Assembly (NCBI GenBank): GCA_015665315.1
Contig: JADFAK010000073.1
Coordinates: 1 to 35,785, forward strand
From: Flavobacteriales bacterium
GTDB taxonomy: Bacteria; Bacteroidota; Bacteroidia; Flavobacteriales_D; Sanyastnellaceae
Direction of reading: 5' to 3'
DNA: 35,785 bases
The notes below the pieces were generated by a model, which was not told where the DNA came from, ran no database searches, and was given only the letters and a program-made list of their open reading frames with translations. Within the stretch, counting starts at the first letter, position 1. Every line of letters starts with the position of its first letter. Of this stretch, positions 1 to 35,785 are shown one piece after another. The translations under genes were made by a program, and so were the position numbers.

Positions 1-405
1 GTCCCTTCGGCATCAAGTGACTTTGATTCACAGTCATTTGCCGATAGGTGTCTGGCAGCGATGAATGACGATTTCAACACGCCGATGACCTTATCGGTGC
101 TTTTTGAGGGGGTAAAAACCATAAACTTAGTGCGGGACGGAAGCATGAAGATTGACGCAACCAATTTGGCATTGCTCCAAGATACAATAACCACCTTTTT
201 CTATTCGATTCTTGGGTTTACAGATGAAGGAGAAGGAGATACCGGATTGACCTCAGGACTTATGGAGATGTTAATTGGCATGCGAAATAGTGCCAAGGTC
301 AACCGAAATTTTGAGCTTGCGGATCAAATTAGAGACGAATTGGCAAAACTCAACGTTCAATTGAAAGATTCTAAAGAAGGCTCAACTTGGTCGCATGAAG
401 GTTAA
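1..405 (+). CDS. cysS: Cysteinyl-tRNA synthetase, C-terminal part (5' truncated by window)
   Basis: The frame is open from base 1, so the gene begins outside the window. The visible 134 residues hold the family signature AAMNDDFNTP, which opens the anticodon-binding DALR-like helical bundle, and the later helix with IRDELAKLNVQLKDSKEGSTW. This ending (LAxLNVxLKDSKEGxxW) is characteristic of CysRS. The enzyme charges tRNA-Cys in the cytoplasm; the catalytic domain is not visible here. The stop (TAA, 403-405) overlaps the start of the next gene by 11 bases, which suggests the lipoprotein gene behind it is co-transcribed. Identification is firm. Confidence 0.93.
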   Translation, partial: VPSASSDFDSQSFADRCLAAMNDDFNTPMTLSVLFEGVKTINLVRDGSMKIDATNLALLQDTITTFFYSILGFTDEGEGDTGLTSGLMEMLIGMRNSAKVNRNFELADQIRDELAKLNVQLKDSKEGSTWSHEG

Positions 406-1396
406 CAAAATCGCTTTATTTCTGCTAGTAACTATCTCTTTCGCTGCTTGTCAGCCTGAAAGTGACGTAACATCAACACCCAAACACCCGAAGAAAGAAG
501 TGGTCATACCCACTTTTAATGCAGATTCGGCTTATCAGTTCATTCAGGACCAAGTGGACTTCGGTCCGCGTGTGCCAAATACCGATGCGCAATTAGCTTG
601 TTCCAAGTACCTTCAGCGCAAATTACAATCCTATGGAGCAGAAGTGATTATGCAAGAAGCGCAGGTCTTTGCCTACGACAATACTCCTTTGCGCATGATC
701 AATGTAATCGGCCAGTTTCAACCTGAAAACAAGCGCCGAATCATGTTGTACGCTCACTGGGACACACGTCCATGGGCTGATAAAGACTCGGTGGCAAGTA
801 TGGTGAATACGCCTATTGATGGTGCCAATGATGGTGGAAGTGGCGTGGGTGTATTATTGGAAATCGCGAGACACCTCTCAGAGACCCAGCCAGATCATGG
901 AATCGATATTATCTTCTTTGACACCGAAGATTATGGAACTCCTGAATTTGCCGAGCAAGATGGTAATTATCTCTCGTGGTGTCTCGGATCACAATACTGG
1001 TCGGAAAACAAGCACAAATCCAACTACAGAGCCAAATTCGGTATCCTCTTAGACATGGTAGGCAGCAACACAGCCACCTTTCCGAAGGAAGGAACCTCGA
1101 TGTACTTTGCTCCTCATATCGTGGACAAAGTATGGCGATCGGCAAAGAAGACTGGAAATGGAAAATATTTCACAGATGAAGTCACTGGTCATACCATTGA
1201 CGATCATCGGTTTGTCAACGAAATTGGTGGTATTCCATCGATGTGTATAGTTGAATATCACACCAATAATATTATCATGGGCTTGTCCAATTATGGTGCA
1301 TTTCACCACACCCATAAAGACAATATGGATGTGATCGACAAGGAAACCTTGCAGGCTGTTGGTGAGACGGTGATGCACACGATCTATACGGAATAA
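395..1396 (+). CDS. M28-family lipoprotein, glutaminyl-peptide cyclotransferase type
   Basis: Predicted lipoprotein of 333 residues: a short hydrophobic signal ends in a lipobox FAAC (Cys19), so it should be anchored in the cell envelope. The M28 fold is marked by YAHWDTRPWADKD, then DGANDGGSGVGVLLE (metal-ligand Asp), FFDTEDYG (catalytic Glu followed by an acidic metal ligand) and HHTHKDNMDVID near the end (His ligand). The single-metal layout and WDTRPWAD segment match bacterial glutaminyl cyclases, which turn N-terminal Gln of exported proteins into pyroglutamate. A plain aminopeptidase of the same fold is the alternative. The start codon lies inside the end of cysS, so translational coupling is likely. 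Confidence 0.82.
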   Translation: MKVNKIALFLLVTISFAACQPESDVTSTPKHPKKEVVIPTFNADSAYQFIQDQVDFGPRVPNTDAQLACSKYLQRKLQSYGAEVIMQEAQVFAYDNTPLRMINVIGQFQPENKRRIMLYAHWDTRPWADKDSVASMVNTPIDGANDGGSGVGVLLEIARHLSETQPDHGIDIIFFDTEDYGTPEFAEQDGNYLSWCLGSQYWSENKHKSNYRAKFGILLDMVGSNTATFPKEGTSMYFAPHIVDKVWRSAKKTGNGKYFTDEVTGHTIDDHRFVNEIGGIPSMCIVEYHTNNIIMGLSNYGAFHHTHKDNMDVIDKETLQAVGETVMHTIYTE

Positions 1397-1529
1397 GCTC
1401 CGAAAGCTACTCTATCCATCAATTTTCATGTTTCAACTATCTTTTTGATAGGTTCAGGATTGCCTTCAGTTTTCAACGGTGGCGTGTCTAAACTATTCAA
1501 CAGCAGTCTATTCTCAAGCCACTTCTTCG

Positions 1530-1552
1530 AGTACATTCGTTAAAAATGTACT
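1530..1552 (+). promoter_or_regulatory. Perfect 8-bp inverted repeat just upstream of M42 peptidase start
   Basis: AGTACATT (1530-1537) and AATGTACT (1545-1552) form a perfect stem around a 7-base AT-rich loop. It ends 9 bases before the start codon at 1562. No T-run follows, so a terminator is unlikely. It could be an operator or an mRNA hairpin that covers the ribosome site. The rest of the 165-base gap contains only a short CTATC-TTTTT-GATAG hairpin (1437-1451). Confidence 0.5.
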
Positions 1553-1561
1553 TCTAGAGTT

Positions 1562-2608
1562 ATGGGTTTGAATATCAAATTACTAAGTGAGATATGTGAG
1601 GTAGCCGGTGCGCCAGGATTTGAAACGCGCATTCGCAAAGTTGTGTTGCGAGAAATCGAGCCTTTGGTCGACGAGATCACGACCGATGCCATGGGAAATG
1701 TAACAGCCATTATCAAAGGCAAGAGCGACAAAAAAGTGATGATTGGCGCGCACATGGACGAGATTGGTTTCATTGTAACCCACATCGACGACAATGGATT
1801 TCTGAAATTTCACACCTTGGGTGGATTTGACCCAAAAACCCTCACCGCCCAGCGTGTGATTGTCCATGGAAAGAAAGACTTGATAGGAGTCATGGGCTCG
1901 AAACCCATCCACATCATGAGTCCGGAAGATCGCAATAAGCCACCCAAAATTGGTGACTATTTCATTGATCTTGGCATGAGTAAGGAAGAAGTTGAAAAGC
2001 ACATCGAGATAGGGAACCCAGTAACCCGTGAGCGCGGATTGATAGAAATGGGCGACTGTGTAAACTGCAAATCCATCGACAACCGAGTGAGTGTTTTCAT
2101 TCTGATCGAAGCGCTGCGACGCATTAAAAACCCGCCTTTCACCATTTACGGAGTCTTCACAGTACAAGAAGAAGTTGGCATTCGAGGTGCAAATGTCAGT
2201 TCGCTCGATATTCAACCTGATTTTGGCATTGGCCTGGATACTACGATTGCATTCGATACCCCCGGCGCAGCGGCTCATGAGCGGGTAACGAGCCTTGGAA
2301 AAGGAGCGGGCATTAAGATCATGGATTCGGCTACGATTTGTGACACACGTATGGTTCAGTTTATGAAAAATACAGCTCACGCAAATGACATTCCTTGGCA
2401 GCCTGAAATTCTCACGGCGGGAGGAACAGATACTGCTGGAATTCAACGTATGACTCCCGGTGGAAGTATTGCTGGGGCGATTTCAATTCCCACTCGCCAC
2501 ATCCATTCCGTTATCGAGATGGCGCATAAAAACGACATAAGTAATTGCATCGATCTTTTGACTGCTTGTCTGGAAACGATCGATCAATATGACTGGAAAT
2601 TGGAATGA
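1562..2608 (+). CDS. M42-family metallo-aminopeptidase (FrvX/PepA-like)
   Basis: 348 residues, the usual M42 length, with no signal peptide, so cytoplasmic. The di-metal centre motifs are present in order: IGAHMDEIGF (first His and Asp), KSIDNRVSVFIL (bridging Asp), QEEVGIRGA (catalytic Glu and metal Glu), GLDTT, and IPTRHIHSVIEM near the C terminus (last His). Family members are large tetrahedral aminopeptidases that trim peptides released by the proteasome-like proteases or taken up from outside. It follows the M28 lipoprotein on the same strand across a 165-base gap with its own hairpin, so it probably has its own control. Family is sure; exact substrate is unknown. Confidence 0.92.
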   Translation: MGLNIKLLSEICEVAGAPGFETRIRKVVLREIEPLVDEITTDAMGNVTAIIKGKSDKKVMIGAHMDEIGFIVTHIDDNGFLKFHTLGGFDPKTLTAQRVIVHGKKDLIGVMGSKPIHIMSPEDRNKPPKIGDYFIDLGMSKEEVEKHIEIGNPVTRERGLIEMGDCVNCKSIDNRVSVFILIEALRRIKNPPFTIYGVFTVQEEVGIRGANVSSLDIQPDFGIGLDTTIAFDTPGAAAHERVTSLGKGAGIKIMDSATICDTRMVQFMKNTAHANDIPWQPEILTAGGTDTAGIQRMTPGGSIAGAISIPTRHIHSVIEMAHKNDISNCIDLLTACLETIDQYDWKLE

Positions 2609-2677
2609 TCAGACACTGTCCGATAGCCGGACTGACAAGAAATGACTAAACTGTACACATAAGCTCACTTTACATTT

Positions 2678-4714
2678 TTGAACCTACGCTTTATCCATAT
2701 CGCACTAGTGCTTTTTTTGTACCTGCCTTTGCATGCGAGCTCAACCTCGGGCGCATTTAGACAGGAAGCGAATGAGTTGCTTAGTTTGCGAAAGCCCGAT
2801 TTGGTCATCGCCAAGGTGGACTCAGTGCTTGCGACGGGGATATCTGATGAAGAGCGTGCGGTTGCTCTTTTGTTGAAAGGAAGGGCCCTTCAGCAACTCA
2901 AGCAAGATGTCAAGGCTATTTCAATTTATCATTCTATCACGGCTTTGGGTTTGTCATCCAAAGAAGAAGTTTTAGGCGATGTCTATTTCCAGTTGGCAGA
3001 GATATATTACGATCAAGGAAGCTTCAAACAAGCGCAAAAGCACTATTTGGAGGCGCTCAAGATTTTTCGTTTGTATGACAATGAGACACGAATGGGAGCT
3101 GTTGATCTCAAGATTGGGATGATCTATCTATCCCTCTTCGACTATGAGCATGCCCTGCAATCATTGCACAGTGCGCGGGAAATCTACGAGATTACGGGGC
3201 ATGAGACAGAGCTTGCCGAAATCTATTTAATGATCGGACAAATTTACTTTGAACAAGCCGATTTCTTGTCGGCCGAGAATCATTTGCTGAAAGCTCAATC
3301 ATTGTATAAAAACCTAGGCTTTTCAACCTCGCAAAATGAGGTTATGGACGAGCTTATTCAGGTGTATCAAACGCTTCACCGATACTCGGATGTTATCGTT
3401 CTCTTGGATGACGCCATAGATCGATGTGAGATGAACGCCGACTACAAATCGGCCATTAAATACCTGCAGCAGCAAGCTTGGTTCTATTCTAAACTCAACA
3501 ACCCAAAATCGGCTATTCAACAACTTGAAATCGCGGTTGAACTGGCAGAGACTCACCGACAAAAGGATCTTCCAGAGATTCAATTGAGAATCGGAAAATT
3601 GTATGCCGATAACGGTCAGAGCACAGAGGCCTTGTTTGCATATACAGACGCACGTGACTGGGCGAGAAAATTTAAAGCATTTGCGCAGCAGAGAAATGCC
3701 GAAATAGCCCTTGCCAACTTTTTCACTGTCCAAGACGACTGGAAAACAGCCTACGCTCATTTACAGAAAGCGGATAGTTTAAATATCGTTATTGCCTCCG
3801 ATCGTTATAATCACTTGCAAGTTCAGTTGAGCAAGCAGCGCATGGATGAAATGCAAATAATTGAAGAGCATTTCGATGAAGTAGCTGATCTAAAAACAGA
3901 GCAAAGTGAATTGGTGCGTAAACTGATGATTGGCGGCCTGATAGGTTTGGCCTTGCTCGTTTTCTTTCTCTATCGGGAGTTTATTCAAAAAAGAAAATTG
4001 AGCAAGATTCTTGAGTGGAAAGTGTATCGAAGGACAAGAGAACTGCGCAAATCGAACAAAGAGCTCAATACTTATATCTACAAGTCTTCCCATGACTTGA
4101 GGACACCGCTGACTAGTATTAAAAGTCTGTTGAGGTTGTTGCAAACGGAAGAACACACGCCTTCGACACGGAAATACTTGGGGCTAATCGATAACTGCAC
4201 CGAGCAAATGGACGATATACTGATAAGTCTGTCTCGCGCTGTCGACTACAAAAAAGTTGAACCGACAGTTGAGCAGATAGATTTCAATAAAATAAAATAC
4301 GACCTCGAGCAAAAAATTTCATCGGAGCGCAGGGATATTCAGGTGGAGTGGAATATTAGTGAAAAGGCTCCCTTTTTTAGTGATTACAAATTGCTGAATG
4401 TCATTTTACGTAAGACCATCGCCAATGCTCTGACCTACCGCCAAGGCACCCAATCAGATTTCTGTAAAGTTACAATTACAACTGACCGTCAAGGGGCAAT
4501 TTTGTCGATAGAGGACAACGGTCAAGGAATCAATGAAAAGATTCGCGAGAGTGTTTTTGACATGTTCGTTAAGGGAACTCACAAATCCAAAGGAGCTGGA
4601 TTGGGTCTATACTTGGTGAAAATCGCCTTGGACAAGATCAGGGGAAAAGTGGTGCTGGAAAGCTCGGTTGGCAAAGGATCCAAACTTACTTTCCAGCTCC
4701 CGAATATGAATTAG
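2678..4714 (+). CDS. TPR-containing sensor histidine kinase
   Basis: 678 residues. The start is a TTG; it is chosen because it directly precedes a signal-peptide-like stretch (FIHIALVLFLYLPLHA) and no in-frame ATG lies upstream. Residues about 30-400 form tetratricopeptide repeats, probably periplasmic. A single membrane helix (about LMIGGLIGLALLVFFLY) precedes the kinase core: H-box SSHDLRTPLTS, N-box with IANALTYR, G1 EDNGQGI and G2 GAGLGLYLVKIAL. The architecture is common in Bacteroidota for orphan kinases, and no response regulator is adjacent. Its stop overlaps the stop of convergent pheS by 4 bases. Confidence 0.9.
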   Translation: MNLRFIHIALVLFLYLPLHASSTSGAFRQEANELLSLRKPDLVIAKVDSVLATGISDEERAVALLLKGRALQQLKQDVKAISIYHSITALGLSSKEEVLGDVYFQLAEIYYDQGSFKQAQKHYLEALKIFRLYDNETRMGAVDLKIGMIYLSLFDYEHALQSLHSAREIYEITGHETELAEIYLMIGQIYFEQADFLSAENHLLKAQSLYKNLGFSTSQNEVMDELIQVYQTLHRYSDVIVLLDDAIDRCEMNADYKSAIKYLQQQAWFYSKLNNPKSAIQQLEIAVELAETHRQKDLPEIQLRIGKLYADNGQSTEALFAYTDARDWARKFKAFAQQRNAEIALANFFTVQDDWKTAYAHLQKADSLNIVIASDRYNHLQVQLSKQRMDEMQIIEEHFDEVADLKTEQSELVRKLMIGGLIGLALLVFFLYREFIQKRKLSKILEWKVYRRTRELRKSNKELNTYIYKSSHDLRTPLTSIKSLLRLLQTEEHTPSTRKYLGLIDNCTEQMDDILISLSRAVDYKKVEPTVEQIDFNKIKYDLEQKISSERRDIQVEWNISEKAPFFSDYKLLNVILRKTIANALTYRQGTQSDFCKVTITTDRQGAILSIEDNGQGINEKIRESVFDMFVKGTHKSKGAGLGLYLVKIALDKIRGKVVLESSVGKGSKLTFQLPNMN

Positions 4715-5724
4715 ATCGATTTAAACTGCTGAAGAAAGCGCACGTCGTTTTCAAACAACAGACGAATATCATCGATTTGATATCGCAACATCGCAATTCG
4801 CTCGATTCCCATACCAAAGGCAAATCCAGAATACTTCTTCGAGTCGATATTGCTGGCCTCCAATACATTTGGATCGACCATTCCACAACCGAGAATCTCC
4901 AGCCAACCTGTACCTTTTGTGATGCGGTAATCGGTTTCTGAGTTGAGTCCCCAGTACACATCCATTTCGGCACTAGGTTCGGTAAACGGAAAATAAGACG
5001 GTCGTAAACGGATCTTTGACTTTCCGAAAAACTCCTTGGCGAAGTACATGAGCGTCTGCTTGAGATCGGCAAAAGACACATCCTCATCGATATACAAGCC
5101 TTCTATTTGATGGAAAATGCAGTGGCTACGTGCCGAAATCGCTTCATTTCTGAACACACGACCAGGCATCACAATACGCATGGGAGGCTCTGAATCGGTC
5201 ATCGTGCGCACTTGCACTGATGACGTGTGAGTTCTTAGCAAGATATCCGGATCTTTTTCGATAAAGAAAGTGTCCTGCATATCTCTAGCGGGATGCTCAG
5301 GTGGGAAATTCAATCCTGAAAACACATGCCAATCATCCTCGATCTCTGGACCTTCGGCCACCTTAAATCCAATTTGAGAAAAGATATCTAGGATCTCACG
5401 TCTCACAACTGATACCGGATGCTTCGACCCGAGCTCAAAACCTGAAGGACGTGTGTAATCCTCTAGATTAAGACTTTCTTGACCCTGTCCATCAAACGCT
5501 TCTTTCTGCTTTACAATCGTGGCCTCCAAATGTGAACGCAACTCGTTCACCGCTTGACCTACGTCTCTTTTTAGCTCCTTAGGAACTGTTTTGAAGTCTT
5601 CGAACAAGTCCTTGAGCACACCTTTTCTACCTAGCCAGTGAATTCGAAAATTCTCCAACTGTTCAAGAGATTCGGCTTTGAAAGAAGCTGTTTCCTCGAT
5701 GTATCCTTTTATTTTATCCAGCAT
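4711..5724 (-). CDS. pheS: Phenylalanyl-tRNA synthetase alpha subunit
   Basis: 337 residues, full length. An N-terminal coiled-coil region that binds tRNA-Phe precedes the class II core. Core signatures: LRTHTSSVQVR, motif 2 GRVFRNEAISARSHCIFHQ followed by IEGLYID, and motif 3 GFAFGMGIERIAMLRY with the ending VRFLQQF. It forms the catalytic half of the alpha2-beta2 enzyme with PheT, whose gene lies about 13.6 kb away on the other strand. The two genes are thus split here, whereas many bacteria keep pheST together. The ATG is one base after the stop of the upstream cyclophilin gene, so they form one operon. Confidence 0.97.
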   Translation of the reverse strand: MLDKIKGYIEETASFKAESLEQLENFRIHWLGRKGVLKDLFEDFKTVPKELKRDVGQAVNELRSHLEATIVKQKEAFDGQGQESLNLEDYTRPSGFELGSKHPVSVVRREILDIFSQIGFKVAEGPEIEDDWHVFSGLNFPPEHPARDMQDTFFIEKDPDILLRTHTSSVQVRTMTDSEPPMRIVMPGRVFRNEAISARSHCIFHQIEGLYIDEDVSFADLKQTLMYFAKEFFGKSKIRLRPSYFPFTEPSAEMDVYWGLNSETDYRITKGTGWLEILGCGMVDPNVLEASNIDSKKYSGFAFGMGIERIAMLRYQIDDIRLLFENDVRFLQQFKSI

Positions 5725-5725
5725 A

Positions 5726-6523
5726 TTAGTCGATAACCGTGACGGTCATTTTAATGTCTTCTAGTGGACGATTCGCACCGTCCACTTTATTGGCAGCAAT
5801 TTTATCAATTACTTCCATTCCTTCTATGACTTGACCAAAAACCGTGTACTCGCCATCCAACGGAGCATATCCACCTATGGTGGTATAAATCTTCTTTTGA
5901 ACATCGGTGTACTTGAATTGGTTGGTGCTATCACGACGTGCATTTTTCTGCATTTCCATGTTGGCTAGCTGAGCTTCCGGCCACGTCTTACCTTGAACAA
6001 TGTAAAACTGACTTCCAGAAGATCGCTTTTCGGGATTCACCTGATCTGGCTGACGAGCTGCTGCCAGCGCACCTTTTTGGTGGAAATATTGGTCGAGCAT
6101 TTCAGCTTCAATCGTATAGCCTGGTCCGCCTGATCCAAGTCTCTGTCCTGGTTGAGCTCCTTTCGATTGAGGGTCTCCACCTTGGATCATGAAGTTACTC
6201 ATGACGCGGTGAAAAAGCAGGTCATTGAAGAAGCCTTCATTGGCCAACTTGACGAAATTATCTCGATGTTGAGGTGTTTCATCGTACAAAATGGCGACCA
6301 TATCACCGAATTCTGTACTAATTTTCACCTTATGATTTTTCTTTTCGATCGCAATGGCTGCAGGTTTTTCTTCTGAAACAGCAGCAGCCGTTTCTTCTAC
6401 AATCTGCTCTGCCGTAGCTTTTGCGTCGTCTTCTACAGTATTTTTATCCCCACTACATCCAGAAGCGCTTCCAAGAATGGCAAAGGAAATAACTCCTAAT
6501 ACAGGCAATAACAATTTTCTCAT
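5726..6523 (-). CDS. Cyclophilin-type peptidyl-prolyl isomerase lipoprotein
   Basis: 265 residues from ATG 6523. That start is preferred over an in-frame one 15 codons upstream because it begins a lipoprotein signal, MRKLLLPVLGV...SASGC, with the lipid Cys at residue 23. The cyclophilin domain (about residues 60-265) shows VKISTEFGDMVAILYDETP, FHRVMSNFMIQGGDP (active-site Arg and Phe), GALAAARQ and SGSQFYIVQG, and ends with VFGQVIEGMEVIDKIA. A substrate-loop insertion of about 40 residues follows FYIVQG, as in other Bacteroidota homologues. It should fold exported or outer-membrane proteins in the periplasm. It is the first gene of an operon with pheS. Confidence 0.93.
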   Translation of the reverse strand: MRKLLLPVLGVISFAILGSASGCSGDKNTVEDDAKATAEQIVEETAAAVSEEKPAAIAIEKKNHKVKISTEFGDMVAILYDETPQHRDNFVKLANEGFFNDLLFHRVMSNFMIQGGDPQSKGAQPGQRLGSGGPGYTIEAEMLDQYFHQKGALAAARQPDQVNPEKRSSGSQFYIVQGKTWPEAQLANMEMQKNARRDSTNQFKYTDVQKKIYTTIGGYAPLDGEYTVFGQVIEGMEVIDKIAANKVDGANRPLEDIKMTVTVID

Positions 6524-6603
6524 CGGTCTATTTTTTATTATTTTGTTTCTTTGTAGTTCTAAGCTCAAATAGTAGCTGCGAAATTAACAAAACACCATCA
6601 GGT

Positions 6604-6984
6604 ATGAAAAGGAACGTTTTAGTTGTGTTTATTTCTGCGATAGTCTTGGTTACGGGAAGCTTTGTTTCATGTAAGAAGGATGTTGAGACGATAGCGACTG
6701 TCATTGTAAAGAATGAAAGTGGTGATGTGATACCTGGAGCAACTGTACGATTGTTTGGAAGTGGATCAGCTCAGGAGGATAATCCTGGAGAAATTCGTTT
6801 CGACACCACAGGAATAACAAATGGTACTGGCAAGGTTTCTTTCAACTTCTCGGAATTCTACAAACAAGGTCAAGCTGGTTTCGTAGTTCTGGACATTATT
6901 GCCGAAAAAGGTCTTTTAGCCGGTGAGGGAATCATCAAGGTAGAAGAAGAATCGACTACTGAGGAGTCAATAGTAATCAACTAG
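6604..6984 (+). CDS. Small lipoprotein with carboxypeptidase-regulatory/prealbumin-like domain
   Basis: 126 residues. The signal peptide ends in a lipobox FVSC (Cys23) followed by KKD. The mature part, beginning TVIVKNESGDVIPGATVRLFG, resembles the Ig-like/CarboxypepD_reg strand pattern in which a small extracellular beta-sandwich follows a lipid anchor. A negatively charged tail (EEESTTEESIVIN) closes the protein. It is divergent from the cyclophilin operon with only 80 bases between the starts. Function is unknown; such proteins are usually surface or periplasmic adaptors. Confidence 0.75.
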   Translation: MKRNVLVVFISAIVLVTGSFVSCKKDVETIATVIVKNESGDVIPGATVRLFGSGSAQEDNPGEIRFDTTGITNGTGKVSFNFSEFYKQGQAGFVVLDIIAEKGLLAGEGIIKVEEESTTEESIVIN

Positions 6985-6999
6985 TCGACCGCTTTTGTC

Positions 7000-7344
7000 C
7001 TATTGAGGTATTGGGTTGGCCTCGAAATATTTAATCAAAGCTCTTTTTACCAATAGTTCTTGTTCGCCTGGATTCAGGTGGGGCAGCTTATTTGTGCGCT
7101 CAAAATGAGGCCAACCGTCTTCGTCCAATCCAAGAAAGCTGTAAAACCCTTCTGGTTCTAAGAGCGTGCATAGCGCAATATGCATCAATGCCACTTTTTC
7201 GTCCTTTTTAAACTTCCGGTTTCCATGTCCAAGTTCCTGGACACCCACAAGAAAAAGCACGGCCTGTAAATCGACCGGCTGACCAGCAAACCTCTCGACC
7301 TCGGTCAACATACTCTTCCATTTCTGCTCAAATTCAAAATCCAT
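7000..7344 (-). CDS. Small conserved Bacteroidota protein of unknown function
   Basis: 114 residues, cytoplasmic, with no signal or membrane helix. The pattern VDLQAVLFLVGVQELGHG, KVALMHIALCTLLEPEGFYSFLGLDEDGWPHFE and a C-terminal RALIKYFE recalls a small protein widely conserved in the phylum; I recognise the sequence style but know no function for it. It converges with the small lipoprotein gene, the two stops being about 15 bases apart. The 200 bases upstream hold no other gene, only weak inverted repeats. Confidence 0.72.
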   Translation of the reverse strand: MDFEFEQKWKSMLTEVERFAGQPVDLQAVLFLVGVQELGHGNRKFKKDEKVALMHIALCTLLEPEGFYSFLGLDEDGWPHFERTNKLPHLNPGEQELLVKRALIKYFEANPIPQ

Positions 7345-7544
7345 GGGACAAAGCTAGTAACAAGCAAGGGCTCATAGTGGTCGAATTGTCTTGATAGAAA
7401 ACCAGAGTTTTCAACAATAGACCTGTCAAATGTTAATAACTTCGACAAATGACAGCCAAGTCCTACAAGACAATAAGTACCTTTCCATTTATTACCTTAC
7501 AGTTGTAGACCAACTTTGCTGACGCATACTATTCAGGAAAGAGA

Positions 7545-8267
7545 ATGAAAGAAATTTTAACGCTGATCGTTTTAGCCATGAGCCTTTGCGCTCAATCGCA
7601 AATTGTGGAGATCCCAAAATATCTCGACGACCACATGAGCCCTGTGAGCGAGGAGATAGCGGCCTCATATTACTGTGTTCTGAATGAAAAAGACGCCGAA
7701 GGAGTACATCTATCGGTTTTCTTCCTTGATGGCAACTTACGCATGACGGGGACTTATTCTGATGAAACATTGGAAGTAGAACACGGTATGTTCACTTACT
7801 ATTATCACAGTGGATTGAAGGAATCAGAAGGACATTTCAAAAACAGCTTTAAAACTGGCATGTGGAAACGCTGGGATTGGGAAGGAAACATTCGTCCCGA
7901 TCGTTTTTACCCAGTTGAAACTCCTCATGATATTATTCGAAAAAACAGTGCCACTGCAGCAGCATTTCCGGGTGGATACGAAGGACTGGCACAATACATC
8001 CATGAGAATCTGGAATACCCTAAAGACGCGTTGCGACAAAAAATTGAAGGAGAAGTGAGTGTGGCATTTGTAATTGACGCGGGAGGTGTCGTTAGGAATG
8101 TCGAAATCCTCGAAAGTAGTCACACCTATTTAGAATCTGCTGCCCTAGATCTAGTTTTTAAAATGCCCGTGTGGACACCTGCGAGCAAGGCGGGACAATC
8201 GGTCGATTCCAAATTCATCCTCCCCTTGTCATTTTTACTGTCGGACTATGTCCCAGTAGCGCAATAA
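7545..8267 (+). CDS. Secreted protein with MORN-like repeats and TonB C-terminal domain
   Basis: 240 residues. A signal peptide (MKEILTLIVLAMSLCAQSQ) is followed by MORN-type strands, e.g. YYYHSGLKESEGHFKNSF and GMWKRWDWEGN (about residues 85-120). A TonB C-terminal fold follows: FPGGYEGLAQYIHENLEYP, GEVSVAFVIDAGGVV, and the closing PVWTPASKAGQSVDSKF then ILPLSF. There is no N-terminal anchor helix or proline-rich spacer, so it is probably not the energy transducer itself but a periplasmic or surface protein that uses the domain for binding. A -7-like box CAACTTTG at 7511-7518 lies 27 bases before the start. Confidence 0.85.
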   Translation: MKEILTLIVLAMSLCAQSQIVEIPKYLDDHMSPVSEEIAASYYCVLNEKDAEGVHLSVFFLDGNLRMTGTYSDETLEVEHGMFTYYYHSGLKESEGHFKNSFKTGMWKRWDWEGNIRPDRFYPVETPHDIIRKNSATAAAFPGGYEGLAQYIHENLEYPKDALRQKIEGEVSVAFVIDAGGVVRNVEILESSHTYLESAALDLVFKMPVWTPASKAGQSVDSKFILPLSFLLSDYVPVAQ

Positions 8268-8294
8268 TTCATTTTCATAATTCATTAATATCTC

Positions 8295-8302
8295 TAATTT
8301 TG
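8295..8302 (+). promoter_or_regulatory. -7 promoter box TAATTTTG for tRNA-Pro
   Basis: An exact match to the Bacteroidota -7 consensus TAnnTTTG, followed by C as is common. It lies 38 bases before the tRNA and would give a leader of about 30 bases. No convincing -33 TTTG is seen. Confidence 0.6.
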
Positions 8303-8340
8303 CGACCCCTCATTTTTCCATCAAGGAAGAAAGATCAAAT

Positions 8341-8415
8341 CGGGGCGTAGCTTAGTCCGGTTAAAGCGCACGTCTGGGGGGCGTGAGAGCGGTGGTTCGA
8401 ATCCACTCGCCCCGA
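8341..8415 (+). tRNA. tRNA-Pro (anticodon GGG)
   Basis: A 75-base cloverleaf can be folded by eye. The acceptor stem CGGGGCG pairs with CGCCCCG and begins with C1-G72, the identity pair of tRNA-Pro; the discriminator is A. The D stem is GCTT/AAGC. The anticodon stem CACGT/GCGTG closes the loop CTGGGGG, giving anticodon GGG, which reads CCC and CCU. The T stem is GGTGG/CCACT around TTCGAAT. CCA is not encoded. It stands alone between two protein genes. Confidence 0.97.
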
Positions 8416-8531
8416 CTTTTCAGTTTGCATAATGTGACCAATATGGCAGCCCATGACCGGTCTACATTACCTATTCTTCTGTGGTCTCGCTAGTTCTATC
8501 TTAGCGCAAACCATCGTCTTGATTTCCTTGT

Positions 8532-8539
8532 TAACTTTG
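8532..8539 (+). promoter_or_regulatory. -7 promoter box TAACTTTG upstream of DUF2490 gene
   Basis: An exact TAnnTTTG match 57 bases before the start at 8597, which would give a leader of about 50 bases. No clear -33 element at the expected distance. The remaining bases between the tRNA and this box show nothing else I can name. Confidence 0.5.
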
Positions 8540-8596
8540 AAGAATTGAATAACGAACTATAACAACATTTCTCCACCTCCAATAACGAGTGATTTT

Positions 8597-9355
8597 ATGA
8601 TGCGAATACTTCTGTTCTGGACTGTGATTATTTTCACCTCGACTCTATCACTATCTGCCCAAAAACAGGTCGACACACAGTCGAATTCATGGTATATGTA
8701 CTTCGGCAATCATCGCATAAGCGAAAAATGGGGTCTGCATACTGAATACCAATGGCGAAGGGCCGATTTCGGACAAACCTGGCAACAGTCTCTGATGCGC
8801 GTGGGAATTGACTACTACATTCCGGACGGGCCAATGATAACAGCGGGCTACGGATGGATTGTAAGCTTTCCATACGGACAGCAACCCATTTCTTATTCCT
8901 TCAACGAACATAGAATTTGGGAACAGCTCATATTGAAACACAAGACAGGTCGATTCAATTTCAACCATCGATATCGATTGGAACAAAGATTCTTGGAACG
9001 AAAGAAATTAGATGCAGACGGTAATTTTGTGCAAGACGAGTACATTTTCCGACAACGAGCTAGGTATCGTTTGATGGTCGCCATCCCTTTGAATAACGCT
9101 AGCATGAAAGAAAAAACGCTCTTTATTGCTGGATATGTGGAACCATTTATCGGGTTTGGGTCAGGAATCGGATCCAATATACTCGACCAGAACCGCCTCT
9201 ATGGGGCACTTGGCTTTCAAATCACTCACTCCCTCCAAGTTCAGGCTGGCTACCTCAATCAAATGATTTTTAAAAGCGATGCCATACATGTCGAACGCAA
9301 TCACAATTTTCAATTGAGTCTTAGCTACAACATCGACCTAAGACAAAATGACTAG
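8597..9355 (+). CDS. DUF2490 family secreted/outer-membrane protein
   Basis: 252 residues. A signal peptide (MMRILLFWTVIIFTSTLSLSAQ) precedes alternating beta strands typical of DUF2490: NSWYMYFGNHRISEKWGLHTEYQ near the start, LMRVGIDYYI, AGYGWI, FNEHRIWEQL, HRYRLEQRF, RQRARYRLM, and a closing NHNFQLSLSYNIDLR. The strand pattern suggests a small outer-membrane barrel or porin-like fold. The family has no defined biochemical role. The start is one of two adjacent ATGs. It has its own promoter box and a 216-base gap after it. Confidence 0.85.
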   Translation: MMRILLFWTVIIFTSTLSLSAQKQVDTQSNSWYMYFGNHRISEKWGLHTEYQWRRADFGQTWQQSLMRVGIDYYIPDGPMITAGYGWIVSFPYGQQPISYSFNEHRIWEQLILKHKTGRFNFNHRYRLEQRFLERKKLDADGNFVQDEYIFRQRARYRLMVAIPLNNASMKEKTLFIAGYVEPFIGFGSGIGSNILDQNRLYGALGFQITHSLQVQAGYLNQMIFKSDAIHVERNHNFQLSLSYNIDLRQND

Positions 9356-9541
9356 AAAAAAAACATTTGACGCCCGAGCTAATAATTGCGTTTTCACCTG
9401 ATGCACGGCGTAATTATATTTTTAGCTAGCCTAGAGAACAACTGTCTGGCATTGGAACTATCTACAAAAAATCAATAGAAAAGAAGGTTCAGTCAAGCAA
9501 AATCATTACATCTAACGATTTACTAGTGCCTTTTTGAGGAA

Positions 9542-9549
9542 TAGTTTTG
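9542..9549 (+). promoter_or_regulatory. -7 promoter box TAGTTTTG upstream of barrel protein
   Basis: Exact TAnnTTTG match, 22 bases before the ATG at 9572, implying a leader of about 16-18 bases. The preceding gap from 9356 is AT-rich and holds no gene that I can support. Confidence 0.5.
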
Positions 9550-9571
9550 TGACAAACTAAAAACCTTAGTC

Positions 9572-10426
9572 ATGAAACAACTAACCACTCGAATACTTTT
9601 CTGCACGATATTGATCGTCGCCGGATTAACCACGAATGCTCAACGAACTTGGAACTCCTCTTTTGTGGAGATAGGACTGGGCGTACGTACATTAAATAGT
9701 GTTCCCACCAACGTATTCATTAAATATGATGAGAATGCCTATCGACAGGCCGATTTTGGCGGAGGCACACCACTCGCAGCGAACCTGGGCTTCGTCTTCT
9801 TACCAGACCAAAAAGGACTCGCTGGAAAATTTGCCATCTCTGGTTATCTTGGTAGCACATCCGGATTTGGTATAGATCTTGGAATTGGTTACAAAATTGG
9901 AAACGAAAAATTCTCCTTCGCTCCCATGTTTGAAATCGAATTGAACAGACTCTTTAGCGGAATCGAAAGCTATGCTATAGACTCGACCATTGTGCAAGGA
10001 AGCAATTACAATTCATCAAGCACCGCTATCTTCGTTGGTAACGGCGTAAAACTTCATGATGGCAATGGTTCCGACATTAAATACAACATCAATTTCGCCA
10101 ATCTTGACTTGCGTCTAGGAGCCTATGTGAGCTACAATGTCGCGAATAGCTGGGCAATTTTCGGACGAGTTGGATACAATTTTGCCGTTGCCAAATCCAA
10201 AGCCAAATTTGAAGCAACAGGCAAAGGGTATGATAACCAGCAAGCACTTGAGAATGCAGTTCTCTCGGAACTAGCTGGCGAATCAGGAGAAGGTCCAAAG
10301 ACTATCTCCGTCGAAATTGACCAGCCCGATTTCATGATCCAAAATGGAAACTCAATAGATAAAATTCCATTCAACATGTCCGGATTCATTTTGACAATCG
10401 GAGTAGGAATTAGCATCAATAAATAG
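9572..10426 (+). CDS. Outer-membrane beta-barrel protein (PorT/OmpA-barrel-like)
   Basis: 284 residues. Signal peptide (MKQLTTRILFCTILIVAGLTTNAQ) followed by Gly-rich amphipathic strands: FGIDLGIGYKIG, FSFAPMFEIELNRLF, NLDLRLGAYVSYNV, WAIFGRVGYNFAVAKSKAKF, and a terminal strand GFILTIGVGISINK. This is the pattern of an 8-10 stranded outer-membrane barrel. No periplasmic peptidoglycan-binding domain is present. Specific function cannot be deduced. A two-tier hairpin with a T-rich tail follows the stop. Confidence 0.8.
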   Translation: MKQLTTRILFCTILIVAGLTTNAQRTWNSSFVEIGLGVRTLNSVPTNVFIKYDENAYRQADFGGGTPLAANLGFVFLPDQKGLAGKFAISGYLGSTSGFGIDLGIGYKIGNEKFSFAPMFEIELNRLFSGIESYAIDSTIVQGSNYNSSSTAIFVGNGVKLHDGNGSDIKYNINFANLDLRLGAYVSYNVANSWAIFGRVGYNFAVAKSKAKFEATGKGYDNQQALENAVLSELAGESGEGPKTISVEIDQPDFMIQNGNSIDKIPFNMSGFILTIGVGISINK

Positions 10427-10461
10427 CGCTTCCTCCCAACGAAGTGATCCTCCATAATCTT

Positions 10462-10518
10462 AAGCTCGTTTGTCTGCTCCTTGCCCCCAAGGATCTAGAT
10501 AAACGAGCTTTTCTTTCC
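10462..10518 (+). terminator. Two-tier hairpin followed by T-rich tract (probable terminator)
   Basis: The outer stem AAGCTCGTTT (10462-10471) pairs perfectly with AAACGAGCTT (10501-10510). Inside its loop a second hairpin, CCTTG-CCCC-CAAGG (10479-10492), forms. TTTTCTTT follows at about 10509-10516. It lies 36 bases after the barrel-protein stop and probably ends that transcript. Confidence 0.65.
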
Positions 10519-10623
10519 AATATATCGGACAAAAAAGCACTTAACCCGAAAAACACCACACTTACAAACTCAAATTGGCAGTCTGAATATTGATCCTCAA
10601 CTTCGCAACGCAATCGAAGCTCC

Positions 10624-12762
10624 ATGGAAAAAGTACTGCTCAAACATTTCGGATACTCAACATTCAGACCTCAACAGAAAGAGATTATTTCTGACGTATT
10701 GGAAGGAAAAGATGTCTTAGCTCTCATGCCTACTGGTGGTGGCAAGTCGATTTGCTACCAACTTCCCGCTATGATCCTACCAGGCTTGACTGTTGTCATC
10801 TCTCCTTTGATAGCTTTGATGAAAGATCAAGTCGAATCTCTGAAACAAAATGGTATCGAAGCTGAATACCTCAATTCAACGCAGACACCCAAGGAGCAAC
10901 AAATCATTGAAGCCCAAGTACGTGCCGGGGTTGTCAAACTGCTGTACGTAGCTCCTGAGCGACTTTTCTCTGGAGCCGAGCCTTTGATTCACGACTTATC
11001 AGACTTCAATATTAGTCTGTTTGCCATTGACGAAGCTCACTGCATATCGCATTGGGGCCATGACTTCCGACCTGAGTACTTGAAGCTAGCCATGCTTAAA
11101 AACCTGTATCCCAAAGTTCCAGTGATAGCCCTCACAGCGACCGCCGATAAGCGCACGCGTGATGATATGGTGAAGAACCTAGCTCTAGTTGAACCGGGGA
11201 TATTCATATCTAGTTTCGATCGTGAGAACATTAGCTACTTTATCGAACAAAAGCAGAACAGCAAGGATCGCCTGCTCAAGTTCCTTTCCAATCACAATAC
11301 CGACTCAGGAATTATTTACACCCTAGCTAGAAAGACTACCGAACAATTGGCCGACTGGCTAACATCCTATGGGTTTAGTGCCTTGCCATATCACGCTGGT
11401 CTGGACCCGAAGAAAAGGGCCAAGAATCAAGAGTTGTTCATCCGCGACGAAGTTAAGATCATCGTTGCTACCATAGCATTCGGAATGGGTATCGACAAAA
11501 GCAATGTGCGCTTTATTGTCCACTGGAATTTACCCAAGAACATTGAAGGATACTACCAGGAAACTGGTCGTGCTGGACGAGATGGAATGCCAAGTGAAGC
11601 ACTTCTGTTTTTTAGCCGAGGCGATGCCCACATGTTGCGTCAGTTCATTAGTGATATGGACGACCAAGAGCAGCAAGACATCCTCTATAAGAAGCTTGAT
11701 CAAATGATCAATTTGTGTGAAACACGCAATTGCAGAAGAAAAACAATCTTGAACTATTTCGATGAGGCCCATGACGGAAATTGCGGCAGCTGCGACATTT
11801 GTTTGGAAAACAACACCTATTTCGATGGAACAGTCATCGCGCAAAAGGCTCTCTCCGCCATCATTCGACTGAAAGAAAACTATGGTACTGGATTTGTTGT
11901 TGACTTTCTACGCGGCTCCAAATCTGAAAAAATCAAGTCCTACCACCGCCAAATTAAGACCTATGGCGTCGGTGCCGATCTCTCAAAAGACGATTGGTTC
12001 AAGCATATTCGCAGTATGATTGATCAAGGACTCATCCAAATTGCTGAAGGCAAATACCCTGTTCTTAAGATCACCCAAAATGGTGCCCAGGTCCTCGCAG
12101 GAAAACGAAATGTTAGTTTGACAGCCATTGAAGAACGAGCATCAAACAAAGTCGTGAAAGATCAAAATACCATCTCCCTTTTCAACCATTTAAAAACAAT
12201 TAGAAAAGAAATAGCGACAAGCGCAAATGTTGCGGCCTACATGGTGCTTTCTGATAAAACTTTAGATGAACTAGCTTCCTTCCGCCCCTTTAAGCTTGAA
12301 CAGATAACAGCCATTTCAGGGTTTGGTGAAGTCAAAGCTGCAAAATATGGCGAGCGTTTTACAGAAGAAATTAAAGCTTACTGCAACGAAAATGGACTGG
12401 AGTCCAATATGAAAGCCAACACTCGGCCAGTGCGCGTTCCGAAAAAACGGAAGAAACCCACTTCAGTTAGTCCCACCGTTATAACGACGCTTGAACATTT
12501 CGAAAACGGATTGGATTACCAGGCTATTTCATCGAAAAGAGGCATGACTGAAGCGACAATTCTCAATCACCTTTGCCAGCTCATAGAATATCAAAAAATC
12601 AAAGTGGATGATGTTATTTCGCCTGAAACAATCGCCTCAATCGCTCCAGTAATTGACCCGAAAAAAGTCCAATCCCTCACAGAAATCCGCGAGCAGTTGA
12701 ACAACAAGTATTCATTTGAAGAAATCAAACTTGTGCGATCCAGCCTTAGCTTTCCTCATTGA
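10624..12762 (+). CDS. recQ: ATP-dependent DNA helicase RecQ (zinc-site intact)
   Basis: 712 residues. Superfamily 2 helicase motifs: FRPQQKEII (motif 0), [15 protein letters not shown] (Walker A), [20 protein letters not shown] (DEAH and aromatic-rich loop), ALTATA, and [11 protein letters not shown] with [10 protein letters not shown] (motifs V and VI). The RecQ zinc site is complete: NCRRK, then NCGSCDIC (four Cys). A winged-helix RQC region, an HRDC domain (about residues 515-595) and a C-terminal HTH_40-like segment follow. It unwinds DNA 3'-5' in recombination and repair. It differs from the second RecQ at 32525-34720. Its 3' end overlaps the convergent universal stress gene by 17 bases. 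Confidence 0.96.
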
Positions 12763-13552
12763 GAACAAGCAATGGGAAGGATGAGCTAAGCGCCATGCCC
12801 TTTGTAGTACTCGAGGAAAAGATCTTCTCAAAAAAACCGCGTTTACGTCTCACCATCGCCAACATATCGACATCTTGCTGCCGGGCAAAATCGTTTAATT
12901 CTTCCACCACATTCTCACCTAATATTGTATGAAAAACGTGAGGCACATCGTCCAATGCTCCTCTGAAATAATGCTTTTCACTTTTGGAAGAATCTCCGGT
13001 ATCTATGTGAACCACGATCAGCTCTGCACCATATTCAACAACCATATTTAACAATGGCGCAATAGACTTCGGGTCAACTTCGCTCAAATCAGTCGAAAGC
13101 AAAATTCTCTTTGGAATCTTTTGCTCTACATTCTCAGGAACTACAATCATAGGAGAATGAACTTTTTGCGTCACTTGCCACGTATTGCTACCAAATAATT
13201 TGGTTTCAATTTTATCTGCTCCCTTGGTGCCCATTACTATCATCGACACTTTTTCATGCCTTTCCATACGATGAACATTGGTGGCCAAATCACCCTCTTG
13301 AGACTCGTATTCAATCACACGATCCGCAGGCAACAACCCTTCAAACTGACGCTGAAGATCTTTGAGTCCTGAAACAGACTCTTGTCGAAGAATATCTTCA
13401 ATGGACACTAACATACTTGCCCCGGCATGCGGAATGCGGTAAGTATTCAGAATGCAAAATGAATCGGCCGTATTTCGAAACAACTCAAATGCATATTTCG
13501 CAGCAACGGTTGCATTCGCTGAGAAATCGGTCGGTATCAGAATTTTATTCAT
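12746..13552 (-). CDS. Tandem-domain universal stress protein
   Basis: 268 residues, two Usp folds in tandem. The first opens with [21 protein letters not shown] and carries [19 protein letters not shown], a good match to the ATP-binding G-2x-G-9x-GS motif. The second begins about residue 145 with [10 protein letters not shown]; its loop ([17 protein letters not shown]) has lost the glycine pattern, so that half probably does not bind nucleotide. It lies 23 bases downstream of the neighbouring Usp gene on the same strand and is likely co-transcribed under the palindrome-bearing promoter before 14442. Confidence 0.92.
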
Positions 13553-13575
13553 GTTGATCTAGCTCGATAAGTACA

Positions 13576-14442
13576 TTAATCAGGAAAAATGGCTCCTTCA
13601 GAATCCTTGACCTTCGGAATCTTGGTTGTGAACACAGGAAGCTTGCTATGATTGGTTACATCTTCGGCAATACTGCCCTTCAATAAATGACTTAAACCTG
13701 TGCGTCCATGAGTCTCCATGGCTATCAAATCTATGTTGTGCATCTCACAATACTCATTCACCCCGTCCACCAGATCTGTGTGATTATACAAACTTGATGT
13801 ATAGTCTTCTAAGCCCATTTTTTTGGCAAACTGTGAAATCAAATTTTGGCTGTAAAGCGTAGGTTCAAAATTTGTTGGCGTTATGACTTTCAATAAATGG
13901 ATCTTCGAACCAAATATTTGCGCGAAGCGCTTAACCCGATCAAAACCAGCCGAAGACTCACCAAAGAAATTCGACGCGAAAGCGATAGATGCTGGCTTAA
14001 AAACTTCGTGGCGCTTTTTAATTGTAAGAACAGGACAGCTTGCTAAACGAATAACCTTTTCAGCAGTCGAACCGATAAACTGTTCTTGAAAACCCTTGGC
14101 TCCATGTGATCCCATTATGATCATATCCACTTCGTGCTCTAAAGCTTGCTGCGTGATCGTCTCGTAGGCATTGTCAAATTGTACAACCTCTCCCACATTT
14201 ACGCCGTCAAAAAAGGGTTCACTTAAGAGTTTAGCGAATCCCATCTTGGTATATTTCAATAAAAACAAACCCTCAGCGGTGTCTGTTGCTTGACCAAACC
14301 CATCGTTTCTAGAATAATGCGGAATCTCTAAGGCGTGCAATAAATATATCCGAGCACCAGTCTTTTTTGCTATACCAGCCGCTACTTCGGCGGCATGTTT
14401 TGCACATTCAGAAAAATCAGTGGGCACAAGTATCTTCTTCAT
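13576..14442 (-). CDS. Tandem-domain universal stress protein
   Basis: 288 residues from ATG 14442, chosen because MKKILVPTDFSECA is the canonical Usp start; an in-frame start six codons upstream is less likely. Two Usp domains: the first with IIMGSHGAKGFQEQFIGSTA, the second with AMETHGRTGLSHLLKGSIA. Both keep the G-2x-G-9x-G(S/T) nucleotide loop, unlike the downstream paralogue. The upstream gap holds an FNR-like palindrome (14510-14523), which places this operon under the same control as the kinase/regulator operon next door. Such proteins serve survival under oxygen or energy limitation, but the exact role is unknown. Confidence 0.93.
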   Translation of the reverse strand: MKKILVPTDFSECAKHAAEVAAGIAKKTGARIYLLHALEIPHYSRNDGFGQATDTAEGLFLLKYTKMGFAKLLSEPFFDGVNVGEVVQFDNAYETITQQALEHEVDMIIMGSHGAKGFQEQFIGSTAEKVIRLASCPVLTIKKRHEVFKPASIAFASNFFGESSAGFDRVKRFAQIFGSKIHLLKVITPTNFEPTLYSQNLISQFAKKMGLEDYTSSLYNHTDLVDGVNEYCEMHNIDLIAMETHGRTGLSHLLKGSIAEDVTNHSKLPVFTTKIPKVKDSEGAIFPD

Positions 14443-14473
14443 CTCTATTCTTTTGCTCAAAGAACCAACACTT

Positions 14474-14481
14474 CAAATCGA
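14474..14481 (-). promoter_or_regulatory. Candidate -7 box TCGATTTG for Usp operon
   Basis: One mismatch to TAnnTTTG on the minus strand, 31 bases upstream of ATG 14442. Its last G is 42.5 bases from the centre of the FNR-like palindrome, a class II-like distance. A weaker alternative, GTTCTTTG at 14458-14465, lies 58.5 bases from it. Confidence 0.35.
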
Positions 14482-14509
14482 ATGACATTGAGCCATAGCA
14501 CAGCTCTGT

Positions 14510-14523
14510 CTGACTTTTATCAG
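14510..14523. promoter_or_regulatory. FNR/Crp-type palindrome C, CTGACTTTTATCAG, before Usp operon
   Basis: TGAC-TTTT-ATCA fits TGAY-N4-RTCA, the half-site geometry of FNR family operators (TTGAT-N4-ATCAA). It sits between the terminator of the upstream operon and the Usp start. The same pattern recurs at 15474-15487 and 18205-18218. Probable binding site of the receiver-Crp protein encoded at 15484-16548. Confidence 0.6.
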
Positions 14524-14530
14524 TTTTTAC

Positions 14531-14564
14531 AAAAAAACCGTCTCAAATTTCTTCGAGACGGTTT
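14531..14564 (-). terminator. Rho-independent terminator of kinase/regulator operon
   Basis: A perfect 10-bp stem AAACCGTCTC/GAGACGGTTT with a 10-base loop, followed on the minus strand by seven T residues. It begins 22 bases after the stop of the last gene (14586) and separates that operon from the Usp operon. Confidence 0.9.
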
Positions 14565-14585
14565 CATTATCTGATTAATTGCAGT

Positions 14586-14990
14586 TTACATGCGTTTTCT
14601 TAAGAAGTCTAGAAACTCCTTTTTCAATTCAAACCAAATCTTTCCAAAAATCGCCATGCGATCTTCTAATTCTCCATGATTTTTAAAATGGACATGATCA
14701 GTTGCTACCGGGTGATCCTTGGCGAACTCAACCAACACTTTTTCGTGCAACTTGATATCGTGAATGAGTGTATCGATCACCTCAGATTCCCGAATAAATT
14801 GATTTTGGAAATGTTCAACTTCAGCCCTTACCTCATGCTTCGTATTTTGGATACTCACTTCGGCCAATCTGGTCTTAAAAATCCTGAGCTCGACTTCAAA
14901 GAATCGAAGTTGATTCACCCATAATTCATGATCAAAATGTAGTTCCGACATGTATCGTCGTTCTTCAACTGGAATTTTTTCTGTGTTCAT
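14586..14990 (-). CDS. Small His/Glu-rich helical protein of unknown function
   Basis: 134 residues from ATG 14990, which lies 11 bases after the stop of the upstream gene; an in-frame TTG five codons earlier would overlap that stop. No signal or membrane helix. The sequence is mostly charged helices with regularly placed His and Glu: SELHFDHELWVNQLRFFEVEL, EVEHFQNQF, IDTLIHDIKLHEKVL, DHVHFKNHGELEDRM. The layout suggests a four-helix bundle, possibly metal binding, but it is not a recognisable hemerythrin. I have seen similar proteins near Usp genes in Bacteroidota, but no function is known to me. Last gene before the terminator. Confidence 0.75.
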   Translation of the reverse strand: MNTEKIPVEERRYMSELHFDHELWVNQLRFFEVELRIFKTRLAEVSIQNTKHEVRAEVEHFQNQFIRESEVIDTLIHDIKLHEKVLVEFAKDHPVATDHVHFKNHGELEDRMAIFGKIWFELKKEFLDFLRKRM

Positions 14991-15001
14991 ATCAATTGAT
15001 T

Positions 15002-15367
15002 TCAAATAGATTCAAATTCTTCCGATTCTTGTTTTACTTTTTCCAAAGTCCAATTGTCGCTTACCGTACTTTCCAGCCACAACTTTCCAGACTTCCGAAA
15101 AATCTGGACGTTTAAACCAAAATAGTCCTGCAATTTGGCCTCTAACTCATATACTAAAGTCGATTGATCAAATTCTATAGTTCCGTGGTCATGCCCCTTT
15201 ATCAAGTCGGCAATCTGGACATTTCCCTCAATCATATCAGTTTTTGGAGAGCCTTCTCCCTGAGCATGTGAATGATGGAAAAATTCGATCTTCATGAAAG
15301 GCACAAGCTGGTGAAAAGCCTCTTTAACTTGTCCCAATGTTTGCTCTGATGTGATTTTTAGCTTCAT
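15002..15367 (-). CDS. Small conserved protein of unknown function in kinase/regulator operon
   Basis: 121 residues from ATG 15367; a GTG 15 codons upstream is possible but would be almost at the predicted transcript start. The N-terminal half has LGQVKEAFHQLVPFMKIEFFHH, a His-rich stretch, and NVQIADLIKGHDHGTIEFD. The C-terminal half (LVYELEAKLQDYFGLNVQIFRKSGKLWLESTVSDNWTLEKV) has an alternating strand-helix pattern suggesting a small alpha/beta fold. No signal peptide. It follows the response regulator gene after 116 bases that contain a palindrome and a -7 box, so it can be transcribed alone with the next gene. Function unknown. Confidence 0.75.
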   Translation of the reverse strand: MKLKITSEQTLGQVKEAFHQLVPFMKIEFFHHSHAQGEGSPKTDMIEGNVQIADLIKGHDHGTIEFDQSTLVYELEAKLQDYFGLNVQIFRKSGKLWLESTVSDNWTLEKVKQESEEFESI

Positions 15368-15420
15368 CTTATAAAGATTAATAAATTCAAATAAGCGGTA
15401 TTCTCGTCCCACTCACTTCC

Positions 15421-15428
15421 CAAATTTA
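15421..15428 (-). promoter_or_regulatory. -7 promoter box TAAATTTG before the two small unknown genes
   Basis: Exact TAnnTTTG match on the minus strand, 53 bases before ATG 15367. No -33 motif is visible, as expected for an activator-dependent promoter. The palindrome centre lies 59.5 bases upstream of the last G, roughly -63 from the expected start, which is close to a class I Crp/Fnr position. Confidence 0.6.
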
Positions 15429-15473
15429 TTCGAAACTCCCCTATAAATAGGCGTCATCCATCATGCTCCAATT

Positions 15474-15487
15474 ATGACGCAAGTCAT
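15474..15487. promoter_or_regulatory. FNR/Crp-type palindrome B, ATGACGCAAGTCAT
   Basis: The core is TGAC-GCAA-GTCA. The symmetry extends three further bases on each side (ATT...AAT), giving 8-bp arms around 4 bases (15471-15490). It overlaps the stop codon of the response regulator gene and precedes the promoter of the two small genes. Confidence 0.7.
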
Positions 15488-16548
15488 AATCCTACAACTT
15501 GTCGCAATCCTTCAGGATCTACTACGACAATTTCTCGGCCTTGAACTTTGATAAAACCTTCTTCTTTGAAATCACTGAGCTGACGAATAAGACTCTCAGT
15601 CGCGGTACCAACTATGGAGGCCAAGTCTTCCCGACTAAATCGTATTCCCTGATTTGTTTCAGCCTGCGCGTTGAATTGATTATGCAGATTGAGCAAGGTA
15701 TAAGCAACACGCTCCCGCACAGGTGAATAAGCCAATTGAAGAAGTCTTTCTTCCTTCTCTTTCACGTTGTTGGCAAGCATCCGAATAAAAGTAGTTGCCA
15801 CATCACGGTTCTTTTGGATCAAGCTTAAAAAGTCATTCCTTGGAATCACCGACAACACGCAATCTTCCAATGCCGTCGCAGTTTCAATATGGTCCTCTCC
15901 TTCCAATAATCCCATATATCCGACAAACTCGCCTTCATTGAAAATGTCGGTAACCAAGTCTTTTCCGTAATCATCCGTTTTAGCACATTTAACCTTGCCC
16001 GAGGCGATGAAATAAAGATAGTTGGCATAATCTCCTTCCCTAAAGATGGTCTCCTTCTTTTTGAATGCTTTTTTTCTTCTCTCCTTCGAAAGCTCCTGTA
16101 AGTCAGACAATCCCCGCGCATGGTCAATAAAGGAATCAATACCCTCCTCAGAAACATCGAAATTCTTCTGCGTTATTTCATTCTTCTTAAATCTGGTTTC
16201 AATTGCATCCAAAAGATCAACCTCATTGAAAGGTTTGGTGAGGTAATCGTCAGCCCCCATGTTCATTCCACGGCGAACATCACTTCTCTCTGTCTTGGCT
16301 GTTAAAAAAATGAACGGAATGGATGCTGTGTCAGGATTCTTGGAGATCATATGAAGCACCCCATAACCATCAAGCTCAGGCATCATGATATCGCATATGA
16401 TTAGATCTGGGAGCCAATCCTTTGCAGCTTCAACTCCCACTTTCCCATTCTCCGCCATGCGCACATCATAGTTAGCCAATTCAAGCATTTCAGCTATGTT
16501 CTCACGCATATCGTGGTTATCCTCTATTAGCAATATTTTTTTCATCAT
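15484..16548 (-). CDS. Response regulator with receiver and Crp/Fnr DNA-binding domains
   Basis: 354 residues. Receiver domain (1-125): acidic pocket IEDN, phospho-acceptor Asp53 in ICDIMMPELDG, FLTAK and LTKPF. A cyclic-nucleotide-binding fold (about 150-270: FREGDYANYLYFIASGKVKC, FNEGEFVGYMGLL) follows, then a Crp winged helix (about 300-345) with RFSREDLASIVGTATESLIRQL. The recognition helix keeps Glu and Arg at the positions that read TGA half-sites in CRP and FNR. The cNMP pocket lacks an obvious RxSA arginine-serine signature, so phosphorylation rather than cAMP is the likely input. The start overlaps the kinase stop by 4 bases. Its likely sites are the TGAY-N4-RTCA palindromes nearby. 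Confidence 0.93.
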   Translation of the reverse strand: MMKKILLIEDNHDMRENIAEMLELANYDVRMAENGKVGVEAAKDWLPDLIICDIMMPELDGYGVLHMISKNPDTASIPFIFLTAKTERSDVRRGMNMGADDYLTKPFNEVDLLDAIETRFKKNEITQKNFDVSEEGIDSFIDHARGLSDLQELSKERRKKAFKKKETIFREGDYANYLYFIASGKVKCAKTDDYGKDLVTDIFNEGEFVGYMGLLEGEDHIETATALEDCVLSVIPRNDFLSLIQKNRDVATTFIRMLANNVKEKEERLLQLAYSPVRERVAYTLLNLHNQFNAQAETNQGIRFSREDLASIVGTATESLIRQLSDFKEEGFIKVQGREIVVVDPEGLRQVVGL

Positions 16549-18095
16549 TTTTCAGTTACGTTCTTCGTTTTCACAGATCTCGGCATCCGCACCTTAAAGC
16601 AGCTTCCCTCTCCAAGCTTACTTGTAAATATGATGTTTCCTTCCATGAGTTCTGTGTATTTCTTGACAATGTTCAAGCCGAGGCCAGTTCCTTGAATATT
16701 AGTGCTGTTCTGAGCTCTGAAAAATCGCTCGAACATATGCTTTTGGTCCTCCTCAGGAATACCAATACCATTGTCCTCCACCTCAATTATCACTTCGTCT
16801 TCAAGCACCTCGGTTCGCAATACAATTTTTCCGTCAGCCGGCGAGTATTTGCAAGCATTTGAAAGTAAATTCAGAATAATATTCTTCACTACCCCAGGGT
16901 CCAATTTCACCTGATTACCTCCTCTATGTTCGTGCGTTATTACCTGTCCTTGACTAGCTATTTGCTGTACTTCATCTTTCGCTTGGCTGGCACATGCGTG
17001 CAAATCAAATGGCGAAATATTCGTCGAAATCTTCCCAGCTTCCAACTTGTCAAGGCTCAGAAAATCGTTCAAAATCTCGGTTAAGCTTTGTACACCATTC
17101 TTAATCCGATTCACATGTTTCATGCGCTTTTCAAGCTGTGAATCATCCTGGTAACGCTCAATCAAAGAAACAGATGACAATATTGTGCTCAATGGCGTGC
17201 GAAATTCATGTGATGCCATGCTTACAAACCTAGATTTCAATTCGTTCAATTGCTTCTCTGCTTCTAGGGTTTTCTGCAACTCCAACTCGGCCTTTTTCTG
17301 ACTCGTTATGTTCTGTTCGACCACCAATATCTGGTCAATTATTCCCTTATCGTTGGGCAGGCCAACTGCCTGCATTACGTAATAATTATCATTCGATTCA
17401 ATTTCAAACTCTGTGTTTTGACCATTGAGAACCGACTGTAATTTTTCTTCTATCGTGTCTTTGACCTTCATCGGAATTCTATCCAAGTAATTGGTCCCGA
17501 TCAAACTTGCACCAGATATACCAGCCTTGTGTAGCTCCATTCCCTCCACAAAAACATAGGTGAAATCTGCATCAAATACATTGATAGTTCCATTTGGGTA
17601 ATGTCGTGCAATCATGCTATGTAAAAGCTGACTCTCCCGGAGCTGATTGGTGCGTTTCTCAACCCGCTGTTCCAATTCCAAGTTAAGCTCAATAATCTTC
17701 TGTTGACTTGCCTTTCTCTCGCTTATGTCTGAAACCAAACACATAATTAAGAACTCACCATCGAATACAAAATGACTCAATCCAATCTCCACAGGGAACT
17801 CTGAACCATCTTTTGCCAAAGCAGTAAGATCCATTCCCTTACCCATAGATCGTGGTCGAGGATCCTTCGCAAAGTCTCCCCTATGACCTTCATGACCATG
17901 GCGATGTTTCTGTGGAACTAAGTCTTCAATTTTCAACGTCTTGAATTCATCTGATGTGTATCCAAATAAGACTTCCGCCTTAGGGTTAACAATTAAAACT
18001 TCTCCCTTCTTATTCGTCACGATTTGGCCCTCCGCTGCTGTTCTGAACAGAACATCGCACATTGCTTCTAGGTTATCGATCCGTATATTTTCCAT
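16545..18095 (-). CDS. Cytoplasmic PAS sensor histidine kinase
   Basis: 516 residues from ATG 18095; an in-frame start 20 codons upstream would precede the likely transcript start. No membrane helix. PAS1 (about 8-130) contains DLVPQKHRHGHEGHRGDF and LAKDGSEFPVEIGLS; a second PAS-like domain (about 165-275: GTINVFDADFTYVFVEG) and a short coiled coil follow. Kinase core: SMASHEFRTPLSTI (His near 295), NLLSNACKYS, VEDNGIGIP, GTGLGLNIVKKY. It should phosphorylate the receiver-Crp regulator encoded immediately downstream with a 4-base overlap. PAS1 has a His at the place of the FixL haem ligand, so a haem or redox sensor is possible but unproven. Confidence 0.92.
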   Translation of the reverse strand: MENIRIDNLEAMCDVLFRTAAEGQIVTNKKGEVLIVNPKAEVLFGYTSDEFKTLKIEDLVPQKHRHGHEGHRGDFAKDPRPRSMGKGMDLTALAKDGSEFPVEIGLSHFVFDGEFLIMCLVSDISERKASQQKIIELNLELEQRVEKRTNQLRESQLLHSMIARHYPNGTINVFDADFTYVFVEGMELHKAGISGASLIGTNYLDRIPMKVKDTIEEKLQSVLNGQNTEFEIESNDNYYVMQAVGLPNDKGIIDQILVVEQNITSQKKAELELQKTLEAEKQLNELKSRFVSMASHEFRTPLSTILSSVSLIERYQDDSQLEKRMKHVNRIKNGVQSLTEILNDFLSLDKLEAGKISTNISPFDLHACASQAKDEVQQIASQGQVITHEHRGGNQVKLDPGVVKNIILNLLSNACKYSPADGKIVLRTEVLEDEVIIEVEDNGIGIPEEDQKHMFERFFRAQNSTNIQGTGLGLNIVKKYTELMEGNIIFTSKLGEGSCFKVRMPRSVKTKNVTEK

Positions 18096-18152
18096 GTGCC
18101 GTTTAATTAGTATGTACTCAATTAAATTGGAGAATTGATCCACGTCACTTCG

Positions 18153-18160
18153 CAAAATTC
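18153..18160 (-). promoter_or_regulatory. -7-like box GAATTTTG for kinase/regulator operon
   Basis: One mismatch to TAnnTTTG on the minus strand, 58 bases upstream of ATG 18095. Its last G lies 58.5 bases from the centre of palindrome A, almost the same geometry as at palindrome B. Confidence 0.45.
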
Positions 18161-18204
18161 AATGACTTTGCTCAGGACCCGCATGAACACTGTCAGCTCC
18201 AATA

Positions 18205-18218
18205 CTGACAAATATCAC
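18205..18218. promoter_or_regulatory. FNR/Crp-type palindrome A, CTGACAAATATCAC, before kinase operon
   Basis: TGAC-AAAT-ATCA fits TGAY-N4-RTCA. It lies between the divergent kinase operon and pheT. It overlaps a second symmetry, TGTCAG(N8)CTGACA (18191-18210), so a different protein could also read this stretch. Confidence 0.6.
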
Positions 18219-18269
18219 TTTTCAATGATCGTAAGAAAAATTCAAACCTCCGTTAAGTCTTTAAATTTC

Positions 18270-18277
18270 TACCTTTG
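18270..18277 (+). promoter_or_regulatory. -7 promoter box TACCTTTG for pheT
   Basis: Exact TAnnTTTG match followed by C. Transcription would begin near 18284, which rules out the in-frame TTG at 18275 and supports ATG 18305 as the pheT start. Confidence 0.65.
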
Positions 18278-18304
18278 CCCGCTCAACTAAATGGTTGTTT
18301 TAGC

Positions 18305-20782
18305 ATGAAAATTTCATACAATTGGTTGCTTGATTATATTCCTACAAAGAAGTCACCTGAAGAAGTGGGGGAAATACTTACTCAGACAGGTCTAGAAGTA
18401 GAAGGAATAGCCAAAATTCAGTCGGTCCCAGGCGGATTAGAGGGAATTGTAGTCGGAGAGGTTGTCGATAAAAAAACGCACCCGAATGCCGATCGGCTTA
18501 GCATTACCAAAGTAAATATCGGTCAAGACGAAATCCTGGACATTGTTTGCGGCGCCCCCAACGTCGCACAAGGTCAAAAGGTTCTTGTAGCGACTGTCGG
18601 TTCCAAATTATATCCCTCCGAGGGCGAACCGTTCACCATAAAGAAAGGAAAGATCCGTGGCGAAGTATCTGTGGGGATGATCTGTGCCGAAGATGAGTTA
18701 GGTATTGGAACTAGTCATGATGGCATTATGGTGCTTGACGAGTCGGCAGTTCCAGGAACACCTGCAGCTCAATTCCTTGGGCTTACAGATGATTATTCAA
18801 TTGAGATCGGACTTACACCGAATCGAACGGACGCAATGTGTCATATCGGCGTAGCAAGAGATTTAGCAGCTGCACTTCATACCATGCACGGCATTGAAAG
18901 GGAAAATGTAACTCTCACTTTTCCGGATATAAGTAAATACGCAGACAGTAAGGAAGCTTGCCCGATTCAAGTGACAGTGCTTGACAAAGAACGTTGCCCT
19001 CGTTATTGCGGAGTTCTTATAGAAGACTTGAAGGTCGAAGCTTCGCCAGATTGGCTTCAGGATAAACTTCGGGCAATTGGCCTGAGTCCGATCAACAACT
19101 TGGTCGATATTACAAATTTTGTGTTGCACGAATGGGGACAGCCCCTACACGCCTTCGATGCCGATCAAATTGAAGGAAATGAAATAGTTGTTACGACGCT
19201 CAAGTCAGGCACCAAATTTTCAACGCTAGATGAAGTGGAGAGAACTCTTGATGAGCAAGACCTGGTTATTTGCAACAGCCTAGCTCACAATGCAGATCAA
19301 CACAACCAGGCTGGCATGTGCATTGCCGGTGTTTTTGGAGGAATTAATTCGGGTGTGAGCCAGAAGACTACACGTGTATTTTTGGAGAGCGCATACTTCA
19401 ATCCCGTGAGCGTTCGAAAAACTGCCCGACGTCACGGCTTGAATACCGATTCTAGCTTCCGTTTTGAAAGAGGAGTTGATCCGACTATCACTATCAAAGC
19501 TTTACAACGTGCTGCCCTATTGTTGTGCGAAATTGGCGGGGGGAAAATCGTTGGTGGCATCACCGACTCCAATAAAAACGAATTCCCACGAGTAACTATT
19601 GAAGTCAATACAGACAGGATTTGTCGCTTAATCGGTCAAAAAATCGACGCGCAGCATATGCGTGAAATATTACGGGCATTAGATTTTGAATTCACTGCAG
19701 AGTCTGGAGAAAATTGGACAATAACCGCCCCGCAATATCGGGTAGATGTAACTCGAGAAGCAGATGTTGTAGAGGAAATTTTGCGCATCTATGGCTACGA
19801 CAACATCGCATTGCCTACAAAATTGAACGCTTCACTATCCTACTCCAAAGGAAAAGACCGCGACTCTATCCAAAATAAGATGTCGGACTTCCTCTCAAGT
19901 TCGGGTTGGAATGAAATCATGTCAAATTCGCTGACAAAGAGTGAATACGCTACATGGATTAATGAAGGAGGCATACAAGACAAGTTTTCGGTCAAAATGC
20001 TTAATCCACTTAGCTCTGATTTGGACGCATTGAGACAAACTTTATTATTTCAAGGACTTGAGGCAATAGCTCTAAATCAAAACCATCGCAACCCCAATCT
20101 GCAGCTTTATGAATTCGGTAAGGCATATTTCAAGAAAGAAGACGGAGGTTACCGCGAGGATGCTTTACTTGGCCTTTTCATCACAGGTTTCGATGAATCT
20201 GAAAACTGGAACCATGGTCAAGTGCTTGCCGATTTCACAAAGATCAAAGCACCTCTAGATGCGGCCATGCTTAAATTTGGCATAGACGGAGGACGCGATG
20301 AATTATTAGAAGGGAATGCCATTTTCTCCCAGCGCCTGCAAAGAAAGGTGAGAAATAAAGTGCTTTGTACTTTAGGCACCGTGAATCAAGCAATTCTTAA
20401 GAAGTTTGACATCAAACAAACCGTATACTTTGCCGATATTGATTGGGATCTATTTATTGAAGCGGTCGTCACCAAGCACCCAGTATTCAAAACTCTACCT
20501 AAGTTTCCTGAAATGAGACGAGATTTGTCTCTATTGGTTGATACAGATAAAAACTTCGCCGAGATAAGTCAGATTTCAAAAAAACAGGACAAGAAAATCT
20601 TGCGCGACATTGGTCTCTTTGACGTATACGAAGGAAAAAATTTGCCGGAAGGAAAAAAATCCTACGCCGTTAGTTTCGTCTTCCGCGACGATGAGAAAAC
20701 GTTAACGGATAAGCAGGTAGACAAGGTAATGGCTCAGATCCAACATGCGTTGAGCAAAGAACTAGGTGCTGAATTGAGATAA
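18305..20782 (+). CDS. pheT: Phenylalanyl-tRNA synthetase beta subunit
   Basis: 825 residues from ATG 18305 (MKISYNWLLDYI, the canonical PheT start). Domains in order: B1 with the tRNA-binding fold (GIVVGEVVDKKTHPNADRLS, KGKIRGEVSVGMICAEDELG), B3/B4 editing region (LTPNRTDAMCHIGVARDLA, VDITNFVLHEWGQPLHAFDAD), B5, the catalytic-like core, and the C-terminal FDX-ACB domain (KFPEMRRDLSLLVD to the end). It pairs with PheS (4711-5724) and proofreads mischarged Tyr-tRNA-Phe. It leads an operon with an acyltransferase (6-base gap). Separation from pheS means the two subunits are balanced in trans. Confidence 0.97.
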   Translation: MKISYNWLLDYIPTKKSPEEVGEILTQTGLEVEGIAKIQSVPGGLEGIVVGEVVDKKTHPNADRLSITKVNIGQDEILDIVCGAPNVAQGQKVLVATVGSKLYPSEGEPFTIKKGKIRGEVSVGMICAEDELGIGTSHDGIMVLDESAVPGTPAAQFLGLTDDYSIEIGLTPNRTDAMCHIGVARDLAAALHTMHGIERENVTLTFPDISKYADSKEACPIQVTVLDKERCPRYCGVLIEDLKVEASPDWLQDKLRAIGLSPINNLVDITNFVLHEWGQPLHAFDADQIEGNEIVVTTLKSGTKFSTLDEVERTLDEQDLVICNSLAHNADQHNQAGMCIAGVFGGINSGVSQKTTRVFLESAYFNPVSVRKTARRHGLNTDSSFRFERGVDPTITIKALQRAALLLCEIGGGKIVGGITDSNKNEFPRVTIEVNTDRICRLIGQKIDAQHMREILRALDFEFTAESGENWTITAPQYRVDVTREADVVEEILRIYGYDNIALPTKLNASLSYSKGKDRDSIQNKMSDFLSSSGWNEIMSNSLTKSEYATWINEGGIQDKFSVKMLNPLSSDLDALRQTLLFQGLEAIALNQNHRNPNLQLYEFGKAYFKKEDGGYREDALLGLFITGFDESENWNHGQVLADFTKIKAPLDAAMLKFGIDGGRDELLEGNAIFSQRLQRKVRNKVLCTLGTVNQAILKKFDIKQTVYFADIDWDLFIEAVVTKHPVFKTLPKFPEMRRDLSLLVDTDKNFAEISQISKKQDKKILRDIGLFDVYEGKNLPEGKKSYAVSFVFRDDEKTLTDKQVDKVMAQIQHALSKELGAELR

Positions 20783-20788
20783 TTACAC

Positions 20789-22141
20789 GTGAAATCAACT
20801 GGCCGCAGATTTTCAATTGGATATTTCATACTGGAACCACCAGTGAAATTAGGTTTGCGTGTATTTTACCGCCATTATGGTACCATGGGGCTCGACAATT
20901 TTCCTTCGGTTGATAAACCCACAATATTAATCGCCAATCACCAAAACGGAATGATGGATCCGTTTATGATCTGTGCCTTTGCGCCTAGACAACTGCATTG
21001 GCTCACACGAGCTGATGTATTCAAGTCACCTTTGGTCTACAAATTCCTCACACACATCAACATGTTGCCAATCTATCGTGAGCGTGATAAGGTTGCAGAT
21101 ATAGGCGACAAAAACGAGGCCATCTTCCAAGAGTGTTATAGCAGGATAGCGGCTGGGAATACTATTTGTCTCTTTCCAGAAGGTAATCATAACCACGTAA
21201 AACATTTGCGCACGCTAAAAAAAGGCGCTGCGAGGCTTGCTTTCGGGACTCTCGAAACAAAAGGTAGAGACTTAGATATTCAAATAATACCAGTTGGCCT
21301 AGAGTACAGTGCATTCAATTTATTCCGAAGCTCACTACTTCTCAACTTTGGAGCACCCATTCCAATTCAAGACTACCTTGAACAATACGAGCAAAATGCG
21401 GCATTGGGGATTACTGGTTGCGTGAGAGACATGCATACGCGATTATCGGATTCCATAATCGACATCAAATCATCAAAACTCATTGACCTGTGTGAAAATT
21501 CACGATATATGGCCAATGAACAGATGTTGGCTCAATTGAATCTCAACAGCTCGTTGGAAAATGATTTTATTGCTTACCAGTCTCAAGTTAAAAAACTTCA
21601 ATCCCTTGAGGGTCTCCACGACGACAAACTAGCTTCTTTGAGTGAGATGAGCGTCAAATTTAAAGAGTTATTAGATGAGAGAAATATTCGGCTCGAAGTA
21701 CACGAGAAGGCCTCAAGGAATTTAGGCCAACACCCTCTTTTGGTCTTAGCTTTAATTCTCATGTTTCCTTTGGCTTTAATAGGATTGATTCTTAACGGCT
21801 TGCCCGCATACTTGATTCATGAATTCGTAAAACATAAAGTGAAGGACATCCATTTTAAAAGTTCGATCATGTTCTTCTTAGGGATATTCACGATTCCTAT
21901 TTTCTGGATTTTCGAATATATAGTGGCCTCACTAGTTCTATCGAATTGGACTGCGTCCCTACTCATATTTCCGATGGCAATCGTTTCGGCAATTGTAGCT
22001 ATTCGATTTTGGGAAACTTGGAAGTTGTCCCAAGCTATTTCATGGATTAGAAGCGGGTTTAAAAAGAAAGATAATTCAGCCCTACGGGCAAATAACATCC
22101 GCCACGAAATTATTTCAACTTACCGCGAATTGATCAAATAA
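20789..22141 (+). CDS. PlsC-like glycerophospholipid acyltransferase, membrane protein
   Basis: 450 residues from a GTG start, 6 bases after pheT. The N-terminal half is the acyltransferase domain: IANHQNGMMDPF, where the catalytic His is five residues from Asp rather than four, a form usual in this Bacteroidota subfamily, then LFPEGNHNH and IIPVGLEYS. After about residue 315 three hydrophobic segments follow (LLVLALILMFPLALIGLIL, IMFFLGIFTIPIFWIF, LIFPMAIVSAIVAI), which anchor it in the inner membrane. It probably acylates a glycerol-phosphate lipid precursor; the acceptor is not certain. Co-transcription with pheT and the VOC gene is likely. Confidence 0.85.
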   Translation: MKSTGRRFSIGYFILEPPVKLGLRVFYRHYGTMGLDNFPSVDKPTILIANHQNGMMDPFMICAFAPRQLHWLTRADVFKSPLVYKFLTHINMLPIYRERDKVADIGDKNEAIFQECYSRIAAGNTICLFPEGNHNHVKHLRTLKKGAARLAFGTLETKGRDLDIQIIPVGLEYSAFNLFRSSLLLNFGAPIPIQDYLEQYEQNAALGITGCVRDMHTRLSDSIIDIKSSKLIDLCENSRYMANEQMLAQLNLNSSLENDFIAYQSQVKKLQSLEGLHDDKLASLSEMSVKFKELLDERNIRLEVHEKASRNLGQHPLLVLALILMFPLALIGLILNGLPAYLIHEFVKHKVKDIHFKSSIMFFLGIFTIPIFWIFEYIVASLVLSNWTASLLIFPMAIVSAIVAIRFWETWKLSQAISWIRSGFKKKDNSALRANNIRHEIISTYRELIK

Positions 22142-22147
22142 CAAACT

Positions 22148-23203
22148 ATGTACAAGAGCATCAATGGAATTCAGCATTTAGGTGTTGCAGTCACAGACAT
22201 GGACCTTTCCCTAAAATTCTTCCGTAAGATTTTAGGGATGGATGTGGCGTTCTTCGACTCTGTAGCCGCGGCACCATTGATGGATATTTACACGAGAAAC
22301 AAGACAATCACAAAAAGGGCGAGTATGATCCTCAACCTGCAAGGAGGGTGCGCCATGGAAGTGATTCGGCCAACTAGTTTCGAACCAGTGAAAGCCAAGT
22401 TTCAAATTCAGATTGGTGATTTAGGCATATTCATGGGTTGTGTTAAATGCAAGTCGATTGAAAAGTCACACGCCTTTGTAAGGGAGAATAGTGATCATTT
22501 TGTATCAGAGATAAGCAAAGACCCATCAGGTCAGCTCACTTTTTCAATCGAGGATCCCGATGGCAACTGGTTCACTTTTCACGAAGGTGAAGATTGGTAT
22601 ACCGATCTTGGATTGCATTCAGGAGGAATTAGTGGATGTGTAATGGGAGTAACGAATATAGAAGAGAGTTTGGTCCTCTATCGTGACTTGCTAGGATTTG
22701 ATACGGTAGTGTATGATGAAACAGGTGTCTTCGACGATTTCCAAAGACTTCCCGGAGGAAAGAGAGAAATGCGCCGCGTAAAACTTACCCAACGATCCAA
22801 GACTCTTGGAGGATTCGCGAAAGTCGCTGGCGGAACGACAATAGAACTTGTGCAGGTTTTGGAAGGGAAGGTAAACACCATATTCGCTGACCGTATTTGG
22901 GCGGATACAGGGTTTGTTCATCTTGGCTTCGACGTCAAAGGAATGCAACAAGTCGGAGAGGACCTTAAAAAAGCCGGTTTTCCATTCACATGTGACAGCA
23001 ATGAAGCCTTGAGCATGGGTAAAACACGAGTGCACTGCGTTTACATAGATGACCCAGATAAGACATGGCTAGAGTTGATCGAGGTTTACAAGATTCCAAT
23101 CGTCGAAAAATGGGGTCTATTTCTAAATGTCGAAAAGCGTGACCCGAAAAAACCTCTTCCAAACTTCATGCTAAAAGCACTAAAATTTAGCCGCATTAAG
23201 TAG
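22148..23203 (+). CDS. VOC-superfamily protein with two glyoxalase-like domains
   Basis: 351 residues. Two vicinal-oxygen-chelate halves: the first starts with INGIQHLGVAVTDMDLSLKFF and closes with FSIEDPDGNWFTFHE; the second starts GGISGCVMGVTNIEESLVLY and closes VYIDDPDKTWLELIE. The GIQHLG His and the DPDGN...E pattern of metal ligands are kept in the first half. The last 40 residues are basic. Members include lactoylglutathione lyase, methylmalonyl-CoA epimerase and extradiol dioxygenases; I cannot choose among them. The start is 6 bases after the acyltransferase stop, so it ends the pheT operon. Confidence 0.82.
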   Translation: MYKSINGIQHLGVAVTDMDLSLKFFRKILGMDVAFFDSVAAAPLMDIYTRNKTITKRASMILNLQGGCAMEVIRPTSFEPVKAKFQIQIGDLGIFMGCVKCKSIEKSHAFVRENSDHFVSEISKDPSGQLTFSIEDPDGNWFTFHEGEDWYTDLGLHSGGISGCVMGVTNIEESLVLYRDLLGFDTVVYDETGVFDDFQRLPGGKREMRRVKLTQRSKTLGGFAKVAGGTTIELVQVLEGKVNTIFADRIWADTGFVHLGFDVKGMQQVGEDLKKAGFPFTCDSNEALSMGKTRVHCVYIDDPDKTWLELIEVYKIPIVEKWGLFLNVEKRDPKKPLPNFMLKALKFSRIK

Positions 23204-23247
23204 TTATAGGATTGACTTTCAATGCCTTAAGTTGTCAGAATGATTTA

Positions 23248-23262
23248 TGGCACGCGTCTTGC
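23248..23262 (+). promoter_or_regulatory. Sigma-54 (RpoN) -24/-12 promoter
   Basis: TGGCACGCGTCTTGC matches the RpoN consensus TGGCAC-N5-TTGC exactly, with the invariant GG and GC separated by 10 bases; the next base is A. Transcription would start near 23274, giving a leader of about 30 bases that contains a strong GGAGGA before ATG 23304. An overlapping TGCATTTG (23260-23267) is a one-mismatch -7 box and is the main rival. Confidence 0.75.
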
Positions 23263-23290
23263 ATTTGTAGTTTGAAATTAACTTAAAAAT

Positions 23291-23296
23291 GGAGGA
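23291..23296 (+). promoter_or_regulatory. Shine-Dalgarno GGAGGA deciding the DUF4476 start
   Basis: GGAGGA stands 7 bases before ATG 23304. Strong Shine-Dalgarno sequences are rare in this genome type, so this supports 23304 rather than the in-frame ATG at 23289, which overlaps it. Confidence 0.6.
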
Positions 23297-23303
23297 CCAT
23301 ATT

Positions 23304-24119
23304 ATGAAAACTCAATTACAACTTCGTCAAGTCCTGAACCAGGTTTTGGGCTTGCACAATGTTCAGCGAATTGGATTGTTTCTAATTTTAGGTTTCTCAC
23401 TACTCAGTTTTACTGCTGAAGCGAGAGGCTCTGAACTTCGTCTCTCAACATGGGATAATTGTGATTTTGAAATCGAATTTGATCATCAGCACTATTTCTC
23501 TGATCGCAACTTCTCGTTGAACAATTTAAATGCTGGCCAATACAGACTTAAAGTATATCGCCAAGGAGGGAATCCATACGGTGGTGGAGGTGGTCATATC
23601 AATATGCTTTTTGACGGCTATATTGATATTGCTCATAACTCTAGAGTTAAAGCTTCCATCACTCGGAACCGAAGCTTGCGTATTCTAGACGTTCGCAGAT
23701 TAGGGAATGGCGGATCTTATACCGCTTGCGCAAGCCCAGGATATGGAAATCAAAACAATGGTTATAATTCTGGCCACAATAGCGGATATGGCACTTGTGG
23801 TGGGACACTAGATTATGGTTACGCTAACAACTGTCTAAGCCAGGGCGAGTTTAATAGAATACTTCGCGCAATTGACAATGCTTGTTTTGACAGTGATATG
23901 TTGCAAGTCGCCAAGCAAGCAACACGAAATCAACTCATGACAAGTGATCAAGTTCGAATTATCATGAAAAAATTCTCTTTTGAATCGAGCAGATTGGAAT
24001 ACGCCAAATTTGGATTCTCGAGGGTAGTAGACCCAAACAATTACTACGTAGTTAATGAGTCATTCTGCTTCAGCAGCAGTATACGCGAACTAGACAACTG
24101 GTTATGTCAGTTCCAATAG
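23304..24119 (+). CDS. Secreted DUF4476 protein
   Basis: 271 residues. A long N-terminal region with a hydrophobic core (IGLFLILGFSLLSFTAEA) is a signal peptide. A beta-rich segment with PEGA-like character (FSLNNLNAGQYRLKVYRQ, IDIAHNSRVKASI) follows, then a Gly/Asn/Tyr-rich linker (about 150-175) and the C-terminal DUF4476 helical domain: LSQGEFNRILRAIDNACFDSDML, LMTSDQVRIIMKKFSFE, YYVVNESFCFSSS, then a C-terminal helix. The domain is common in Bacteroidota and vertebrate proline-rich proteins; its role is unknown. Expression appears to be under sigma-54, with a terminator after the stop, so it is monocistronic. Confidence 0.88.
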   Translation: MKTQLQLRQVLNQVLGLHNVQRIGLFLILGFSLLSFTAEARGSELRLSTWDNCDFEIEFDHQHYFSDRNFSLNNLNAGQYRLKVYRQGGNPYGGGGGHINMLFDGYIDIAHNSRVKASITRNRSLRILDVRRLGNGGSYTACASPGYGNQNNGYNSGHNSGYGTCGGTLDYGYANNCLSQGEFNRILRAIDNACFDSDMLQVAKQATRNQLMTSDQVRIIMKKFSFESSRLEYAKFGFSRVVDPNNYYVVNESFCFSSSIRELDNWLCQFQ

Positions 24120-24129
24120 AATAATTAAG

Positions 24130-24155
24130 GGCAACTCTTCGGAGTTGCCTTTTTT
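24130..24155 (+). terminator. Rho-independent terminator with UUCG loop
   Basis: GGCAACTC (24130-24137), loop TTCG, GAGTTGCC (24142-24149), then six T. The loop is the extra-stable C(UUCG)G type. It ends the DUF4476 transcript and reaches into the stop region of the convergent SDR gene. Confidence 0.93.
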
Positions 24156-24945
24156 ACTTTTGGGCTTGTTTGAGAAGAATCTTGAAGAACAGGCGTGGAA
24201 CTATTTTGCTCAATACTACTGCCAAGCGCCCTTTTGCTCCTATTACCACTTCGTGCTTTTTTGCATCCGCAGCTCGGACAATCTTTTTCGCACATTCCTC
24301 GGACGACATCCCTTCCTTTTGTCGTGGATCCATTTCTCCAGTGCTACGACCTGACGAATCCAGTGCATTCTGCGAAATACCAGTTTGAACAAATGACGGA
24401 CAAACAATCAGCACATGAATATTTTCGTCGGCCACCTCCAAACGCAACGAATTATAAAAGCCGTGTAGTGCATGTTTAGAAGCCGCATAGGCCGATCTCA
24501 GAAAAAAACCAAATTTACCCGCGAGGCTACTCACGACAATTATTTGCGCGCAGTCGCTTTTCTTCAGTTCAGGAAGTGCTGCCTTGGTTAAAGCAATGTT
24601 CCCAAAATAATTGACCTCCATGATTTTCCGGTCAATACTCATATCGGTTTCTTGAATCAAACTACGCTGACTCACTCCGGCATTATTGATCAAAATATCA
24701 ATCGCTCCGAAACACGACATTGCCCGACTAACAATGTTTGCGAAATCTGATTCAGTCGCGAGGTCTAGGACAATAATTTTCACTTTTTCTGGGTGAGGGA
24801 GATTATTCTGAATTTCGGCCAAGGCAATCTCGTTGCGCCCAGAGAGAATTAATCGGTGATTATTATGCGCATATTCGGCCGCTAACGCTTTTCCAATTCC
24901 AGATGAGGCTCCTGTAATCCAAACTACTAAATTCTGTTCTTTCAC
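24154..24945 (-). CDS. Short-chain dehydrogenase/reductase
   Basis: 263 residues. Rossmann-fold SDR motifs: VVWITGASSGIGKALA (cofactor loop), VLDLA, INNAG, catalytic Ser in VVSSLAGK, and YAASKHALHGF (Tyr-x-x-x-Lys). The C terminus carries a hydrophobic, basic helix (LAVVLSKIVPRLFFKILLKQ), typical of membrane-associated classical SDRs that act on lipids. The substrate is unknown. The start is a GTG; no other in-frame start lies close upstream, and the cofactor motif requires it. A strong -7 box lies just upstream, so the message may be leaderless. Confidence 0.9.
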   Translation of the reverse strand: MKEQNLVVWITGASSGIGKALAAEYAHNNHRLILSGRNEIALAEIQNNLPHPEKVKIIVLDLATESDFANIVSRAMSCFGAIDILINNAGVSQRSLIQETDMSIDRKIMEVNYFGNIALTKAALPELKKSDCAQIIVVSSLAGKFGFFLRSAYAASKHALHGFYNSLRLEVADENIHVLIVCPSFVQTGISQNALDSSGRSTGEMDPRQKEGMSSEECAKKIVRAADAKKHEVVIGAKGRLAVVLSKIVPRLFFKILLKQAQK

Positions 24946-24950
24946 AGTTT

Positions 24951-24958
24951 CAAAAGTA
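24951..24958 (-). promoter_or_regulatory. -7 promoter box TACTTTTG immediately before SDR start
   Basis: Exact TAnnTTTG match on the minus strand, with only 5 bases between it and the GTG at 24945. The expected transcript start coincides with the start codon. Confidence 0.55.
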
Positions 24959-25024
24959 CGTAAACACCTCGGTTATCATTTATCAAATCACTATCTTTCC
25001 AAAGCGTGGATACGTGGCTATGTA

Positions 25025-25052
25025 TTAAGACTGCGTTAACCATTTCTTAACA
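25025..25052 (+). promoter_or_regulatory. PhoB-type operator: three direct repeats TTAAnn in 11-bp phase
   Basis: TTAAGA (25025-25030), TTAACC (25036-25041) and TTAACA (25047-25052) repeat with exactly 11 bases between starts, on the same face of the helix. This is the spacing of OmpR/PhoB-family binding sites, and TTAACA-like units are used by PhoP/PhoB proteins of several phyla. The array ends 9 bases before the -7 box of phoB. Confidence 0.6.
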
Positions 25053-25061
25053 AACTCGTGC

Positions 25062-25069
25062 TAAATTTG
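25062..25069 (+). promoter_or_regulatory. -7 promoter box TAAATTTG of phoB-phoR
   Basis: Exact TAnnTTTG match followed by C, 17 bases before the ATG at 25087. The place of the -33 element is taken by the direct repeats, as in activator-dependent promoters. Confidence 0.65.
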
Positions 25070-25086
25070 CGACGTTGGAATAAGCT

Positions 25087-25770
25087 ATGACGATGGGTGG
25101 AAATAAAATACTTCTAGTTGATGACGAACAAGACATTCTTGACCTCGTAAGTTATAACTTGAAGAAAGAAGGATTTGAGGTTTATACAGCTTTGAATGGA
25201 CGAACCGCAATAGAAGTAGCAGAAAAAGCGTTGCCCGACTTGATTATTCTTGACGTTATGATGCCTGAAATGGATGGTATGGAAACGTGTGCCCAACTTC
25301 GTGAACATCCCAATCTTTCAAAAACACTGATCGCTTTTCTGACAGCGCGTGGAGAAGACTATAGCCAAATAGCAGGGTTTGATGCGGGTGCCGACGACTA
25401 CATTACGAAACCCATAAAACCACGTGTTTTAATAAGCCGTGTCAAAGCTCTACTCAGGAGATTGGAATCTGACAAACTCGATGCTAAGACCGCTTCTTTG
25501 CACGGCATCTCGATCGATAAAGATCGCTACGTGGTCTTAAAGGATGGCGAAGAACTGAATTTGCCTAAGAAAGAATTTGAACTCCTTGCCCTCTTACTTT
25601 CTCAACCGGGTCGGGTATATACACGGGAAGTTATTCTCTCAAGTGTTTGGGGAAATGACGTGGTCGTGGGCGACAGAACAATTGATGTGCATATTCGAAA
25701 ACTACGAGAGAAGTTGGGCGACGAATATTTCAAAACCGTTAAAGGAGTAGGATATAAATTCGAAACTTGA
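25087..25770 (+). CDS. PhoB-like OmpR-family response regulator
   Basis: 227 residues. Receiver domain: LLVDDEQDILDLVSYNLKKEGF, phospho-acceptor Asp in IILDVMMPEMDG, FLTARGED, ADDYITKPI. The C-terminal winged helix has FELLALLLSQPGRVYTREVILSSVWGN and VVGDRTIDVHIRKLREKLG, ending VKGVGYKFE. The linker and LDVMMPxMDG pattern are those of PhoB. The neighbouring kinase is PhoR-like and overlaps by one base, so the pair probably senses phosphate limitation or envelope state; phosphate is an inference because no pst genes are in the window. Its own promoter carries PhoB-like repeats, so autoregulation is likely. Confidence 0.9.
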   Translation: MTMGGNKILLVDDEQDILDLVSYNLKKEGFEVYTALNGRTAIEVAEKALPDLIILDVMMPEMDGMETCAQLREHPNLSKTLIAFLTARGEDYSQIAGFDAGADDYITKPIKPRVLISRVKALLRRLESDKLDAKTASLHGISIDKDRYVVLKDGEELNLPKKEFELLALLLSQPGRVYTREVILSSVWGNDVVVGDRTIDVHIRKLREKLGDEYFKTVKGVGYKFET

Positions 25771-26816
25771 TGGCCTCCAATTCTCCGCGTCAAGTAGCGC
25801 TCAATATCTCCTTAGTCATTTCTGTGGCCGTTGGTATCATTACCGCCACTCTGGAATATCTCTTTCACGGTAAGTTCTCTTTTGCCGCAGCTTTTGCCGC
25901 ATTGAGCACTTTTTTATTGTGCTACTTTTTGATCAGTTGGTCGGTTGAAAAATTCATCTACGAAAAAGTAAAGATCATTTATAAAGTGATCCACAGCATG
26001 AAGAACTCCAAGGAGAGTCGACCACGTGTTGCGATGAACGAAGACGTACTCGAGGAAGTCAAGTCGGATGTTCTTCACTGGGCTAATGATAAGGTTGAAG
26101 AGATTAAAGTTTTAAGGAAACAAGATCACTATCGTAGGGAGTTTGTGGGCAACGTATCTCATGAATTAAAGACACCTACATTTAACATTCAAGGCTATTT
26201 GCTCACCTTACTTGAAGGTGGACTCGAAGATCCAGAGCACAACCGGTTGTTCGTTGAACGAGCCGCCAAAAGTGCTGATCGCATGGTCGCCTTGCTGGAA
26301 GACTTGGACGCTATTTATAGAATTGAAGCTGGAGAACTGGCCTTGAATAAATCACGATTTGATATTGTAAGTCTGTGTAAAGAAGTTCTTGATTCCTTAG
26401 AGCATTGGGCGAAGAACAGAAAAATCAAACTATCATTAAGCAAAGCACAGGACAGACCCATATACGTGAATGCCGATAGGAATCGGATCGAGCAAGTTTT
26501 GATCAATCTGGTTTTGAATTCCATCAATTACGGAAACGATAACGGCCACACAAAAATCCGCTTCTTTGACATGGAAGAGAACATTCTAGTAGAAATTGCC
26601 GATGACGGAATTGGTATTGCTGAGGAGCATTTACCCCGTGTTTTTGAGCGTTTTTACCGTGTGGATAAAAGCAGATCAAGGCATCAGGGTGGATCTGGAC
26701 TTGGATTGGCTATTGTCAAGCATTTAATTGAAGCGCATGATCAGACCATCAATGTCCGAAGTACAGAAGGCGAAGGATCAACCTTTTCCTTTACTTTGGA
26801 AAAGTCCCGTTCCTAA
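25770..26816 (+). CDS. PhoR-like membrane sensor histidine kinase
   Basis: 348 residues from the ATG at 25770, which shares one base with the phoB stop; a TTG one codon earlier is also in frame. Two N-terminal membrane helices (about 9-30 and 36-55) with almost no periplasmic loop precede a short linker, without an obvious PAS domain. Kinase core: GNVSHELKTPTFNIQGYLLTL (His), LINLVLNSINYG, IADDGIGIAEEHLPRVFERF and GGSGLGLAIVKHLI. The short input region is usual for Bacteroidota PhoR. Its last 39 bases overlap the convergent MBL gene. Confidence 0.9.
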   Translation: MASNSPRQVALNISLVISVAVGIITATLEYLFHGKFSFAAAFAALSTFLLCYFLISWSVEKFIYEKVKIIYKVIHSMKNSKESRPRVAMNEDVLEEVKSDVLHWANDKVEEIKVLRKQDHYRREFVGNVSHELKTPTFNIQGYLLTLLEGGLEDPEHNRLFVERAAKSADRMVALLEDLDAIYRIEAGELALNKSRFDIVSLCKEVLDSLEHWAKNRKIKLSLSKAQDRPIYVNADRNRIEQVLINLVLNSINYGNDNGHTKIRFFDMEENILVEIADDGIGIAEEHLPRVFERFYRVDKSRSRHQGGSGLGLAIVKHLIEAHDQTINVRSTEGEGSTFSFTLEKSRS

Positions 26817-27455
26817 ACCGTTTACAAGGGGATTGGACTTCATTTCCAAACCAATTTTGGTAGCAGGTCCGTGCCCCGGATAAACCATGAAATCCTCCGG
26901 CAAGGTGTAAATCTTTTTTTCTATTGACTCGCACAATTGTGCTTCATTACCGCCAGGTAAATCTGTACGCCCAACGCTTCCTCGGAAGAGAACATCTCCA
27001 CCAATTACAAATCGTTCAATATCATGCACAAGGACGATATGATCAGGAGAATGACCTGGAGAGCTCACTACGCGAAGTGTAGAATTCCCGAATTCTATTG
27101 TGTCCCCTTCGGCAATAAACTCATCGGCATTGGGTGAGGGGTCGTACGATATTTGGTACATTTTGGCTACTTGCACACCGCTTTCCAATGTGCGCTGTTC
27201 ACCTTTTGGATAAACCAATGGGCATTTGAATTTAGACACCGAAAATGCATTTCCCATCACATGGTCGATGTGACAGTGTGTATTGACGATCTTAACAATT
27301 CGAATATTCTTGTCGGTAACAAACTTTACAAATTCACTCTCCTCATTTGTCGAATTCATTCCTGGGTCTATCAGGACTGCCTCTCCTGTTTCATCTTGAA
27401 GTAGATAGGTGTTCTCTTGGAACTCGTTGAAGGTAAAAATCTCTATTGAAATCAT
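26778..27455 (-). CDS. MBL-fold hydrolase (glyoxalase II/YcbL-like)
   Basis: 225 residues from ATG 27455; an in-frame start 12 codons upstream would place an odd hydrophobic stretch in front of the conserved FTFNEFQENTYLL. Metallo-beta-lactamase motifs: THCHIDHVMGN (HxHxDH), SSPGHSPDHI (third His), VIGGDVLF (bridging Asp) and VYPGHGPAT (last His). The length and motifs match the YcbL/hydroxyacylglutathione hydrolase-like group, cytoplasmic thioester hydrolases. The C-terminal 13 residues are encoded in the overlap with phoR and go beyond the usual end of the family. Confidence 0.9.
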   Translation of the reverse strand: MISIEIFTFNEFQENTYLLQDETGEAVLIDPGMNSTNEESEFVKFVTDKNIRIVKIVNTHCHIDHVMGNAFSVSKFKCPLVYPKGEQRTLESGVQVAKMYQISYDPSPNADEFIAEGDTIEFGNSTLRVVSSPGHSPDHIVLVHDIERFVIGGDVLFRGSVGRTDLPGGNEAQLCESIEKKIYTLPEDFMVYPGHGPATKIGLEMKSNPLVNGLGTGLFQSKGKG

Positions 27456-27562
27456 AGATGCAAATAACTTCAAAAAAAAGAACTGCAACAATTGAAAAAT
27501 AAAAGGCGCAAAAAAGAGTGACTTTACCGATGATCACTGAAATAATACAGCCCTAAAAGAGT

Positions 27563-27570
27563 TATATTTA
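27563..27570 (+). promoter_or_regulatory. -7-like box TATATTTA before the large TolB-like gene
   Basis: TAnnTTT with A instead of the last G, 28 bases before the GTG at 27599. It is the best promoter candidate in the 143-base divergent gap. Confidence 0.3.
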
Positions 27571-27598
27571 CGGTCTATCCGAAATCTGAAAAGGACGA

Positions 27599-30500
27599 GT
27601 GAATTCTATTCTTTCCAAAATATTGTTGCTTTTTACCTTAGTCTGCTCTTTCGCGGCCAATAGTCAGTTTTACACTGGCTCCAATCAGGAGTTTGGTAAA
27701 AACAGAATACAGTATCGTGATTTCAATTGGCTGTATTATCCCGACGAGAAATTTGAAGTCTACTTTTATCAGGGCGGTAAAGACTTGGCGGAATACACAT
27801 TGAAATCGGCCAAGGTCCAGCTACCGGAAGTTGAGAAACAATTGGATTTCCCATTGGAGGAAGTTATCCAAATAGTTGTTTACAACAAGCAAAGTGAGTT
27901 TAGACAGAGTAATGTGGGAATCACGGGCGACGCCCAATACAACATTGGCGGGGAAACTCGGATTATAGGCTCGAAGATGTTTGTCTATTATGACGGAGAT
28001 CATGAAGAACTTGACAAACAGATCCGACAAGGATTAACCCGCGTGCTTTTTGCGCAAATGATGTTTGGAGGAGATTGGAAAAATGTGATTAAAAATTCAA
28101 CGCTCCTCACCATACCAACTTGGTATCAAGAAGGTCTCATTTCATTTGTAGGCGACCCATGGACAATTGAAGCTGAGTCGAGAATTAAATCGGGATTCGA
28201 CACCAAACAATTTGACCATTTCAATCGGTTAGAAGGCCTTGAAGCACAATATGCTGGTCACGCTATGTGGAAATATATTGCCGATGTGTATGGAGAGAAC
28301 GTTATTCCGAACATCCTTTATATGACCCGTGTGAGTAGGAATATAGAAAGCGGATTTCAGTTTGTTCTGGGAGTCTCGCTGGACACCATTACCGAAGACA
28401 TTCGAGATTATTACCAAAACTATTTCAGAAGAGTTGAGCAAAGTGGATCCTATCCCAAATTTGAAATGCTCGAAGGCCGAAGCAAGGTAGTTTCGCAAGT
28501 GGGCTCCACGAATCCTGAAATGGACTTAAGTTCGTTGGATAAAAAGCAGGCCAAACAATTGAAAAAGTTGTCCAAACTACTGGGCGAACTACCTGTTAAA
28601 CACCGGAAAAAATACGTTTACAGCCAATTCAAACTTAGCCCAGATGGATCCCAAGTCGCGTTTGTAACCAACGAACTTGGTCAGTACAAGGTTTGGATCT
28701 ATTCCATGGAGAGTGGTAAACTAAAAAAAGTATTCAAACGCGAACACAAACTTGACCGAATTATCGATGATTCATTCCCGATATTGGCCTGGCATCCGAG
28801 CAGTCAATTGCTGACGTTTACTTTTGAGAAGAAGGGTAGGGCATATCTTGCCAACTACAATCTAGAAGACAAAAAAGTATCTGAAAAAGAGCTCTTCAGA
28901 ATAGAAAAGGTTATAGACATGAGCTATTCCGATGATGGCAGGAAGATGGTCTTTTGCGGCGTTAATCAAGGACAGTCTGACCTATACCTGTATCAAGTGA
29001 TTGGCAACAATCAACAGCAATTAACCAATGACATCTACGACGACTTAGATCCTGAATTTGTACATAATTCAAATGCCATCATCTTTGCATCTAACCGTTT
29101 GGATGACACTTTGCGATTGGAGGTTCCTAATGAACCCATGACGCATGAGCGTGATATATTCATCTTAACTCTAGGCAACAACTTTTTACTAGAGCAAGTA
29201 ACCAATACGCCAGGTGTGGATGAATTGGAGCCTAGTCCGTATGCCGACGATAAGTATACATTTTTGAGTGATGTCGGAGGAACTTACAATCGGCAAGTCG
29301 CCAATATTGATAGCACTATTTCAAGAATTGACACGGTCGTTCATTACAGATATTTCACTGTATCCAATGCTATTAGTTCATTTCCAATAAGTCCATGGGA
29401 ATATGATTTCAATGAAAAGAATGGGAATTATAGTCTGCTTTTTTACAAGGATGGGCATTATCAATTCTATCAAGGAAACAGTAGCGAAGACGAATTTGTC
29501 CATCAACTAGGAGAAAGCGCAGGAACCAATTCAAGCGGTAATTCGTCCCTCGAAATACTCATTTTAGAGGAGCAGAAGAAAGAGGGCGAAGTAGACATTG
29601 ATAACTACATTTTCAGCACTGAATCGACCGATTACGAATTCGAAAAAGAGACGATAAATCTGGGTGAAGGGAGTGTGTCCATTGGATCAGAAGCTAGCGA
29701 CAGCGCGAGTGTATTCGTTCTACCAAAATCAAGCAATTACCGACTCAATTTTGCTACCGATTATGTGCTTTCGCAAGTAACCAACACATTTGCCAACGAG
29801 TTTTACCAAACGTATACTGGTCCCAATGCGGCTATGCCTGGTATTAGCGGTATGCTAAAACTGGGGATAAGTGATTTGTTCGAAGATTACAAAATTGTTG
29901 GGGGTGTTCGATTAGCTGGAAATCTTGAGAATACAGACTATGGCTTAAGCTTTGAGAACCTCAAGAATAGACTTGACAGAAGGATCAGTTTTACGAGGAA
30001 TGGTGACAGGCAGATAAACCAATTTTCTATTGAACAAATTAACGCAAATCAAATTCAATATCAGCTGAAATATCCGCTTACAGAATTATTGGCAGTTAGA
30101 GGAACTTTCGTCTATCGAAACGAGAGAATTGTAGCTTTATCAACTGACCCCTTGAATCTCACCAAAGAGAATCGCTATGTCAACAATGTAGGAGCTCGTC
30201 TTGAATTGATATTTGACAATACTATTTCCAAAGGATTGAATCTGTACAATGGCACTCGTTACAAAGTTTGGGCAGAATACTATCAGGAGCCTACGGTTAA
30301 AAAATCGGATTTCAAAGTTGTTGGCCTAGACATTCGCCATTACATGCGGATACACAGAGATTTGATTGCTGCTTTTAGAGTGGCTGGAAGCACTTCATTT
30401 GGTAGTAGAAAATTGGTTTATTACCTCGGAGGGGTCGACAATTGGATGTTTCCAAAGACAAATGAAGAAACTCAAATTTCGGACCAACAGAATTACTATT

Positions 30501-30913
30501 ATCAAACTGTTGCAACTCCTATGCGGGGATTCTTCGTCAACAGTAGAAATGGAAATTCGTTCATGGTTGCCAACGCCGAATTGAGATGGCCTGTCTTTAA
30601 GTACTTCATGAAAAACCCTATTAAATCTGACTTTTTACAAAACTTCCAACTTCTGGCGTTTGGTGATGTAGGCTCAGCATGGACGGGTGCTCATCCCTAT
30701 TCATCTGAAAACGAGTTCAACAATCAGGAAGTCATTTCCGGACCTATAACCGTTACAGTAGAGAACAATCGTGAGCCAATTATATATGGCTATGGCCTAG
30801 GTATTCGTTCCAGATTGTTGGGCTACTTTGTTCGACTCGACTATTCTTTTGGAGTTGATGACGGAATTGTTTTGCCACGTGTCTTGCATCTATCTTTGAG
30901 CATGGACTTTTAG
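27599..30913 (+). CDS. Large envelope protein: gluzincin-like, TolB-like propeller and C-terminal barrel
   Basis: 1104 residues from a GTG that begins a signal peptide (MNSILSKILLLFTLVCSFAANSQ). Residues about 25-280 resemble the gluzincin (peptidase MA) fold: the helix with TWYQEGLISFV fits its second-Glu helix, but the HExxH helix appears as GLTRVLFAQMM, so zinc is probably not bound. Residues about 330-600 hold TolB/PD40 propeller strands (FKLSPDGSQVAFVTNE, WHPSSQLLTFTFE, IFASNRLDD). The last 350 residues alternate beta strands and end with VLHLSLSMDF, a terminal Phe typical of outer-membrane barrels. It is probably an outer-membrane protein with a periplasmic or surface propeller. Function unknown; often named TolB-like in related genomes. 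Confidence 0.8.
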   Translation: MNSILSKILLLFTLVCSFAANSQFYTGSNQEFGKNRIQYRDFNWLYYPDEKFEVYFYQGGKDLAEYTLKSAKVQLPEVEKQLDFPLEEVIQIVVYNKQSEFRQSNVGITGDAQYNIGGETRIIGSKMFVYYDGDHEELDKQIRQGLTRVLFAQMMFGGDWKNVIKNSTLLTIPTWYQEGLISFVGDPWTIEAESRIKSGFDTKQFDHFNRLEGLEAQYAGHAMWKYIADVYGENVIPNILYMTRVSRNIESGFQFVLGVSLDTITEDIRDYYQNYFRRVEQSGSYPKFEMLEGRSKVVSQVGSTNPEMDLSSLDKKQAKQLKKLSKLLGELPVKHRKKYVYSQFKLSPDGSQVAFVTNELGQYKVWIYSMESGKLKKVFKREHKLDRIIDDSFPILAWHPSSQLLTFTFEKKGRAYLANYNLEDKKVSEKELFRIEKVIDMSYSDDGRKMVFCGVNQGQSDLYLYQVIGNNQQQLTNDIYDDLDPEFVHNSNAIIFASNRLDDTLRLEVPNEPMTHERDIFILTLGNNFLLEQVTNTPGVDELEPSPYADDKYTFLSDVGGTYNRQVANIDSTISRIDTVVHYRYFTVSNAISSFPISPWEYDFNEKNGNYSLLFYKDGHYQFYQGNSSEDEFVHQLGESAGTNSSGNSSLEILILEEQKKEGEVDIDNYIFSTESTDYEFEKETINLGEGSVSIGSEASDSASVFVLPKSSNYRLNFATDYVLSQVTNTFANEFYQTYTGPNAAMPGISGMLKLGISDLFEDYKIVGGVRLAGNLENTDYGLSFENLKNRLDRRISFTRNGDRQINQFSIEQINANQIQYQLKYPLTELLAVRGTFVYRNERIVALSTDPLNLTKENRYVNNVGARLELIFDNTISKGLNLYNGTRYKVWAEYYQEPTVKKSDFKVVGLDIRHYMRIHRDLIAAFRVAGSTSFGSRKLVYYLGGVDNWMFPKTNEETQISDQQNYYYQTVATPMRGFFVNSRNGNSFMVANAELRWPVFKYFMKNPIKSDFLQNFQLLAFGDVGSAWTGAHPYSSENEFNNQEVISGPITVTVENNREPIIYGYGLGIRSRLLGYFVRLDYSFGVDDGIVLPRVLHLSLSMDF

Positions 30914-30952
30914 CATTTTTAGTTACTCTTGTACTCCAAGACAGATCTAATC

Positions 30953-31345
30953 ATGGAAATAAATACGCTTTTAATACTTGTAGGTATCGGTATCTGTGCG
31001 GGAATCTTAAGTGGTTTCGTGGGAGTAGGTGGCGGTATGATAATAGTTCCAGCTCTGATCTATTTTTTGGGCTTCTCGCAATTCCAGGCACAAGGAACCA
31101 GTTTGGCCATTATGATTCCTCCAATCGGTATTTTGGCCGTTATGAACTACTACAAGGCGGGAAATGTAAACATCAATTTTGCTCTGGTCATCGCCATCAC
31201 ATTTATTGTGGGTGGTTTTATTGGATCAAAATTGGCTCTTCGACTACCCGAGAATAAGGTGAAGTTAATTTTTGGCATATTGATGCTGTACGCCTCAGTG
31301 CGCATGATATGGAAAGCATGGGGAAATCTAGCAAGCGATGTCTAA
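30953..31345 (+). CDS. Half-size TauE/SafE-type membrane permease
   Basis: 130 residues from ATG 30953, the first that starts directly at the membrane part; an upstream in-frame ATG adds eight polar residues. Four hydrophobic helices: LLILVGIGICAGILSGFVGVGGG, MIIVPALIYFLGF, LAIMIPPIGILAVMNYY, and FALVIAITFIVGGFIG to ILMLYASVRMIW. The signature GFVGVGGGMIIVPAL matches the first repeat of TauE/SafE exporters. The family normally has two such repeats (about 250 residues), so this one likely dimerises. The substrate, sulfite or organosulfonate in the family, is not determined. It overlaps the next gene by 8 bases. Confidence 0.85.
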   Translation: MEINTLLILVGIGICAGILSGFVGVGGGMIIVPALIYFLGFSQFQAQGTSLAIMIPPIGILAVMNYYKAGNVNINFALVIAITFIVGGFIGSKLALRLPENKVKLIFGILMLYASVRMIWKAWGNLASDV

Positions 31346-32528
31346 TCTTCGAGAAATAATCAAGCAATTGGCGGCTCAGCATTTGCCGGAGGCTATACAA
31401 ACCCGACGAAAAATCCATGCGAATCCAGAATTGTCGTTCAAGGAGCGTGCAACTAAAGACTTGATCTGTGCAGAGCTGACGAACATCGGGCTAACAGAGT
31501 TCAGGATAATGGGCGGCACTGGCGTGGTCGTTGATATAAAAGGTAAAAATGAGTCGTCCCGTTTCTTTGCCTTGCGCGCAGATATTGATGCCTTACCCAT
31601 TCAAGAGGCTACGGAAGCGGAATACAGCTCCATGAATCCAGGAGTTATGCATGCTTGCGGCCACGATGTTCACACCACTTGTCTGCTTGGAGCGGCAAAA
31701 ATCCTTTTCGAAACTCGTGAAAAGTGGCAAGGAACAATCCGTTGTATTTTTCAGCCCGGTGAAGAATTATTGCCAGGAGGTGCGTCGATTTTGATCAAAG
31801 AAGGAGTTCTAGACGCACCACAACCTTTATCGATAATTGGACAGCATGTGTTTCCCGAGCTTCAGGCTGGAAAAGTGGGCTTCCGTTCGGGAGAATATAT
31901 GGCTTCGGCTGACGAAATTTACTTAACTGTAAAAGGCAAAGGAGGCCATGGGGCTATGCCACACAAGAATATAGATCCGATATTAATTGCATCTCATATT
32001 ATCATTGCCTTGCAGCAAATTTCTAGTCGGAATGCGAATCCAGAAACCCCAACGGTTCTTAGTATTGGAAAGATTGAGGGTTTAGGTGCGACGAACGTCA
32101 TTCCATCTACTGTTGAGCTAGAAGGAACATTTAGGACTTTTGACGAGACTTGGAGAAAACAGGCTCATCAGCTTATTCAGAGCACAGCCGAGGGCATTGC
32201 TCAATCTATGGGCGGAAGCTGCGATGTAGATATTCGCATGGGGTATCCTGTGTTAAAAAACGATGAAATACTCACTCCGAAATCAAAGGCTTTGGCCCTT
32301 GCTTACTTAGGGCAAGAAAATGTCATTGATTTGGAACGACGTATGACGGCGGAAGATTTCGCCTACTACACGCACCATGTTCCAGGCACTTTTTACAGGC
32401 TAGGCACAGCTTCTTCGGATGGTAGCAACTCGTATCCAGTGCATCATCCGCAATTCAACATCGACGAAAGGGCAATTGAAACCGGAATGGGATTAATGGC
32501 TTGGTTAGCGATAGGTCAACTTGATTAA
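31338..32528 (+). CDS. M20-family N-acyl-amino-acid amidohydrolase
   Basis: 396 residues, no signal peptide. M20D signatures: RRKIHANPELSFKE, LRADIDALPI, MHACGHDVHTTCLLGAA (metal Cys and His), FQPGEELLPGG (catalytic Glu), GKGGHGAMPH in the lid domain, GTFRTF, and MTAEDFAYYTHHVPGTFYRLG. These place it with hippurate/IAA-amino-acid hydrolase type enzymes that release an acyl group from amino acids or act on peptide-like amides. The start is within the last 8 bases of the TauE gene, so the two are translationally coupled. Its stop overlaps that of the convergent recQ by 4 bases. Confidence 0.92.
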   Translation: MSNLREIIKQLAAQHLPEAIQTRRKIHANPELSFKERATKDLICAELTNIGLTEFRIMGGTGVVVDIKGKNESSRFFALRADIDALPIQEATEAEYSSMNPGVMHACGHDVHTTCLLGAAKILFETREKWQGTIRCIFQPGEELLPGGASILIKEGVLDAPQPLSIIGQHVFPELQAGKVGFRSGEYMASADEIYLTVKGKGGHGAMPHKNIDPILIASHIIIALQQISSRNANPETPTVLSIGKIEGLGATNVIPSTVELEGTFRTFDETWRKQAHQLIQSTAEGIAQSMGGSCDVDIRMGYPVLKNDEILTPKSKALALAYLGQENVIDLERRMTAEDFAYYTHHVPGTFYRLGTASSDGSNSYPVHHPQFNIDERAIETGMGLMAWLAIGQLD

Positions 32529-34720
32529 TTGGCAATTTCGCTTAGAAACTTAATACGCATCAATCTCAGCTCATCTTCGGTAAAATCTCCGTCAAACTCT
32601 TGATTTGCCTCTTCGATATCTGAAGATTCAGAGGCCATGAAGTATTCAAAGATTTCTTCTTGAGAATCCTCGTCAATTAGATCATCGATGTAATAGTTGA
32701 TATTCACCTTGGTGCCACTATTCACGATTGATTCAATTTCTTCAATGATATCCTCAAGCCTTTTTCCTTTGGCCACCGCTATATCTTCAAGTGGTAGTTT
32801 TCGATCAATATTCTGAATAATATGAACTTTGAGTCCAGATTTGTTCACGACAGATTTCACTAGCATATCACTAGGTCGATCAATATCATTTTCCTTGACG
32901 TAGTTGGCGATCAACTCGATAAATGGTGCTCCAAATTTCTTAGCTTTTCCGCTTCCAACACCTCCTATTTGCGTAAGCTCATCCATGTTAATAGGATAGC
33001 TAGTTGCCATCTCTTCAAGGGAAGGCTCCTGAAATATCACGTATGGGGGAAGGTCTTTAGATTTGGCAACCTTCTTTCTAAGATCAACAAGTAATTTAAA
33101 CAGAGATGCATCTGTTGCTCCTCCTCCAGCTTTGGCGCTAACTACTACGTGCTCGTCGTCGACATCGCTGTAATCCATCTCTTTGATTAACTCAAACGAG
33201 GTTGGATTTTCGATGAAAGCTTTTCCTTTCTCGGTTAGCTTGAGCGTACCATACGTTTCCACTTCTTTGCGCAAAAGTCCGTTCACCACACATTGTCGGG
33301 TTACCGCATGCCAGAAACGGACATCTTTATCTTTGCCTTTATTGAAGTACTGACTGTTCTCGGCTTTGTAGGTTTTTATTTCGGCTGAATCTTCACCTAC
33401 TAGAACATCGGCGAGAAATTTGCCTTTGTGCAGCTGCTTAAATTCGGCGACAGTATTTAGCAATAATGCAATGAATTCTTTGCCTTCGTACTTCTCTTTC
33501 GGATTGCGGGAATTGTCATCCATTTGCGCTCCGTCGCCATTCACCTCATCAAATTCTTCACCGAAGTAGTGCAATAAGAACTTCCTTCGAGACAAAGACG
33601 TCTCCGCATAAGCTATTACCTCTTGGAGGAGCTGCATGCCAATTTCTTGTTCGGCAATCGGCTTTCCCTGAAGGAATTTTTCGAGTTTCTCAAGATCTTT
33701 GTAGCTATAAAAAGCCACGCAATGACCTTCGCCACCATCTCGGCCTGCTCTACCTGTTTCTTGGTAATAGCTTTCGAGTGATTTGGGCATGTCATGGTGA
33801 ATCACAAAGCGCACATCGGGTTTATCGATACCCATTCCGAATGCAATTGTAGCGACGATTACGTCAATATCTTGCATGAGGAAATTGTCCTGAATACGAC
33901 TTCTTGTACCACTGTCCATTCCAGCATGGTAGGCAGAGGCATTGATTCCGTTGACCTGAAGTGTTTCGGCCAATTCCTCTACTTTCTTCCGGCTTAGGCA
34001 ATAAATAATGCCTGATTTACCATCGTTCCCTTTGATGAACTGGATGATTTGCTTGGTTGCGTTCTTTTTGGGACGTACTTCGTAATAAAGATTCGGTCTG
34101 TTGAACGATGCTTTGAACAAAGTAGCATCCTTCATTCCCAAGTTTTTCTGGATATCGGTTTGCACCTTTGGAGTAGCCGTTGCGGTGAGAGCTATAATTG
34201 GCACATCGGCAATCTGAGTAATAATTGGTCTTAAACGACGATATTCAGGTCGGAAATCATGGCCCCACTCGGATATACAATGGGCTTCATCGATGGCGAC
34301 AAAGGAGATTTTCACCCCTCTTAAAAACTCTACGTTTTCATCTTTAGTGAGCGATTCAGGCGCCACGTATAGGAGCTTAGTCTCTCCGTTAACAATGTCC
34401 TCCTTCACTCTAGCAATTTCGCCTTTATTCAATGAAGAATTTAGAAAATGTGCTACGCTGTCCTTTTGGCTAAAACCTCGGATAGCATCCACCTGATTTT
34501 TCATAAGCGCAATAAGTGGGGAAACGACGATAGCCGTTCCTTCGCTCATTAGTGCTGGAAGTTGGTAGCACATCGATTTCCCTCCACCAGTGGGCATAAT
34601 CACGAATGCATCCTTGCCTTCAAGCAAATTCAGAATAACACTTTCTTGCTCTCCTTTGAATTTATTGAAACCAAAAAACTTCTTTAACGCCTCGCGAGGT
34701 GATATTTCAACCGTTGTCAT
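32525..34720 (-). CDS. RecQ-family DNA helicase lacking the zinc-site cysteines
   Basis: 731 residues. Helicase core complete: [61 protein letters not shown] and [11 protein letters not shown]. Around residues 370-400 the segment that normally reads CRRK...CGNCDxC appears as TSLSRRKFLLHYFGEEFDEV and NGDGAQMDDN, with no Cys left, so the RecQ zinc module is lost while the surrounding helices stay. RQC-like winged helix, HRDC (about 540-620) and a C-terminal HTH_40-like domain (LPLEDIAVAKGKRLEDII, then FTEDELRLMRIKFL) follow. A second RecQ with intact zinc site lies at 10624. Whether this one has specialised is unknown. Ends 4 bases into the stop of the M20 gene. Confidence 0.93.
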   Translation of the reverse strand: MTTVEISPREALKKFFGFNKFKGEQESVILNLLEGKDAFVIMPTGGGKSMCYQLPALMSEGTAIVVSPLIALMKNQVDAIRGFSQKDSVAHFLNSSLNKGEIARVKEDIVNGETKLLYVAPESLTKDENVEFLRGVKISFVAIDEAHCISEWGHDFRPEYRRLRPIITQIADVPIIALTATATPKVQTDIQKNLGMKDATLFKASFNRPNLYYEVRPKKNATKQIIQFIKGNDGKSGIIYCLSRKKVEELAETLQVNGINASAYHAGMDSGTRSRIQDNFLMQDIDVIVATIAFGMGIDKPDVRFVIHHDMPKSLESYYQETGRAGRDGGEGHCVAFYSYKDLEKLEKFLQGKPIAEQEIGMQLLQEVIAYAETSLSRRKFLLHYFGEEFDEVNGDGAQMDDNSRNPKEKYEGKEFIALLLNTVAEFKQLHKGKFLADVLVGEDSAEIKTYKAENSQYFNKGKDKDVRFWHAVTRQCVVNGLLRKEVETYGTLKLTEKGKAFIENPTSFELIKEMDYSDVDDEHVVVSAKAGGGATDASLFKLLVDLRKKVAKSKDLPPYVIFQEPSLEEMATSYPINMDELTQIGGVGSGKAKKFGAPFIELIANYVKENDIDRPSDMLVKSVVNKSGLKVHIIQNIDRKLPLEDIAVAKGKRLEDIIEEIESIVNSGTKVNINYYIDDLIDEDSQEEIFEYFMASESSDIEEANQEFDGDFTEDELRLMRIKFLSEIAN

Positions 34721-34731
34721 GGATAAATTTC

Positions 34732-34739
34732 TACTTTTG
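34732..34739 (+). promoter_or_regulatory. -7 promoter box TACTTTTG upstream of kdsD
   Basis: Exact TAnnTTTG match 76 bases before the kdsD start, in the 94-base divergent gap between recQ and kdsD. Confidence 0.45.
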
Positions 34740-34814
34740 TGTGCATTAAATTACACAATAATTCTGTCTTATCGGAGATAAATCAGGATACACACAAATT
34801 ATTTAATTTTCATT

Positions 34815-35780
34815 TTGATCAATCCTCAATCAATTACCGACTCTGCTAAAAAAACCCTCAAGATTGAGGCCGACGCGATAAGCCATTTGGCTGATCTAAT
34901 CGACGATCAATTTGTGAGTGTAGTTCAATTAATTCTCCAATCGGAAGGCAGGGTGGTGATCACCGGTATTGGAAAGAGCGCAAATATAGCGAATAAAATA
35001 GTCGCAACTTTGAATTCTACAGGTACTCCTGCGGTGTTTATGCATGCGGCCGACGCGATTCACGGTGATTTGGGAAATGTGCAAAAGAACGACGTTGTGA
35101 TTTGCATTTCGAAGAGTGGAGAATCCCCTGAGATTAAAGTATTGACTCCCCTTGTGAAAAACATGGGAAACCTGCTTGTGGGTATGGTTGGCAATATGGA
35201 TTCTTTTCTCGCCAAGCAATCGGATCATATTCTCAATACAACAGTAGAAGTTGAGGCTTGTCCGAATAACCTCGCTCCCACCTCTAGCACAACAGCTCAG
35301 TTGGCCATGGGTGATGCTCTCGCTGTGGCCTTGATGGAGTGTCGAGGATTCAAAGCATCGGACTTTGCCAAATACCATCCAGGCGGCGCTTTAGGTAAGA
35401 AACTCTATACAAGAATGGGGGACTTACTTTTTGACGATAGAAAACCTCAGGTAGGGTTGGAGGCCTCGTTGTCAGAAGTAATTTTGGAGATTTCCAGCAA
35501 TCGCTTGGGAGCAACGATAGTTTTGGAAGGAGAAAAAGTCCAAGGTGTAATTACAGATGGTGATTTGAGAAGAATGCTTGAAAAAGGCGTCGATGTTAGT
35601 GCATTGAAAGCCAAAGACATCATGTCTGCCAATCCAAAAACAATTTCTATTGATTCACTTGCGGTGGATGGATTTCACTTGATGGAGAAAAACAAAATCA
35701 CGCAACTGGTGGTCACAAATGGAGACAGTTATGCAGGTATTGTGCATCTACATGACATCCTTAAAGAGGGAATATACTAG
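34815..35780 (+). CDS. kdsD: Arabinose-5-phosphate isomerase (KpsF/GutQ family)
   Basis: 321 residues from a TTG start, chosen because family members begin about 8 residues before the conserved AKKTLKIEADAI helix and no ATG is available. The SIS domain (about 30-180) has ITGIGKSANIANKIVATLNS, HGDLGNVQKNDVVICISKSGE and PTSSTTAQLAMGDALAVAL; FAKYHPGGALGK follows. Two CBS domains (about 205-320) include GVITDGDLRRML and IMSANPKTISID. It converts ribulose-5-phosphate to arabinose-5-phosphate, the first step to Kdo for lipopolysaccharide. Full length; the window ends 5 bases after its stop. Confidence 0.94.
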   Translation: MINPQSITDSAKKTLKIEADAISHLADLIDDQFVSVVQLILQSEGRVVITGIGKSANIANKIVATLNSTGTPAVFMHAADAIHGDLGNVQKNDVVICISKSGESPEIKVLTPLVKNMGNLLVGMVGNMDSFLAKQSDHILNTTVEVEACPNNLAPTSSTTAQLAMGDALAVALMECRGFKASDFAKYHPGGALGKKLYTRMGDLLFDDRKPQVGLEASLSEVILEISSNRLGATIVLEGEKVQGVITDGDLRRMLEKGVDVSALKAKDIMSANPKTISIDSLAVDGFHLMEKNKITQLVVTNGDSYAGIVHLHDILKEGIY

Positions 35781-35785
35781 CCATG

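Follow-up and report, generated by a model that had tools for sequence, protein, structure and literature searches.

The palindromes of form TGAY-N4-RTCA in a minus-strand gene cluster of a Flavobacteriales bacterium are, we think quite probably, operators of a Bacteroidota-wide low-oxygen regulon, run by a heme-PAS kinase and a receiver-Crp response regulator acting on tandem boxes. The usual operator unit is a pair of palindromes, 22-23 bp apart and centred near -63.5 and -41.5. At low oxygen the regulon probably induces heme synthesis, stress proteins and the respiratory chain of high affinity; our searches of an open-access library gave no description of it. The cluster lies in a window of 35,785 nt, this being the whole stretch of DNA analysed (positions 1-35,785 of contig JADFAK010000073.1, assembly GCA_015665315.1).

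The gene cluster and its three promoters

The first operon encodes a sensor histidine kinase (16545..18095, minus strand, as are all features below), with PAS1, PAS2, HisKA and HATPase_c domains in Pfam, and a response regulator (15484..16548) with a receiver, a cNMP-binding-like domain and a Crp winged helix (Pfam, orthologs); an earlier reading made from the DNA letters alone (the sequence-only reading) had rightly seen a FixL-like kinase adjoining such a regulator. The kinase ORF extends to TTG 18155, but ATG 18095 is the more likely start because the TTG lies upstream of the box-predicted transcription start. The next operon encodes a small, weakly ubiquitin-like protein of no assigned function (15002..15367; the ORF extends to GTG 15412, and ATG 15367 is the probable start) and a 139-aa protein, also of no assigned function, which overlaps the end of the ubiquitin-like gene (14586..15005) and has no Pfam match at E <= 0.01. 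The predicted model of the ubiquitin-like protein is alpha/beta, its resemblance to ubiquitin is weak, and a fold search gave no match at E <= 0.001. Last come two universal stress proteins (Usp), each with two Usp stretches (PF00582), at 13576..14460 (probable start ATG 14442) and 12746..13552.

A motif scan confirmed one strict palindrome in each main gap, together with a second, degenerate one 22 or 23 bp downstream which the sequence-only reading had overlooked. Before the kinase-regulator operon, the distal palindrome TGATATTTGTCA (18206..18217, 0 mismatches) is followed after 22 bp by the proximal box TGACAGTGTTCA (18184..18195, 1 mismatch) and by a -7 box, GAATTTTG (18153..18160, 5/6 of TAnnTTTG), whose last G is 58.5 bp from the distal centre. 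At the ubiquitin-like gene the corresponding elements are TGACTTGCGTCA (15475..15486), TGATGGATGACG (15452..15463, 2 mismatches, 23 bp downstream) and TAAATTTG (15421..15428, 6/6), at a distance of 59.5 bp; at the first Usp gene they are TGATAAAAGTCA (14511..14522), TGCTATGGCTCA (14489..14500, 2 mismatches, 22 bp downstream) and GTTCTTTG (14458..14465, 4/6), at 58.5 bp. As had been noticed before, the Usp gene also allows a spacing of 42.5 bp, to the better box TCGATTTG (5/6); the comparative data below pick 58.5/59.5. The other gaps of the window are free of the palindrome, as the sequence-only reading had stated; further strict copies, at 1881, 10787 and 27991, all fall within ORFs.

It might be argued that these palindromes are there by chance and that their spacing reflects selection by the author of the sequence-only reading. 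The count for the whole window, 7 matches against 3.76 expected, is indeed not significant, because 8 of 100 dinucleotide shuffles reach 7. The palindromes are nevertheless concentrated in gaps (the gaps, 2,058 bases, hold 3, and the ORFs of at least 90 aa, 33.7 kb, hold 4; Poisson p 0.002 to 0.015, varying with the background), and a combined rule (two boxes 22-23 bp apart with at most 2 mismatches in total, and a -7 box of at least 4/6 placed 36.5 bp from the proximal centre), its thresholds chosen after the window had been seen, finds the three cluster promoters as its only matches on both strands of the window, against 0.05 per window, with a maximum of 2 in 200, in first-order Markov sequences. 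Chance is also contradicted by the independent loci, the reversed control, the 22-bp tandem register and the cco promoters described below, and we regard it as vanishingly improbable.

A fourth strict palindrome, also overlooked before, lies at 18136-18147. As a candidate repressor site it was rejected: a promoter box is missing at both 36.5 and 58.5 bp, and the same-genus locus L042 has no strict match there. It is probably a chance match.

Conservation of the tandem boxes and the genes behind them

Conservation of the palindrome in orthologous gaps was the test by which the sequence-only reading had asked to be judged; the observation survived it and came out stronger than first described. 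Our independent set comprised 79 loci around regulator orthologs (L160 was left out, being the same-genus genome already used as L042), in which the motif occurs at 1.72/kb in gaps and 0.100/kb in genes, a 17-fold difference; the reversed control motif occurs at 0.016/kb in gaps. The distance from palindrome centre to the last G of TAnnTTTG is 58.5 bp in 80 of 268 site-gene pairs, 36.5 bp in 63 and 59.5 bp in 18, with 0-9 pairs at every other offset; 153 of the 268 have the box at one of these three distances and 115 do not. Of the 96 sites at 58.5/59.5 bp, 52 have a second box (at most one mismatch) 22 bp away and 11 have it 23 bp away; the remaining offsets between 12 and 59 yield a single case in total. 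The usual operator is this tandem pair and not the single palindrome first proposed. The gap tandem is absent from 20 of the 79 loci, and 22 tandem matches fall inside called ORFs. A conserved box upstream of the kinase-regulator operon is consistent with self-control, and the Usp genes and those of the two proteins of no assigned function are likely targets; both had been predicted.

Contrary to the earlier claim, the regulon is not self-contained, because in the same genome boxes precede genes elsewhere: ccoS-ccoNO, ccoG, hemN and hemA, and also a third Usp gene, an MBL-rhodanese gene, a TrhO-like gene and others. An FNR/FixK-type box (TGAT/C-N4-A/GTCA) stands before the cbb3 genes of our own genome and in 36 of 37 ccoNO upstreams of relatives, with the reversed control in 2 of 37, and 32 of the 36 upstreams having 450 bp carry the full tandem with promoter box. 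This set covers our own genome and 37 relatives among the 40 genomes with ccoNO; the partial matches in G085 and G072 were not included, and G035 provides only 41 bp of ccoNO upstream. The cbb3 oxidase is the most constant box-bearing gene, and genes for heme synthesis, CcoG and P-type metal ATPases also carry boxes; these make up the classic low-oxygen set. Boxes at the genes of cbb3 oxidase and heme synthesis support the microaerobic logic first suggested for the cluster. At hemN, a strict box was found in 6 of 12 fusion-bearing genomes (that is, with the receiver-Crp regulator) against 0 of 7 grouped as lacking a reader candidate (p 0.044), or 0 of 6 (p 0.054) without G016, which has a Crp candidate. 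No more than 12 of 36 genomes, our own included, and 7 of 31 gave a hemN match at all. We count the test as weak support.

Whole-genome counts, compared between fusion-bearing and fusion-lacking genomes, were a weak test. The motif exceeds its reversed control in the 49 fusion-bearing genomes (540 against 141) and also in the 51 without the fusion (421 against 121), where standalone Crps account for only part of the excess, and in our own genome the motif form CTGAYNNNNRTCAG is not in excess globally (11, with 14 for the control). We dropped the test because the motif beats its control three to one even in coding DNA (42 against 14), the control being too low by about three, and replaced it by the contrast of gaps with genes and the promoter register.

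The predicted heme kinase, the receiver-Crp regulator and other Crp proteins

All 14 sequences of solved chains matched by the kinase PAS1 at E <= 0.01 were FixL, DosP/YddU or FG214, and the best matches of its AlphaFold model were the heme PAS of FixL, FG214 and DosP. His88 (ORF numbering from TTG 18155) aligns with the His of FixL and DosP which we take to be the heme ligand, and of 73 kinases compared, 4 have a gap at this position and 66 of the other 69 have His. The kinase thus has the proximal His of FixL in the sequence column, heme binding itself being predicted. In place of the distal Arg of FixL (presumably R220 in FixL numbering) it has Met108, and the relatives have R in 25 and M in 17 of 69.

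The regulator belongs to the Crp/FNR superfamily by its cNMP-binding fold (PF00027, 1.6e-24) and Crp winged helix (PF13545, 7.1e-17), and to the response regulators by its receiver (PF00072, 6.4e-28) with Asp53, invariant in 16/16 aligned sequences. Glu318 and Arg322 of the recognition helix are also invariant in 16/16, bearing out the residues first pointed to. The regulator is not an FNR proper, showing no N-terminal CxxC in the alignment, unlike 15 of 18 standalone sisters; nor is the arrangement that of FixLJ-FixK, the receiver being fused to the Crp head with no other output domain in the Pfam search. Orthologs at E <= 1e-60 were found in 49 of 100 genomes, own included, and Crp-type response regulators in at least 577 related stretches.

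We propose that PAS1 binds heme via His88 and senses oxygen, or a redox state set by oxygen, and that when oxygen drops the kinase would phosphorylate Asp53 of the receiver-Crp protein. Two adjacent dimers of the activated protein would then occupy the two boxes near -63.5 and -41.5 and, as activators rather than repressors, recruit RNA polymerase to TAnnTTTG promoters. In the cluster the targets would be its own operon, that of the two unassigned proteins and the two Usps; elsewhere they would be cbb3 oxidase, CcoG, HemN, HemA, a further Usp and sulfur-transfer-like genes.

The system could be real and its signal not oxygen: the kinase may sense NO, CO, heme or redox, or the cNMP-like domain may bind a ligand, and the regulon would then answer to nitrosative or sulfur stress. 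Several gases can bind to heme PAS domains, the distal Arg is not conserved, and the box-bearing genes include those for ScdA/hemerythrin, MBL-rhodanese and rhodanese-like proteins; FG214, the closest solved PAS, is described as chiefly bis-His and redox-switched (PMC13060918). The constancy of cbb3 oxidase among box-bearing genes, in the company of heme synthesis, CcoG and P-type ATPases, speaks against a signal other than oxygen, which we consider unlikely.

The receiver-Crp protein plausibly reads the boxes. Our genome encodes two further Crp proteins, a C19-type one of 228 aa (helix SSREVISRLLKKM) and one of 209 aa, and the boxes might be shared with these or be read by one of them instead, the receiver-Crp protein then being a mere target or reading another motif. 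The C19-type helix retains Glu and Arg, ccoNO is commoner in genomes that carry a C19-type Crp (33 of 60) than in those that do not (7 of 40), and the motif excess in fusion-lacking genomes tells against the fusion as reader. However, 7 of 40 ccoNO genomes gave no C19 match at E <= 1e-40, and five of the seven (G026, G044, G070, G088, G089; the first two and G089 only 71-83% complete) have both fusion and box. None of 33 genomes has C19 within 12 kb of ccoNO, compared with 24 of 38 for the fusion or a standalone candidate, and box pairs at the 22-bp spacing flank standalone Crp genes whose recognition helix is that of the fusion. We hold a reader of this other kind to be quite improbable.

Returning to the receiver-Crp protein, ten ccoNO-bearing relatives lack the fusion but possess a standalone Crp with CxxC whose recognition helix is identical or nearly so, so that 38 of 40 ccoNO-bearing genomes have one or the other. 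The 33 genomes that E-value cut-offs placed in the group with neither are not a clean set, G016, G068 and G072 having helix-bearing Crp fragments or frames; once these are moved, ccoNO is present in 39 of 70 genomes with a reader candidate and 1 of 30 without, the one being G041, a genome 69% complete; the fusion is present in its congeners G011 and G030. In a tree of a subset of Crp heads (35 fusion, 18 standalone, 4 other), fusion heads split from standalone ones with support of 91/94 and 83/93, which is only moderate evidence because three fusion rows have fewer than half of their columns filled and the tree contains several long branches. We lean towards one promoter code that may be read interchangeably by the heme-kinase/receiver-Crp pair or by the CxxC standalone sister; the oxygen sensor would therefore have been swapped, with operators and targets kept.

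Known oxygen-responsive systems and wider meaning

The switch to high-affinity respiration is poorly described in the aerobic Bacteroidota of sea, soil and wastewater. A strict promoter code would give a genome-wide predictor of their low-oxygen regulons, would give a large set of Crp-type response regulators a function, would place two families of unassigned proteins in context and would provide an example from nature of a sensor exchanged while the operator stayed the same.

The DosS/DosT-DosR system of mycobacteria likewise joins a heme kinase to usp genes in a hypoxia regulon, but with GAF heme and a NarL-type regulator. The one-component Fe-S regulators FNR, ANR and FnrN share the core palindrome and the cbb3 target, and CxxC with most standalone sisters; they differ in that our regulator lacks CxxC and has a receiver, and the kinase would sense oxygen. 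FixL-FixJ-FixK of rhizobia (and hFixL-FxkR-FixK), as described in PMC7888657, is alike in its FixL-type PAS kinase, response regulator, cbb3 targets and Crp/FNR output on TTGAT-N4-ATCAA-like boxes, but there response regulator and FixK are separate and act in two DNA steps, which one receiver-Crp protein would replace here. The activating anaeroboxes listed for R. leguminosarum in the same source are found at -32 to -34, and only fnrN has a second one, which represses, in contrast to our tandem near -63.5/-41.5 on a TAnnTTTG promoter. NmpRSTU of Myxococcus xanthus, in the account of PMC11841059, is also a two-component regulon for oxygen utilisation that starts from a heme-dependent kinase, but it works through an NtrC-like regulator and a phosphorelay, with no Crp head. 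In Flavobacterium psychrophilum, PMC9723704 reports TAnnTTTG at -12 to -5 and a rise of cbb3 and heme synthesis under oxygen limitation.

Tandem palindromes at the promoters of the cluster

The window (contig C41 of a 4.6 Mb genome, assembly GCA_015665315.1) carries a minus-strand cluster that encodes a PAS-PAS-HisKA-HATPase kinase (16545-18095), a receiver-cNMP-Crp regulator (15484-16548; the fusion), a small protein (15002-15367) with a weak ubiquitin-family match (E 0.008, short of the cut-off), a 139-aa protein without a Pfam match (14586-15005) and two universal stress proteins (Usp) of two domains each. The three TGAY-N4-RTCA palindromes that the sequence-only reading placed in the gaps of this cluster (14510-14523, 15474-15487 and 18205-18218) were confirmed, as was their spacing, from palindrome centre to the last G of a TAnnTTTG-like promoter box, of 58.5 (kinase), 59.5 (ubiquitin-like gene) and 58.5 or 42.5 (Usp). 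The palindrome total over the whole window is unremarkable (7 found against 3.76 expected); by location, 3 fall in 2.06 kb of gap versus 4 in 33.7 kb of ORFs (Poisson p 0.002-0.015). The kinase ORF could open at a TTG at 18155, which is upstream of the box-predicted transcription start (about 18148); the kinase start is likely the ATG at 18095.

The palindromes mostly come in pairs. Behind 96 sites at 58.5 or 59.5, a second palindrome with at most 2 mismatches lies 22 bp away in 72 and 23 bp away in 12; with at most 1 mismatch these counts are 52 and 11, and the rest of the 12-59 range gives 1 in total. The window promoters are tandem too: kinase at 22 bp (1 mismatch), Usp at 22 bp (2) and ubiquitin-like at 23 bp (2), where the 23-bp step exactly offsets the 59.5 distal spacing. 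These three are the only window matches to a combined tandem-plus-promoter rule, which in 385 kb of other DNA from the same genome (a partly overlapping sample, chosen in part around known matches) has no matches other than those at ccoS-ccoNO, hemN and a third Usp.

Conservation in relatives and promoter register

A first set, made up of 18 kb of the window and 40 regulator neighbourhoods in relatives, held 67 motif matches in 40.3 kb of gap versus 57 in 565 kb of ORFs; including the window and its own genome, 30/85 lay at 58.5. The palindromes are indeed kept in orthologous gaps: in the seven closest loci (L042-L048), scored by eye, a strict match is present in the Usp gap in 6/7, behind the regulator gene in 5/7, and in the kinase/pheT gap in 4/6 of loci where that gap is intact. 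In L042, a locus of the same genus, paired boxes stand at each of the three sites, with spacings of 58.5 or 59.5 and of 36.5; only the distal box of the kinase is free of mismatches, the remaining five having 1 each, a level that also admits chance matches.

The same measures were applied to 79 further loci (L160 excluded), which span several orders, judged by titles, and are mutually related and so not independent events. Their gaps hold 214 matches in 124.5 kb (1.72/kb) and their ORFs 114 in 1,142 kb (0.100/kb); the reversed motif gave 2 and 32. With promoter boxes counted at 5/6 or better, offsets among 268 site-gene pairs peak at 58.5 (80/268) and 36.5 (63/268), and 18 lie at 59.5; a box stands at one of these three in 153/268 pairs and at none in 115/268. 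If TAnnTTTG occupies -12 to -5, its mapped position in Flavobacterium psychrophilum (excerpts of PMC9723704), the palindrome centres would fall near -63.5 and -41.5. The combined rule matched 134 times in gaps and 22 times in called ORFs, with at least one gap match in 59/79 loci; for the first 20 loci, Markov versions gave 0 in five runs versus 45 real matches.

Candidate sensor and regulon

PAS1 of the kinase matches 14 solved sequences at E <= 0.01, namely FixL, DosP/YddU and 10jx, the heme PAS of FG214. Excerpts of PMC13060918 assign proximal His156, distal His175 and a possible Met172 to FG214; in our alignment kinase His88 corresponds to His156 (His in 66 of the 69 kinases with a residue there) and Met104 to Met172 (Met in 46/69), and Gly107 occupies the His175 column. 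Heme PAS chains of FixL, FG214 and DosP make up the 22 best PDB matches of the AlphaFold model (pLDDT 95.5), and LOV domains score almost as well, so that the fold alone is no proof of heme.

Elsewhere in the genome, boxes precede the cbb3 oxidase genes ccoS-ccoNO (both boxes with 0 mismatches) and ccoG, hemN, hemA, and genes for a Usp, an MBL-rhodanese protein (these two names assigned partly by eye) and a TrhO-like protein; several other strict matches lie within ORFs or upstream of unrelated genes. In relatives, 36/37 ccoNO upstreams carry the motif. The 79 loci also contain 60 box-plus-promoter targets that had no other name; their largest clusters, each named by one representative, were P-type metal ATPase (7), Usp (6), DoxX-like (4), ScdA/hemerythrin (3) and cytochrome c (3). 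The small-protein family has 30 related ORFs in fetched loci and neighbours a box in 13 site-gene pairs; its model is confident (pLDDT 93.4), yet a fold search with it gave no significant match. Relatives of the 139-aa protein in L049 and L066 are divergent to the kinase, with boxes between.

The system shares its components and logic with FixL/FixK and FNR. As far as can be told, three features are new: a receiver-Crp fusion as putative regulator of cbb3 genes, the strictness of the double box, and the exchange of fusion for standalone Crp; among the open-access titles and abstracts listed there was no description of this Bacteroidota regulon, which subscription papers may contain.

Which protein reads the boxes

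Scored at E <= 1e-100, ccoNO was found in 40 of 100 genomes: 28/49 with the fusion, 10/18 with a standalone relative of its Crp part and 2/33 with neither (Fisher p 3.5e-7, indicative only, as the genomes are related). After regrouping of unclean "neither" genomes, the counts became 39/70 with a reader candidate versus 1/30 without, this single genome being 69% complete. Helix-bearing Crp frames or fragments below the E-value cut-offs occur in G016 (L260), G068 (L259) and G072 (L258, L266); at 406 aa, the frame in G016 looks like the fusion found in G033, a genome of the same genus. An N-terminal CxxC is present in 15 of the 18 standalone Crps, and the helix GTATE(S/T)LIR occurs unchanged in 10; in the ten from ccoNO genomes these figures are 10/10 and 8/10, the other two being one residue off.

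Another Crp of the genome (C19-type, 228 aa) might read the boxes instead of the fusion, and it too correlates with ccoNO (33/60 carriers versus 7/40 others), but it was not found in five genomes, three of which are incomplete, that have both fusion and box, and it lies within 12 kb of ccoNO in 0/33, whereas the fusion or a standalone does so in 24/38. The fusion is thus the best candidate for the putative box reader.

Near standalone Crp genes in L241, L243, L245-L248, L250 and L251 there are box pairs exactly 22 bp apart, which suggests that the same promoter code may operate there under an FNR-like reader. Four loci of one genus, g10 (L068, L069, L070 and L072), have the regulator beside pheT and no recognised adjacent kinase, possibly an orphan version. 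Close regulator homologs also occur in contigs titled Alphaproteobacteria (L177), Deltaproteobacteria (L195) and Bacteriovoracaceae (L204), reflecting either misbinned contigs or transfer.
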